Positions 1-52,609 of a stretch of DNA of 52,609 nt are shown one piece after another (within the stretch, counting starts at the first letter, position 1; each line of letters starts with the position of its first letter). The position numbers were made by a program, and so were the translations under genes. Below the pieces are notes generated by a model that was not told where the DNA came from, ran no database searches, and saw only the letters and a program-made list of their open reading frames with translations. Source of the DNA: Deltaproteobacteria bacterium (GTDB lineage: Bacteria; Desulfobacterota; Binatia; DP-6); assembly GCA_005879585.1 (NCBI GenBank), contig VBKG01000337.1, positions 1-52,609 of the forward strand, read 5' to 3'.

Positions 1-1227
1 GACGTAGCCCGCGTCGACCGCGGCGCTGAACAGGTAGAACTTCCCCGTGAACCCCGCGGTGGGCGGGATGCCGGCGAGCGAGAGCATGAAGACGGCCATC
101 GTGAGCCCGAGGACGGGATGGCGGAAGCCGACGCCGGCGAAGTCCTGCAGCATCTCGTTCGGCTCGCCGCGGCGGCCGAGCGCGATCAGCACCGCGAAGG
201 CGCCGAGGTTCATGACCGCGTAGACGACCAGGTAGTAGAGGAGTGCGGCGCCCCCTGCCTTGCTCGCCGTGACCAACCCGACGAGCGCGTAGCCCGCGTG
301 CGCGATGCTCGAGTAGGCGAGCATGCGTTTCACGCTGCGCTGGGTCACGGCGCTGACGTTTCCGACCGTCATGGTGAGCGCCGCCAGCACCCAGAGGACC
401 CCGGTCCAGCCTGCGGCGACGGGCAGCAGCGCGTCGAGGAGCACCCGCGCGAACGCGGCGAACGCCGCGGCCTTGACGCCGACCGCCATGAACGCGGTGA
501 CGGCCGTTGGCGCGCCCTCGTACACGTCGGGGGTCCAGACGTGAAACGGGATCAGCGCCACCTTGAAGCCGAAGCCGACGAGGAGGAGGGCCAGGCCGAG
601 CACCATGAAGGGCGTGAGCCCGTCGCGGGCGGCCACGCGCGCCACGACGTCGAGCCGGGTGCTGCCCGTCGCGCCGTAGAAGAAGGCGATGCCGTAGAGG
701 AGGAAGCCGGTCGCGAAGGCGCCGAGCAGGAAGTACTTGAGCGAGGCCTCGTTCGAGCGGACCTCGCGGCGCAGCATGCCGACCAGCACGTACACCGCGA
801 CCGACATGATCTCGAGCGCCAGGAAGATCACGATCAGGTCGTTGGCGGCGGCCATGAAGACCATTCCGGAGGTCGACAGCAGCATGAGCGCGAAATATTC
901 GCCCGCCGGCAGTGCGTGGAGACGCAGGAAGTCGACGGAGAGGAGCACGGTGAGCGCCGTCGCGCCGACGAGGAGCAGGGTGAAGAAGAGCGCGTAGCGA
1001 TCGCCGCGGAGCGTCTCTCCGAAGCCGCCGCCCGCGCCCTGCGCCCAGAGCCAGAGGGCGGCGCCCGCGGCCGTTGCCAGGCCGACGAGGGCGAGGCCGG
1101 CGAGCGCATCGCGCTCGACGCCGGCCACCAGCACGTCGGCCACCATGATGATCATCGCGGTGACGGCTATCAGGAGGCCGGGGAGCGCCACCTCCCAGTG
1201 CGCGACGAAGGGGCCGACGTCGATCAT
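1..1227 (-). CDS. nuoN: NADH-quinone oxidoreductase subunit N (partial, 3' end outside window)
   Basis: Antiporter-like membrane subunit of complex I. The frame opens with ATG at 1227 (MIDVGPFVAHW), overlaps the nuoM stop by four bases (ATGA) and stays open to base 1, giving 409 codons, so the last part of the protein is missing from the window. The translation is a continuous run of membrane helices with the family motifs ALEIMSVAVYVLVG, SNEASLKYFLLGAF and the proton-channel segment KVALIPFHVWTPDVYEGAPT. It is the last visible gene of the nuo operon. The identification is secure; only the C-terminus is unknown. Confidence 0.95.
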   Translation of the reverse strand, partial: MIDVGPFVAHWEVALPGLLIAVTAMIIMVADVLVAGVERDALAGLALVGLATAAGAALWLWAQGAGGGFGETLRGDRYALFFTLLLVGATALTVLLSVDFLRLHALPAGEYFALMLLSTSGMVFMAAANDLIVIFLALEIMSVAVYVLVGMLRREVRSNEASLKYFLLGAFATGFLLYGIAFFYGATGSTRLDVVARVAARDGLTPFMVLGLALLLVGFGFKVALIPFHVWTPDVYEGAPTAVTAFMAVGVKAAAFAAFARVLLDALLPVAAGWTGVLWVLAALTMTVGNVSAVTQRSVKRMLAYSSIAHAGYALVGLVTASKAGGAALLYYLVVYAVMNLGAFAVLIALGRRGEPNEMLQDFAGVGFRHPVLGLTMAVFMLSLAGIPPTAGFTGKFYLFSAAVDAGYV

Positions 1228-2726
1228 CGCGCTGCCAGCCGCGGCGCGCGCTCGGCCTCGACGTGCGCCAGGATGCGATCGATCGACGGCTGCATGCGGG
1301 AGAGGAACGGCGCCGGATAGAGGCCCATCGCGAAGCAGAGCGCGATGATCGGGACCAGCACGGCGAGCTCGCGCCCGCTGAGGTCCTCGAGCGCCGCGTT
1401 CTCGGGTCGCGCGAGCGGACCGAAGATGACACGCTCGTACATCCAGAGGAGATAGAGCGCGCCGAGGACGACGCCGCTGGTCGCCACCGTGGTGGCCCAC
1501 GGCCAGGGGCCGAACGCGCCGAGCAGGATCAGGAACTCGCCGACGAAGCCGTTGAGACCGGGAAGGCCGACCGAGGCAAGCATGACGACGAGGAAGCACG
1601 CGGCGTACACCGGCACCGCCGTCCAGAGCCCGCCGAAGTCGGCGATCATCCGCGTGTGCCTTCGCTCGTAGATCATGCCCACCAGCAGGAAGAGCGCGCC
1701 GGTCGAGAGGCCGTGGTTCAGCATCTGATACAGGCCACCGGACACCGCCGTCGGCGTGAGCGCGAAGAGCCCGAGCATCACGAACCCGAGATGCGAGACC
1801 GAGGAATAGGCGACGAGCTTCTTCAGGTCCGGCTGCACGGTCGCCACGAGCGCGCCGTACACGATGCCGGTGACGGCGAGCGCGACGACGACCGGCGACG
1901 CGGTCGCCACGGCCCCCGGAAACAGCGGGATCGCGAAGCGAAGGAATCCGTACGTCCCCATCTTCAGCAGCACCCCCGCCAGGATCACGGAGCCGCCGGT
2001 CGGTGCCTCCACGTGCGCGTCGGGCAGCCAGGTGTGGAGCGGGAAGAGCGGCACCTTGACGGCGAAGGCCAGCGCGAACGCCGCGAAGAGATAGAGCTGC
2101 TCGCGCGCGCCGAGGTGAAGGGCGAGAAAGCGCTCGTAGGCGAACCCGAAGTTCCCGGTCTGCGTCTTCACCTGCCACGCGAGGTAGAGGATGGCGACCA
2201 GCATGAGCAGGCTGCCGGTCATCGTGTACAGCACGAACTTGATGGCCGCATAGATGCGCCGCGGGCCACCCCAGACGCCGATCAGGAACGCCATCGGGAT
2301 GAGCATGACCTCCCAGAAGACGTAGAAGAGGAAGAGGTCGAGCGCGAGGAACGTGCCGAGCATGCCCGTCTCGAGGACGAGAAGGAGCGCGAAGAACTCC
2401 TTCACCCGGCGGTGGATGTCGCCCCACGACGCGAGCACGACGAGCGGCGTGAGAAAGGCGGTCAACAGGACGAGGAAGAGGCTCACGCCGTCCACTCCCA
2501 GCCGGTACTCGATCCCCCATGCCGGGATCCACGCCGCGCGCTCGATCAGCTGGAAGTCCGCCTCGCCGGCCCGGAAGCGCGCGAAGAGCCACAGCGAGAG
2601 CGCGAAGGGCACGAGCGCGAAGACGAGCGCGGCGCGGCGCACGGCGGCGAGCGGCTCGCGCGGCAGGAGGGCGAGCAGCACGGCACCCAGGAGCGGCGCG
2701 AAGACGAGCAGCGTGAGGAGCGGCAC
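1224..2726 (-). CDS. nuoM: NADH-quinone oxidoreductase subunit M
   Basis: Antiporter-like proton-pumping subunit of complex I, 500 residues, the usual NuoM length. Polytopic membrane protein with the family signatures FYVFWEVMLIPMAFLIG, KVPLFPLHTWLPDAHVEAPT and YSSVSHLGFVMLG. A GTG at 2726 is taken as the start because it lies two bases after the preceding stop and gives the normal NuoM N-terminus (PLLTLLVFAPLLGA); longer open frame upstream is antisense noise in GC-rich DNA. The stop overlaps nuoN by ATGA. Translation is probably coupled to both neighbours. Confidence 0.95.
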   Translation of the reverse strand: MPLLTLLVFAPLLGAVLLALLPREPLAAVRRAALVFALVPFALSLWLFARFRAGEADFQLIERAAWIPAWGIEYRLGVDGVSLFLVLLTAFLTPLVVLASWGDIHRRVKEFFALLLVLETGMLGTFLALDLFLFYVFWEVMLIPMAFLIGVWGGPRRIYAAIKFVLYTMTGSLLMLVAILYLAWQVKTQTGNFGFAYERFLALHLGAREQLYLFAAFALAFAVKVPLFPLHTWLPDAHVEAPTGGSVILAGVLLKMGTYGFLRFAIPLFPGAVATASPVVVALAVTGIVYGALVATVQPDLKKLVAYSSVSHLGFVMLGLFALTPTAVSGGLYQMLNHGLSTGALFLLVGMIYERRHTRMIADFGGLWTAVPVYAACFLVVMLASVGLPGLNGFVGEFLILLGAFGPWPWATTVATSGVVLGALYLLWMYERVIFGPLARPENAALEDLSGRELAVLVPIIALCFAMGLYPAPFLSRMQPSIDRILAHVEAERAPRLAAR

Positions 2727-2728
2727 GG

Positions 2729-4882
2729 TCAGCGTCCCACGTAGTAGCCGAGGAGGGCGAGCGCACCGAGGAGGAAGAAGAGCGCGTAGTGCTGGACGTT
2801 GCCCGTCTGGAGCCGGCGCCAGACCCCGCTCGTCGCCGCGACGAGCATCCCCGTGCCGTTCACGGTCCCGTCGATCAGCTTCGGGTCGATGCCGCGCGCC
2901 GCGACGTCGGCGGCCGCGAAGAGCGGCCGGATCACCACGGCGTCGTACAGTTCGTCGACACGGAACTTGTCGCGCACCAGCTGGTAGAAGCCGCCGAGGC
3001 GGGCCGCGACCTGAGCCGGCACGGCCGGGTGGACGACGTGGAGCTGGTAGGCGAGCCACAGCCCTCCGACGGCAAGCCCGGTCGCGAGCGCCATCAGCGC
3101 GAGCGGCGCGCCGGCTTCGCCCCGGTGCCCGAGCAGCGCCGGCACCGGGAGAAATCCTCCCGCCACCGCGCCCACGGCCAGGATCGCGAGCGGCAGCGTC
3201 ATCACCGGCGGCGACTCGTGCACGTGGTGCTCCGCCTCGTGCGACAGCCGCGATCGACCGAGGAAGGTGAGGCAGAGGAGCCGTCCGGTGTAGTACGCGG
3301 TGAGCGCCGCCGCGACGAGACCGACGACGCCGAGGACAGGCATCTCGCGGAACGCGCTCGACACGATCTCGTCCTTGCTGAAGAACCCCGCAAGCGGCGG
3401 CACGCCCGCGATCGCGAGCCCGGCGGCGGCCATTGTCCAGAAGGTGACCGGCATGCGCTCGCGGAGCCCACCCATCCGCTGCATGTCCTGCTCGCCGCCG
3501 AGCCCGTGGATCACGCTGCCGGCACCGAGGAAGAGAAGGGCCTTGAAGAAGGCGTGGGTGACCAGGTGGAAGACCGCGGCGCCCGTCGCGCCGACGCCGA
3601 GACCGAGGAACATGTAGCCGAGCTGGCTGACGGTCGAGTACGCGAGCACCCGCTTGATGTCGGTCTGGGCAGTCGCGATGACGGCGGCGAAGAGCGCCGT
3701 CGCCGCCCCGACGACCGCCACGACGGTGAGCGCCGCAGGGGCCAGCGCGTAGAGCGCGTGGAGCCGCGCGATCATGTAGACGCCCGCCGTCACCATGGTG
3801 GCCGCATGGATCAGCGCGGAAACGGGCGTCGGCCCGGCCATCGCGTCGGGGAGCCACACGTAGAGCGGGAGCTGCGCCGACTTGCCGGTGGCGCCCATGA
3901 ACAGGAGGAGCCCGACGACGACCGGCACCGGCCAGCCGCCGATCGTCGCGGTGCGGAGGACGTCGAGGTGCCGCTCGATCTCCGCGACGTCGAGCGTCCA
4001 GAATCCGTGGCGGCCGAGCGTCCAGACCAGCACGAAGAGGCCGAGCAGGAAGCCGGCGTCGCCGATCCGGTTCACGAGAAACGCCTTCTTCCCCGCGGCC
4101 GCGTTCTCGGGCTTCTCGTACCAGAAGCCGATCAACAGGTACGAGCAGAGCCCCACGCCCTCCCAGCCGACGAAGAGGAGCACCAGGTTGTCGGCGAGGA
4201 CGAGGATGAGCATCGCGGTGGTGAAGAGGTTCAGGTAGGCGAAGTAGCGCGCGAACCCGCGGTCGCCCGACATGTAGCCGACCGAATACACGTGGATCAG
4301 GAAGCCGACGCCGGTCACGACGAGCGCCATGACCGCCGAGAGCGCATCGAGGCGGAGCACGGCATCGGCACGGAACGGTCCGGCGGCGATCCACGTGTAG
4401 ACGTGGTCGCGGAGGATCCCGCCCTCGGGCAGCGCGCGTAGCCGGAACGCGGCCACGACGGCGACCGCGAACGCCGCCCCGACGAGCCCGGGGCCGACCA
4501 CCTTCACGGCCGCAATGGCGCGTCGCCCGAGAAAGACGTGGAAGAAGACGCCCGCCGCGGGGAGGAGGACGATCCACCGGAGCGTCACCAGCTCGTCGGC
4601 GTTCGTCGTCTCACGGTTCCGGAAGAGCGCGAGGATGATGGCGAGGCCGACCGCCGCCTCCGCGGCGGCGACCGTCATCACGAAGAAGACGATCACCTGG
4701 CCGTCCATCGAGCCGAGGCTCCGGGCGAACGCCACGAACGTCAGGTTGACGGCATTCAGCATGAGCTCGATCGCCATGAAGATGACGATGATGTTCCGGC
4801 GCACGAGCACGCCGACGGTGCCGATCGCGAACACGACGGCGCTGAGGCCGAGGTACCAGGTGAGCGGCGCCCCCGGCGGCAT
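2729..4882 (-). CDS. nuoKL: NuoK and NuoL encoded in one uninterrupted reading frame
   Basis: A single 717-codon frame contains a full NuoK (residues 1-98: [40 protein letters not shown], then the NuoK tail [17 protein letters not shown]) followed immediately by a full NuoL ([57 protein letters not shown]). There is no stop and no linker: the TLRW that ends NuoK also begins NuoL. In most bacteria these are separate genes. An in-frame GTG at 4588-4586 would give a standard 619-residue NuoL by internal initiation. Start ATG 4882 lies one base after the nuoJ stop. Either a fusion polypeptide, internal initiation or a lost stop codon is possible; function as complex I membrane subunits is secure. 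Confidence 0.9.
4586..4588 (-). other. Candidate internal GTG start of nuoL
   Basis: GTG in frame with both nuoK and nuoL, at the point where NuoK homology ends and NuoL homology begins. The downstream A makes GTGA, the usual overlap form in this operon, but here the TGA is out of frame with nuoK. No convincing ribosome binding site is seen upstream, so coupling to nuoK translation would be needed. Confidence 0.45.
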
Positions 4883-4883
4883 G

Positions 4884-5378
4884 TCACCCCTTCCGGCTGG
4901 CGAGGCCGACCGCGCCCACGATGGCGACGAGCAGCAGCACGGACGTGAGCTCGAAGGGGAGCACGTACGCCGTGAACAGCCGGCGGGCAAGCGCGGCCGT
5001 GTCGCCGAAGCCCTCGGGGAGAGCCGGGGCGCCCGCTGGGGGCACCCGACGAAGCGCCGCCGCGACCAGCGCCGCGATCCCGATCCCGCCGCCGACCGCG
5101 ACCGCGACCACCGGCACGCCTGCGGTGGGACGCGATTCGGGCTGCGTCAGGTTGAGCAGCATGATGACGAAGAGGAAGAGCACGACGATGGCGCCGGCGT
5201 AGACGATCACCTGGAGGACCGCGACGAGCTGGGCGTCGAGCGCCACGAAGAAGACCGAGAGCAGGAAGAGCGTCACGACGAGCGCGCACGCGCTGTAGAC
5301 CGGGCTCGGGTGAGCGACGACCGTGAGCGCCGCCGCGACGACGAGGACCGCGAGCAGCAGGAACACGGGCGCGGTCAC
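4884..5378 (-). CDS. nuoJ: NADH-quinone oxidoreductase subunit J
   Basis: Membrane subunit of complex I, 164 residues with about five membrane helices. The conserved helix [21 protein letters not shown], the segment that contains the pi-bulge in structures of the family, is present near residues 55-75. Start is a GTG at 5378 overlapping the nuoH stop by four bases (GTGA). nuoI, which usually lies between nuoH and nuoJ, cannot fit and is absent. The stop is one base before the nuoK ATG. Confidence 0.93.
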
Positions 5379-6472
5379 GCGCCCCGCCCCGCGAGGAGCA
5401 CGAGCAGCGCCGAGACCATCACGTTGGCGAGCGACACCGGGAGCAGACCCTTCCAGCCGAGCCGCATGAGCTGGTCGTACCGGAAGCGCGGCAGCGTCCA
5501 GCGGATGACGATCTGCAGCCAGGTGAAGGCGATCACCTTGAGCGCGAACGCGGTCACCTGCAGGAGCGCCACGACGAGCGACGGCAGCGCCACCGCCGTC
5601 CCCCAGGGGAAGTGGAATCCGTCGCGCGCAAGATAGGGCACCTGCCAGCCGCCGAAGAAGAGCGTCGTCACGAGTGCCGCGACGAGCACCACCTCGACGA
5701 AGTCGCTCATCATGAACATCAGGTGCTTCGCCCCGGAGTATTCCGTGAAGTAGCCGCTCACGAGCTCCGACTCGCTCTCCGGGAGGTCGAACGGGATGCG
5801 CTTGCTCTCGGCGATGCCGGCGACCAGGAAGACGACGAAGGCGAGCGGCTGGTAGAGGATGCCCCACGCGGGCAGCCACCCCCAGAGGAGTCGGCCCTGC
5901 GCGCGGGCGATCTCCTGGAGGTCGAGCGTGTTGTAGGTGAGGACCACGCCGATCAGCGCGAGCCCCATCGCCACCTCGTACGAGATCATCTGCGCCGAGC
6001 CGCGGATGCCCCCGAGCAGCGACCAGCGGTTGTTCGATGCCCAGCCGGCGAGCACGACGCCGTAGACCCCGAGCGAGGCCATCGCGAGCACGAAGAGCAG
6101 CCCGACGTTCAGCTCGGCGCCCTGCAGGTTGATCAGCCGCCCGCCCAGCGCGAGCACGTCGCCAAAGGGCACGACGGCGAAGGTGGCAAGCGCAGGCACG
6201 AGGCTCGCGCATGGCGCGATGAAATGCAGCAGCCGGTCCGACTGTGCCGGCGTGATGTCCTCCTTCAGCAGGAACTTGATCGGATCGGCGATGAGCGTGT
6301 TCACGAGGCCGAGGCCGGCAAAGCCGAAGATCGCGGCGCGATTCGCCCCGATGCGGTCCTGGATGAGCGCGCTCACCTTGCGCTCGAAGAAGACGCCGAG
6401 CCCCATTATCTGGAGCGCGAGGAAGAGGGCGAAGAGGACCTTCGCCGTCGCGATGGCGACGTCGGCGGGCAC
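5375..6472 (-). CDS. nuoH: NADH-quinone oxidoreductase subunit H
   Basis: Quinone-site membrane subunit of complex I, 365 residues. Signatures: FERKVSALIQDRIGANRA (residues about 29-46), SAQMISYEVAMGLALI, AESKRIPFDLPESESELVSG and the C-terminal RWTLPRFRYDQLMRLGWK. GTG start at 6472, a single base after the nuoE stop, so the usual nuoF and nuoG genes are not between them. Its stop overlaps nuoJ. All conserved quinone-chamber segments look intact, so the membrane arm appears functional. Confidence 0.95.
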   Translation of the reverse strand: MPADVAIATAKVLFALFLALQIMGLGVFFERKVSALIQDRIGANRAAIFGFAGLGLVNTLIADPIKFLLKEDITPAQSDRLLHFIAPCASLVPALATFAVVPFGDVLALGGRLINLQGAELNVGLLFVLAMASLGVYGVVLAGWASNNRWSLLGGIRGSAQMISYEVAMGLALIGVVLTYNTLDLQEIARAQGRLLWGWLPAWGILYQPLAFVVFLVAGIAESKRIPFDLPESESELVSGYFTEYSGAKHLMFMMSDFVEVVLVAALVTTLFFGGWQVPYLARDGFHFPWGTAVALPSLVVALLQVTAFALKVIAFTWLQIVIRWTLPRFRYDQLMRLGWKGLLPVSLANVMVSALLVLLAGRGA

Positions 6473-6473
6473 G

Positions 6474-6965
6474 TCAGGTGCTGGCCAGGCGATCGATCAA
6501 GGCGAGCGTCCGCTCGACGGTCAAGCTCTCGTGGTACTCGGTGTTGTTCACCTGGAGCACGGGGGCCGTGTCGCACGACGCGAGGCACTCGACCTCCTCG
6601 AGCGAGAAGCGGCCGTCCGCCGTCTTCTCCCCGGAGCGGATCCCGAGCCGCTCCTCCACCGCGGCCCGGATGCCTTCGGCGCCGCGGAGCGCGCACGGCA
6701 GGGTCCGGCACACCTGGAGGTGCCAGCGACCCGGCGGCTGCTTCCAGTACATCGTGTAGAACGACGCGGTCGCGGTCACCCAGGCGAGCGGCAGCTCCAT
6801 CAGCTGCGCGACGTACTCGAGGACCGGCGGCGAGAGCCACCCGAACTCGCGCTGCGCGAGCCAGAGCGTCGGCAGCAGCGCCGCGCGGCGCTCCGGGTAG
6901 CGGCCGAGGATCGCCCGGTACTCGGCGAGGGCCGCCCCGGAGAATTGGGGGGCCTCAGTGGTCAC
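6474..6965 (-). CDS. nuoE: NADH-quinone oxidoreductase subunit E, [2Fe-2S] protein
   Basis: The 24-kDa-type thioredoxin-fold subunit of the NADH-oxidising module, 163 residues. The four [2Fe-2S] ligands are visible: C86-x4-C91 (VCRTLPC) and C127-x3-C131 (ECLASC). Start is GTG at 6965, overlapping the end of nuoD by 11 bases. NuoE normally works with NuoF, which binds FMN and NADH, yet nuoF and nuoG are not in this operon. This is therefore an orphaned N-module subunit whose partner genes must lie elsewhere if it acts in complex I. Confidence 0.93.
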   Translation of the reverse strand: MTTEAPQFSGAALAEYRAILGRYPERRAALLPTLWLAQREFGWLSPPVLEYVAQLMELPLAWVTATASFYTMYWKQPPGRWHLQVCRTLPCALRGAEGIRAAVEERLGIRSGEKTADGRFSLEEVECLASCDTAPVLQVNNTEYHESLTVERTLALIDRLAST

Positions 6966-8154
6966 ATTCCCCCCCGATCATGTTGATCTGCCCGAAGGTG
7001 GTGATGATGTCCGCGATCATGTGCCCCCGAAGCATGTCGCCGAGCGCGGCCATGCCGTAGAAGCAGGGCGGCCGCACGCGGACGCGATACGGCCGGCCGC
7101 TGCCGTCGCTCACGAGGTAGAAGCCGAGCTCGCCATTCCCGCCCTCGGTGGCGACGTACACTTCGCCCGCCGGCACCTTCTGGCCCTCCATCACCAGCTT
7201 GAAGTGGTTCATGAGCCCCTCGATCGTCGTGTAGACCTGCTCCTTCGGGGGCAGCACGAAGCGGGGATCGTCGGCGAGGATCGGGCCGGGCGGCAGCTGT
7301 GCGAGCGCCTGGTCGATGATGCGCATGCTCTGTTCCATCTCGGCAAAGCGCACCATGAAGCGGTCGTAGTTGTCGCCGGTGGTGCCGGTCGGAATCTCGA
7401 AGTCCATCCGGTCGTAGACGAGATAGGGCTCCGCCTTGCGGACGTCGTACGGGACGCCCGTCGCGCGGAGGAGCGGACCGGTGAGACCCCACGAGACGGC
7501 GTCCGCCGACGGGAGCTTGCCGATGCCGACCATGCGGTCGACGAAGATGCGGTTCCGGGAGAGCAGCCGGTCGCAGTCGCCGAGGATGTCGCGGACGTGC
7601 TTCAGCGCGACGCGAGTCCGCTCCGTCATGTCGGCCGGCAGGTCCGTCATGACGCCGCCGAGCCGGCAGTACGTCACCGTGAGGCGCGCGCCGCAGATCG
7701 CCTCGACGAGGTCGTAGAGGAACTCGCGCGCCTCGAGCATGTAGAAACCAGCCGAGATCGCGCCGAGCTCGTTGGCCGCCATGCCGAGGCACGTGAGGTG
7801 ATCGGTGATGCGCGAGATCTCGCCGCCGATCACCCGGATGTATTGGGCGCGCTCGGGCGCCGTGAGGCCCGCGAGCTTCTCGACTGCGAGCGCGAAGCCC
7901 ACGTTGTTGAGCAGCGGCGAGGCGTAGTTCAGCCGATCGGCGTAGGGGAAGACGTGGTTCCACGTCCCCTGCTCGCACATCTTCTCGAAGCCGCGGTGCA
8001 GGTAGCCGATCTCGACGTCGACGTCGATGATCGTCTCGCCGTCGAGGCGGAGGTTGAACTTCACCGTGCCGTGCGACGCGGGGTGTGACGGCCCCATCTG
8101 GAGCGCCATCACCTCCGACGTCGGTTCCGCCTCGACGAAGCGCTGCGGCGTCAT
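6955..8154 (-). CDS. nuoD: NADH-quinone oxidoreductase subunit D
   Basis: The 49-kDa-type quinone-binding subunit, related to the large subunit of NiFe hydrogenases, 399 residues. Family motifs: MGPSHPASHGTVKF near the N-terminus (quinone-site His in SHG), EIGYLHRGFEK, the RITDHLTCLGM region and GELGFYLVSDGSGRPYRVRV, ending in the characteristic GGECDH. It is separate from nuoC, not fused as in enterobacteria. ATG 8154 overlaps the nuoC stop (ATGA). Confidence 0.96.
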   Translation of the reverse strand: MTPQRFVEAEPTSEVMALQMGPSHPASHGTVKFNLRLDGETIIDVDVEIGYLHRGFEKMCEQGTWNHVFPYADRLNYASPLLNNVGFALAVEKLAGLTAPERAQYIRVIGGEISRITDHLTCLGMAANELGAISAGFYMLEAREFLYDLVEAICGARLTVTYCRLGGVMTDLPADMTERTRVALKHVRDILGDCDRLLSRNRIFVDRMVGIGKLPSADAVSWGLTGPLLRATGVPYDVRKAEPYLVYDRMDFEIPTGTTGDNYDRFMVRFAEMEQSMRIIDQALAQLPPGPILADDPRFVLPPKEQVYTTIEGLMNHFKLVMEGQKVPAGEVYVATEGGNGELGFYLVSDGSGRPYRVRVRPPCFYGMAALGDMLRGHMIADIITTFGQINMIGGECDH

Positions 8155-8666
8155 GGACGCGGAAACCACGGGCGCTCGAGCGGATCGCGCTCGGCCACGA
8201 GCGGCTGCCGGCGGAGCAGCGGATAGTCCTTGCGCAGCGGGTAGCCCTCGAACTCCGGGTACATGAGGATGCGCCGGAGGTCGGGGTGACCGGTGAACCG
8301 TATGCCGAACATGTCCCAGGTCTCGCGCTCGGCCCAGATCGCCGACTTCCACAGCGACGAGACGGACGACACCACGGGATCCTCCTCCGGCACCGCAACC
8401 TTGACGCGCAGCCGGTGATTCCGCGCGATCGAGTAGAGCTGGTACACGACTTCGAACCGCGGGACGCGGCCGAGGTAATCCACGGCGGTCAGGTCCGAGA
8501 GCATCTCGAGCCGTACGTCGGGGTGGTCGCGGAGCGCGGCGAGCGCGTCACGCATCAGCGTCCGCTCGAGGTCCGCGACGGCCTGCCCGCGCACGACGTC
8601 GCTCGACCGGAGCGCGCCGGCGGGCAGGATCGAGGGCAGCCGCTCAAGAAGCTCCGCTTGCGTCAT
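8151..8666 (-). CDS. nuoC: NADH-quinone oxidoreductase subunit C
   Basis: The 30-kDa-type subunit of the connecting arm, 171 residues. The family signature ERETWDMFGIRFTGHPDLRR is present near residues 117-136, followed by GYPLRKDYPL. ATG at 8666 lies only 23 bases after the nuoA stop, so nuoB, which normally stands between nuoA and nuoC and carries cluster N2, is absent here. Longer open frame upstream runs antisense to nothing conserved and was not used. Confidence 0.95.
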   Translation of the reverse strand: MTQAELLERLPSILPAGALRSSDVVRGQAVADLERTLMRDALAALRDHPDVRLEMLSDLTAVDYLGRVPRFEVVYQLYSIARNHRLRVKVAVPEEDPVVSSVSSLWKSAIWAERETWDMFGIRFTGHPDLRRILMYPEFEGYPLRKDYPLLRRQPLVAERDPLERPWFPRP

Positions 8667-8689
8667 GCACCGATCGGCGGCGGGCGCCG

Positions 8690-9046
8690 TCAGTCCCACT
8701 CGAGCGCGCCCTTGCGCCACACGTACACGAGTCCGACCGTGAGTACGAGGACGAAGACGCTCATCTCGACGAGCCCGAAGACGCCGAGCGGACGGAACAG
8801 AACTGCCCACGGGTACATGAACACCACCTCGACGTCGAAGACGATGAACAGAATCGCAGTGAGATAGAATTTCACCGAGAAACGCCCCCACGCGGGGCCG
8901 CTCGGCGGATTGCCGCACTCGAAGGCCGCCTCCTTCACGGGCGAGGGACGGCGCGGGCCGAGGAACATGCCGGCCGCGACGAACACCGCCGCCACCAGCC
9001 CCCCGAGCCCGAATGCGATCAGCACGGGAACGTACTGGAACTTCAT
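8690..9046 (-). CDS. nuoA: NADH-quinone oxidoreductase subunit A
   Basis: Small membrane subunit of complex I, 118 residues with three membrane helices. Family features: YVPVLIAFGLG, the loop Cys in FECGNPPSGPAWGRFSVKFY and ILFIVFDVEVVFMYPWA. First gene of the minus-strand nuo operon; a promoter is predicted just upstream, divergent from amgK. Confidence 0.96.
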   Translation of the reverse strand: MKFQYVPVLIAFGLGGLVAAVFVAAGMFLGPRRPSPVKEAAFECGNPPSGPAWGRFSVKFYLTAILFIVFDVEVVFMYPWAVLFRPLGVFGLVEMSVFVLVLTVGLVYVWRKGALEWD

Positions 9047-9069
9047 CGCCGCGCTCCGGTCAGACGGCC

Positions 9070-9098
9070 ACCTAATGGCAATCGACCAGGGCTGTCAA
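9070..9098 (-). promoter_or_regulatory. Predicted sigma70-type promoter of the nuo operon
   Basis: On the minus strand TTGACA (9098-9093), a 17-base spacer and TTAGGT (9075-9070). The -35 is perfect and the -10 weak. It lies about 24 bases upstream of the nuoA ATG and faces away from the amgK promoter. Confidence 0.5.
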
Positions 9099-9114
9099 GG
9101 CAACGTCGCGTCTT

Positions 9115-9143
9115 TTGACTCCGCCGCGACGCTCTGGTACGCG
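9115..9143 (+). promoter_or_regulatory. Predicted promoter of amgK-murU
   Basis: TTGACT (9115-9120), 17 bases, TACGCG (9138-9143) preceded by TGG. A start site near 9150 would leave almost no leader before the ATG at 9156, so the message may be nearly leaderless. Confidence 0.4.
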
Positions 9144-9155
9144 CCCCTTCGGGCG

Positions 9156-10229
9156 ATGTCGGAGCCGATGCCGCTCGAGGCGCTGGCGGTGGCCGTGCGG
9201 ACGGCGTTCGGCGCGCGCGCCCGCGTCGTCGCCGCGGAGCCGCTCGCCGGCGATGCCTCCACGCGACGCTACGTCCGGCTGCGGCTGGCGGACGACGCGT
9301 CGCCGCCGACCGTCGTCGCGATGCTGTTCGGCAGCGATCGGCTGCCGCTCGGGTCGGAAGAGATCGGCGGCGAGGTGGGCGGCGACGAGCTGCCGTTCGT
9401 GAACGTCGGACGCTATCTCGCAGAGCACGCCCTCCCCGTCCCGCGCGTCCACCATCGGACGGACACGTTTCTCCTCCTCGAGGACATCGGCGACACGACG
9501 CTCTTTGCCGCGGCCCGCGCGGACACGGCTCGCGTGAGCGCCCTCTTCGGCGCCGCGGTCGACCTCGTCGTCGCTCTGCAGGTCGCCGGCGCGCGGCAGC
9601 CGGCTCCCGGCTGCTACGCGTTCCGGCAGCGCTTCGACGGCCGGCTGGCGCGCTGGGAGCTCGAGCACTTCGTCGAGCACGGGATCGAGACGCGGCATGG
9701 CCAGCGGCTGCCGGCCGCCGAGCGGGCGGCGCTCCTGACGGCGCTGGCGCCGCTCGCCGAGCCCTTCGAGCGCGCAACGCCCGTGCTCGCGCACCGCGAT
9801 TTCCACGCCTGGAACCTGCACGTGCACGACGGCCGCCTCCGCCTCATCGACTTCCAGGACGCGCTGCTCGCACCCGATGCCTACGACGTTGCTTCCCTCC
9901 TCACGGACCGCACGACCGCCGAGCTCGTGCCGCCAGCACTCGAGACGTCGCTCCTCGAGCGATTCGTCCGCGGGCGGGCCGCCGCCGGTGTCCCCGTCGA
10001 GCCGGGGTTTAGCGAGCGCTACCGTCGCTGCGCGCTCCAGCGCGCGCTCAAGGTGATCGGCCGCTTCTACTTCCTCGAGCGCGTCAAGGGAAAGCCGGGC
10101 TACCTCGCGTACCTGCCCGCCGTGTACGGTGTCGCGCGCCGACTGCTCCGCGCCGAGCCCGCGCTCGCTTCGGTGCTGCCGGAGCTCGTCAGGTGGGTAC
10201 CAGAGCTCGGCGAGGAGCCGCGCGCATGA
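9156..10229 (+). CDS. amgK: N-acetylmuramate/N-acetylglucosamine-1-kinase (AmgK-like)
   Basis: Aminoglycoside-phosphotransferase-fold kinase, 357 residues. The catalytic loop HRDFHAWNL and the metal-binding DFQD (in RLRLIDFQDALL) lie around residues 211-236; the ending (GRFYFLERVKGKPGYLAYLP) matches the AmgK group. In the family it phosphorylates MurNAc or GlcNAc at C1 in cytoplasmic peptidoglycan recycling. The gene overlaps murU by ATGA, the expected partner that turns MurNAc-1-P into UDP-MurNAc, which strongly supports the call. ATG 9156 was chosen because the open frame upstream crosses the nuo promoter region. No mupP phosphatase gene is adjacent. Confidence 0.88.
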   Translation: MSEPMPLEALAVAVRTAFGARARVVAAEPLAGDASTRRYVRLRLADDASPPTVVAMLFGSDRLPLGSEEIGGEVGGDELPFVNVGRYLAEHALPVPRVHHRTDTFLLLEDIGDTTLFAAARADTARVSALFGAAVDLVVALQVAGARQPAPGCYAFRQRFDGRLARWELEHFVEHGIETRHGQRLPAAERAALLTALAPLAEPFERATPVLAHRDFHAWNLHVHDGRLRLIDFQDALLAPDAYDVASLLTDRTTAELVPPALETSLLERFVRGRAAAGVPVEPGFSERYRRCALQRALKVIGRFYFLERVKGKPGYLAYLPAVYGVARRLLRAEPALASVLPELVRWVPELGEEPRA

Positions 10230-10954
10230 TCCGGCGCGCCATGGTGCTCGCCGCCGGCCGCGGCACGCGCCTCGCGCCGCTCACCGACACGACGCCGAAG
10301 CCGCTCCTACCGGTCGCGGGGCGGCCGCTCATCGAGCACATCCTCGAGTTCCTGCGCGCCGGCGGCATCCGCGAGGTCGTCATCAACCTCCATCACCTCG
10401 GGCAGCGGATCGAGGAACGCATCGGCGACGGCCGCCGCCTCGGGCTCCAGGTGAAGTACTCGTGGGAGGATCCGATCCTCGACACCGGCGGCGGCATCAA
10501 GCGCGCCGAGCCGTTGCTCGCCGGCGAGCCGTTCGTGGTGGTGAACGGCGACAGCCTCCTCGAGCTCCGCCTGGAGGACGTCGTCGCGTTCCATCGCGAG
10601 CGCGGCGCCGTCGCGACGATGGTCGTGCGGCCCGACCCGGAGGCCGCGCGCTACGGCCTCATCGAGCTCGACGCCGACGACCGCGTCCGCCGCGTGGTCG
10701 GCCTGCCCGCGGGCGTCGAGGGCGACTTCCGCGGCTTCATGTTCCCGGGGCTCCACGTGTTCGAGCCGGAGATTTTTCGCTGGATGGAGCCCGACGCTGC
10801 GTACAGCGTGATCCGGGTCACCTACGTCAAGCTCCTGACCTCCGGCGGGCCCGTCTACGGATTCGTGACACGGGCACGGTGGGTCAACATTGACACCCCC
10901 GCGGCGCTCGAGGCGGCCGATCTGACTCTGCGCTCGGCTCCGTTCCGGTTCTGA
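10226..10954 (+). CDS. murU: N-acetylmuramate-1-phosphate uridylyltransferase (MurU-like)
   Basis: Sugar-phosphate nucleotidyltransferase, 242 residues. The nucleotide-binding signature AAGRGTRLAPLTDTTPKPLL (residues about 8-27), the metal-site VVNGDSLLEL and the PDPEAARYGLIELD segment place it in the RmlA/GlmU-like fold, MurU branch. Predicted reaction: MurNAc-1-P + UTP to UDP-MurNAc, feeding recycled cell wall sugar back to peptidoglycan synthesis and bypassing MurA/MurB. Translationally coupled to amgK by a four-base overlap. The uridylyl specificity is inferred from the amgK pairing. Confidence 0.87.
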   Translation: MIRRAMVLAAGRGTRLAPLTDTTPKPLLPVAGRPLIEHILEFLRAGGIREVVINLHHLGQRIEERIGDGRRLGLQVKYSWEDPILDTGGGIKRAEPLLAGEPFVVVNGDSLLELRLEDVVAFHRERGAVATMVVRPDPEAARYGLIELDADDRVRRVVGLPAGVEGDFRGFMFPGLHVFEPEIFRWMEPDAAYSVIRVTYVKLLTSGGPVYGFVTRARWVNIDTPAALEAADLTLRSAPFRF

Positions 10955-11043
10955 ACCGCTGAAGCGCGGCGCATCGCGCAACCGGGCCAGATGTGGGACG
11001 GCTGCACGAAAACCCCATAGCAACGACGGCCCTGTGCGGGTCT

Positions 11044-11068
11044 GCCCGTCGGGACCCGGGCGGTTTTC
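11044..11068 (+). terminator. Possible intrinsic terminator after murU
   Basis: A short GC stem GCCCG (11044-11048) with CGGGC (11057-11061) is followed by GGTTTTCTT. It is about 90 bases past the murU stop. The stem is only five pairs, so this is a modest candidate. Confidence 0.4.
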
Positions 11069-11162
11069 TTGACTTGCAAGCCCCGGCCTAGTAGGCGAAT
11101 GCTGCAGCGCGCCATGGTATTACAGGGTGCAGGAAGTCCTGGGGGCCCACGGGGATGGTGGC

Positions 11163-11178
11163 TGGCATAACGCTTGCT
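11163..11178 (+). promoter_or_regulatory. Sigma-54 (RpoN) promoter candidate for the patatin gene
   Basis: TGGCATAACGCTTGCT fits the -24/-12 pattern TGGCAC-N5-TTGCW with invariant GG and GC at the correct spacing and one change (C to T). It lies about 59 bases before the ATG, so transcription would start near 11190. The rest of the 282-base gap from 10955 holds the terminator candidate and no gene. Confidence 0.6.
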
Positions 11179-11236
11179 GGCCCTGGGTGTAGACAGCCGG
11201 ACCGCGAATGAGCGAGTTCCGGTTGCGTGAGGGGAC

Positions 11237-12589
11237 ATGGGGCTCACCATTGTTCACAAGAGTGACCTCTGGACGCGGAAGCGAGACCCGCGCGTGGCTC
11301 TCGTGCTGGCCGGCGGGGCCGTCACGGGCGGGGCCTACAAGCTCGGCGGGCTGAAGGCGCTCGACGACTTCCTCGTCAATCGCAAGACCAACGACTTCGA
11401 CATCTACGTCGGCCTGTCGGCTGGCGCGTTCCTCGCCGCGCCGCTCGCCGGCGGCGTCAACCCGGTCGAGATGCTGCGCTCGATCGACGGGACGTCAGAG
11501 GACTTCAGTCAGCTCACGGCGCTCGAGTTCTACCGGCTGAACGTCTCCGAGTTCGCGCGCAAGCCCCTCGAGTTCGTGGTCGACCTCGCCACGTACGTTC
11601 CCGGTCTCCTCTACGGCTTCATCTCGCGGACACCCGACCTGGTTCGTCAGCTGCGGGAGCCGCTCGAGCAGTGTCGCCGCGAGCCGTCGCTCACGAACCT
11701 GATCGAGTGCGTGAAGCCGCTCATCGACACCATCGGCTCCGCGCGCGAGTTCCCCTTCCCGCTCTCGTACCTTCCCTCGGGTCTCTTCGACAACTCGTCG
11801 CTCGAGCGCTACCTCCGCCAGAACATCGAGCGGCGCGGACTCTCGAACGACTTCCGGGTGCTGCGCCGGCTGCGCGGCGTCGAGCTCTACATCGTCGCCA
11901 TGAACCTCGATACGGCCGAGCGGGTCGTGTTCGGCCACGACGAGGACACCTCGCTCACCATTTCCGAAGCGGTCCAGGCGTCGACGGCGCTGCCGGGCTT
12001 CTACAAGCCGGCGCGCATCAAAGGCGTCGACTACGTCGACGGGGGCGTGCGCCGGACGGCGAACCTCGACACCGCCATCGAGCACGGCGCCGACCTCGTC
12101 ATCTGTTACAACCCGTTTCGCCCGTTCTCGAACCGGGTGTCCCGCCGCTACATCCCCGAGCGCCACGAGTACGTGATCGACGGCAAGCCGCTGGCCGACC
12201 AGGGCATGCTCGTCGTCCTCAACCAGGTGCTGCGCACGCTCCTTCACTCGCGCCTCCAGCTCGGCATCCGCCAGTACCAGGACGACCCGAACTTCCAGGG
12301 CGACATCATCCTCATCGAGCCTGCCGAGACGGACCTCGCGTTCTTCAAGATGGCCGCCCTCGACTTCTGGGCGAGCCGCAGCGCCGGCGCGCACGGCTAC
12401 CTCTCGGTCACGCAGTCGATCGAGACGCACTACGAGCTGATGCGCCAGATCCTCCAGACCTACGGCATCCAGATGACCCGCCGCGACGTGCGCGAAGGCC
12501 TCGAGCGGCTCACCCGCGCCGAGTCGAGCGACTCGCCCGACGACATCCTCATGCGGGACGTCCCGAAGCGCAGCCTGCACGTCGCCTGA
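11237..12589 (+). CDS. Patatin-like phospholipase
   Basis: Predicted acyl hydrolase of the patatin family, 450 residues. Oxyanion loop LAGGAVTGGAYKLGG at residues 24-38, nucleophile elbow GLSAG with Ser61, and the catalytic Asp in DGG (D268, YVDGGVRR) form the Ser-Asp dyad. After the catalytic domain an extension of about 170 residues has no motif I recognise. No signal peptide is visible, so it is likely cytoplasmic or membrane-associated from the inside. ATG 11237 is preceded by the strong ribosome site GAGGGG. A sigma-54 promoter match lies upstream, suggesting activator-dependent expression. Substrate unknown (phospholipid, lysophospholipid or other ester). Confidence 0.88.
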   Translation: MGLTIVHKSDLWTRKRDPRVALVLAGGAVTGGAYKLGGLKALDDFLVNRKTNDFDIYVGLSAGAFLAAPLAGGVNPVEMLRSIDGTSEDFSQLTALEFYRLNVSEFARKPLEFVVDLATYVPGLLYGFISRTPDLVRQLREPLEQCRREPSLTNLIECVKPLIDTIGSAREFPFPLSYLPSGLFDNSSLERYLRQNIERRGLSNDFRVLRRLRGVELYIVAMNLDTAERVVFGHDEDTSLTISEAVQASTALPGFYKPARIKGVDYVDGGVRRTANLDTAIEHGADLVICYNPFRPFSNRVSRRYIPERHEYVIDGKPLADQGMLVVLNQVLRTLLHSRLQLGIRQYQDDPNFQGDIILIEPAETDLAFFKMAALDFWASRSAGAHGYLSVTQSIETHYELMRQILQTYGIQMTRRDVREGLERLTRAESSDSPDDILMRDVPKRSLHVA

Positions 12590-12610
12590 GTACCTAGGCT
12601 GTTCGCCACG

Positions 12611-12720
12611 GGCGGGGGTGGGCCCCCCGGCTCACGCTCTCGCCGGAAACGCGGCGTCGCGCGCCCGACCCCGCGATACGTCCGGCTCGAGAGATCGCCT
12701 GGGGACCCACCCCCGCCCGC
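12611..12720. repeat. Palindromic ~110-bp element, copy 1 (left arm)
   Basis: Begins GGCGGGGGTGGGCCCC and ends GGGGACCCACCCCCGCC, so the element carries imperfect terminal inverted repeats of its own. Its interior contains CTCACGCTCTCGCCGG, CCCCGCGATACGTCCGGC and TCGAGAGATCGCC. The whole unit recurs in inverse orientation at 12832-12954. It sits between the convergent patatin and thiolase genes. Confidence 0.8.
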
Positions 12721-12831
12721 GGCTCGCGTCTTGGGTTCGCAGCGCTCGTGCCGGCGGCGTTTCGAGGACAGCCCGACTCGTTTCCAGTAGAGGATTATCG
12801 AGCGGGTGCCTGCATCCGTGTGGCCCGCGCG

Positions 12832-12954
12832 CGGCGGCGGGGCGGGGTGGGTCCCGCGGCGATCTCTCGAGCCGGACGTGTCGCGGGGTCGTGGTTGCGG
12901 CATGCGCGTCCGGCGAGAGCGTGAGCCGAGGGGCCCACCCCGTCCCGCCGCCGC
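12832..12954. repeat. Palindromic ~110-bp element, copy 2 (inverted relative to copy 1)
   Basis: Shares GGCGATCTCTCGAGCCGGAC, CGCGGGGTCG and CGGCGAGAGCGTGAGCCG with the reverse complement of copy 1; the two differ mainly by a few substitutions and indels in the centre. Ends are again GGGGTGGGTCCC and GGGGCCCACCCC. The ~110-base spacer 12721-12831 shows no gene. No transposase is present. Confidence 0.8.
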
Positions 12955-12976
12955 GCGCGCGATTACACCGAGCGAC

Positions 12977-14119
12977 CTACACCCTCTCGATGATCGTCGC
13001 GATGCCCATGCCGTAGCCGATGCACATGGTGCAGAGGCCGACCGTCTTGTCCTGGCGCTCGAGCTCGTCGAGGAGCGTGCCGATCAGCATGGCGCCGGTG
13101 GCGCCGAGCGGGTGGCCGAGGGCGATCGCGCCGCCGTTCACGTTCACCTTGTCGTGCGGGATGCCGGCTTCCTGCATGGTGATCATCGGCACGGGAGCGA
13201 ATGCCTCGTTGATCTCGACGAGGTCGATGTCCCGCATCGTCATGCCGGTCCGGCGGAGGATCTTCTGCGTGGCGGGAATCGGCCCGGTCAGCATGATCAC
13301 CGGCTCGGAGCCGACGATCACCGTGTCGACGATGCGGGCGCGGGGGGTGAGGCCGAGCTCGTCGATGCCGCGGGCCGAGGCGATGAGGACGCCGGCGGCG
13401 CCGTCGACGATCCCGCTCGAGTTGCCGGCGTGGATCTTGCCGTCGGGCTTGAACGAGGGCTTCAGCGCCATCAAACCCTCGAGCGTCGTCTGCGGCCGCG
13501 GATGCTCGTCGGCCTCGACGGTCTTCCGCGTTCCGTCGGGCTGGGGCGCGTCGACGACCGGGACGAGGCCCTTCACGAAGCGGCCCTCCTGGATCGCGTG
13601 CCACGCGCGCCGCTGACTCTCCAGGGCAAAGCCGTCGAGCTGCTCGCGGGAGTAGTTCCAGCGCTCGGCGATCATCTCGGCCGAGATGCCCTGCGGCACG
13701 AGGTTGTACCGCTCGGTGAGACTCGGCGGCAGCGGACCCATGTCGGAGCCCATCGGGCAGCGGCTCATGCTCTCGACGCCGCCGGCGTACACGAGATCGT
13801 ACGCACCCGACGCCGCGCCCTGCGCCGCCAGGTTCACGGCCGTCTGGCCCGACCCGCAGAAGCGGTTCAGGCTCACGCCGGCGATCTCGATCGGCCAGCC
13901 GGCCGCCAGGACCGCGGCGCGCGCGACGCAGGCGCCCTGCTCGCCGGTCTCGGTGACGCAGCCGATGATCGCGTCGTCGATCCGCGTGGGATCGACGCCG
14001 GTGCGCGCGACGATGGCGTGCATCGGCACCGTGCAGAGGTCGATCGGATGCACGCCCGCAAGGCCGCCGCCACGGCGTCCGCGAGGGGTGCGACAGGCAT
14101 CGATGATGAAGGCGTTCAT
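12977..14119 (-). CDS. Acetyl-CoA C-acyltransferase (thiolase)
   Basis: Thiolase, 380 residues, normal family length. Catalytic residues: nucleophile C88 in NRFCGSGQTAVN, H336 in GGAIALGHPLGATGA and the second Cys C366 in CTMCIGYGMG. It would cleave 3-ketoacyl-CoA or condense acyl-CoAs, in fatty acid breakdown or a related CoA pathway; substrate length cannot be read from sequence. The C-terminal motif is usually CxGGG(M/Q)G, here CIGYGMG. ATG 14119 was chosen (MNAFIIDACRTPRG is the standard thiolase start). No other beta-oxidation gene adjoins it. Confidence 0.92.
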   Translation of the reverse strand: MNAFIIDACRTPRGRRGGGLAGVHPIDLCTVPMHAIVARTGVDPTRIDDAIIGCVTETGEQGACVARAAVLAAGWPIEIAGVSLNRFCGSGQTAVNLAAQGAASGAYDLVYAGGVESMSRCPMGSDMGPLPPSLTERYNLVPQGISAEMIAERWNYSREQLDGFALESQRRAWHAIQEGRFVKGLVPVVDAPQPDGTRKTVEADEHPRPQTTLEGLMALKPSFKPDGKIHAGNSSGIVDGAAGVLIASARGIDELGLTPRARIVDTVIVGSEPVIMLTGPIPATQKILRRTGMTMRDIDLVEINEAFAPVPMITMQEAGIPHDKVNVNGGAIALGHPLGATGAMLIGTLLDELERQDKTVGLCTMCIGYGMGIATIIERV

Positions 14120-14127
14120 CCTTCGAT

Positions 14128-14155
14128 GGCTAACAGCCCCGTCCAGTCGTGTCAA
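14128..14155 (-). promoter_or_regulatory. Predicted promoter of the thiolase gene
   Basis: Minus-strand TTGACA (14155-14150), 16 bases, TTAGCC (14133-14128). The -10 is only nine bases from the ATG, so the transcript would be close to leaderless. The divergent cysH may use TTGCCG (14181-14186)-17-TACGGT (14204-14209), which is weak. Confidence 0.4.
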
Positions 14156-14215
14156 AGATGACGTCGCGCGTCGTGCTGCGTTGCCGGTGCCATACCCCTA
14201 TGTTACGGTCGCGCC

Positions 14216-14908
14216 GTGTCGCTGACGGAGTGGAACCGCGAGCTCGAGCACGCCACCGCCGAAGACATCGTCGCCTGGACCTGGCGGCGGTTCGCCCCCG
14301 ACGTAATGCTCACCTGCTCGTTCCAGCACGACGGGGTGGTGCTCGCCCACATGCTGCACGCGATCGCGCCCGAGGCCCCGATCGTCTTCATCAACACCGG
14401 CTTCCACTTCCCCGAGACGCTCGCCTATCGCGACGAGATCGTGCGCCGCTTCGGTCTGCGGCTCGTCGAGCTCGAGCCGATCATGCCGCGGCCGGAGTTC
14501 GCCGAGCGCTACGGTCTCGACCTCTACGCCCGCAATCCCGACCTCTGCTGTCACATCAACAAGGTGGAGCCGCTCAAACGCTATCTCCCGAACATGCGTG
14601 CCTGGATCAACGGCCGGCGACGCGACCAGGCGTCGACGCGCACCGCGATCCCGATCGTCGAGGAGCACCAGGGCGGGCTCTACAAGGTGAATCCGCTCGC
14701 GTCGTGGACGTCGAAGGACACCTTCTACTACCTCGAGCGGCACGGCATTCCGACCCACCCGCTCTTCGAGCAGGGCTACACGAGCATCGGCTGCGCGCCG
14801 TGCACGCGGCCGCCGCTCGCGGGCGGCGACGAGCGGAGCGGCCGTTGGGCGGGACGGGAGAAGACCGAGTGCGGCCTGCACACCTTTCTCGAGCCGAAGG
14901 CCGAGTAA
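14216..14908 (+). CDS. cysH: Assimilatory adenylyl-sulfate reductase (CysH family, [4Fe-4S] type)
   Basis: Thioredoxin-dependent reductase that forms sulfite from adenylyl sulfate during cysteine biosynthesis, 230 residues. Iron-sulfur ligands C111-C112 (CCHINK) and C193-x2-C196 (GCAPC) are all present, which marks the APS-reducing bacterial/plant type rather than the cluster-free PAPS reductase of E. coli. The catalytic Cys is C219 in the C-terminal ECGLH. PP-loop-like segment TCSFQHDG near residues 33-40. GTG start at 14216. It stands alone, without cysN/D/I, and converges on the alpha/beta hydrolase with a 4-base gap. Confidence 0.92.
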   Translation: MSLTEWNRELEHATAEDIVAWTWRRFAPDVMLTCSFQHDGVVLAHMLHAIAPEAPIVFINTGFHFPETLAYRDEIVRRFGLRLVELEPIMPRPEFAERYGLDLYARNPDLCCHINKVEPLKRYLPNMRAWINGRRRDQASTRTAIPIVEEHQGGLYKVNPLASWTSKDTFYYLERHGIPTHPLFEQGYTSIGCAPCTRPPLAGGDERSGRWAGREKTECGLHTFLEPKAE

Positions 14909-14912
14909 CGGG

Positions 14913-15704
14913 CTACGGCTCGGCGTCCTCGTCGCGCTCGGCCGTCGCCTCCGCGTAGCGCTCGAGCAAGGGCTCGCCGAGCCGCTGGACGAGCCAGCGG
15001 TGGACGAGCCCGACACAGCGCTGCCACGCCGGCCCGGCGAGCAGCCAGTGGCCCGCGCCGTCGAGCGCCTCGTGCTGCGCGCCGATCGTGCGCGCGAGAG
15101 CCGCGGCGGCCGGTGCCGGGAGGAACGGGTCGCGGTCGCCGGCCACGACGAGCGTCGGCACGCCGGCAACGGGCGACGGCGCCAGCCGCGGTCGGACGAC
15201 GTCCCGCACGACGCGGGCGCTGTCGGGAGCGAGGGCGGAGACCACGGCACTCCGGAGTGGCGGCGGCAGCTCCCCGCAGAGCGGCGCGGCGGCGGCGAGC
15301 GTCGGGGGCGGCACGGCGCGGCCGAGGAGGAGCGGCACGACGGTGGCCGGGCGCATGGCCAGCGCGCGCGCCGGCGCGCTGCCCGGGACGACGGGCGCGA
15401 GAAGCACGACGGCAGCCGCCGGGGCGCGGGCGGCGGCCGCGAGCGCGACGACGCCGCCCACGTCGTGACCGATGAGCACAGGCGGCGCGGACAGCGCGGC
15501 TGCATGCGCGGCCACCGCCGCGGCCCGCGTCGCGATGCCACCGTCGACCGCGCGAACGTCGAGGAGCTGGCTCTCCCAGCCCCGATGCGCCAGGTAGCTG
15601 GCGAAGCCGCGCCACACGAGCGGCGCCGACCAGAGGCCCGGGATGCAGAGCAGCGACGTCGTGTAGCGCGCGCTCTCGGCGCGGACGATGTCGGCGCTCA
15701 GCAT
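14913..15704 (-). CDS. Alpha/beta-fold hydrolase
   Basis: 263 residues. The nucleophile elbow is GHDVGG (residues 79-84), with Asp81 at the nucleophile position as in haloalkane dehalogenases and epoxide hydrolases rather than Ser. An acid loop AGDRDPFLP and the catalytic His in DGAGHWLL follow at the expected places. The segment between (about 110-175) is a short cap rich in Ala, Pro and Leu. Substrate unknown. ATG at 15704; a terminator of the upstream gene separates it from the lysine-rich mini-gene. A Ser-less esterase or a dehalogenase/epoxide hydrolase-like role is possible. Confidence 0.8.
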   Translation of the reverse strand: MLSADIVRAESARYTTSLLCIPGLWSAPLVWRGFASYLAHRGWESQLLDVRAVDGGIATRAAAVAAHAAALSAPPVLIGHDVGGVVALAAAARAPAAAVVLLAPVVPGSAPARALAMRPATVVPLLLGRAVPPPTLAAAAPLCGELPPPLRSAVVSALAPDSARVVRDVVRPRLAPSPVAGVPTLVVAGDRDPFLPAPAAAALARTIGAQHEALDGAGHWLLAGPAWQRCVGLVHRWLVQRLGEPLLERYAEATAERDEDAEP

Positions 15705-15728
15705 GCGCGTCGCTCCATCAGTCCAACG

Positions 15729-15759
15729 AAAAAGGCCCTTCGTGACTCGAAGGGCCTTT
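15729..15759 (-). terminator. Strong intrinsic terminator
   Basis: Perfect 12-base-pair stem (15731-15742 with 15748-15759), five-base loop, and a T5 run on the minus strand (bases 15733-15729). It ends the transcript of the lysine-rich mini-gene before the alpha/beta hydrolase start at 15704. The stem arm is AAAGGCCCTTCG. Confidence 0.85.
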
Positions 15760-15783
15760 CCGTGGGCCCGTCGACGGGGCCCA

Positions 15784-16008
15784 TTCTCGCCTGAGACGAA
15801 TCTTTTGTCTTGGTGTTACGTGCCTAGCAACTGCGGATCGGAACCAACCAACGTCGTCACTACTTCTTCTTGGACCCCTTCTTCTTCGAGGGGGCCTTTT
15901 TCTTCGCCTTGCTCTTCTTCTTCGCCTTCTTCGCCTTCTTCTTTGCCGCCATAGTTACCTCCTGTTGGAATCGAGAATGTTCCCTTCCGTCCCTCTCTCA
16001 GGCGAGAA
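15784..16008. repeat. 13-base inverted repeat flanking the lysine-rich gene
   Basis: TTCTCGCCTGAGA at 15784-15796 and its exact reverse complement TCTCAGGCGAGAA at 15996-16008. One copy lies in the 3' untranslated part and the other in the 5' leader of the same predicted transcript, so the two ends of the message could pair. Confidence 0.6.
15860..15952 (-). CDS. 30-residue lysine-rich basic protein
   Basis: ATG 15952 to TAG 15860 encodes 30 residues beginning MAAKKKAKKAKKKSKAKKK and ending in GSKKK; 18 are Lys and 6 Ala, with no acidic residue. The ATG is preceded by a full AGGAGGT ribosome site five bases away, by a sigma70 promoter at 16041-16070, and followed by a strong terminator, so it is a complete monocistronic unit. 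The composition resembles histone-H1-like or AlgP-type lysine/alanine tails, suggesting binding of DNA, RNA or another polyanion; this role is inference. The opposite strand frame (Phe-rich) is a shadow. Confidence 0.75.
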   Translation of the reverse strand: MAAKKKAKKAKKKSKAKKKAPSKKKGSKKK

Positions 16009-16040
16009 CCCCACTCCACACCTCAACCACCACGGCACGG

Positions 16041-16070
16041 AGTATAGAGGTGCGTCCGCGCAAGAGTCAA
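16041..16070 (-). promoter_or_regulatory. Strong sigma70 promoter of the lysine-rich mini-gene
   Basis: Minus-strand TTGACT (16070-16065), 18 bases, TATACT (16046-16041). An A/T tract at 16088-16103 lies upstream in UP-element position. Predicted start near 16034 gives a leader of about 80 bases. Confidence 0.7.
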
Positions 16071-16247
16071 TAGACGACCGGCGTTTTGGAAATTTTTTTT
16101 TAAACCGGCGCGACCCGATCTGCCCTCGGCGATCGGCTCCCTAGAATGACGTTCCCCTTCATCCGACGCCGATGAGTAACAGATCGTTTTACTCCTCCGC
16201 CGTTGCCTCCGTGCACGCTTTCCGTTAGGCACTTTCGCGGAGTGCGC

Positions 16248-16553
16248 ATGGCGGGTGGACGGCTGCTGAGCATGGTGCTGCTGCTCGCCAGCGTGACGGT
16301 GACGGCGTCGGCGCTCGTCGGCGAGCACGGGATCCCGCACCTCATCGGACTCCGCGCCGAGCGCGAGGATCTCGGGCGAACCGCGTTCGCGTTGCTCGAA
16401 GAGAACGCGCGGCTCCGCGACGAGCTCCGCCGTCTCAAGAAGGACGACCTCTATCTCGAGCAGCTCGCGCGCCGCCAGCTCGGACTCGTGAAGCCGGGAG
16501 AGATCGTCTACCGGTTCCGTCGCTCGACGCGCGACGGACGGCCGAGGCGTTAG
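16248..16553 (+). CDS. FtsB/DivIC-like septum formation protein
   Basis: 101 residues: an N-terminal membrane helix (about residues 5-25, LLSMVLLLASVTVTASALVG) followed by a coiled coil (LRAEREDLGRTAFALLEENA) and the conserved ending YLEQLARRQLGLVKPGEIVY. This is the layout of FtsB/DivIC, bitopic division proteins that bind FtsL and FtsQ. ATG 16248 is preceded by GGAG. It stands alone between the lysine-rich gene (divergent) and the gcvH-like gene (convergent, two-base gap). Membership is clear from architecture; exact orthology with ftsB is likely but not proved. Confidence 0.8.
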   Translation: MAGGRLLSMVLLLASVTVTASALVGEHGIPHLIGLRAEREDLGRTAFALLEENARLRDELRRLKKDDLYLEQLARRQLGLVKPGEIVYRFRRSTRDGRPRR

Positions 16554-16555
16554 CC

Positions 16556-16942
16556 TCAGCCCTCCTCTTCGCCGGACGCGTACTCCTCGTACTCGTCGGC
16601 GTCCATCAGGTCCTCGAGCTCGGCTTCGTCCGTCAGCTCGATCTCGACGAGCCACCCCTCGTGGTACGGGTCCTCGTTGACGATCGCGGGATGATCGTCG
16701 AGCTCGTTGTTGGTGGCGACGATGGTGCCGCTGAGCGGCGCGAGCAGCTCGGAGACCGTGCGCACGGACTCGATCTCGCCGAACGGCTCGCCCTTCTCCA
16801 CCTCGTCGCCGACGTCGGGCAGCTCGACCGCGATCACCTCGCCGAGCTCGACCTGACCGTACTCCGAGATCCCGAGGTGTGCGCGATTGCCCTCAATGCG
16901 CACCCACAGGTGATCCTCGGTGAACTTCAGGGCTTCCGCCAT
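16556..16942 (-). CDS. GcvH-like protein lacking the lipoyl lysine
   Basis: 128 residues with the lipoyl-domain fold of glycine cleavage H protein: FTEDHLWVR, GISEYGQVELGEVIAVELPD, FGEIESVRTVSELLAPLSG and NEDPYHEGWLVEIE are all family segments. The lysine that is lipoylated in GcvH (ESVK) is Arg61 here (ESVR, codon CGC). An acidic tail, rich in Asp and Glu, ends the protein. No gcvT, gcvP or lipoyl-attachment gene is nearby. It therefore cannot be lipoylated at the normal site, and may be a regulatory or sulfur-carrier-related paralog rather than the glycine cleavage carrier. Fold is secure, function unknown. Confidence 0.85.
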   Translation of the reverse strand: MAEALKFTEDHLWVRIEGNRAHLGISEYGQVELGEVIAVELPDVGDEVEKGEPFGEIESVRTVSELLAPLSGTIVATNNELDDHPAIVNEDPYHEGWLVEIELTDEAELEDLMDADEYEEYASGEEEG

Positions 16943-16995
16943 CGGTGGCTCCTGTTCGACGGGCGTGCGGGCTGGATTCCGGCCGGCTGCGGCCT

Positions 16996-17023
16996 CTTAT
17001 AGAAGCGGCTTTTGGCGTGTCAA
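16996..17023 (-). promoter_or_regulatory. Predicted sigma70 promoter of the gcvH-like gene
   Basis: Minus-strand TTGACA (17023-17018), 16 bases, TATAAG (17001-16996). Good match in both boxes, about 54 bases before the ATG at 16942. Confidence 0.65.
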
Positions 17024-17036
17024 GCCGTCCGCCACC

Positions 17037-17062
17037 GCGGGGCGCCTCGAAAGGCGCCCCGC
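17037..17062 (-). terminator. GC hairpin after nrdJ (possible terminator)
   Basis: GCGGGGCGCC (17037-17046) pairs perfectly with GGCGCCCCGC (17053-17062) around a six-base loop, about 90 bases past the nrdJ stop. There is no T run, so it is a hairpin or Rho-assisted end rather than a textbook intrinsic terminator. Smaller GC hairpins lie beside it at 17062-17100. Confidence 0.4.
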
Positions 17063-17147
17063 GTCCGTCCCACGGACCACCACCCCTCCGGGGAGGCCTG
17101 CCGCCCCGCCGCACCACCACCGCCTCCCGACCTCGGAACCGCCGCGG

Positions 17148-19904
17148 CTACGAGCAGCCGCTCGTCGCACCGCAGTTGAGACACTTGTAACAGGAGCCGT
17201 TGCGGATCATCAGCGACCCGCACTCGGGACAGCTCGGCGCATCCGCCTGCGGGCTGAACGCCACCGGGCCGCGCCCCGGCGCCGCCGCGGGCGCCACCAC
17301 CGGCGTCGTCGCGCTCAGCGACTCGGGACGCTCGGCGAGGCCGATCGCCACGCGCTCGTCAGCGCCGAGGAAGCGCGTGCCGAGGAAGCGGAAGATGTAA
17401 TCGATGAGCGACTTGGCGATCGGGATCTCCGGGTTCTTCGTGAAGCCCGACGGCTCGAAGCGGACGTGGCTGAACTTGGAGGCCAGCACCTCGAGCGGCA
17501 CGCCGTACTGCAACGCCATCGAGGTGAGTACGCCGATCGTGTCCATGAGGCCGGAGATCGTGCTGCCCTCCTTGGCCATCTTGATGAAGATCTCGCCCGG
17601 CGTGCCGTCGTCGTGGAAGCCGACGTGGATGTAGCCCTCGTGGCCGGCGATGTCGAACTTGTGGCAGAGCGCCTGGCGGTTGATCGGCAGCCGACGCCGG
17701 ACCGGCTCCGCCGCGGTGTCGACGGCTTCGGGCTTGCGCACCGCCATCGCCGTCTCGGTCCGCTCGGCGCCCGGCTTCACGGTGTTCAGCGGCTGCGTCT
17801 TCTTGCAGCCGTCGCGATAGACGGCGACCGCCTTGAGACCGAGACGCCACGCCTCGATGTACGCCTGCTCGATGTCCTCGACGGTCGCCTGCTCCGGGAC
17901 GTTGATCGTCTTCGAGATCGCGCCGGAGATGAACGGCTGGACGGCGGCCATCATGCGGATGTGGCCGAGCGGATGGATCGAGCGGCTGCCGCGCGCCGGC
18001 CGGAAGGCACAGTCGAACACCGGAAGGTGCTCGGGGCGGAGCGTCTGGCAGCTCTCGATCGTCTCGTGCTCGTCGATGTGCTCGACGATCTCCTGCACCT
18101 CGCGCGAGTCGTAGCCGAGGCGACGGAGCGCGCGCGGGACCGTCGTGTTGACGATCTTCAGGAGACCGCCCCCGACGAGCTTCTTGTACTTCACGAGCGC
18201 GATGTCGGGCTCGACGCCCGTCGTGTCGCAGTCCATCATGAAGGCGATCGTCCCCGTCGGGGCGAGGACCGTCACCTGCGAGTTTCGCACCCCGTGCGCG
18301 CGCGACTCGGCGAGCGCCGTGTCCCAGACCTCGCGGGCGGCGGCGAGGACGTCGAGCGGCACGAGGGCGGGGTCGAGACGATGGGCGTGCGCGCGGTGCT
18401 TGTCGACGACGCGGAGCTGCGGCTCGCGGTTCCGCGCGAAGCCCTCGTACGGCCCGAGCGCGCCCGCCAGCCGCGTCGACTGCAGGTAGGCCTCGCCGCA
18501 CATGAGCGCGGTGAGCGCGCCCGCGTACTCGCGCCCCGCGTCGGAGTCGTACGGCATGCCGAGCGACATGAGAAGCGCGCCCAGGTTCGCGTAGCCGAGA
18601 CCGAGCTCGCGGTAGGCCTGCGCATTGGCCGCGATCTCCGGCGTCGGATAGCTCGAGCGATCGACGACGATGTCCTGTGCCGTGATCGCGATGTCCACCG
18701 CGTGGCGGAAGCCGGCGACGTCGAAGAGCCCGGCGCCGTCGACGAACTGCATGAGGTTCAAGCTCGCCAGGTTACAGGCGCTGTCGTCGAGGTGCATGTA
18801 CTCCGAGCACGGGTTCGACGCGTTGATCCGCCCGCTGTTCGGGCAGGTGTGCCAGTCGTTGATGGTGGTGTCGAACTGCATCCCGGGATCGCCGCACTGG
18901 TGGGTGGCCTCGGCGATCAGCCGGAGGATGGTCCGCGCCGGCATCGTCTCGGCGACCTCGCCGCTCGTGACGAAGCGCGTGCTCCACGGCCGCCCTTCGA
19001 GCGCCGCCCGCATGAACTCGTCGGTCACGCGCACGGAGTTGTTCGCGTTCTGGAAGAAGATCGAGCCGTACGCCGGCCCGTCGAGCGACCGGTCGTAGCC
19101 GGCGGCGATGAGTGCCCAGGCCTTCCGCTCCTCGTCGGCCTTGCAGCGGATGAACTCGACGACGTCCGGGTGGTCGGCGTTCAGTACCACCATCTTGGCC
19201 GCGCGCCGCGTCTTCCCGCCCGACTTGATGACCCCGGCCGACGCGTCGGCCGCGCGCATGAACGACACGGGGCCCGAGGCCGTCCCGCCGCCGCCGAGGC
19301 GCTCCTTCGACGAGCGCAGCCGCGAGAGGTTCACGCCCGAGCCCGACCCGCCTTTGAAAATGACCCCTTCCCTGCGATACCAGTCGAGGATCGAATCCAT
19401 CGTGTCGTCGACCGACAGGATAAAGCATGCGGAGCACTGCGGCTTCGGCTCGACGCCGACGTTGAACCAGACCGGGCTGTTGAAGGAGAGCTTCTGATGG
19501 AGGAGCAGGTGGGTCAGCTCGTCGGCGAAGGCGCGCGCGTCGTCCGCCGTCGCGAAGTAGCCCTGCTCCGCGCCCCACGAGCCGATCGTGTTCACGACCC
19601 GGCCGACGAGCTGGCGGACGCTCCGCTCGCGCGCGGGGCTGCCGAGCGGGCCGCGGAAGTACTTCGACACGACGACGTTGGTCGCGAGCTGCGACCAGCC
19701 ACGCGGCACCTCGACGTCGCGCTGCTCGAAGACCGTCTCGCCGCCCTCGCCCTGGATGACGGCGGCGCGCACCTCCCACTCGACCTCGTCGAAAGGGTTC
19801 GCGCCGGCGGTCGTGAATCGCCGTGCGATCCTGACGCCGTGCCGGGCCGAACCCGCCTCCGCCCCAGACCCCTGCACCACGTCGCCTGCCGGCTCCTGCG
19901 CCAT
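17148..19904 (-). CDS. nrdJ: Vitamin B12-dependent ribonucleotide reductase (class II)
   Basis: Reduces ribonucleotides to deoxyribonucleotides with adenosylcobalamin as radical source, oxygen-independent; 918 residues. Recognised by KLSFNSPVWFNVG, CSACFILSVDDTMDS, the loop GSGSGVNLSRLRSSKE, INASNPCSEYMHLDDSACNL and the thiol-radical region near APTGTIAFMMDCDTTGVEPD. The C-terminus is a zinc-ribbon-like CPECG...CYKCLNCG ending in a Cys pair region (GCS), as in this NrdJ group, used for re-reduction. ATG 19904 has GGGAGGGG upstream; a longer TTG start would run through the promoter. Monocistronic; predicted to be repressed by NrdR through the box at 19943. Confidence 0.95.
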   Translation of the reverse strand: MAQEPAGDVVQGSGAEAGSARHGVRIARRFTTAGANPFDEVEWEVRAAVIQGEGGETVFEQRDVEVPRGWSQLATNVVVSKYFRGPLGSPARERSVRQLVGRVVNTIGSWGAEQGYFATADDARAFADELTHLLLHQKLSFNSPVWFNVGVEPKPQCSACFILSVDDTMDSILDWYRREGVIFKGGSGSGVNLSRLRSSKERLGGGGTASGPVSFMRAADASAGVIKSGGKTRRAAKMVVLNADHPDVVEFIRCKADEERKAWALIAAGYDRSLDGPAYGSIFFQNANNSVRVTDEFMRAALEGRPWSTRFVTSGEVAETMPARTILRLIAEATHQCGDPGMQFDTTINDWHTCPNSGRINASNPCSEYMHLDDSACNLASLNLMQFVDGAGLFDVAGFRHAVDIAITAQDIVVDRSSYPTPEIAANAQAYRELGLGYANLGALLMSLGMPYDSDAGREYAGALTALMCGEAYLQSTRLAGALGPYEGFARNREPQLRVVDKHRAHAHRLDPALVPLDVLAAAREVWDTALAESRAHGVRNSQVTVLAPTGTIAFMMDCDTTGVEPDIALVKYKKLVGGGLLKIVNTTVPRALRRLGYDSREVQEIVEHIDEHETIESCQTLRPEHLPVFDCAFRPARGSRSIHPLGHIRMMAAVQPFISGAISKTINVPEQATVEDIEQAYIEAWRLGLKAVAVYRDGCKKTQPLNTVKPGAERTETAMAVRKPEAVDTAAEPVRRRLPINRQALCHKFDIAGHEGYIHVGFHDDGTPGEIFIKMAKEGSTISGLMDTIGVLTSMALQYGVPLEVLASKFSHVRFEPSGFTKNPEIPIAKSLIDYIFRFLGTRFLGADERVAIGLAERPESLSATTPVVAPAAAPGRGPVAFSPQADAPSCPECGSLMIRNGSCYKCLNCGATSGCS

Positions 19905-19934
19905 CACGCCCCTCCCAGGAATGGTATGGCGAGC

Positions 19935-19964
19935 CGCATACACCACCACATATTGTGTTGTCAA
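19935..19964 (-). promoter_or_regulatory. nrdJ promoter
   Basis: Minus-strand TTGACA (19964-19959), 18 bases, TATGCG (19940-19935), about 30 bases before the ATG. The spacer is filled by the NrdR-type box. Confidence 0.6.
19943..19958 (-). promoter_or_regulatory. NrdR-type operator
   Basis: Minus-strand ACACAATATGTGGTGG matches the NrdR box consensus ACACWATATWTWGTGT at 12-13 of 16 positions with the central ATAT kept. It exactly fills the spacer between -35 and -10, where bound NrdR would block RNA polymerase. Usually NrdR boxes come in pairs; only one is evident. Confidence 0.55.
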
Positions 19965-19993
19965 GGGATTTTTTGCAATGGCGGGTCGACGTG

Positions 19994-20308
19994 ATGCGAC
20001 GCCGCGTCGCGCACGATCCGACCCGCCTCGGCGACGTGCTCCGCCGCGTGCTGGCAGAGCTGCCGGCCGGCGCCGGACTCGAGGACTGGGCCGTGTGGAG
20101 CGAATGGGACGCGGCGGTCGGTCCGACGCTCGCGCGCCATGTGCGGCCGCGGCGGCTCGTGCGCGGCGTCCTCGTCGTCGTGGTCGACAGCTCGGAGTGG
20201 ATGCAGGAGCTCCAGTTCCTGAAGCACGATCTCCGCACGCGGCTGAATGCGCGCCTCGGCCGCGAGGCGATCCAGCGCATCTTCGTCGTGCTAGCGACCA
20301 ACGACTGA
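19994..20308 (+). CDS. DUF721 / DciA-like protein
   Basis: 104 residues matching the DUF721 family: LGDVLRRVLAELP, WDAAVGPTLARHVRPRRLVR, LVVVVDSSEWMQELQFLKHD and a lysine/arginine-rich C-terminal half. Members include DciA, the ancestral loader/operator of the replicative helicase DnaB. Whether this short member does that job is inferred. ATG 19994 is preferred; a GTG sits directly before it. The 3' end overlaps the convergent thiI by 18 bases. Confidence 0.72.
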   Translation: MRRRVAHDPTRLGDVLRRVLAELPAGAGLEDWAVWSEWDAAVGPTLARHVRPRRLVRGVLVVVVDSSEWMQELQFLKHDLRTRLNARLGREAIQRIFVVLATND

Positions 20309-21520
20309 GCGCGCCGCCGGCGCCGCTGCGTCCTCGCCGTCGCGTAGCCGCACCCGCTCGGTCGCGGCCACCCCGAGCGCGACCAGCGCCGGCACGTCCA
20401 CCCGCCGCTCCGCCGCCTCCACGTCCTCCGGATGCGCCCGCGTCGCGGGATGCGGCGGCACGAAGAGCTGGCAGCAGTCCTGGTCGGGAATGATGGAGGT
20501 CTCGAACGTCCCGAGACGGGCAGCCTGATCGGAGATCTCCCCCTTGTCCATGCCGATCAGCGGGCGGAGCACCGGCAGCGTCGCCGCCGCCTCGATCACC
20601 GCGAGGTTCGGGAGCGTCTGCGACGCGACCTGCCCGAGGCTCTCACCGGTCACCAGCGCCTCCGCGCCCGTCGCGCGCGCGATCGCCTCGGCGATGCGGA
20701 ACATCATCCGCCGGTAGAGAACGACGCGCAGCGGACGCCCGATCGCCGCGACGATCTGGCGCTGCACCTCGCCGAAGGCGACGAGGTGCAGGACGGCCTC
20801 GTGCTCCCAGCGGACGAGCTCGGCAGCGATGCGCTGCGCCTTCTCCTGGCTCGTCCGATCGTGGAACGGCGCACTGTGGAAGTGGACGAAATCGACGGCG
20901 CATCCCCGCCGCATCATGCGCCAGGCGGCGACGGGCGAATCGATCCCCCCGGAAAGCAGCGCGAGCACGCGACCGCTCGTGCCGACCGGCAGGCCGCCCG
21001 CGCCCGCCACCTTCTCGAGCGCGAAGAACGCGCGTCCCGGCAGGATGTCGACGGCGACCGTGAGAGCGGCATGGTCGAGGTCGACCCGTGCGCGCGTCGC
21101 CTCCTGGATCGTGCGTCCGAGCCGCCGGTTCACCTCCGGCGACGGCAGCGGGAAGCGCTTGTCGGCGCGCTTGGTCAGCACCCGGAAGCTCGACATGGAG
21201 ACGGCCGAAAGCCGCACGAGGATCGCCGCGCCGAGACGGTCGAGGGCGGCGTCCGGCTCCCCGTCGAGCGCCACCTCGTGCGCGAGCGAGAAGTTGGCGA
21301 GCCCGAAGACGCGCGCGAGCCGCCCCCGCGTCTCCGGCCACGCGGCGAGGTCGTCGAGCGGCAACAGGAGGCGCGCCGAGGCGCGTGCGAGCGCGCCGAC
21401 GGGCAGCCCGGCGGTGGCGCGCCGCACGTTGTCGCTCAGGCGGCGCACGAAGAACGGCCGGTTGCGTCCCTTGAGCGCGATCTCGTGATAGCGGAGCACG
21501 ATCACGTGCGCGGCGCCCAT
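20291..21520 (-). CDS. thiI: tRNA 4-thiouridine synthetase ThiI (without rhodanese domain)
   Basis: 409 residues. N-terminal ferredoxin-like and THUMP domains (residues about 1-160, starting VIVLRYHEIALKGRNR), then the PP-loop ATPase LLSGGIDSPVAAWRMMRRG near 180-200, and VTGESLGQVASQTLPNL. It adenylates U8 of tRNA and transfers sulfur. The C-terminal rhodanese domain of the enterobacterial protein is missing; the conserved Cys region DQDCCQLFVPPHPATRA remains, as in the short Bacillus/archaeal type. ATG 21520 has AGGAGGGAG upstream. Not linked to the thi operon at 49.7 kb. Confidence 0.9.
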   Translation of the reverse strand: MGAAHVIVLRYHEIALKGRNRPFFVRRLSDNVRRATAGLPVGALARASARLLLPLDDLAAWPETRGRLARVFGLANFSLAHEVALDGEPDAALDRLGAAILVRLSAVSMSSFRVLTKRADKRFPLPSPEVNRRLGRTIQEATRARVDLDHAALTVAVDILPGRAFFALEKVAGAGGLPVGTSGRVLALLSGGIDSPVAAWRMMRRGCAVDFVHFHSAPFHDRTSQEKAQRIAAELVRWEHEAVLHLVAFGEVQRQIVAAIGRPLRVVLYRRMMFRIAEAIARATGAEALVTGESLGQVASQTLPNLAVIEAAATLPVLRPLIGMDKGEISDQAARLGTFETSIIPDQDCCQLFVPPHPATRAHPEDVEAAERRVDVPALVALGVAATERVRLRDGEDAAAPAARSVVGR

Positions 21521-21539
21521 TAGCTCCCTCCTACCACAG

Positions 21540-22139
21540 ATGCTACTCTCGACGGATCCACGCATGACGGCACATCTCGCTGACGCGCTCGCGCCGCTCC
21601 TCGCCGCGCGCGAGCGCGCCGTGCTCGTGCGGCCGGGGAAGACGCCCGCGGCCGTGCTGGTACCGCTGCTCGCGATCGACGGGGAGCCGCACCTGCTCTT
21701 CACGCGGCGCGCACGCGGGCTGCGCCACCACGAGGGGCAGGTCGCGTTTCCCGGCGGCTGCCGCCATCCCGGCGACGTCGATCTCGTGGCGACGGCGCTG
21801 CGCGAGGCGCAGGAGGAGATCGGCCTCGATCCGGCCGACGTCCGCCTCCTCGGACCGCTCGACGACATCGAGACGATGGCGACCGAGTTCGTGATCACCC
21901 CGTACGTCGGCCTCGTCCCCCATCCGTACGGGTGGACGCTCTGTCGCGACGAGGTCGACGTCGTGTTCACGGTGCCGCTCCGTCTGCTCGACACCCCCGA
22001 GGCCGAGCGGCGCGAGCTCTGGGATTTCGAGGGCCAGCAGGTCCCGATCGAGTACTATCCGGTCGGTGAGCACGTGATCTGGGGCGCCACCCACCGGATC
22101 ACGCGCAATCTGCTCGCCGTGCTCCGGACGATCGCCTGA
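21540..22139 (+). CDS. NUDIX hydrolase, CoA pyrophosphatase-like (NudL)
   Basis: 199 residues. The UPF0035/CoA pyrophosphatase signature RGLRHHEGQVAFPGG is followed by the Nudix helix ALREAQEEIGL, which carries the metal-binding glutamates. Predicted to hydrolyse CoA and derivatives to 4'-phosphopantetheine and 3',5'-ADP. The first ATG (21540) leaves 19 bases to the divergent thiI start; an internal ATG at 21564 (MTAHLADALAP) is an alternative start, and neither has a clear ribosome site. The stop TGA shares one base with the ATG of the next gene. Confidence 0.85.
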   Translation: MLLSTDPRMTAHLADALAPLLAARERAVLVRPGKTPAAVLVPLLAIDGEPHLLFTRRARGLRHHEGQVAFPGGCRHPGDVDLVATALREAQEEIGLDPADVRLLGPLDDIETMATEFVITPYVGLVPHPYGWTLCRDEVDVVFTVPLRLLDTPEAERRELWDFEGQQVPIEYYPVGEHVIWGATHRITRNLLAVLRTIA

Positions 22140-23491
22140 TGCGCCGATTGCTGGCGATCATCCTCCTCTTCGGGGGCGCTGCGCTCCTCCTCACCCGCGC
22201 CGAGCCGCTCGCTCCGACCGTGGTCCTCGAGACACCGGTCGACGTCGTCGGCCGCGCGACAGCCCTGGTCGTCGTGGCGCGCGATCGCGGTACCGGGCTC
22301 GCGCACGTCGAGGTGCGGCTCGTGTCGGGCACCGAGGGCGCGCCCGCGGTCGTGGCGCGTGAGGACTTCCCGCGCCGCTCGTGGCTCGGGAGCGGCGTCC
22401 ACGAGGTGCGCCTGACGCCCACCGTCGATGCCGCCGCCGCGCATCTCGTCGAAGGGCCCGCGCGCCTCGAGATCGTCGCGACGGACCACTCCTGGCTCGC
22501 CGCGCTCCGACGGGCGCCGCGGCTCTCGCGACCGGTCACGATCGACCTGACGCCGCCCACGCTCGAAGTGCTCTCGCAGCAGCACGTCGTCCGGCTCGGC
22601 GGCGCCGAATGTGCCGTCTACCGGGTGGGCGCCGATGCGGTGACGAGCGGCATCACGGTGGGCGAGACGACCTTCCCCGGCGTCGCCGGGCTCTTCGCCG
22701 ACGGCGCGCTCCGCGCCGCGCTGTTCGCCGTCCCGCCCGGCACGCCGGCCGGCACGGCGGCCATCGCGGTCGCAGCCGACCAGGCCGGGAACCGCCGTAC
22801 GGTCTGGCTCGATGCGGTGGTGCATCCCCGGCGCTTCGCCGAGAAGTCGCTCGAGCTGAGCGACGATTTTCTGAGCCGCAAGGTCCCCGAGCTCCTCCAG
22901 GCGAACGGCCTCGCCGGCGACGGCGATCTCGTGGCCGGCTACCTCCGCGTCAACCGCGAGCTGCGCGTCGCGACCGAGAAGCGGCTGCGGGATCTCTGCC
23001 GCGACAGCGCGCCGGAGCCCTTGTGGGAGGGCGCCTTTCTCCGGCAGCCCGGGTCGGAGCCGCTCTCCGGCTTCGCCGACCACCGCACCTATCTCTACCG
23101 CGGCCAGCCGATCGACCACCAGACGCATCTCGGCTTCGACCTGGCCTCGCTGCGCGGCAGTCCCGTGCCCGCCGGCAACAACGGTCGCGTCGTGTTCGCC
23201 GCGCCGCTCGGCATCTACGGGAACACGGTCGTCCTCGACCACGGCTTCGGGCTCTTCTCGCTCTACGGCCATCTGAGCGAGATCGCGGCGACCGTCGGGG
23301 CCACGGTCAAGCGCGGCGACATCATCGGCAAGACGGGCGACACCGGCCTCGCGGCCGGCGACCATCTCCACTTCAGCATCATGATCCACGGCGTCCACGT
23401 CGACCCGGTCGAGTGGTGGGACGCGCACTGGATCCACGACCACGTCGAGTCCCGTCTCGCGGCCTTCCCGCGGGCGGGAGCCGCCCATTGA
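22139..23491 (+). CDS. M23-family metallopeptidase with N-terminal membrane anchor
   Basis: 450 residues. An uncleaved signal or membrane anchor at residues 4-20 (LLAIILLFGGAALLL), a long periplasmic region with Ig-like character (residues about 25-310, ending near the YLYRGQPIDHQTH), and a C-terminal LytM/M23 domain with zinc ligands HLGFD and HLHF (near 402). The catalytic motifs are complete, so it may cut peptidoglycan cross-bridges or be an activator of amidases. Start ATG overlaps the nudL stop by one base; the stop overlaps the next gene by four (TTGA). Substrate not known. Confidence 0.88.
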   Translation: MRRLLAIILLFGGAALLLTRAEPLAPTVVLETPVDVVGRATALVVVARDRGTGLAHVEVRLVSGTEGAPAVVAREDFPRRSWLGSGVHEVRLTPTVDAAAAHLVEGPARLEIVATDHSWLAALRRAPRLSRPVTIDLTPPTLEVLSQQHVVRLGGAECAVYRVGADAVTSGITVGETTFPGVAGLFADGALRAALFAVPPGTPAGTAAIAVAADQAGNRRTVWLDAVVHPRRFAEKSLELSDDFLSRKVPELLQANGLAGDGDLVAGYLRVNRELRVATEKRLRDLCRDSAPEPLWEGAFLRQPGSEPLSGFADHRTYLYRGQPIDHQTHLGFDLASLRGSPVPAGNNGRVVFAAPLGIYGNTVVLDHGFGLFSLYGHLSEIAATVGATVKRGDIIGKTGDTGLAAGDHLHFSIMIHGVHVDPVEWWDAHWIHDHVESRLAAFPRAGAAH

Positions 23492-24654
23492 CGGCGCGGC
23501 ACGCGCCCGGCACCGAGACGCTGGCGCGGCTCGGGCTCGACGCCGCGGAGCTGGCGGCCGGCCGGGCCTCCGACGACGAGGTGCTCGCGCTGCTCGCCGG
23601 TCCGGACGGCGTCGCGCTGGCCGACGCCCTCGGCGAGCTGCCCCACCCCGCCGTCGCGATGCTGCTCGCCCGGCTCGAGGGACGGGTGGCAGAGAAGGCC
23701 GTCCGGAAGGCCATCCGCCGCACGCTCTATCGTCTGTCGCAGCGTGGCGTCGCGCGACCCGCGCCGGCGGCAGAGCCCGAGCGGCCGCGCGTCGCGGCAC
23801 CCGAGGTGGAAGGACTCGTGTCCGCCTTCGATGGCCGCGGCGACCGCATCCTCTGGCTGCTCCGCCCGCTCACGGGCGGCACGCTGCTGGTCGCCGCGCA
23901 GCTGAACGAGCCGGGCGGGCTCCGCGACCTGCAGGTCGTCGACGCCGGCCGAAAGCAGCTCCGCGCCGCACGCGAGCGGCTCGAGAGCGAGAATCTGCGA
24001 CTCGTCCCCGCGCGCTGGGCTGTGCTCGATGCGCTGCTCGTGGAGGCCCAGGAGCGAGCCGGGACGCCCCAGCCGGGGCACGACTACCTCCGCGTGCGTC
24101 CGCAGTTCACGACCGAACCCGCGGCGCCGCCCGCCGAGCCGGTGTCGCCGCACGCGCGTCCGCCGGCCAACGTCGACGAAGCCTCCGCGCTCGCCGCGGG
24201 CTCCGTCGAGCTCGTCGAGCAGCGGGAGTTCCGGGGCTGGGGACCCGACCCCGAGGCCGCAACGCCGTACGCCGACGACGCGGAATCGATCCGGCGGAGC
24301 CCGATCGTGCTGACCGAGTTCCAGCAGGAGGAGCGCCTGCGCGAGGTCCTGGCGCGCGCCACCGCGGCGCTCTATCCACCCGCCGTCCTCGCGCGACGGC
24401 TCGAAGGCACTGCCTACGTCCTCGCCGAGACGGGGCGCCCCGCGGCAGCGCGGCTCGCGCTGGCCGTCGCCACGCTGCTCCGCGACGCGCCCCAGCGCGC
24501 CCACGAGATCCCGTTCGTCGCCGCGCTCGTCGGCGCGGGGATCCCCGGCCTGTTCGCCCGTTCCGAGGCGCCGCGCGAGGGCGCACTCGTCCTCACCCCG
24601 GAGGAGGTCCTCAAAGCTCGACGATCATCCCGTCCCGGGCACACTCGAGGGTGA
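23488..24654 (+). CDS. Hypothetical protein (unrecognised family)
   Basis: 388 residues from a TTG at 23488 that overlaps the M23 stop (TTGA). Features visible: an N-terminal helical part rich in Ala/Leu with a basic patch VAEKAVRKAIRRTLYRLSQR (about residues 70-90), a beta-rich middle (GRGDRILWLLRPLTGGTLLV), a Pro-rich linker near 205-230 (PAAPPAEPVSPHARPP), and a C-terminal helical part. I do not recognise a domain. Its tight coupling to nudL and the M23 peptidase implies co-expression. The 3' end overlaps the convergent RNase Z-like gene by 44 bases. Confidence 0.7.
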   Translation: MTARHAPGTETLARLGLDAAELAAGRASDDEVLALLAGPDGVALADALGELPHPAVAMLLARLEGRVAEKAVRKAIRRTLYRLSQRGVARPAPAAEPERPRVAAPEVEGLVSAFDGRGDRILWLLRPLTGGTLLVAAQLNEPGGLRDLQVVDAGRKQLRAARERLESENLRLVPARWAVLDALLVEAQERAGTPQPGHDYLRVRPQFTTEPAAPPAEPVSPHARPPANVDEASALAAGSVELVEQREFRGWGPDPEAATPYADDAESIRRSPIVLTEFQQEERLREVLARATAALYPPAVLARRLEGTAYVLAETGRPAAARLALAVATLLRDAPQRAHEIPFVAALVGAGIPGLFARSEAPREGALVLTPEEVLKARRSSRPGHTRG

Positions 24655-25348
24655 TGTCCGAGAGGTGGCGCAGCGGCTCCGCGCCGAGGTGAGACAGCAG
24701 GAGCCGCTTGCACCCGAGATCGCGCGCGCGGGCGGCGATCTCCGGGTACGCGACGTGAATGTCGAGGCGGGTTTCGTACGTCGAGCATTCGCAGATGAAG
24801 AGGTCGGCACCGCGCGAGCGCGCGATGAAGTCCTCCGTCCACGCGGAGTCGCCCGAGTAGAGGATCGAGCGGCCGTCGATCTCGATCCGGTAGCCGAGGG
24901 CGACGAGCTCGGGCGTGTGCGGCACGCAGAAGGCGCTCACCCGGACGCCGCCGATGTCGCGCGTCGTCCCCGGCTCGAGCTGCTCGAAGCGAACGGGAAA
25001 CGGCGTGGGCATCTGCGCGTTCTTCTCGTAGAGGGCGGCGAAGAGCGCGTGGACGCGACGCTCGGTACCGAGTGGGCCATATACGCCGAGGGGACGACGT
25101 CGCGGCCGCTCGTAGATGTACTCCATGAAGAGGAACGGGATGCCGCCGAAATGGTCGCCGTGCAGATGCGACACGAGCACGAAGTCGATGCGGCCGGTGT
25201 CGTGCTGTCCGGATTTCAAAGATTGGAGGATCGTCGGACCGCAATCGATCAGGAAGGTCACGCCTGCGCTCTCGACCATGTAGGCGCTGTGCAGGCGTCC
25301 GCCCGAGCCGAAGGCGTCGCCCGAGCCGAGCACCGTCACGCGGACCAA
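24611..25348 (-). CDS. MBL-fold hydrolase, RNase Z-like
   Basis: 245 residues. Metallo-beta-lactamase fold of the RNase Z/arylsulfatase-like group: VTVLGSGDAFGSGGRLHSAY, the zinc motif SHLHGDHFGG, YSGDSAWTEDF and the final His in LLLSHLGAEP. The HxHxDH motif is complete, so it is probably an active phosphodiesterase or hydrolase; the flexible exosite arm of tRNase Z is not seen, so tRNA 3' processing is uncertain. TTG at 25348 is chosen because GAAAGAGG precedes it and the family starts here; a GTG at 25372 is the other option. Confidence 0.83.
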   Translation of the reverse strand: MVRVTVLGSGDAFGSGGRLHSAYMVESAGVTFLIDCGPTILQSLKSGQHDTGRIDFVLVSHLHGDHFGGIPFLFMEYIYERPRRRPLGVYGPLGTERRVHALFAALYEKNAQMPTPFPVRFEQLEPGTTRDIGGVRVSAFCVPHTPELVALGYRIEIDGRSILYSGDSAWTEDFIARSRGADLFICECSTYETRLDIHVAYPEIAARARDLGCKRLLLSHLGAEPLRHLSDITLECARDGMIVEL

Positions 25349-25439
25349 CGCCGTCCTCTTTCCGGCCCGCACAGCCGTGAACGTCGCGTCACGTCGGCGC
25401 CGGCGCTAGCTCGTCGTCGGCGGGACATCGAGAGGTATC

Positions 25440-25772
25440 GTGCTGGCATGTCCCTTGCTCTCCCTATCATTAATGCGGCCGGACCCGGAACTCCTCCGCG
25501 AGGGCACCCGGCTGGCTCACCTGGTGCTCCTGTCGGCGGCGGCCGGGCTGACCGCGGAACGCTTGCTGCGCCCGGGGCTCGCGGTTCGCGGCCTCGCGCT
25601 GCTCGTCGGCCTCGGCGGCTTCTATGCCGGGAGCTGGCTCTGGGCGCTGGCGGACTGGTCGCCCGGTCCCGCGCTCCTCGGGCAGCCGCTGCTGCCGCCG
25701 ATCGTCGGCGCGCTCGGGGTCTGCCTGCTCGTCAAGCTCGCCGCGATCGGCGCCGCCGGCCCGCGCTGGTAG
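25440..25772 (+). CDS. Small membrane protein
   Basis: 110 residues with two or three hydrophobic segments (GLALLVGLGGFYAGSWLWAL and PPIVGALGVCLLVKLAAIG). The Gly-rich helices resemble the GlsB/YeaQ group of transglycosylase-associated small membrane proteins, but this is a loose similarity. GTG 25440 has GAGAGG four bases upstream; an ATG at 25473 (MRPDPELLREG) is an alternative start. Ends four bases before the convergent coiled-coil gene. Confidence 0.6.
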   Translation: MLACPLLSLSLMRPDPELLREGTRLAHLVLLSAAAGLTAERLLRPGLAVRGLALLVGLGGFYAGSWLWALADWSPGPALLGQPLLPPIVGALGVCLLVKLAAIGAAGPRW

Positions 25773-25775
25773 CCG

Positions 25776-26075
25776 TCACGGCGTGGCGCCGGGCCGCCGC
25801 CGCTCGTCGAGCTCGCGCTGCAGATCGTGGAACCGCCGCTCGAGATCGGTGAACGACCCTTCCATGCGCCCGGCGCGCGCCACCACGTCCTCGAGCTGGC
25901 GGCCGAGCTGGTCGCGCTGCTGCTCCATGTCGTGCAGCCGCCGCTCGAGGTCCTGCACCGGCTCGGTCGCACGCAGGATCGCGACGCCTGCGCCCGACTG
26001 GAGCATCCACACCGTCGTGCCGACCCCGAGGATGAACCCGAGCAGGAGCGCGAACAGCACACGCACGATCGTCAT
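25776..26075 (-). CDS. Small membrane-anchored coiled-coil protein
   Basis: 99 residues: an N-terminal membrane helix (residues 4-24, VRVLFALLLGFILGVGTTVWM) followed by a heptad-rich coiled coil (VQDLERRLHDMEQQRDQLG, DLERRFHDLQRELDERRRP). ATG 26075 overlaps the stop of the glutamate dehydrogenase gene by ATGA, so translation is coupled to it. Function unknown; the layout suggests a membrane-tethered partner or scaffold protein. Its place directly after the giant dehydrogenase hints at a link. Confidence 0.72.
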   Translation of the reverse strand: MTIVRVLFALLLGFILGVGTTVWMLQSGAGVAILRATEPVQDLERRLHDMEQQRDQLGRQLEDVVARAGRMEGSFTDLERRFHDLQRELDERRRPGATP

Positions 26076-29000
26076 CGGTCCGGTCCCTCCTGCGCGAGAC
26101 GTCTGATCTCGCGGACGACCACCTGGAGCGCGGCAAGCGAGACGCGCGGCGCCGCGCGCAGGTCGCGGACCAGCGCCTGCACGGCCCCGAGCGCGCGCTC
26201 CGACAGCGCGCCGTCGGGGTCCTCGAGCCGCCGGCGCGTGAGGCGCCGGCGGGCGTGCAGCAGGTCCTCGATCAGCCCCTCCGCCGCGCGCCGCCGCCAG
26301 CGGTCGTCGTCGCCGCTTTCGGCGAGACGCCCGAGCGCCCAACCGAAGTCGACGTACTGCCCGAGCGCGTAGTACGCCGCGCCCGCCTCCTCCGCATCCC
26401 TCTCCGTCTGCCGCGCGACCGTCGCGACGTCGAGCGGGCCGACGAGCCACTCGGTCGTGGCGAGATCGTGCGCGAGGTCGGGTGACAGCCCCGCGATCGT
26501 CAGCTCGGAGATGCGCTTGTGGAAGGTCTCGGCCTCCGGGCCCGTCACCCAGTCGACGAGCCGGGCCCGGATGGTCGCCACCGCCGGCTCGAGCTCGGCG
26601 ACCACGCCGGCCGCGGGCCGCCCCGCCTCGGTGTTGGCCAGCACCCACTTGGCCAGCCGCTCGGCGCCCGCCTCGAGCGCCAGCCGGCACGCGCCGTCGA
26701 CGTCGGCGGCCGCGGCGCTCGCGCCGATCGCGGCGGCGAGCGCCTCGCCGCCCGCGATGCGCCAGCCGATCACCCACGCACGCACGACGTCGGCCGCCGC
26801 GGCGCCGGTGTCGCGCGCGATCCGCGACACGAAGGTGACGCCCACGTGATCGACGAGCGCGTTCGCCACCTCGGTGGCGATGATCTCGCGGCGGAGGCGA
26901 TGGGATCGGACCGCCGCCGGGTAGCGGGTCGCGATCTCGCCCGGGAAGTACGCGAGCAAGTACGGCTCGACGAGCGGATCGTCGGGCAGCGGCGAGGCGA
27001 GGATCTCCCGCTGCAGATGGATCTTCGTGTAGGCCGCGAGCACGGCGAGCTCCGGCCGGGTGAGCCCGAGGAACGCGCCGCGGCGTGCCCGGAGCGCCTC
27101 GCGGTCCGGCACGGTCTCGAGGGCGCGATCGAGGCCCGCGTCGCGCTCGAGCTCCGTGATGAGATCGCGAAAGTCGGCGAGCCGGCTCCGGCTGCGCAGC
27201 TGGTCGAGCCCGAGGAGTCGGCTCTGCCGGCGGTTGTGCGCGAGCACCCGGGCGACGACCTCGTCCGTCACGGCGTGCAGCAGCGCGTGGCGGGCGTCGG
27301 GCGTGAGCTGTCGCGCCTCGACCACCGGCTGGAGGCAGATCTTCAGGTTGACCTCGTGGTCCGAGAGGTCGACGCCGGCGGAGTTGTCGATCGCGTCGGT
27401 GTTGATGTGCCCGCCGGCGAGCGCGAACTGGATCCGCGCGCGTTGCGTGAAGCCGAGATTGCCGCCCTCGGCGACGACCCGCACGCGCAGCGACTCGGCG
27501 TCCACCCGCACCGTGTCGTTCGCGGGGTCACCGACGGCGGCGTGCGGCTCCTCGGCGGCCTTCACGTAGGTGCCGATGCCGCCGTTGAACAGCAGGTCCG
27601 CGTCGAGCGTCAGGACGGCCTGGACGAGGCGCTCGCCGCTCACCTCCGGCGTCGCGAGGCCGAGGAGCCGCTGCGCCTCCGGTGCGAGTCTCACGCGCTT
27701 GGCGGTGCGCGATACGACCGCGCCGCCCGCCGACAGGACGGCGGGGTCGTAGCCGTCCCAGCCGAGCGCGGCGCGATAGCAGCGCTGCCGCTCGGCGAAG
27801 CTCGCCACCGGGTCGGGATCGGGGTCGAGGAACACGTGACGATGGTTGAAGGCGGCCCGTAGCAGGACGTGCGGGGAGCGGAGCATGCCGTTCCCGAAAA
27901 CGTCTCCGCTCATGTCGCCGATGCCCGCGACCGTGAGCGGCGCCGTGTCGGCGTCGACCCCGATCTCGCGGTAGTGCGTCCGGACCGACTCCCACACACC
28001 GCGCGCCGTGATGCCGAGCGCCTTGTGGTCGTAGCCGTGCGCGCCGCCCGACGCGAAGGCATCGCCCAGCCAGAAGCCGCGCGCCTGCGCGATGGCGTTG
28101 GCGAGGTCCGAGAAGCCGGCTGTCCCCTTGTCCGCGGCGACGACGAGATAGGGATCCTCCTCGTCGTGCACGATCAGCCCGCGCGGGTACACGATGGCGC
28201 CCCCGACGACGTTGTCGGTGAGCTCGAGGAGCGCGCCGATGAACACGCGATACGCTTCGGCGGCCGTCCCGCGGCGCACGACGAACCCGCCCTTGGCGCC
28301 GACGGGCACGATGACGGCGTTCTTCACCGTCTGCGTCTTCATGAGGTTCAGGACCTCGGTGCGAAAGTCCTCGGGCCGATCACTGTGCCGGATGCCGCCG
28401 CGCGCCACGCGACCGGCCCGCAGATGCACGCCCTCCACCGTCGGGCCGTGGACGTACATCTCGTAGAGCGGGCGCGGCCGCGGCAGGTGGGCCAGACCCG
28501 CGGAGTGGATCTTGAAGCTCAGCGTCTCGGACGGCGGAACGGCGAAGTAGTTGGAGCGCACCGTCGCCTCGACCGTGTCCAGGAGCGCGCGGAGAATCGT
28601 GTCGTCGCGCAGGGTGGCCACTGTCTCGAGGCTCTCGAGAAAACGCCGGCGGAGGTCGGTCCCGTCGGCGCGTCCGGAGAAGCGCCCGGCGAAGCAGTCG
28701 AACAGCGCGGCCGCGGGCTCGGGGTGTCGAACGAGCGCGTCGATCACCTGCGAGCGTGGGCCGAGGCCCGCCTGCACCGCGTGCCCCGCGTACGCGCGCA
28801 GGCAATCCACCGCGCGCCAGTCGAGCGCCGCCTCCAGGACCAGGCGGCCGAGCGGGTCGCTCGCGACGCGTCCGGCGCGCACCGCCAGCAGCGCGTCGAT
28901 CAGCCGCGGACCGGCCGCGGCGTCGAGCCGCCGCCCCTGGCGGTCCTGGACGAAGAACGTCTGCACGAAGAGCCGTGGCGCGTCGGCCGGTGTCACCGCG

Positions 29001-30799
29001 ACCTGGTCCTCGGCGATCACCCGGAGCCCGAGGTTCTCGAGCACCGGCACGAAGTCGGAGAGGACGAGCGGCTCGCCCGCGATGTAGACACGCAGCGCGC
29101 TCGTGTCGGGCAGCGTGCGGTCGTCGCCGAGCGCGACCCGCATCGTCCCCTCGGCGAGCGCCGCCTCGAGCAGCGCGACGTCCACCGCCGCCCGCGCCGG
29201 CGGCGTCGCCGCGCGATACGCTTCCGGGAACGCGCTCCGATAGCGGGCGCCGAGCCGCGTTCCCTCCTCGGCGCCGTGGTGGGCGCGGAGCTCGTCGTCG
29301 AGCCGTTCCTTCCAGCCGCGGACGAGGTCGCGCACCGCGTTCCGCGCCGCGGCGAGCTCCGCTGCGGTTGCCGCCGCCGGTCGGTCCCCGGCGAAGGTGA
29401 ACGACAGGAGCGCCAGGTCCTCGTGCAGGACGAGATGGTCGGCGACGCAGGGACCGCCGGCGCGGGCGGCGAGCGTCTCGAGGATGCGCTCGCGGGCCTC
29501 GCCCGACAGCCGGTCGCGCGGCAGCGCGACGAGCGCCGCGAGGCCCGCGGGCCGGGGGCGGAGGGAGACGACGACGTCGCCCGTCCGCCCGGCCGTCAGG
29601 ACCGCCTCGATGTCGGCGCGGATCTCCGCCGGCGTCGCCGCGAAGAGGTCGTCCTTCGGGAGCACGTTGAAGATGGCGACGATCGCCTTGTAGTCGTGGC
29701 TGCCCGCGACGACCTGCTCCGCGGCGAGGATCTGGCCGAGCACGCGTCGCAGCAGCGGGATCTCCGCCGCCTCCTCCGCGTAGGCCTTCGAGGTGAAGAG
29801 GCCGATGAAACGCCGCTCGCCGATCACCTGGCCGGTGGCATCGAGCTGCCGGATGCCGATGTCGTCCATGCGCGTGCGGCGGTGGACGGGCGAGGTCGCG
29901 ATCGTCTTGGTGATGGTGAGGAGGCGGTCGCCGAGGAGTCGGGCGCGGACCGTCTCGGGCAGCTCGGCGACCGGCCGCGGGCGGGAGAACGCCGAGCGGC
30001 TCTCGCGCCGCAGCAGGCCGAGGCCGGATCCCGAACGCACGAGGAGCACGCGGCTCCCCCCGAGCGTCAGCACCTGGTACTCGCGGTAGCCGAGGAAGAC
30101 GAAGCCGCCGTCCACGAGCCAGTGGAGGAAGTCCGCGGCGGCGCTGGCCTCGGAGCCGGTGGCGGCGCCGCTCCGCGCGAGCCCGTCGAGCTCGGCCGCG
30201 GCCTCCTGCGCCCGGGCGAGCATCGGGCGGAAGTCGTCGGTCACGAGCCGCACGTCGCCGAGCCGGTCGCGCGCGAGCTGCTCGAGCCCGGCGAGCGCCG
30301 CGGCGTCGGTGGTGCGCGGGACGGCGACGTGCACGAACGACTCGCGCCGCGCGCTGCCGTTCGGCGGCGCAAGCGAGATCAACCGCCCCGTGAGATCCCG
30401 CTCGGCCCCGACGATGGGGTGGAGCAGCCCCCGCACGGCGACTCCCTCGGCCTCGAGCGCGGCCTCGAGGGTGTCGACGATGAAGGGACGGTCGGCCATG
30501 ACCGTCTCGATGACCGACACGGACGCGTCCCAGCCCTCGGTCGCGTAGGTCGGCGCGATCGCGCGGACCCGCAGCTCGTCCCCCGGCCCGGCGTAGAACC
30601 GGAACGCGGAGGCGACGAGCGCGGCCACCTCCTCCTCGGCGAGCGTCGCGACGTAGTCCTGCGCGCGCTGCAGCAGGAGCTGCGCGAAGGTCTCGAGCGC
30701 GGTGGCCTCCGCGTCCGACGCGCGCCGCTCCAGGAGCGAACGCAGCCGCTCGCCGACGACCGCCACGCCGCGCGGTCCCCGCTGCTCGTGGGCCGACAT
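26072..30799 (-). CDS. NAD-specific glutamate dehydrogenase, large (L_180/L_220) type
   Basis: Oxidative deamination of glutamate to 2-oxoglutarate and ammonia, 1575 residues, the size of the large bacterial class (GdhB/Gdh2-like). About 700 residues of regulatory N-terminal region precede the catalytic part, which begins near ARGGIRHSDRPEDFRTEVL. Motifs: MKTQTVKNAVIVPVGAKGGF with the catalytic Lys (near residue 825), GIGDMSGDVFGNGM and LLFNGGIGTYVKA. The C-terminal ~350 residues belong to the same family. ATG 30799 directly follows the GNAT stop (TGAATG). Allosteric control by amino acids is known for the class, not visible here. Confidence 0.95.
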   Translation of the reverse strand: MSAHEQRGPRGVAVVGERLRSLLERRASDAEATALETFAQLLLQRAQDYVATLAEEEVAALVASAFRFYAGPGDELRVRAIAPTYATEGWDASVSVIETVMADRPFIVDTLEAALEAEGVAVRGLLHPIVGAERDLTGRLISLAPPNGSARRESFVHVAVPRTTDAAALAGLEQLARDRLGDVRLVTDDFRPMLARAQEAAAELDGLARSGAATGSEASAAADFLHWLVDGGFVFLGYREYQVLTLGGSRVLLVRSGSGLGLLRRESRSAFSRPRPVAELPETVRARLLGDRLLTITKTIATSPVHRRTRMDDIGIRQLDATGQVIGERRFIGLFTSKAYAEEAAEIPLLRRVLGQILAAEQVVAGSHDYKAIVAIFNVLPKDDLFAATPAEIRADIEAVLTAGRTGDVVVSLRPRPAGLAALVALPRDRLSGEARERILETLAARAGGPCVADHLVLHEDLALLSFTFAGDRPAAATAAELAAARNAVRDLVRGWKERLDDELRAHHGAEEGTRLGARYRSAFPEAYRAATPPARAAVDVALLEAALAEGTMRVALGDDRTLPDTSALRVYIAGEPLVLSDFVPVLENLGLRVIAEDQVAVTPADAPRLFVQTFFVQDRQGRRLDAAAGPRLIDALLAVRAGRVASDPLGRLVLEAALDWRAVDCLRAYAGHAVQAGLGPRSQVIDALVRHPEPAAALFDCFAGRFSGRADGTDLRRRFLESLETVATLRDDTILRALLDTVEATVRSNYFAVPPSETLSFKIHSAGLAHLPRPRPLYEMYVHGPTVEGVHLRAGRVARGGIRHSDRPEDFRTEVLNLMKTQTVKNAVIVPVGAKGGFVVRRGTAAEAYRVFIGALLELTDNVVGGAIVYPRGLIVHDEEDPYLVVAADKGTAGFSDLANAIAQARGFWLGDAFASGGAHGYDHKALGITARGVWESVRTHYREIGVDADTAPLTVAGIGDMSGDVFGNGMLRSPHVLLRAAFNHRHVFLDPDPDPVASFAERQRCYRAALGWDGYDPAVLSAGGAVVSRTAKRVRLAPEAQRLLGLATPEVSGERLVQAVLTLDADLLFNGGIGTYVKAAEEPHAAVGDPANDTVRVDAESLRVRVVAEGGNLGFTQRARIQFALAGGHINTDAIDNSAGVDLSDHEVNLKICLQPVVEARQLTPDARHALLHAVTDEVVARVLAHNRRQSRLLGLDQLRSRSRLADFRDLITELERDAGLDRALETVPDREALRARRGAFLGLTRPELAVLAAYTKIHLQREILASPLPDDPLVEPYLLAYFPGEIATRYPAAVRSHRLRREIIATEVANALVDHVGVTFVSRIARDTGAAAADVVRAWVIGWRIAGGEALAAAIGASAAAADVDGACRLALEAGAERLAKWVLANTEAGRPAAGVVAELEPAVATIRARLVDWVTGPEAETFHKRISELTIAGLSPDLAHDLATTEWLVGPLDVATVARQTERDAEEAGAAYYALGQYVDFGWALGRLAESGDDDRWRRRAAEGLIEDLLHARRRLTRRRLEDPDGALSERALGAVQALVRDLRAAPRVSLAALQVVVREIRRLAQEGPDR

Positions 30800-31243
30800 T
30801 CAGCTCGCGGGCACGAGCGCGGCGACGAGCGCGTCGGCAGGACGGAAGCCGCGCGCGAGGAGCACCGCGCGGAGCTCCGGATCGACGCCGTCGATCCGCG
30901 CCGCGAGCTCGCGGCAGCCGCGACGCCGCGCCCGGTCCTCCGCGAAGGCGACGAGCCCCTCGCCGAGCCGCGGCTCGGTCGAGCGACGCGCCACCTCGAG
31001 CACGGCGGCGAGCCCACCGCCGAGGAGCGAGCGGGCATAGGCGAGCGCGATCACGGCGACAATCGCTCCGCCCGCTTCCTCGGCGACGTAGAGGTCGGTG
31101 CCGAGGTCGCGCGTCATGCGCTTGTAGAGGCGCTCCGCGCGATTGCCGGCGGCGCACCCGAGAACGGCCTGCACGCCGGCGAAGTCGTGACGTCGCCCGC
31201 GGCGCACGCGCGTGGTCGTCCCGGGAAGCAATCGTGCCGCCAT
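30800..31243 (-). CDS. GNAT-like acetyltransferase
   Basis: 147 residues from ATG 31243. The order of elements fits a GNAT fold (VRRGRRHDFAGVQAVLG, LYVAEEAGGAIVAVIALAYA, then LAARIDGVDPELRAVLLARGF near the end), but the acetyl-CoA loop Q/RxxGxG/A is poorly kept. It could be a degenerate or regulatory GNAT domain. Its stop abuts the glutamate dehydrogenase ATG, so it is co-transcribed with that gene. The longer frame upstream is antisense to the propeller gene and was rejected. Confidence 0.6.
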   Translation of the reverse strand: MAARLLPGTTTRVRRGRRHDFAGVQAVLGCAAGNRAERLYKRMTRDLGTDLYVAEEAGGAIVAVIALAYARSLLGGGLAAVLEVARRSTEPRLGEGLVAFAEDRARRRGCRELAARIDGVDPELRAVLLARGFRPADALVAALVPAS

Positions 31244-31271
31244 GGGCCTGTTCCGCCTAGCCTCGGAGCCC

Positions 31272-32753
31272 ATGTATTGCAAATCCGCGCGCGTGATCGT
31301 CACCACCGGCTCGAGCGCCATGCCGTCGTGGACCGCGGACGGGCATCTCGTCTTCCACTCGCGGCGCAAGGAGGCCAAGCAGCACGGTATCGCGGCGCGG
31401 AACATCTGGATCGTCGGCGCCGACGGCTCCGGCGAGCGCCAGCTCACGAAGGGCACCAAGGACGAGTATCACCCCGTCGTGTCGCCCGACGGCAAGAAGC
31501 TGCTCTTCGTCTCGGAGCTGAACGGCTCGCGCGACATCTGGATCGCCGATGCCGACGGACAGAACGCCGTGCCGCTGACCGACGACCCGGGCACCGAGGA
31601 TCAGCCCGCGTGGTCGGCCGACGGCCGCCAGATCGTGTATGCCGCCTTTCCGAAGGAGGGCGGAAGCTTCGACCTCTGGCTCATGTACGCCGACGGCAGC
31701 GGCCGGCGTCGCCTCACGACCACGCCGGCCAACGAGATCTTCCCCGCATGGCATCCGTCGGGCGCCTCGATCGCCTACGTCACGGACGTGAACGGCAACT
31801 TCGACCTCTACACGATCGACGTCCGCGACGGGCACACCGCGCCGCTCGTCGTCTCGCCCGACCAGGAGGTGCGGCCCGCGTTCTCGCGCGATGGGACGAA
31901 GCTCGCGTTCGTCCGCTGGCCGGCGCGCGGCCGGAGCAGCGACGCGACGCCGTGGGTGGCCAATGCCGACGGGACCGCACCGATCGAGCTCACGGCCGCG
32001 CCCGCGCCGGCGCTCCATCCCGCCTGGTCGCCCGACGGGCGGACGCTCGCCTTCCAGCATCGGGGCGAGAAGGGCTGGGAGATCTGGACGCTCGCCCTGC
32101 CGGCCGACATCGCGACGGGGGGACGGCTGCGGCTCGCGCAGCAGGTGCGGGGCGGCGCCGACGTCGACACGGCGAAGCTGCGGAGCGGCGACACGCTCCG
32201 CGGGACGCTCGGGGACGCGCGCTTCCGGCTGCGGACGGCGTACGGCGCCGTCGAGCTGCCGCGCGAGGTCGTGACCACCATCATCTTCGATACCGGCGAG
32301 CGGGGCCTCGCCCGCGTCGTACTCGCCAACGGTGATGCGCTGAGCGGCTTCCTCGAGAACGAGACGATCCATCTCGCCGCCGGCGGACGGAGCCAGGGCG
32401 TGCCCGTCGAGGGCATCGCGCAGCTGAGCCTGCGCGCCGCCGGACGCGGCGGCGCCGGGCCGCCGGCACCGTTTCGCGCCCTCCTGCGAAACGGCGACAG
32501 CGTCCGCGTGACCGCAGCGTTCGCCCCGCTCCGCCTCCGCGTCGGTGGGCGGACGATGGAGGTCTCGGCGGCCGAGGTCGAGCGGGTCGACTTCACCGAG
32601 GCGGGCAACAAGGCCGACGTCGCGCTGCGCAGCGGGGACCGGGTGTCGGGCGAGGTCGTCGGCGAGCGGCTACCGCTGGTGCTCGCCTCCGGGGCGCACT
32701 TGAGCGTGCATCCGAGCAGCCTCCGCGCGCTCGAGCGGGCCGGTGGGCCATGA
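31272..32753 (+). CDS. TolB-like beta-propeller protein with four C-terminal repeats
   Basis: 493 residues. Residues about 1-295 carry six propeller blades of the PD40/TolB type, with repeated (P/A)xWSPDGxxLAF-like strands and DIWxADADG/DLYTID hairpins. The C-terminal half (about 295-493) holds four tandem ~45-residue repeats with the pattern L-x-(S/N)-G-D-x-(L/V)-x-G (KLRSGDTLRGTL, VLANGDALSGFL, LLRNGDSVRVTA, ALRSGDRVSGEV), each followed by a short beta segment. No signal peptide in this start; ATG 31272 has GGAG upstream, but a GTG at 31212 or ATG at 31242 could add residues. Overlaps the M48 gene by ATGA. Ligand unknown. Confidence 0.75.
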   Translation: MYCKSARVIVTTGSSAMPSWTADGHLVFHSRRKEAKQHGIAARNIWIVGADGSGERQLTKGTKDEYHPVVSPDGKKLLFVSELNGSRDIWIADADGQNAVPLTDDPGTEDQPAWSADGRQIVYAAFPKEGGSFDLWLMYADGSGRRRLTTTPANEIFPAWHPSGASIAYVTDVNGNFDLYTIDVRDGHTAPLVVSPDQEVRPAFSRDGTKLAFVRWPARGRSSDATPWVANADGTAPIELTAAPAPALHPAWSPDGRTLAFQHRGEKGWEIWTLALPADIATGGRLRLAQQVRGGADVDTAKLRSGDTLRGTLGDARFRLRTAYGAVELPREVVTTIIFDTGERGLARVVLANGDALSGFLENETIHLAAGGRSQGVPVEGIAQLSLRAAGRGGAGPPAPFRALLRNGDSVRVTAAFAPLRLRVGGRTMEVSAAEVERVDFTEAGNKADVALRSGDRVSGEVVGERLPLVLASGAHLSVHPSSLRALERAGGP

Positions 32754-33568
32754 AGCGAACGCCGTTGCAGGTCGCCGTCGTCTGCTGGCTCGTCGTCGGG
32801 TGTGCCGGCGTGCATCGCTTCCACCCGAACTTCTACTCGCTCGACGGCGACATCCGGCTCGGCGAGCAGCTCTCGAAGGAAGTGGAAACCGACCTCGTGC
32901 TTCTCCGTCACAGCGCGCTCAACCAGGTGGTGAACACCGTCGGGCGCCGCCTCCTCGACGCGAGCCCCGAGCCTGCGTTCAAGCTCTTCCCCTACAGCTA
33001 CCACGTCGTCGATTCGCCCGAGGTGAACGCCTTCGCGCTGCCCGGCGGTCCGGTCTACCTGAACATGGGCATCGTCGAGGTCTGCGAGACGGAGGACGAG
33101 CTCGCCTCGGTCATGGCGCACGAGATGAGCCACGTCGCGGCGCGACACGCGACCGAGATGCTGACGACGCAGAACCTGAGCCAGCTCGCGATCATCGCCG
33201 CCGTCTCCGTCGTCCCCATCCCGATTCCGCCGATCGCGTGGGAGGGGGCGAAGCTCGGCTACGTGCTGTCGCTGCTGCGCTACAGCCGCGGCAAGGAGGC
33301 CGAGGCGGACCGGCTCGGCCTCCGGCTCATGAACGCCGCGGGCTACGACCCGACGGCGATGGCGTCGGTCTTCCGGAAGCTCTCCGAGCAGCAGCACAGC
33401 CTGCCGAGCGTCGTCGAGCGGTTCATGTCGAGCCACCCGCTCTCCGAAGTCCGGATGCGCGACGCCGAGCGGCAGTCCGCGCAGCTCGAGCGCCCGAACG
33501 CCGCGGCGGTGGCGGCGGCGAGCCCGTCGACCTTCCCGCAGGTGAAGATGATGTTCGCCAAGGACTGA
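32750..33568 (+). CDS. M48-family zinc metalloprotease, lipoprotein
   Basis: 272 residues. Lipoprotein signal with lipobox LVVGC (Cys18). Zinc site HEMSH (H124, E125, H128) and the third-ligand segment GKEAEADRLGLRLM. This is the periplasmic, membrane-tethered M48 (BepA/LoiP-like) group that controls outer membrane protein quality, without the TPR repeats of BepA. Start ATG overlaps the propeller gene (ATGA) and a second lipoprotein follows two bases later, so the three probably act in one envelope function. Active-site residues are all present. Confidence 0.87.
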   Translation: MKRTPLQVAVVCWLVVGCAGVHRFHPNFYSLDGDIRLGEQLSKEVETDLVLLRHSALNQVVNTVGRRLLDASPEPAFKLFPYSYHVVDSPEVNAFALPGGPVYLNMGIVEVCETEDELASVMAHEMSHVAARHATEMLTTQNLSQLAIIAAVSVVPIPIPPIAWEGAKLGYVLSLLRYSRGKEAEADRLGLRLMNAAGYDPTAMASVFRKLSEQQHSLPSVVERFMSSHPLSEVRMRDAERQSAQLERPNAAAVAAASPSTFPQVKMMFAKD

Positions 33569-33570
33569 GC

Positions 33571-34134
33571 ATGCGCCGCGCGCTCGTGCTCGCCGCGCTC
33601 GCGACGGGGTGCGGTTCGCTGCACGCCCCGGTGGCCGACCCGAAGGTCCACGTGCGCGGAGAGCACTACCGCGTGATCCACGAGCCCCCCGATCGGCTGT
33701 GGCCGGAGATCGTGTTCGCGCTCGACGAGGAGGGGTTCCGCGTGGCGCACAGCGACCGTGCGCACCGGATCATCCAGACCGGCGCCCGGCGCTACACGGG
33801 CCGCGACGAGGTGAAGCGGCTCGCCGACATCGCCGACCTCTCGGCCGCCCGCGGCGCCGGCTTCGGGCGTGCGACCGAGTACGAGGTGACGTACGCGCTC
33901 TTCCTCCTCCCGGCGGGCGAGACCGACACCGGCCTCAAGATCACGAGCGTGATCGAAGCGATCGACCGCAGCGAGGCGCTCTTCCTCGGACCCGGCGTCT
34001 TCCAGGTGGTGCCGCGGCGCATCGAGCTGCCGTCGCGCGGCGTCGTCGAGCGGGAGCTCGTGCGGCGGCTCGCCGCCTCGCTCTTCACCGCCGAGGAGAT
34101 GCTCTTCGTCCTCGGCGAGCCCGGCTTTGACTGA
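33571..34134 (+). CDS. Putative lipoprotein
   Basis: 187 residues. The N-terminus MRRALVLAALATGCGS has a lipobox-like LATGC (Cys14). The rest is an alpha/beta protein with a segment FALDEEGFRVAHSDRAHR and a YTGRDEVKRL patch; no known domain is recognised. It lies two bases after the M48 protease and overlaps the methyltransferase start by eight bases. Envelope location is predicted from the lipobox. Confidence 0.65.
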   Translation: MRRALVLAALATGCGSLHAPVADPKVHVRGEHYRVIHEPPDRLWPEIVFALDEEGFRVAHSDRAHRIIQTGARRYTGRDEVKRLADIADLSAARGAGFGRATEYEVTYALFLLPAGETDTGLKITSVIEAIDRSEALFLGPGVFQVVPRRIELPSRGVVERELVRRLAASLFTAEEMLFVLGEPGFD

Positions 34135-35386
34135 CGTCCTGGCCGTCGAGCGGCTGACGTTCGGCTTCGACGCGCTCGCGCACCGCGACCGTCAGGTGGT
34201 CTTCGTGCCCTACGGCGCGCCGGGCGACCACGTCGTGGCGGAGACCGTGGAGCGCCACGCGCAATTCGTCCGCGCCCGGATCGTCGAGGTGGCGGAGCCG
34301 GGGCCGGCGCGTGTGCTGCCCGGTTGCCGCTACTTCCCGACCTGCGGCGGCTGTCAGTGGCAACACGTGGCGCCGCCCGCACAGCGCGACGCGAAGGCGG
34401 CGATCGTCGCCGAGCAGCTCGCGCGCACCGCCGGCGTGCGCGACGCCGAGGTCCTGCCGACGCTCGCAGCCCGCGACTGGCAGTACCGCGCGCGCATCAC
34501 GCTCGTCGTCGAGGGACGCCGCGCGGGCTACCACCGCGCGCGCTCCCACCGCCTGCTCGAGGTGGAGGACTGCCCGATCGCGGACCCCGTGCTCTCCGCC
34601 CACCTCGACGCCGCCCGCGACTGGGTCGGGGCCCTGCGCGTGCCGCTCCGGCGCGTGTCGCTCGCGGTGGCGCCCGGCGGCGTCGTCCTCACGGCGATCG
34701 CGAGCGCGCTGCCCGGCACCCACGACCTCGAGGTGACGACGGAGCTGCTCGCGCGCATGCCGACCGTCCGCGGCGCTGTCCTCGCCGACGCGCGGGCCGA
34801 GCGGCGGCTCGTCGCCGGCGATCCGCGCGTCCGCGTCGCGCTCGAGCCGGGGCTCGACCTCGAGGTGCCGGCCGACGTCTTCACGCAGGTGAACCCGGAC
34901 GCCAACCGCCTGCTCGTGGCGTCGGTCATCGCGCTCGGCGGCTTCGCGCCAGGCGAACGCGTGCTCGACCTGTATGCGGGGGCCGGCAACTTCACGCTGC
35001 CGATCGCGCGCCGGGGCGCGTGCGTCGTCGGCATCGAGCGGAATCCCGTCGCTGCCGCGGCCGGACCCCGCAATGCGCTGCGGCTCGGCCTCGGCGGCGT
35101 CGCGTTCGAGACGGGTGCGGTGCACGACGCGCTTGCACGCCGCGCGCCGGGAAGCGTCGATGCCGTCGTGCTCGACCCGCCGCGCGCCGGCGCAGCCGAC
35201 GCGATCGCCGCGCTCGTCGCGCTCCGGAGCCGTCGGATCGTCTACGTCTCGTGCGATCCAGCCACCCTCGCACGCGACGTGCGTCTCCTTGCAGCACACG
35301 GCTATCGCGTCGCGCGCGTGCAGCCGATCGATCTCTTTCCGCAGACGTTCCACGTCGAAGCGGTCACGTCGTTGCTGTTGACTTGA
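34127..35386 (+). CDS. 23S rRNA/tRNA (uracil-5)-methyltransferase, RlmD/TrmA family
   Basis: 419 residues. N-terminal TRAM domain (about 1-60), then [4Fe-4S] cysteines C67, C73, C76 (GCRYFPTCGGCQWQH) and a fourth near 149 (EDCPIAD), then the SAM-binding DLYAGAGNFTLPIA, DPPRAG motif and the nucleophile in VSCDPATLARD (about 375). Typical of RlmCD/RlmD-type uracil-5 methylases; whether the target is U1939, U747 or tRNA U54 cannot be told. TTG start at 34127 overlaps the previous stop by eight bases. Confidence 0.87.
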   Translation: MTDVLAVERLTFGFDALAHRDRQVVFVPYGAPGDHVVAETVERHAQFVRARIVEVAEPGPARVLPGCRYFPTCGGCQWQHVAPPAQRDAKAAIVAEQLARTAGVRDAEVLPTLAARDWQYRARITLVVEGRRAGYHRARSHRLLEVEDCPIADPVLSAHLDAARDWVGALRVPLRRVSLAVAPGGVVLTAIASALPGTHDLEVTTELLARMPTVRGAVLADARAERRLVAGDPRVRVALEPGLDLEVPADVFTQVNPDANRLLVASVIALGGFAPGERVLDLYAGAGNFTLPIARRGACVVGIERNPVAAAAGPRNALRLGLGGVAFETGAVHDALARRAPGSVDAVVLDPPRAGAADAIAALVALRSRRIVYVSCDPATLARDVRLLAAHGYRVARVQPIDLFPQTFHVEAVTSLLLT

Positions 35387-35406
35387 AGAAGGTGCGCCCC
35401 TATCCT
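35378..35406 (+). promoter_or_regulatory. Sigma70 promoter for the 82-residue gene
   Basis: TTGACT (35378-35383), 17 bases, TATCCT (35401-35406). It overlaps the end of the methyltransferase gene and would start transcription near 35413, giving a leader of about 45 bases with GGAGG at 35442. Confidence 0.6.
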
Positions 35407-35457
35407 CGGCTCTTCGCGTTGGGGTGCGTCGCCGCGCCCCCGGAGGTGATGGCGCCG

Positions 35458-35706
35458 ATGCCCAAACAGCACGAGAAGCCAGCCCGCCCCAAGGTCACCA
35501 TCATCCCGGGCCGTGGGGTGAGCCAGACCATCAACTACCTGCTCGAGGACCGCGACGACCTCGAGTGGCTGGTGGCGGTGGGGCGGAACAAGAGCGGCGA
35601 GATCTTCTTCTACGACACGGGCGGCGACATCGTCGAAGATCTCGGCACCCTCGAGTACCTGAAGGAACGCATCACCCGGGCGCACTTCGGCGACGAGCCG
35701 GAGTAG
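35458..35706 (+). CDS. Hypothetical protein, 82 residues
   Basis: Soluble small protein starting MPKQHEKPARPKVTIIPGRG, with a central YLLEDRDDLEWLVAVGRNKS and a charged end (EYLKERITRAHFGDEPE). It is mixed alpha/beta by pattern; no family recognised. ATG 35458 has GGAGG 11 bases upstream; ATG 35449 is an alternative but sits too close to the ribosome site. It has its own promoter match. The stop is directly against the stop of the convergent Rieske gene. Confidence 0.6.
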   Translation: MPKQHEKPARPKVTIIPGRGVSQTINYLLEDRDDLEWLVAVGRNKSGEIFFYDTGGDIVEDLGTLEYLKERITRAHFGDEPE

Positions 35707-36060
35707 TCAGTCGTCGGGCAGCGACGCGGGGCAGTCGCCGAGGATCCGGTCGCCCTCGACGCGGAGCGGAATGCGGTGGAGGCGCCGCCCGCAGGGCGGT
35801 CCTGCGACGCATTCGCCGGTGTCGGGCAGGTAGTACGCGCCGTGCGTGGCGCACTGCACGAAGCGCCCGTCCTCGGTGAAGAACTGGTTCTCGACCCAGT
35901 CGAGGCTCATCGGCACGTGGCGGCAGCGGTTCACGTAGGCGTGGTGCTGGCCGGCCCAGTTGAGCACGAAGCCCTCGAGCTCGAGCCCGTTGCACTGGAA
36001 GACGAACTTCTTGGTCTCCCCGGGATGGAGCTCGCCGACGTGCGCGACCGTTACCGTCAT
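35707..36060 (-). CDS. Rieske [2Fe-2S] domain protein
   Basis: 117 residues consisting of one Rieske domain. Ligands C46-x-H48 (NRCRHVP) and C70-x2-H73 (QCATHGAYY) are all present, with 21 residues between the pairs. Electron-transfer ferredoxin or small-subunit role; no oxygenase is adjacent. ATG 36060 follows the VWA protein stop by 20 bases, so it probably ends the long minus-strand operon. Confidence 0.85.
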   Translation of the reverse strand: MTVTVAHVGELHPGETKKFVFQCNGLELEGFVLNWAGQHHAYVNRCRHVPMSLDWVENQFFTEDGRFVQCATHGAYYLPDTGECVAGPPCGRRLHRIPLRVEGDRILGDCPASLPDD

Positions 36061-36080
36061 GCCGCGCGCATTCTACCGCC

Positions 36081-37196
36081 TCACAGCGTCTGCCGCACGG
36101 CGGCAACGAGCGCCGACAGGTCGACGCACTCGAACACCGCGTCGCACGCGGGAGCGTAGCGCGAGAGCACGCTGTCGCCCGTGTCCCAGCGGGCGCGCGG
36201 TTCCGGCACGATCCAGACGAGCCGTTCGACGCGATCGCCGACGGCGCGGAGCAGCTCGGCCCGCGGCGGCCGGCGGTTGTTGCGCGCGTCGCCGAGGACG
36301 AGGAGCAGCGTCGACCGCGTCAGCACGTCCCGATGTGTGTGCCAGAGCTCGTCGAGCACGCGGCCGAAGTCGGAGCGCGCGTGGAGGTCGAGTACGCCCT
36401 CGGGCGCGACATGCCCGTCCTCGATCGAGACCGCGCAGAGGCGGTCGACGTATGCGAAGAGGTGGCTCCGCCGGAACCACCCGGCCGCCGGGGCGATCAG
36501 CCCGAGGAGCAGCTCGCTCGCCGCTGCGACGGAGCCCGAGAGATCGCAGAGCACCACGAGGTCCGGACGTCCGGGGCGGCGGGCGCGGAAGCGCGGGCGC
36601 GCGGGCACGCCACCCATCGCGAGGGACGACCGAATCGTCCGCCGGAAGTCGAGCCGGCCGCGGCGCGCCTGTCGCTCGCGACGGGCGAGCCGCGCCCGCA
36701 GCCCGCGCCCGAGCTCGCGGACGACGTCGCGCGCCTCCTGCACGTCGCGGGCGGTGAACTCGCGGAACGGGAGCCGTATGAGCGCGAGCCGCCGCGCGAC
36801 GCGACCGCGGCGGGCTTCGCTCGCGTCCCGCGGCATCTCGCGCCGCCGTGCGCGGCGTGGGATGTCGCCCGGCTCCTCGCGCAGACTGCCGCGTCCCGCC
36901 GCCGTCCCCTGCCCGCTCGCTCTGGTCGCTGCGCCGTCTCCGCCGGCGACGCGCTTCCGACGCTTCCCCGCCTCGCGCGCCGCCCCGACGAGCGGGAATG
37001 CGGCGTCGAACAGCCGGTCGAAGAGTGGCCGATCGTCCTCGTTCTTCACCAGGCACGCGGCGAGCGACTCGCGCAGGACCTCGCGCTCGACGCCCGCCGC
37101 GGCGACCGCGCGCGCCGCGTCCATCGTCTCGGCGACCGAGACGTCGACGCCCTCGGCACGCAGCGTCTGGACGAAGTCGAGGATGCGCGCGCGCAT
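36081..37196 (-). CDS. VWA domain protein, CoxE-like
   Basis: 371 residues. N-terminal region has a short helical part, then a strongly basic stretch (residues about 95-200, rich in Arg). The C-terminal VWA domain begins DLVVLCDLSGSVAAASELLL, a MIDAS-type DxSxS metal site. CoxE-like proteins act with MoxR AAA ATPases to insert metals or mature enzymes; the moxR gene is two genes upstream, which supports that pairing. Partner substrate unknown. ATG 37196. Confidence 0.82.
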   Translation of the reverse strand: MRARILDFVQTLRAEGVDVSVAETMDAARAVAAAGVEREVLRESLAACLVKNEDDRPLFDRLFDAAFPLVGAAREAGKRRKRVAGGDGAATRASGQGTAAGRGSLREEPGDIPRRARRREMPRDASEARRGRVARRLALIRLPFREFTARDVQEARDVVRELGRGLRARLARRERQARRGRLDFRRTIRSSLAMGGVPARPRFRARRPGRPDLVVLCDLSGSVAAASELLLGLIAPAAGWFRRSHLFAYVDRLCAVSIEDGHVAPEGVLDLHARSDFGRVLDELWHTHRDVLTRSTLLLVLGDARNNRRPPRAELLRAVGDRVERLVWIVPEPRARWDTGDSVLSRYAPACDAVFECVDLSALVAAVRQTL

Positions 37197-37214
37197 CCCC
37201 GGGATGGTAGCGGC

Positions 37215-37532
37215 TCAGACGAAGACGAGCGACAGGAGGCGGGCCATCCACGGGATGAACGAGAAGAAGCCGTAGACCGTGGCGAGCAGCACCATCGACT
37301 GGCGCACGAACGGCCGGGGGCCGAGACGGCGGAGCAGCACGAGGAAGCCGCACGCCTTCGCCTTGAACAGGCAGAGCGTACCGGCGAGCCCGAGGTACGG
37401 GATGGCGCCCGCGACGAGCGGATTGCCTTCGCCCCAGAACCGAAGGCCGTGGTAGGTGGCCACCCCGTCGAAGATCTGCAGACAGAGGTTCAGGAGGAAC
37501 AGCTGGTGCAACCGTTGCTCGCTCGCATCCAT
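37215..37532 (-). CDS. DUF5658-type small membrane protein
   Basis: 105 residues with three or four membrane helices. The pattern LNLCLQIFDGVATYHGLRFWGEG with a conserved Asp and a following NP (GNPLVAGAIPYLG) matches DUF5658. Function unknown. It sits between moxR (57 bases upstream) and the VWA gene (18 bases downstream). Confidence 0.7.
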   Translation of the reverse strand: MDASEQRLHQLFLLNLCLQIFDGVATYHGLRFWGEGNPLVAGAIPYLGLAGTLCLFKAKACGFLVLLRRLGPRPFVRQSMVLLATVYGFFSFIPWMARLLSLVFV

Positions 37533-37589
37533 CCGGGCGGATGCCGCTGCAAGGGCGGTGCCAGGTGAGACGGAAAGCGCGCGGCCCCG

Positions 37590-38468
37590 TCAGGACCGCG
37601 CCGCCGCGGCAAGTAGCGTCGACACCTTGCTCTCCGCTTTGCGGAGGTCCTCCTCGTGCTTGACGATGAGTGCGAGGGTCTGGCGAACAGTTGCCGCATC
37701 GAGCTCGTGTACGCCGAGCGCGCAGAGGCCGCGGGCCCAGTCGAGCGTCTCGGCGATGCTCGGCGCCTTCCGGAGGTCGAGCTTCCGGAGACCCGCCACG
37801 AAGCGCGCCACCTGCACGCGGAGCCGCTCGTCGAGCTCGGGCACCTTGAGCGCGACGATCTCGGCCTCGGTGTCGGGGCCCGGGAAATCGACGAACAGAT
37901 GGAGGCACCGCCGGACGAGCGCCTCGGAGAGCTCGCGCGTCCGGTTGGAGGTGAGCACGACCACCGGCCGCTGCTGTGCCCGGATCGTGCCGAGCTCGGG
38001 CACGCTCACCTGGAAGTCGGAGAGGACCTCGAGGAGGAAGGCCTCGAACTCGGGATCGGCCTTGTCGACCTCGTCGATCAGGAGGACGACGGTGCGCGGC
38101 GCGGTGATGGCGCGCGAGAGCGGCCGCTCGAGCAGGAACTCGCGCGAGAAGATGTGGTGCGAGACCTCGTCCCAGCCGCGCCCCTCGGCGCGGTCGGCCT
38201 GGATCCGGAGCAGCTGCTTCTGGTAGTTCCACTCGAAGAGCGCCCGCGCCTCGTCGAGCCCCTCGTAGCACTGGAGCCGGACGAGGTCGGTCTGCAGCAT
38301 CTCGGCGAGCACCTTGGCGAGCTCGGTCTTCCCGGCGCCGGCCGGTCCCTCGGCGAGCAGCGGCTTCTCGAGGACGAGCGCCAGGAAGACCGCCGTCTCG
38401 ACCCGCGCGTTCGTGATGTAGCGCGCGGCGCGGAGCCCGTCGCGCACCTGCTCGCGCGTCACGTCCAT
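37590..38468 (-). CDS. MoxR-family AAA+ ATPase
   Basis: 292 residues. Walker A GPAGAGKTE (residues 41-49), Walker B VVLLIDEVDKAD (about 130-141), sensor 1 VVVLTSNRTRE and arginine-finger region RRCLHLFVDFPGPD. MoxR proteins are chaperone-like ATPases that act with VWA partners in cofactor insertion and complex assembly; the CoxE-like VWA is nearby. ATG 38468 shares one base with the DUF309 stop (TGATG). Confidence 0.9.
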   Translation of the reverse strand: MDVTREQVRDGLRAARYITNARVETAVFLALVLEKPLLAEGPAGAGKTELAKVLAEMLQTDLVRLQCYEGLDEARALFEWNYQKQLLRIQADRAEGRGWDEVSHHIFSREFLLERPLSRAITAPRTVVLLIDEVDKADPEFEAFLLEVLSDFQVSVPELGTIRAQQRPVVVLTSNRTRELSEALVRRCLHLFVDFPGPDTEAEIVALKVPELDERLRVQVARFVAGLRKLDLRKAPSIAETLDWARGLCALGVHELDAATVRQTLALIVKHEEDLRKAESKVSTLLAAAARS

Positions 38469-38857
38469 CAGCGGATGCGCGGCAGTCGCGCGCGGTCGAG
38501 GAAGCGGTGCGGCCGGGCGACCGTGCGGAGCCATGCGATGCACGCGTCGACGTCCGCGACGAGCGCGTCGACGTCGACGCCGTGTGCGGCCGGCCGGTAG
38601 TCGTCGAGCGCGACCAACGCCTGCGCGAGGAGGTGCACCGCGCCGCGCGTCGCGCCGCGGCGCGTGCGCAGGTGGAGTCCCGCGGCGAGCTGCACGAGCG
38701 CCTCGAGGAAGGCGCGGTCGGGCGACGCGGCGTCGCGCCATGCCGCCTCCCAGACCTGCTGCGCCTCGAGGTAGCGGCCGCGGTTGAACAGACGCACGCC
38801 GCTCGGGACGGCGGCGGCGACGTCGCGCGGGGCGTCGAGACGTCGGGCCGTGGTCAC
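38468..38857 (-). CDS. DUF309 domain protein
   Basis: 129 residues, GTG start at 38857 overlapping the thyX stop by four bases (GTGA). The family core FNRGRYLEAQQVWEAAWRD and ALVQLAAGLHLRTRRG are recognisable, although the usual HEVLE is QQVWE here. Helical protein of unknown function. Confidence 0.75.
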   Translation of the reverse strand: MTTARRLDAPRDVAAAVPSGVRLFNRGRYLEAQQVWEAAWRDAASPDRAFLEALVQLAAGLHLRTRRGATRGAVHLLAQALVALDDYRPAAHGVDVDALVADVDACIAWLRTVARPHRFLDRARLPRIR

Positions 38858-39834
38858 CTCCGGTCGACACGCGGCACCGCGGCCTCCATCTCGCGCGCGA
38901 AGTGCTCGGCGGGACGCGCGGCCGTGAGGTCGAGGTCGAAGTCCTCGTCGTCGCGAGCGTCGCCGATCTTCGCGAGGAGCTCGTCGACCTCGCGCTTGGA
39001 CAGCCCGAGGCGGGCGAGCTCCTCGGGCGTCACGCGCCCGGGTCGCGCCTCGAGCCCGCCGCCGGCGACGCCGACCAGGCGACGCAACGCATCGAGCTCG
39101 CCGCGCGAGAGGTGCGTCCCGCGGAACTCGTAGTCCACCCAGGCCTCGAAGCTGAGCGGCGCGACGCGCTTCAGCATCCCGGCGATCACGCGCGCGAAGA
39201 CACGGATCTCGTGCTGGGCATGCGGGTCCGCGCGCACGGTGAGGAAGTGGAAGAGGTTGTGGAGATCGATCTTCCAGTACCACTGGGTGTACGTCGAGAG
39301 CGGCAGGTCGATACGCGCCAGCTCGCGCGCGACGTCGCGCCCGACCAGCCACTCGTACTGCTCGGCGGCGAGACGGCGCAGCGACTCCCAGCGCGCGACG
39401 GCATCCGCGTGGGCCTCGGCCAGCGGCGCCCCGCCCCGCCCTTGCCGGTTGGTCTTGGCCTGCGCCTGGAACGCATCCGGCTCTGGGGTGTAGAACAGGA
39501 GAGGCAGCAAGCTGTATCTCCCGCTATACTCATTTAAATTCGCCGCCCTATGCCGCACCCACTGCCTGGCGACGAAGATCGGGAGCGCGCAGTGGAACTT
39601 GAGCTCCACCATCTCGCTCGGCGTCGTGTGGCGGTGGCGGCGGAGGTAGCGGATGAGGCCGCGCGTCTCGCTCGTGCGGCGGGTGCCGTAGCCGTACGAC
39701 ACGCGCGCCGCGCGCTCGACGTCCTCGTCGGAGCCCATGTAGTCGACGAGTGAGACGAACCCGTGGTCGAGGACCGGGAAGTAGAGCCCGAGGATCTCCT
39801 CCGCGGCCGGATTCGTCGGACGGCGCGTCTCCAC
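38854..39834 (-). CDS. thyX: Flavin-dependent thymidylate synthase
   Basis: Makes dTMP from dUMP with FAD, NADPH and methylenetetrahydrofolate; 326 residues. The ThyX signature RHR-x7-S is at R94-H95-R96 (RHRAANLNEYSGRYS). The family core ends near residue 265; the remaining ~60 residues are a charged extension not usual in ThyX (EELARLGLSKREVDELLAKI region). The GTG start at 39834 is the canonical position (METRRPTNPA). The signature is written in AT-rich, rare codons (CAT AGG ... AAT TTA AAT) unlike the rest of the gene. Confidence 0.92.
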   Translation of the reverse strand: METRRPTNPAAEEILGLYFPVLDHGFVSLVDYMGSDEDVERAARVSYGYGTRRTSETRGLIRYLRRHRHTTPSEMVELKFHCALPIFVARQWVRHRAANLNEYSGRYSLLPLLFYTPEPDAFQAQAKTNRQGRGGAPLAEAHADAVARWESLRRLAAEQYEWLVGRDVARELARIDLPLSTYTQWYWKIDLHNLFHFLTVRADPHAQHEIRVFARVIAGMLKRVAPLSFEAWVDYEFRGTHLSRGELDALRRLVGVAGGGLEARPGRVTPEELARLGLSKREVDELLAKIGDARDDEDFDLDLTAARPAEHFAREMEAAVPRVDRR

Positions 39835-39847
39835 GGTCAGCCCGCTA

Positions 39848-41038
39848 TCACACCCACGGAGGCCCGACGAGCGACAGCACGAGCCCCGTCGCGAGCTTCG
39901 GGTAGAAATACGTCGACTTCTCGCGCATGAGCTCGCCCGCAAGACACACGGCACGCACGGCGGCCATCGACGGCGGGTTCAGGAGAAACGCCGCCGCGGC
40001 ACGGCCGGTGCGCACGGCGTCGGCGGCCTCGTCGTCATCGTGCGTGAACTCGAGGGCAGCCGGATCCGCGCCGAGGATCGGCTCGAGGATGGCCTGGTGG
40101 AGAAGCTCGACGTCGAGCGTGCGAAGCGCGGCGGGCAGCGCCGCAAGCCGCGCGTGCGCGGTTGGACGCGGCCGCAGACGGAGGCGGCGGTCCGGGAGCA
40201 CGCAGTCGATCTCGCCCGCCCGGCGTCGCGCGGCCGGCAGCGGCTCGACCTCGAAGTCCGCGCGCAGGCTCGCGTCGAGATCGGGCGGCAGCGGAGCCCG
40301 AACGAGACGGTGCGTCGGCAGGATGACGACGCCCTCCTCCTCCATGTTCGCGAGGTAGGCGAGCACGAACGCCGCGGCGTCGTTGCCGCGCTGCTCGTCG
40401 CGGTACTCGAGTGCCGTCTCGTAGCGGTGGTGGCCGTCGGCGATGATGACGGTCTCGGGCGCGAGCGCGGCCTCGACGCGCGCGATGGCGGCCGGATCGG
40501 TCACACGCCAGAGCTGATGCCAGCCGTTCACGTCGATGACCGGCTCGCCGACGGGCCCGACGAGCTCCCGGACAGGCTCACGGGGACGCGCGTAGAGGCC
40601 GAAGATCGGGCTCAGGTTGGCGCCGGTGGCACGCAGGACCGCCAGGCGTTCGACCTTCGGGGCCGCCAGCGTGCGCTCATGGCGGCGAACGATGCCCCGC
40701 GCGTATTCTTCGAGACGCAGCCGGCAAAGAAGCCCGTCGCGCCGGCGAGTCGTGCCGTCGGGCAGGCTGAAGCGCTGCGAGTAGAGGTAGACCGCTGGCG
40801 TCCGGTCGCGGACGAGGATCCCGCGCTCCACCCAGTCGCGCAGCGTGCGCGCCGCCGCGGCCGCGCGATCGGCTTCCTGCGACAGGATCAGCCGGATGAC
40901 GTTGTAGGGACTCCGCGCGTGGAGCTCGGCCTGCTCGGACGGCGTGATGACGTCGTAGGGCGGGGCCAGGAGAGAGCCGACGTCGCCGGCGCGGGCCGGG
41001 TCGTAGCGGAGCGCCTCGAGCGGACGGACGACGGCCAT
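39848..41038 (-). CDS. DUF1015 family protein
   Basis: 396 residues. The family start RPLEALRYDPARAGDVGSLLAPPYDVI and the motif ADGHHRYETALEYRDE near residue 200 identify DUF1015. Members have been proposed as kinases, but I cannot confirm this from the sequence. ATG 41038 directly follows the tsaC stop. Encoded between tsaC and thyX. Confidence 0.88.
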   Translation of the reverse strand: MAVVRPLEALRYDPARAGDVGSLLAPPYDVITPSEQAELHARSPYNVIRLILSQEADRAAAAARTLRDWVERGILVRDRTPAVYLYSQRFSLPDGTTRRRDGLLCRLRLEEYARGIVRRHERTLAAPKVERLAVLRATGANLSPIFGLYARPREPVRELVGPVGEPVIDVNGWHQLWRVTDPAAIARVEAALAPETVIIADGHHRYETALEYRDEQRGNDAAAFVLAYLANMEEEGVVILPTHRLVRAPLPPDLDASLRADFEVEPLPAARRRAGEIDCVLPDRRLRLRPRPTAHARLAALPAALRTLDVELLHQAILEPILGADPAALEFTHDDDEAADAVRTGRAAAAFLLNPPSMAAVRAVCLAGELMREKSTYFYPKLATGLVLSLVGPPWV

Positions 41039-41638
41039 TCAGTCGCCCTCGAGCGCCCGCCGGAGCGCCTGCTCGGACACCGGCCCCGTGCGCAGGACGC
41101 GGACGCGGCCCTCCTCGAGCACGGCGACGGTCGACGCTCCGCCCGGCAGCTCGCCGCCATCGAGGTACACGGCGACGCCGTCGCCGAAGGTCGCGCGTGC
41201 CTCCTCGACGCGCCGCGGCGGCGTCCCGCGCGGCGGATTCGCGCTCGGCGCGGTGACCGGCCGGCCGAGCCCGGTGACGACGGCGGCGGCGACCGGATGG
41301 CCGGGGACGCGGACGCCGATCGTGCCCGAGCCGGCGGTGAGCGCCGCGGGCAGACGGTCGCGGGCAGCGAGCACGAGCGTCAACGGGCCGGGCCAGAAGC
41401 GCTCGGCGAGCCGCCGCGCGGGCGGCGGGATCTCCGCCGCCACCGTTTCCGCCATCGCCAGGCCCGCGACCAGCACGAGGATCGGCTTCTCCGGCTCTCG
41501 CCCCCGCACCGCCACGAGCCGCGCGACCGCGTCCTCGGAGAGCGCGTCGGCGCCGAGGCCGTAGACCGTCTCGGTGGGAAAGACGACGAGCTCCCCGGCG
41601 GCGAGCGCCGCGACCGCCGCCTCAGTCGTTGCTCTCAG
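41039..41638 (-). CDS. tsaC: Threonylcarbamoyl-AMP synthase (TsaC/Sua5/YrdC family)
   Basis: Makes threonylcarbamoyl-AMP for t6A37 in tRNA. About 199 residues: [64 protein letters not shown]. There is no Sua5 C-terminal extension, so it is the short TsaC type. No ATG, GTG or TTG exists in frame before the essential TETVYGLG motif; CTG at 41638 with GAGGAAG seven bases upstream is the most plausible start. The 5' end overlaps purE by 17 bases. Confidence 0.87.
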
Positions 41639-42152
41639 GCGAGATCTTCCTCTGCAGGCGGAGATTCTTCCCCTCGACGCTCTCGGCGAGCTCCGTCTTG
41701 AAGCGCTCGAGCCGCTCGCGGAGCGGACGGCTCCGGAGCGCCAGGATCTGCGCCGCCAGCACCGCCGCGTTCTCCGCCCCCGCGCGTCCGATCGCGACGG
41801 TGGCGACGGGGACGCCGCCCGGCATCTGCACGGTGGCGAGAAGCGCGTCGAACCCCTGGAGCGGCGTCGACGCCACCGGGACGCCGATGACCGGCAGCGT
41901 GGTGTAGGCCGCGACGACGCCGCCGAGGTGCGCGGCGCCGCCCGCACCGGCGATGATCACGGCGAGACCGCGCCGCCGTGCCGTCTGCGCGTACTGCATG
42001 ACGGCCTTCGGCGAACGGTGCGCCGAGACGACCTGCACCTCGTACGGGATCTCGAAGCTCGCGAGCCGCTCCGCGGCGCCCTCCATCGTGTCCCAGTCGC
42101 TGTCGCTGCCCATCAGGATGCCGACCTGCGGCCGGCCGTCACGCACCGCCAT
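41622..42152 (-). CDS. purE: N5-carboxyaminoimidazole ribonucleotide mutase
   Basis: Class I PurE, 176 residues. Signature [29 protein letters not shown] and the [25 protein letters not shown] loop are complete. Converts N5-CAIR to CAIR in purine synthesis. A C-terminal extension of about 15 residues is charged. ATG 42152 overlaps the purD stop by 14 bases. purK is not adjacent. Confidence 0.94.
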
Positions 42153-43440
42153 GCTGCCCGTCCTTTCGCTCCGCCGCCAGCGCGCGATGGCCGATGTCGC
42201 GCCGGAAGTGCATCCCCGGCCAGCGGATCTGGTCGACGGCGGCGTACGCCTCGGTCACCGCCGCGTCGATCGTGTCGCCGAGTGCCGTGACACCGAGCAC
42301 GCGGCCACCGTCGGTGACCAGACGGCCGTCGTCGATCCGCGTACCCGCGTGGAAGACCGTGCCGTTGGCCCAGCCCGCGAGGCGCTCGAGCCCGTCGATC
42401 GGCCGGCCGCGCTCGACGGCACCGGGGTACCCCTCCGCGGCGAGCACGATGCACACCGCCGCGCGCGGGTCCCACTCGAGCGTCTCGCCGGCGAGCCGCC
42501 CCTCGCACGTGCGCGCGAGGAGGTCGAGCAGATCGGAACGGAGTCGTGAGAGGAGAACCTCCGCCTCGGGGTCGCCGAAGCGGACGTTGAACTCGAGCAC
42601 CTTCGGGCGCCCGTCGTGCACCATGAGACCGGCGTACAGCACGCCCGTGTACGGCGTGCCCTGCTTCGCGAGCGCCTGAACGATGGGCTCGATGACCTGC
42701 TGCATGATCTCGCTCTCGAGCGCCGGCGTGACGATGGGCGTCGGTGAGTAGGCGCCCATGCCGCCGGTGTTCGCGCCCTGGTCGCCGTCGAGGACGCGCT
42801 TGTGGTCCTGGGACGGCGCGAGCGGCACGACGGTCGTCCCGTCCGAGAGCGCCATGAACGAGACCTCGTCGCCCTCGAGGAACTCCTCGACGACCACGCG
42901 GCTGCCGGCGTCGCCGAAGAGCCGTCTCCGCATGAGCTCGTCGATCGCCTCGTCGGCCTCGGCGACCGTGCGACAGATGAAGACGCCCTTCCCGCCGGCC
43001 AGGCCGTCCGCCTTGACGACGACCGGCGCGCCGACCTCGTTCACGTAGCGGGTCGCGTCGTCGGGATCGGCGAAGACGCCGAAGAACGCCGTCGGCACGT
43101 GCGCATGGCGCAGCAGCTCCTTCGCGAAGGCCTTCGACCCTTCGAGGCGCGCCGCCGCGGCCGTCGGCCCGAAGGCGCGGAGCCCCGCCGCCGCGAAGCG
43201 GTCGACGAGCCCCATGGTGAGCGGCAGCTCCGGGCCGACGACCGTCAGGTCGATCGCCTGCTCCTTCGCGAAGCGCAGGAGCTTCGCGAGGTCGTCGGCC
43301 GCCACGGGCACGCACTCCGCGACGCCCGCGATGCCGGCGTTGCCCGGGGCACAGTAGAGCGCGCCGAGCCGCGGGCTCTGCCGGAGCTTCCAGCAGAGCG
43401 CGTGCTCCCGCCCGCCGCCTCCCACGACAAGGACCCGCAT
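42139..43440 (-). CDS. purD: Phosphoribosylamine-glycine ligase
   Basis: GAR synthetase of the purine pathway, 433 residues, ATP-grasp fold. MRVLVVGGGGREHALCWKL at the start, the ATP-binding VVKADGLAGGKGVFICR, and EFNVRFGDPEAEVLLSRL. Standard length and complete. Three bases separate it from the purH stop. Confidence 0.96.
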   Translation of the reverse strand: MRVLVVGGGGREHALCWKLRQSPRLGALYCAPGNAGIAGVAECVPVAADDLAKLLRFAKEQAIDLTVVGPELPLTMGLVDRFAAAGLRAFGPTAAAARLEGSKAFAKELLRHAHVPTAFFGVFADPDDATRYVNEVGAPVVVKADGLAGGKGVFICRTVAEADEAIDELMRRRLFGDAGSRVVVEEFLEGDEVSFMALSDGTTVVPLAPSQDHKRVLDGDQGANTGGMGAYSPTPIVTPALESEIMQQVIEPIVQALAKQGTPYTGVLYAGLMVHDGRPKVLEFNVRFGDPEAEVLLSRLRSDLLDLLARTCEGRLAGETLEWDPRAAVCIVLAAEGYPGAVERGRPIDGLERLAGWANGTVFHAGTRIDDGRLVTDGGRVLGVTALGDTIDAAVTEAYAAVDQIRWPGMHFRRDIGHRALAAERKDGQHGGA

Positions 43441-43443
43441 GGC

Positions 43444-44985
43444 TCAGTGCCGGAAGTGCCGCACGCCGGTGAACACCATGGCGGCGCCGCGCGCGTCGGC
43501 CGCGCGGATGACCTCCTCGTCGCGCGTGCTGCCGCCGGGCTGGATGACCGCCGTCGCGCCGGCGGCGAGCGCCTCCTCGAGCCCGTCGGGGAACGGAAAG
43601 AACGCGTCGCTCCCGAGGACCGAGCCGTGGAGCGAGATGCCGAGCCGCTCGGCGCGGGCGCGCGCGGTGCGCACCGGCTCGACGCGCGAGGTCTGCCCGC
43701 CGCCGAGGGCGAGCGTGCGGTCGGCGAGGGTGAACGCGATGGCGTTCGACTTGACGTGCTTGACGACGCGCCACGCGAACGCGAGGGCGAGGAGCTCCTC
43801 GGGGGTCGGGGGCCGCCGGGTGACGACGCGCGCCTCGCGCGGATCCTCGATCGCGCGGTCCTGGTCCTGGACCAGCATCCCGCGCGCGACGCCGCGGACC
43901 GCGGGCGCACGGACCTCGTTCGCCTCGGGGTGCCAGCGGACGAGCCTCCGTTGCTTCTTGCGTTTCAGCAGCTCGAGGGCGTCAGGCTCGAAGTCGGGCG
44001 CGATCAGCACCTCGGTGAAGATCTCGTCGACCGCCCAGGCGAGCGGCAGCGTCCACGGCCTGGTGGAGACGACGAGGCCGCCGAACGGCGACTCGGGGTC
44101 GGTCGCGTAGGCCCGCTTCCAGGCCTCGAGCGGGTCCCGGCCGATCCCGACGCCGCACGGCGTGTTGTGCTTGAGGATCGCGACCGCCGCCCCCGGTGCG
44201 GTCCGGAACTCCTCGGCCAGGGCCAGGGCCGCGTCGATGTCGACCACATTATTATAGGAGAGCTCCTTGCCGTGGAGCGGCTCGGCGACCTTCAGGAACT
44301 CCCCGTACAGCGCCGCCGCCTGGTGCGGATTCTCACCGTAGCGCAGGTCGAGCGCTTTCGATCCACCCCGGTGGAACGACGAGCCGAAGGCCTCGCCGCG
44401 CGACCCGAGGTAGTCGGCGATCGCGCCGTCGTAGCAGGCGGTCGCGCAGAAGACCTTCTGGGCAAGGCGGCGGTTCGTGTCCGCGGAGACCGAGCCGCCC
44501 GAGGCACGGAGCTCGGCCAGGACGGGACCGTAGTCGTCGGGGTCGACGAGCACCGTCACGTGCGCGTGGTTCTTGGCCGCCGAGCGCAGCATCGACGGGC
44601 CGCCGATGTCGATCTGCTCGATCGCGTCATCGAGTGTCACATCCGAACGCGCGACGGTCTCGCGGAAGGGATAGAGGTTCACGGCGACGAGGTCGATCGG
44701 CTCGATGCCGTGCGCGCGCATCTCGGCGACGTGCGCCGGGACGTCGCGCCGGCCGAGAAGGCCGCCGTGGATCTTCGGGTGCAGCGTCTTGACGCGCCCG
44801 TCGAGCATCTCCGGAAAGCCGGTGTGGTCGCTCACCTGCGTCACGCGGAGGCCGGCGTCGGCGAGGAGCTTCGCGGTGCCGCCCGTCGACAGCAGCTCGA
44901 CGCCGAGGTCCGCGAGGCCGTGCGCGAGCTCCACGAGCCCGCGCTTGTCGCTGACGCTCAGCAGCGCGCGCGCGATCCTAGGCAT
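43444..44985 (-). CDS. purH: Bifunctional AICAR transformylase/IMP cyclohydrolase
   Basis: 513 residues, last two steps to IMP. N-terminal IMP cyclohydrolase domain (MPRIARALLSVSDKRGLVEL; STGGTAKLLADAGL; HTGFPEMLDGRVKTLHPKIH) and C-terminal AICAR transformylase domain (KHNTPCGVGIG, KSNAIAF, GGGQTSRVEP). ATG 44985 gives the usual start; the end of alr overlaps it by 8 bases. An AT-rich island covers the SYNNVVD motif. Confidence 0.96.
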   Translation of the reverse strand: MPRIARALLSVSDKRGLVELAHGLADLGVELLSTGGTAKLLADAGLRVTQVSDHTGFPEMLDGRVKTLHPKIHGGLLGRRDVPAHVAEMRAHGIEPIDLVAVNLYPFRETVARSDVTLDDAIEQIDIGGPSMLRSAAKNHAHVTVLVDPDDYGPVLAELRASGGSVSADTNRRLAQKVFCATACYDGAIADYLGSRGEAFGSSFHRGGSKALDLRYGENPHQAAALYGEFLKVAEPLHGKELSYNNVVDIDAALALAEEFRTAPGAAVAILKHNTPCGVGIGRDPLEAWKRAYATDPESPFGGLVVSTRPWTLPLAWAVDEIFTEVLIAPDFEPDALELLKRKKQRRLVRWHPEANEVRAPAVRGVARGMLVQDQDRAIEDPREARVVTRRPPTPEELLALAFAWRVVKHVKSNAIAFTLADRTLALGGGQTSRVEPVRTARARAERLGISLHGSVLGSDAFFPFPDGLEEALAAGATAVIQPGGSTRDEEVIRAADARGAAMVFTGVRHFRH

Positions 44986-46117
44986 CGAACGCCTCGACGT
45001 ACACGCGCGGCACGCGCTTCCCGACCGAGGTGAGGACCTCGTACGCGATGGTCTCGACCCAGCCGGCCACCTCGTCGGCCCAGATCGACGCGCCGTCCTG
45101 GCTGCCGAACAGGACGACCGGGTCGCCGTCGCGAACCTCGCCCGCATCCGTCACGTCGACCATCGTCTGGTCCATGCAGACCCGGCCCGCGAGCGGCGCG
45201 CGGCGCCCGTGCACGAGCACCTGGGCGCGGTTGGACGCGAGGCGGTGATAGCCGTCGGCATAGCCGAGCGGCAGGACGGCGATCGTGCTGGGCCGCGCCG
45301 CCACCCACGTCCCGGCGTATCCGACCGGCGTTCCGGCGACGATCCGCCGGGTCTGCGCCACCCGCGTCCGGAGCCGCATCGCGGGCGCGAGGGGCGCGCG
45401 GGACGCGAGGTGCGCGGCGGGGGCGTAGCCGTAGAGCATGATGCCCGGACGCACCATCGTGAAGTGGGCGGCGGGCGTCGAGAGGACGGCCGCGCTGTTG
45501 GCGAGGTGCACGTCGGCCGGACGCACGCCCGCGGCGGCGAGGGCGTCGACCGCGGCCCGGAACCGCTCCACCTGGGCCCGCGCCGTCGCCGTGTCCACGG
45601 CGTCCGCCGAGGCGAAGTGCGAGAAGACACCGGCGATGCGCAGCCCCGGCAGGTCGCGGACGGCCGTGCCGAAGCCGCCGACGTCGGCCGGGTCGAGCCC
45701 GAGCCGCGTCATCCCCGTCTCCACCTTTATATGGATGCTGGCGGTCCGGCCGAGGGCCCGCGCGGCCCCGGCGAGCGCGTCCGCCGCCGCCCGCGTCCAG
45801 ACCGCGACCTCGAGGTCGCCCGCGACGGCGTTGGCGGCCTCGCCCGGGAACGCGCCGCCGAGGACGACGACCGGTCCGCCGACACCCGCGTGCCGGAGCT
45901 CCATGCCTTCCTCGACGGTCGAGACGCCGAGCGCGCTGGCGCCGGCCTCGACGAAGGCGCGCGCCGCGGCGACGGCGCCGTGCCCGTAGCCGTCGGCTTT
46001 GACGACCGCGAGGACCTTCACGCCGGGACCGACGAGCTCGCGCGCCGCGCGGAGATTCGTCCGCAGCGCCCCGAGGCTCACCTCGGCGACCGTGGGCCTA
46101 CCCTGGTTTTCGAGCAT
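44978..46117 (-). CDS. alr: Alanine racemase
   Basis: PLP enzyme making D-alanine for peptidoglycan, 379 residues. PLP lysine is K40 in AVVKADGYGHG; the second base region is VCMDQTMVDVTD; HIKVETGMTRLGLDP and PLGYADGYHR are family motifs. ATG 46117 (MLENQGRPTVAEV) was chosen over a longer frame that runs antisense to the monooxygenase. First gene of the long minus-strand operon; no clear promoter was seen in the 85-base divergent gap. Confidence 0.94.
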   Translation of the reverse strand: MLENQGRPTVAEVSLGALRTNLRAARELVGPGVKVLAVVKADGYGHGAVAAARAFVEAGASALGVSTVEEGMELRHAGVGGPVVVLGGAFPGEAANAVAGDLEVAVWTRAAADALAGAARALGRTASIHIKVETGMTRLGLDPADVGGFGTAVRDLPGLRIAGVFSHFASADAVDTATARAQVERFRAAVDALAAAGVRPADVHLANSAAVLSTPAAHFTMVRPGIMLYGYAPAAHLASRAPLAPAMRLRTRVAQTRRIVAGTPVGYAGTWVAARPSTIAVLPLGYADGYHRLASNRAQVLVHGRRAPLAGRVCMDQTMVDVTDAGEVRDGDPVVLFGSQDGASIWADEVAGWVETIAYEVLTSVGKRVPRVYVEAFDA

Positions 46118-46202
46118 GGAGCGGCAGCGGAGAAAGGTGTCCCAATAGCAAATGGGTCGCCCCCATTCCACTCGGACCCGCTCACCTGTTAGGTTCGCCT
46201 CG

Positions 46203-47699
46203 ATGGCCACGGATTCGCCGCGCCTGGCGATCGTCGGGTCGGGCTTCTCCGGCCTCTGCCTCGGCATCCGTCTGAAGCAGCTCGGCATCGACTGCTTCAC
46301 GATCTTCGAGAAGGCGGATCGCCTCGGCGGGACGTGGCGCGACAACACGTACCCGGGCGCCGCGTGCGACGTGCCGGCGTTCTCCTACTGCTTCTCCTTC
46401 GAGCAGAAAACCGACTGGTCGCGGAAGTGGGCGCCGCAGGAGGAGATCCGCGACTACATGGATCATTGCGCGCGGAAGTACGACGTCCTCCGCCACATCC
46501 GCTTCGGGTCGGAGGTCGCCGGGGCGCGCTGGGACGACGACGCGGCCGCCTGGCGCATCCGCACGGCGAGCGGTGCCGAGACGACCGCCGACGTGCTGGT
46601 GAGCGCCGTCGGGCAGCTGAACCGGCCGGCGATCCCGCCGATCCCGGGCCTCGAGCGGTTCCGGGGCGAGCGCTTCCACTCGGCTCGCTGGAACCACGCG
46701 TACGATCTCGCCGGCAAGCGCGTCGCGGTGATCGGCAACGCGGCGAGCGCCATCCAGTTCATCCCGCAGATCGCGCCGCGTGTCGCGCACCTCACGATCT
46801 TCCAGCGGAGCGCCAACTGGATGCTGCCGCGCGGCGACCGCGCCTACCGGGCGTGGGAGAAGTGGCTCTGCGGCCACGTTCCCGGCGTCGCGCGGCTCTA
46901 CCGCTGGTGGATCTGGGCGAACCTCGAGATGCGCTTCCCGCTCTTCCGCGGCAGCCGCATGCTCGCGAAGGTCGTCGGTCGCCTGGCGGAGCGGAACATC
47001 CAGGACACGATCGCCGATCCGCGCCTCCGCGAGGTCCTGCTGCCGGACTACCCGATCGGCGGGAAGCGCATCCTGATCTCTGACGACTACTACCAGGCGC
47101 TCGGTCGCGCGAACGTCGAGGTCGTGACGGACGGCATCGACCACGTTCGCGAGGACGCGGTGGTCGGCCGCGACGGCCGCGTGCACGCCGTCGACGCCAT
47201 CATCCTCGCGACCGGCTTCGAGTCGACGGCGTTCCTCGCCCCGATGGCCATCGAGGGCGCCGCCGGACGGCGGCTCGACGCGGCCTGGGCCGACGGCGCG
47301 CGCGCGTACCGCGGCATCACGGTCGCCGGGTTCCCGAACTTCTTCATGATGTACGGCCCCAACACGAACCTCGGCCACAACTCGATCATCTTCATGCTCG
47401 AGTGCCAGACGCGCTACATCGTCGAGGCGATCGAGACGCTCCGCCGCCGCGGGCTCGCGTACCTGGACGTCCGCCCCGAGGCGATGGCGGCGTACAACGC
47501 CCGGATCGAGCGCGAGCTCGCACGCACGGTGTGGGCGGCAACGGAGAAGAGCTGGTACAAGATCGCGAGCGGCCGGATCACGAACAACTGGTCCGGCACG
47601 ACGACGCGCTACTGGTGGACGACGCGGCGCTTCGACCGCGCGCAGTACCGGCTGGTCGCGCGCGCTGGGTCGGTCGAGCGCTCTCGATCGGCCGCCTGA
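46203..47699 (+). CDS. Flavin-containing monooxygenase, Baeyer-Villiger type
   Basis: 498 residues. FAD Rossmann motif GSGFSG (residues 12-17), the BVMO fingerprint FRGERFHSARW (FxGxxxHxxxW), and the NADPH Rossmann motif VIGNAASAIQF. It would oxidise ketones or aldehydes to esters, or a heteroatom, using NADPH and oxygen. Its substrate is unknown. ATG 46203. The next gene, a secreted esterase in convergent orientation, could cut esters but this link is speculative. Confidence 0.88.
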   Translation: MATDSPRLAIVGSGFSGLCLGIRLKQLGIDCFTIFEKADRLGGTWRDNTYPGAACDVPAFSYCFSFEQKTDWSRKWAPQEEIRDYMDHCARKYDVLRHIRFGSEVAGARWDDDAAAWRIRTASGAETTADVLVSAVGQLNRPAIPPIPGLERFRGERFHSARWNHAYDLAGKRVAVIGNAASAIQFIPQIAPRVAHLTIFQRSANWMLPRGDRAYRAWEKWLCGHVPGVARLYRWWIWANLEMRFPLFRGSRMLAKVVGRLAERNIQDTIADPRLREVLLPDYPIGGKRILISDDYYQALGRANVEVVTDGIDHVREDAVVGRDGRVHAVDAIILATGFESTAFLAPMAIEGAAGRRLDAAWADGARAYRGITVAGFPNFFMMYGPNTNLGHNSIIFMLECQTRYIVEAIETLRRRGLAYLDVRPEAMAAYNARIERELARTVWAATEKSWYKIASGRITNNWSGTTTRYWWTTRRFDRAQYRLVARAGSVERSRSAA

Positions 47700-47701
47700 C
47701 G

Positions 47702-48760
47702 CTACCGCCGCGGCCCGCGATGCTGGCGGAAGAAGTCGAGCATCGTCACGGTCCACGACGACGGCCAGCGCGTATGGTTCTGCGACCCTTCGGTGTATCC
47801 GCGGGGATTGTCCGCGAAGTTCACGTCGGCGTCGGGATTCGTGCCGCACCCGGGGTCGCAGGTCAGCACCTGCTGCTGCGAGCCGTCGATGATGACATCG
47901 GTGAACGGCGTCCGGAGCGGCAGGAGCTGGCTCATCAGCAGCTCGCCGTTCGGGCAGATGCCCGCGATGTCGCACGCGTTGTGGACGTGGAGGATCGGCA
48001 GCCGCCGGTGGGGGACCTGGAGCTCCGCGAGGCTGCGCGCCCGGTGCGCCACCGGGTGCTGCGGGCACGGGTCGTTGAACGCCTCGAACGGATCGGGCCC
48101 CGTGTACACCGCCGCCGCGGCGATGCGGCGGCGGCTGAGCGCATAGAGGAAGCCCATCGCGGAGCCATTCGACCATCCGGTGAGATAGATGCGGCGTGTG
48201 TCGACCTTGCCCGTGGCGATCTCCACGTCGATGAAGTGATCGATTGTCGCGGCGTCGACGTTCTGCGGATAGGTAACGCCGCCCGCCACGACGTCGCGCC
48301 CGCGACGCTCGAGTTGGCGGTACCAGTTGTCCCAGCCCGTCCCCTGGTCGTCGGGCTGCGGGTAGTAATGCATCGTCGCCCGCCCTTCGGGCGCCACGAC
48401 GATGAAGCCGGGCCGCGCCGGGTCGTCGGTCAGATTCGCCGTCGTCTGGTAGTCGAGGATGTTCGTGGCGACGGCGAGCGTGTCGGCCGTGAAGAGCGAC
48501 GGATGGAGGTAGACGATCAGCGGCAGCGGCTCCGTGGGCGCCGCCGACGCGGGCTCGTAGAGACATGCGTGGCGCGTCGTGCCGTCGGCGTCGGTCCAGG
48601 GTGCCATCATCGTCCCGTTGACGCACCCGAGCTGCGTCAGGTCCTGGACCATCGGGCGCGGGGAGTTGCCGAACGGATTGCAGCCATCCGCGGCGGCGGT
48701 GGCGGGCAAGGCCATGACAATGGCCACGCAGAAAAGAAGACGCGCTCGCAGGTTCGTCAT
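47702..48760 (-). CDS. Secreted esterase, PHB depolymerase/feruloyl-esterase-like
   Basis: 352 residues. Signal peptide (residues 1-24, LLFCVAIVMALPATAAA). The lipase box GWSNGS has Ser197; PLIVYLHPSLF and HVHNACDIAGICP are in the expected oxyanion and acid regions, with a late His candidate in SQNHTRWPSSW. The set-up matches the LpqC/PHB depolymerase group of extracellular esterases. It has several cysteines suggesting disulphides. ATG 48760. Substrate unknown. Confidence 0.83.
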   Translation of the reverse strand: MTNLRARLLFCVAIVMALPATAAADGCNPFGNSPRPMVQDLTQLGCVNGTMMAPWTDADGTTRHACLYEPASAAPTEPLPLIVYLHPSLFTADTLAVATNILDYQTTANLTDDPARPGFIVVAPEGRATMHYYPQPDDQGTGWDNWYRQLERRGRDVVAGGVTYPQNVDAATIDHFIDVEIATGKVDTRRIYLTGWSNGSAMGFLYALSRRRIAAAAVYTGPDPFEAFNDPCPQHPVAHRARSLAELQVPHRRLPILHVHNACDIAGICPNGELLMSQLLPLRTPFTDVIIDGSQQQVLTCDPGCGTNPDADVNFADNPRGYTEGSQNHTRWPSSWTVTMLDFFRQHRGPRR

Positions 48761-48992
48761 CGTGCCTCCGCGCGGTGTCCGTCCGGACTCCGGCGATCGG
48801 CTCGTAGCGCGTTCTCGCTCGGCGCGGCAGTGCCGTCATGAGGGGAGCGGGCCGCACCGGAGGACGTGACGGCACGCGCGCCACCCGCTTGGGCTCCCCG
48901 GCAAAGTCGCCGTTACCGCGACGGCGCCAACTACTGTCAGGTCCGCGGCAAGCAGACCAGCTTCAGGGTGTCGCGATGGCAGCGACTTGTTG

Positions 48993-49361
48993 TCAGACTG
49001 AGACCAATGCAAGATGCACCGCGAGTGCCCGATCGAGGGCGCGCTGGGCATCGCTCGAGACGCGGCCCGCTCGTTTGACGACTCGACTGCGGTCGTAGGT
49101 CATGACCATCGACGCGTTCGCGACCCTCGCGTCGGTGAGGTTCGAACGTGGCCTGCGGATATCGACCACGTACGCTCTCGCCGCACGCTCCCTGGTATGG
49201 GCTTGTGTCGGAACGACGGTGACGGCTTGACCGAACCGATTGGCGATGTCGTTCGACACGACGACGCAGGTTCGCGTCTTTCGCGGCTCGACTCCCACGG
49301 ACGGATCGCACTGGATCCAGACGATGTCACCGCGGCGGACCTCGACGGGCTCACGTTTCAT
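48993..49361 (-). CDS. MazF/PemK-type endoribonuclease toxin
   Basis: 122 residues. VRRGDIVWIQCDPSVGVEPR and TRTCVVVSNDIANRFG are the MazF/PemK signatures; it would cut mRNA at short motifs. ATG 49361 overlaps the antitoxin stop by 11 bases, the usual order antitoxin-toxin. About 230 bases downstream (48761-48992) hold no gene. The local base composition is less GC-rich than the neighbours, consistent with transfer. Confidence 0.87.
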   Translation of the reverse strand: MKREPVEVRRGDIVWIQCDPSVGVEPRKTRTCVVVSNDIANRFGQAVTVVPTQAHTRERAARAYVVDIRRPRSNLTDARVANASMVMTYDRSRVVKRAGRVSSDAQRALDRALAVHLALVSV

Positions 49362-49596
49362 CGTCGAGCAGATCGAGCTGCGACGACTCGAGGTCTTTCA
49401 GAAGCGCGCGGGCGTCCGCCCGTCCGGCCGCGTAATCCGCGGCGAGCCGCTTGCGGCGCTCGGCCGCCTCGCGGCGCGCCAGGCCCTCGCGCAGGATCTC
49501 GGTCGCCACCCTGGCACGCGGCCTCCCGACCCGTCCGCTGTGCCGATCCAGCTTCTGAAACGTGTCAGCGTCCAGTGTCAGATTGAGTCGCGCCAT
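49351..49596 (-). CDS. Ribbon-helix-helix antitoxin
   Basis: 81 residues. An N-terminal ribbon strand (MARLNLTLDADTFQKLDRHS) followed by helices, then a charged C-terminal tail (LLKDLESSQLDLLDDET) that would wrap the toxin. This is the usual MazE-like/RHH repressor layout, expected to bind its own promoter. ATG 49596; no strong ribosome site, so the message may be leaderless. Confidence 0.8.
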   Translation of the reverse strand: MARLNLTLDADTFQKLDRHSGRVGRPRARVATEILREGLARREAAERRKRLAADYAAGRADARALLKDLESSQLDLLDDET

Positions 49597-49600
49597 GACA

Positions 49601-49610
49601 CTATGAATAG
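49601..49610 (-). promoter_or_regulatory. Possible antitoxin operator
   Basis: CTATTCATAG, with CTAT/ATAG arms around two bases, lies just before the antitoxin ATG and overlaps a candidate -10. Inverted AGTGTCA (49574-49580) and TGACACT (49596-49602) flank the start codon. Autoregulation is typical of such modules; the operator itself is a guess. Confidence 0.3.
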
Positions 49611-49717
49611 CACGCGTTTCACCTCTGGGACAACGGTGGCAGTGGGCGATGGCGGATCACGCAGTGGCGCACGGGCTCCCGAGGTGGCCGCGATACATTC
49701 GGTTATCACACGCACGA

Positions 49718-49746
49718 TTGTCAGGCCCGCACCGAGCCGCTATCGT
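49718..49746 (+). promoter_or_regulatory. Predicted promoter of the thi operon
   Basis: TTGTCA (49718-49723), 17 bases, TATCGT (49741-49746), about 11 bases before the thiS GTG. No TPP riboswitch (thi box) is seen upstream. Confidence 0.45.
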
Positions 49747-49757
49747 CGCGCCGTAGC

Positions 49758-49958
49758 GTGCAGGTGGTCGTGAACGATGAGCCGCGCGAGCTGGCCGAGG
49801 GAGCAACCGTGGCCGATCTGGTGATCGCCCTCGGGCTCGGGCCGCGCCGCATCGCGGTCGAGGTGAACCGCGCCGTCGTGCCGCGGGCGGATTACGGCGC
49901 CACCGTGCTGCACGCCGGCGACGCCGTCGAGGTCATCAACTTCGTGGGTGGCGGATGA
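49758..49958 (+). CDS. thiS: Sulfur carrier protein ThiS
   Basis: Ubiquitin-like carrier that delivers sulfur for the thiazole ring, 66 residues. The C-terminal double glycine (VINFVGGG) is intact, the site of adenylation and thiocarboxylation. GTG start at 49758, near the predicted transcription start. Overlaps thiG by ATGA. No thiF is present in the window. Confidence 0.92.
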
Positions 49959-50728
49959 GCGATCCCTTCGTCCTCGCCGGACGCGAGTATCGCTCGCGGC
50001 TGATCGTCGGCACCGGCAAGTATGCGTCGTTCGCCGAGACGCGGCGCGCGGTCGAGGCGGCGGGGGCCGAGATCGTTACGGTCGCGGTCCGGCGCGTGAA
50101 CATCACCGACCCGGGCAAGGAGAACCTGCTCGACCACCTGCCGCTCGACCGCTTCACGATCCTGCCGAACACCGCAGGCTGCTACACGGCCGAGGACGCG
50201 ATCCGCACCTGCCGCCTGGCCCGCGAGGCCGGCGTCGGGACGCTCGTCAAGCTCGAGGTCATCGGCGACGAGAAGACGCTCTTCCCGGACATCGCCGCGA
50301 CGATCGAGGCGGCGCGTGTGCTCGTCCGCGAGGGCTTCCAGGTCCTGCCGTACATCACGGACGACCCGGTGGCGTGCAAGCGCCTCGAGGAGATCGGCTG
50401 TGCGGCCGTGATGCCACTCGCGGCGCCGATCGGCTCGGGGCTCGGCATCCGGAACCCGTTCAACCTTCGCATCATCGTCGACCAGAGCCGTGTCCCGGTG
50501 ATCGTCGACGCGGGCGTCGGCACGGCGTCGCACGCCTCCGAAGCGCTCGAGCTCGGGTGCGACGGCGTCCTCATGAATACCGCGATCGCGGGGGCGAAGG
50601 ACCCGATCCTCATGGCCGACGCGATGCGCCTGGCCGTCGAGGCGGGGCGGAAGGCGTTCCTGGCCGGCCGGATCCCGGCCCGGCTGCACGCCGCGGCGTC
50701 GAGCCCCCTGGACGGCCTCATCCGCTGA
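49955..50728 (+). CDS. thiG: Thiazole synthase ThiG
   Basis: Forms the thiazole phosphate of thiamine from DXP, dehydroglycine and ThiS-thiocarboxylate; TIM barrel of 257 residues. [10 protein letters not shown] at the start, the catalytic Lys in [15 protein letters not shown], and [23 protein letters not shown] overlaps thiS. The glycine oxidase or ThiH partner is not nearby. Confidence 0.95.
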
Positions 50729-50739
50729 TCTGCTATACG

Positions 50740-52173
50740 GTGCCCGTGCGCAGGGCCGCGCGCGGGACCGAGGACTGGTGGGCCCTCTGGATCGGCCTCG
50801 GGCTGGTCGCGCTGTCGCTGCCGGTACTGGCCGGCGTCGACGTCCTCGGGTGGGCCGCGGCAACGCAGGTCTGGATCGTGCCCGCGAAGGCCGTCGCCGC
50901 GGTCTCGAAGGCGTACGCCGCGCTCCCCGGGCTCGTGAGCCTCGCCTTCACCTACCTCTTCCTCCTCGCGGCCATGAGCCTCGGCGCCGCCGCCCTCGGG
51001 CTCGACGTCGGCCGCTTCGTCGCGGGCTTCAGCGCCATCTTCTGGGCGAGCTGGCTCTGCTGGCTCGCGGGCAACCACGCCTACATCGCGGCGACGCCCG
51101 ACAAGCGCGCAGGCTTCGGCATCGCGTGGTCGCTGGCGCTCACCGGCGAGGCCGGCTTCATCATCGCGCTCGTCGCCGGCCTCGTGGTCGGCAACTTCCT
51201 GCCGCGCGCGGCCGCGGCGCTCGCCGAGGCGACGCGGCCGGAGTGGTACGTGAAGACGGCGATCGTCATCCTCGGCGCGTCGCTCGGCGTGCAGGCGGCG
51301 GGCGCCCGCGGGCTTGCCACGGCCGTCCTCTTCCGCGGCCTCGCAGCGATCGTCGAGGCCTACCTCATCTACTGGGCGGTCGTGTACCTGGTGGCGCGCC
51401 GGGTCTTTGGCCTCACGCGCGAGTGGGCCGCGCCGCTGGCATCGGGTGTCAGCATTTGCGGCGTATCGGCCGCGATGGCGACGGCCGCCGCGATCCGCGC
51501 GCGCCCTATCGTCCCCATCATGATCTCGTCGCTCGTCGTGCTGTTCGCGGTCGTCGAGCTGCTGATTCTGCCGTTCGCGGCGCAGACGTTCCTCGCCCAT
51601 CAGCCGATGGTGGCGGGCGCGTGGATGGGGCTCGCCGTCAAGACCGACGGCGCCGCCGTGGCGAGCGGCGCCATCACCGACGCGCTCATCCGCGCGAAGG
51701 CGGCCGGCGCGGGCATCGTGTACCAGGAGGGGTGGATCCTCCTCACGACGACGACCGTCAAGGTGTTCATCGACATGTTCATCGGCGTGTGGGCGTTCGT
51801 CCTTGCCGTCGTGTGGACGTCGGCGATCGACCGCTCCGGGAGCGCCCGCGCATCCGATATCTGGCATCGCTTCCCGAAGTTCGTGCTCGGCTACTTCGTG
51901 AGCTTCGTCGTGACGCTGCTGCTCGTGGTGGCGCGGCCGGGCCTGCTCGACGCCGCCAAGATCGCGACCGCCGAAACCAACGTGTTCCGCGTGCTCTTCT
52001 TCGCGATGACGTTCTTCACGATCGGCGTCGCCTCGGATTTCCGGAAGCTCCGCCAGGAGGGCATCGGGCGGCTCGCACTGGTCTACGTCGTCTGCCTCTT
52101 CGGGTTCATCATCTGGGTAGGGCTCGCGGTGTCGTGGATCTTCTTCCACGGCATCGTGCCGCCGCGCGCGTGA
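50740..52173 (+). CDS. YeiH/UPF0324-family membrane transporter
   Basis: 477 residues with 10-12 membrane helices, longer than the ~340-residue YeiH proteins because of an N-terminal extension of about 120 residues. Family segments: VILGASLGVQAAGARGL, SGVSICGVSAAMATAAAIRARP and FKIAT-like RLALVYVVCLFGFI. Members are called putative sulfate exporters, but no substrate is proven. GTG 50740 lies 11 bases after the thiG stop (a second GTG at 50746). Its placement inside the thiazole operon suggests sulfur or thiamine-precursor transport. Confidence 0.82.
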   Translation: MPVRRAARGTEDWWALWIGLGLVALSLPVLAGVDVLGWAAATQVWIVPAKAVAAVSKAYAALPGLVSLAFTYLFLLAAMSLGAAALGLDVGRFVAGFSAIFWASWLCWLAGNHAYIAATPDKRAGFGIAWSLALTGEAGFIIALVAGLVVGNFLPRAAAALAEATRPEWYVKTAIVILGASLGVQAAGARGLATAVLFRGLAAIVEAYLIYWAVVYLVARRVFGLTREWAAPLASGVSICGVSAAMATAAAIRARPIVPIMISSLVVLFAVVELLILPFAAQTFLAHQPMVAGAWMGLAVKTDGAAVASGAITDALIRAKAAGAGIVYQEGWILLTTTTVKVFIDMFIGVWAFVLAVVWTSAIDRSGSARASDIWHRFPKFVLGYFVSFVVTLLLVVARPGLLDAAKIATAETNVFRVLFFAMTFFTIGVASDFRKLRQEGIGRLALVYVVCLFGFIIWVGLAVSWIFFHGIVPPRA

Positions 52174-52286
52174 TGGAAGAGCCGCTGCTGCCGGCCGAGG
52201 TGAAGCTGATCGCGTGGAGTCTCGTGCTCGGCGTGGCGCTGCTCGGGCTCCTCGTCTGGGTGAGCAATGCCTTCTTCGCCCCCTAG
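52173..52286 (+). CDS. 37-residue single-pass membrane peptide
   Basis: MEEPLLPAEVKLIAWSLVLG followed by a hydrophobic helix (residues about 12-33) and VSNAFFAP. ATG shares one base with the transporter stop (TGATG) and the end overlaps the thiE start by 20 bases, so it is translated as part of the operon. The reading frame is open, and coupling on both sides supports a real gene. Likely a small accessory subunit of the transporter; function inferred. Confidence 0.65.
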   Translation: MEEPLLPAEVKLIAWSLVLGVALLGLLVWVSNAFFAP

Positions 52287-52609
52287 GCTCGTCCTCATCA
52301 CCGACCGGCACGGCACGGCGGTGGTCGAAGCCGCGCTCGACGCGGGACTGCCCGCCGTGCAGCTCCGCGACAAGGAGCTGCCCGGGCGGCCGCTCCTGGC
52401 GCTCGCGGAGCGCCTGCGCTTGGCGACGGCGCGCACCGGCGCGCTGCTGTTCGTGAACGATCGCGTCGACGTCGCGCTCGCCGTCGGCGCCGACGGTGTA
52501 CAGCTCGGCACGGGCTCGATGCCGGCCGACGTCGCTCGCCGCCTGCTCCCGGCGGGCACGCTGATCGGCGTCTCGACGCACGCGCCGGGCGAGGCCTCCG
52601 CCGGCGCCG
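52267..52609 (+). CDS. thiE: Thiamine-phosphate synthase ThiE (partial)
   Basis: Joins HMP-PP and thiazole phosphate to thiamine phosphate. The first 114 residues are in the window: RLVLITDRHGT, AVQLRDKELPGRPLLALAE, LFVNDRVDVALAVGADGVQLG. ATG 52267 overlaps the mini-protein gene by 20 bases. Cut by the window end at base 52609. Confidence 0.88.
   Translation, partial: MPSSPPRLVLITDRHGTAVVEAALDAGLPAVQLRDKELPGRPLLALAERLRLATARTGALLFVNDRVDVALAVGADGVQLGTGSMPADVARRLLPAGTLIGVSTHAPGEASAGA

What the first reader, a model, noticed from the sequence alone, without database searches (positions are those of the whole stretch)
15729..16070. Complete transcription unit for a 30-residue lysine-rich protein
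Strong promoter (TTGACT-18-TATACT), AGGAGGT ribosome site, a 30-codon ORF with 60% Lys, and a 12-bp-stem terminator stand together. Such quality of signals suggests high expression of a tiny basic protein, probably a nucleic-acid-binding or polyanion-binding factor. It is too short for most annotation pipelines and is likely overlooked in relatives.
Basis: partly seen in the sequence, partly recalled or inferred. Interest (0 to 1): 0.65.

Follow-up and report, generated by a model that had tools for sequence, protein, structure and literature searches.

The report
Lysine mini-protein gene, end-paired mRNA
The window holds a small, strongly signalled gene for a 30-residue, mostly-lysine protein; relatives of it (12 to 138 residues) turned up in 60 genomes of 12 bacterial families, where selection keeps both the protein and the ability of the two ends of its messenger RNA to pair, so this is a real but unnamed gene family that probably makes a tiny binder of DNA, RNA or another negatively charged polymer.

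Summary
On the minus strand a TTGACT-18-TATACT promoter, AGGAGGT site, 30-codon ORF (MAAKKKAKKAKKKSKAKKKAPSKKKGSKKK, 18 Lys) and 12-bp-stem terminator stand together. It is a real gene: 6 of 7 family genomes hold it, and 60 units were collected from 12 families of the phylum, all Lys-rich, 12-138 aa. Close relatives differ mostly at synonymous sites (codon positions 1/2/3: 70/34/259). No Pfam, NCBIfam or Rfam family matched.

In relatives the two arms change together; own partners pair better than swapped ones in all 100,000 permutations. The mRNA is therefore probably closed 5' to 3' around the ORF, recalling hok and aapA toxin mRNAs, though this peptide is a hydrophilic polycation and no antisense promoter was seen.

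Best explanation: a highly expressed, histone-H1-tail-like mini-polycation made from an end-paired, stable mRNA. Coding and covariation are shown; expression, stability and binding are inferred, as no RNA or protein data exist here.

The parts
16083..16105 (-). AT-rich stretch just upstream of the promoter (TTTAAAAAAAAATTTCCAAAACG), UP-element-like; related A/T tracts (TTTCCAAAATGNCATT) stand at the same place in most families
   Evidence: function inferred from resemblance only
16041..16070 (-). sigma-70-type promoter TTGACT-18-TATACT
   Evidence: 18-bp spacer in nearly all relatives
16009..16034 (-). G-rich GTGG-repeat start of the leader; transcription start near 16034 is inferred from the -10
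15996..16008 (-). 5' arm of the long-range helix, TTCTCGCCTGAGA
15957..15963 (-). Shine-Dalgarno site AGGAGGT
   Evidence: conserved in relatives
15860..15952 (-). ORF of 30 codons, MAAKKKAKKAKKKSKAKKKAPSKKKGSKKK
15817..15828 (-). 3'UTR motif GCTAGGCACGTA, nearly invariant in the window's family, role unknown
15784..15796 (-). 3' arm of the long-range helix, TCTCAGGCGAGAA
15763..15783 (-). GC-rich hairpin between 3' arm and terminator (TGGGCCCCGTCGACGGGCCCA); pairs covary in the family
15729..15759 (-). intrinsic terminator, 12-bp stem then T run
14913..15704 (-). downstream alpha/beta hydrolase gene (Abhydrolase_1/6), a neighbour in many but not all families; not needed by the unit

Best explanation
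A stand-alone gene for a translated, disordered, lysine-rich mini-protein that acts as a diffusible polycation, like the tail of histone H1 or AlgP, and binds a polyanion (DNA, RNA or polyphosphate; which one is not known). A strong sigma-70 promoter with an UP-like element makes much mRNA. The mRNA ends pair with each other across the ORF next to a hairpin and terminator, giving a closed, probably long-lived message; in several families the leader arm can also fold locally before the 3' end is made, so the pairing may also time translation. Shown here: the gene is conserved and coding, and the end pairing covaries. Inferred: high expression, mRNA stability, polyanion binding.
For: 60 units in 12 families; third-position bias 70/34/259 and 217 of 294 differing codons synonymous; near-consensus promoter with an 18-bp spacer almost throughout; end pairing beyond shuffles over whole UTRs and in arm swapping, 0 of 100,000; single copy by pattern in the window's genome; length varies tenfold while Lys content stays high, as expected for a disordered polycation rather than a folded domain; AlgP's Lys-rich tail binds DNA and positions polyphosphate granules (PMC9239181).
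Against: No transcript, protein or binding data. Peptides of 12-17 aa could be short-lived in a cell. The UTR arms are kept at least as carefully as peptide length, so the RNA may have a job of its own. The arm windows used were chosen by eye around the helix.
Confidence: 0.6

Rival explanations
1. The mRNA is a hok/aapA-like folding switch: a local leader hairpin forms during transcription, then the 5'-3' helix locks the full-length mRNA in an inert state until 3' processing lets a peptide be made that is harmful when unrestrained.
For: Covarying long-distance helix between leader and pre-terminator segment; the same leader arm can form a local hairpin in f17 (CGCTC-GCCT-GAGCG), f28 (GGTAATC-AAA-GATTACC) and f47; in f1 and f14 predicted SD access rises when the 3'UTR is removed.
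Against: Over all 60 units SD access is 0.36 full-length against 0.40 truncated, p 0.06; peptide not hydrophobic; no promoter-like site on the opposite strand; single-copy chromosomal gene kept at one locus with housekeeping neighbours.
Confidence: 0.15
2. The RNA itself is the main product, a structured regulatory RNA, and translation of the short ORF only tunes or times its folding.
For: UTR architecture is conserved over families whose ORFs differ tenfold in length; strong promoter and terminator as for an abundant sRNA; possible crossing second helix in f16/f14 and f6/f7.
Against: Very strong selection on the encoded residues; apart from the arms there is no sequence motif shared by all families; no Rfam match.
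Confidence: 0.13
3. A small ribosome-associated basic peptide, comparable with eL41 or bTHX, fixed in an rRNA pocket.
For: Tiny, very basic, strong promoter. The comparison with eL41 and bTHX is from memory.
Against: A bound pocket peptide should keep length and register; here length runs from 12 to 138 aa and the sequence is repetitive.
Confidence: 0.06
4. A lysine-sensing leader peptide that attenuates the downstream hydrolase gene.
For: The hydrolase follows directly in many families.
Against: The unit persists without it in f9 and part of f16; the gene is an alpha/beta hydrolase, not a lysine gene; peptides up to 138 aa are long for a leader.
Confidence: 0.04

Closest known systems
Histone-H1-like lysine-rich bacterial proteins (AlgP and PhaF C-terminal domains, chlamydial Hc2)
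   Same: Lys/Ala-rich, repetitive, disordered by composition, length varies by repeats; f13 members hold APAK repeats
   Different: 12-40 aa in most families with no other domain (AlgP has a 124-aa helical N-terminal part, PMC9239181); no family match by profile; own promoter, terminator and end-paired mRNA
hok and aapA type I toxin mRNAs
   Same: Small ORF in a stand-alone transcript; long-distance pairing of 5' and 3' mRNA ends; possible metastable leader hairpin (PMC6733600)
   Different: Peptide is a hydrophilic polycation, no antisense RNA signal found, SD not generally hidden by the pairing
eL41 / bTHX small basic ribosomal proteins (from memory)
   Same: Very small and very basic
   Different: This family varies tenfold in length and has no fixed register

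Membership tests
[quoted passage not shown]
Type I toxin-antitoxin mRNA (hok, aapA) | SD hidden in the full-length mRNA and freed by 3' truncation | tested here: inconclusive
   0.36 against 0.40 unpaired, p 0.06; clear only in f1 and f14
Type I toxin-antitoxin mRNA (hok, aapA) | small hydrophobic membrane-active peptide | tested here: not met
   peptides are mostly Lys and Ala, no hydrophobic stretch
Type I toxin-antitoxin mRNA (hok, aapA) | antisense RNA encoded opposite or near the mRNA | tested here: inconclusive
   no promoter-like site on the + strand in 15600-16250; a consensus scan cannot exclude one
Histone-H1-like lysine-rich proteins | Lys/Ala/Pro-rich low-complexity sequence | tested here: met
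   Pro is frequent only in some families
Histone-H1-like lysine-rich proteins | match to a curated Pfam or NCBIfam model | tested here: not met
   no match for three peptides; very short queries have little power
Histone-H1-like lysine-rich proteins | binding to DNA or polyphosphate | not testable with these tools
Amino-acid attenuator leader peptide | downstream gene for biosynthesis or uptake of that amino acid, always linked | tested here: not met
   alpha/beta hydrolase, linkage lost in f9 and part of f16
Known structured RNA (Rfam 15) | match at the family's gathering score | tested here: not met
   only sub-threshold chance matches

The most novel reading that the evidence does not exclude
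An unnamed, phylum-wide class of mRNA in which a near-pure polylysine peptide, down to 12-13 residues, is made from a message whose two ends form a covarying helix (in some families perhaps a pseudoknot with the ORF in its loop), so that refolding during or after transcription times the release of a polycation.
Probability: 0.25. Interest if true: 0.82.

Novelty: new variant of a known kind. Interest (0 to 1): 0.62.

Why it matters
This is a gene family too small and too low in complexity for the usual annotation and homology tools; it came to light through its conserved promoter and mRNA. If the inferences hold, these bacteria spend a very strong promoter on a 12-30-residue polycation, which bears on how bacteria compact DNA or handle other polyanions without a folded protein, and it would extend 5'-3' closed mRNAs from toxin genes to a gene that looks like housekeeping. 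It is directly testable, since arms, start codon and peptide can be changed separately.

Tried and rejected
Rfam searches of the window unit and 12 relatives gave only sub-threshold hits. Pfam and NCBIfam were empty for the peptides. A permissive gapped helix test had no power and was replaced by an ungapped one and by arm swapping. The exact 3'UTR pattern is confined to the window's family; in named genomes it hit one soil MAG and a Hymenobacter contig with no Lys-rich ORF in the stretch read, taken as chance. The first phylum pattern showed no unit outside the class, as it demanded GCCTG at one spacing; the promoter pattern then found two other classes. SD hiding by the end pairing was tested and is not general. 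An exact pattern in viral contigs found nothing. Weak model hits without a Lys-rich ORF (e.g. L155, L159, L166, L172) were dropped. No paper on this gene was found with the terms tried.

Full report
What is there. On the minus strand of the window, between a gcvH/ftsB neighbourhood and an alpha/beta hydrolase gene, lies a compact transcription unit: TTGACT-18-TATACT (16070-16041), a leader of about 80 nt, AGGAGGT (15963-15957), a 30-codon ORF (15952-15860) for MAAKKKAKKAKKKSKAKKKAPSKKKGSKKK, a 3'UTR of about 100 nt, and a 12-bp-stem terminator (15759-15729). The promoter is the only consensus-like one in 650 bp, against 0.0 +/- 0.2 in shuffles.

It is a gene. The DNA search gave a match in all 7 family genomes, but the G002 match is a 27-nt piece with no Lys-rich ORF, so 6 of 7 carry the unit; G002 is 80% complete. 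A model of the family's 3'UTR (R1) and one from several families (R2) found it in other families of the class, and a pattern of promoter, SD and Lys-rich start found more, including two other classes of the phylum. After reading each locus, 60 units in 12 families were kept: f1 6, f4 1, f5 5, f6 1, f7 2, f9 7, f13 7, f14 1, f16 20, f17 6, f28 3, f47 1.

It is coding. In 16 sets of close relatives, differences fall at codon positions 1/2/3 as 70/34/259, and 217 of 294 differing codons are synonymous (pairs within a set are not independent). In sets f16d and f16e, with peptides of 15 and 13 aa, all 45 differences are synonymous. In AAA/AAG codons most random changes would alter the residue, so selection holds the peptide. 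Most families use mainly AAG; f16 and f14 use both codons.

The two ends of the mRNA pair. In the window, 15996-16008 and 15784-15796 are a perfect 13-nt inverted repeat 199 nt apart, and RNAalifold puts this helix in the family consensus. Two tests were made on the wider set. (a) Whole leader without the SD against the 3'UTR before the terminator, ungapped helices: sum 1656 over 60 units against 1180 +/- 22, maximum 1243, in 100 dinucleotide shuffles of the leaders; 33 of 60 units reach p 0.05 alone. Related units are not independent. (b) Arm swapping among 15 lineages: own -421.0, permuted -295.4 +/- 18.3 kcal/mol, 0 of 100,000; one per family, 12 families, -330.4 against -243.9 +/- 17.0, 0 of 100,000. 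Earlier sets gave 0 of 20,000, 0 of 50,000 and, for one per family in 10 families, 9 of 50,000. The arm windows in (b) were picked by eye around the helix, which favours own pairs; but the 3' arm lies at the same place throughout, just before the last hairpins. Telling cases are f5 GTGTCTGTG/CACAGACAC beside GTGCCTGTG/CACAGGCAC; f9 TCGTCTGAGAGGA/TCCTCTCAGACGA; f4 CTCGTGCGGAGGGA/TCCCTTCGCACGAG; f6 GTCTGGGG and ATGGGG with CCCCAGAC and CCCCAT; f28 17 bp; f47 16 bp.

Other RNA features. A second complementary pair lies upstream of both arms in f16/f14 (GGGAGGGTTT/AAACCCTCC) and in f6/f7 (GGTGGGTGGC/GCCATTCACT). In this order the two helices would cross, a pseudoknot with the ORF in a loop. The pair hardly varies within families, so it stays a suggestion. 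In thermodynamic folding 44 of 54 units have at least 8 expected leader-3'UTR pairs, but this counts any such pairs, not only the arms. SD access does not depend consistently on the 3'UTR.

Surroundings. The hydrolase follows in f1, f4, f13, f17, in G077 of f7, in G067 of f5 and in several f16 members; in f6 it was recognised by eye from the translation. Enolase-like ORFs stand upstream in f5 and f9, again read by eye. As the unit lives on without the hydrolase in f9 and part of f16, it is not bound to it. By pattern the window's genome holds a single such gene.

How it most likely works. Inference: strong, perhaps growth-linked transcription; a closed, stable message; translation of a disordered polycation that coats or bridges a polyanion. 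AlgP is the nearest tested analogue of composition, with DNA binding and polyphosphate granules (PMC9239181). The hok/aapA analogy concerns the fold of the message (PMC6733600); membership fails on the peptide.

Limits. There are no expression data. The census has unknown sensitivity: no unit was found in f2, f3, f8, f10, f11, f12 or f15, and outside the class only an even sample of the phylum was scanned. Other phyla were not searched.

Noticed in passing
L061:1323-1442: A K/R-rich ORF (MRKVHRVKKNRLAVRKNGFRLRIARCYACTQNPGRLKAR) with an SD and a double hairpin after it, a model R1 match at E 1.4e-6 in G126, which also has an ordinary unit (L151).
   Followed up: no
L222, L219, L220, L216 leaders: The leader arm of the long-range helix can also form a local hairpin (GGTAATC-AAA-GATTACC in f28; GGTAAC..GTTACC in f47), mutually exclusive with the long-range helix.
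   Followed up: partly
L058-L060, L062, L063, L073, 60-200 bp upstream of the promoter: In f17 further conserved sites stand upstream of the promoter (TTTAAAACGCTCTGCTACTC and GTGAACGCGATTTTAA); similar ones occur in f13. They may be regulator sites or a divergent promoter.
   Followed up: no
G083:C22:4483-4581 and G083:C34:40021-40122: Two model R1 matches in one f9 genome; the second may be a further copy of the unit or an ordinary terminator.
   Followed up: no
window 11237-12589; L066 and L141: A patatin-like ORF (by eye) lies 3.3 kb from the unit in the window, and similar ORFs lie near the unit in f9 and f5 beside an enolase-like gene, so the wider neighbourhood may be old.
   Followed up: no
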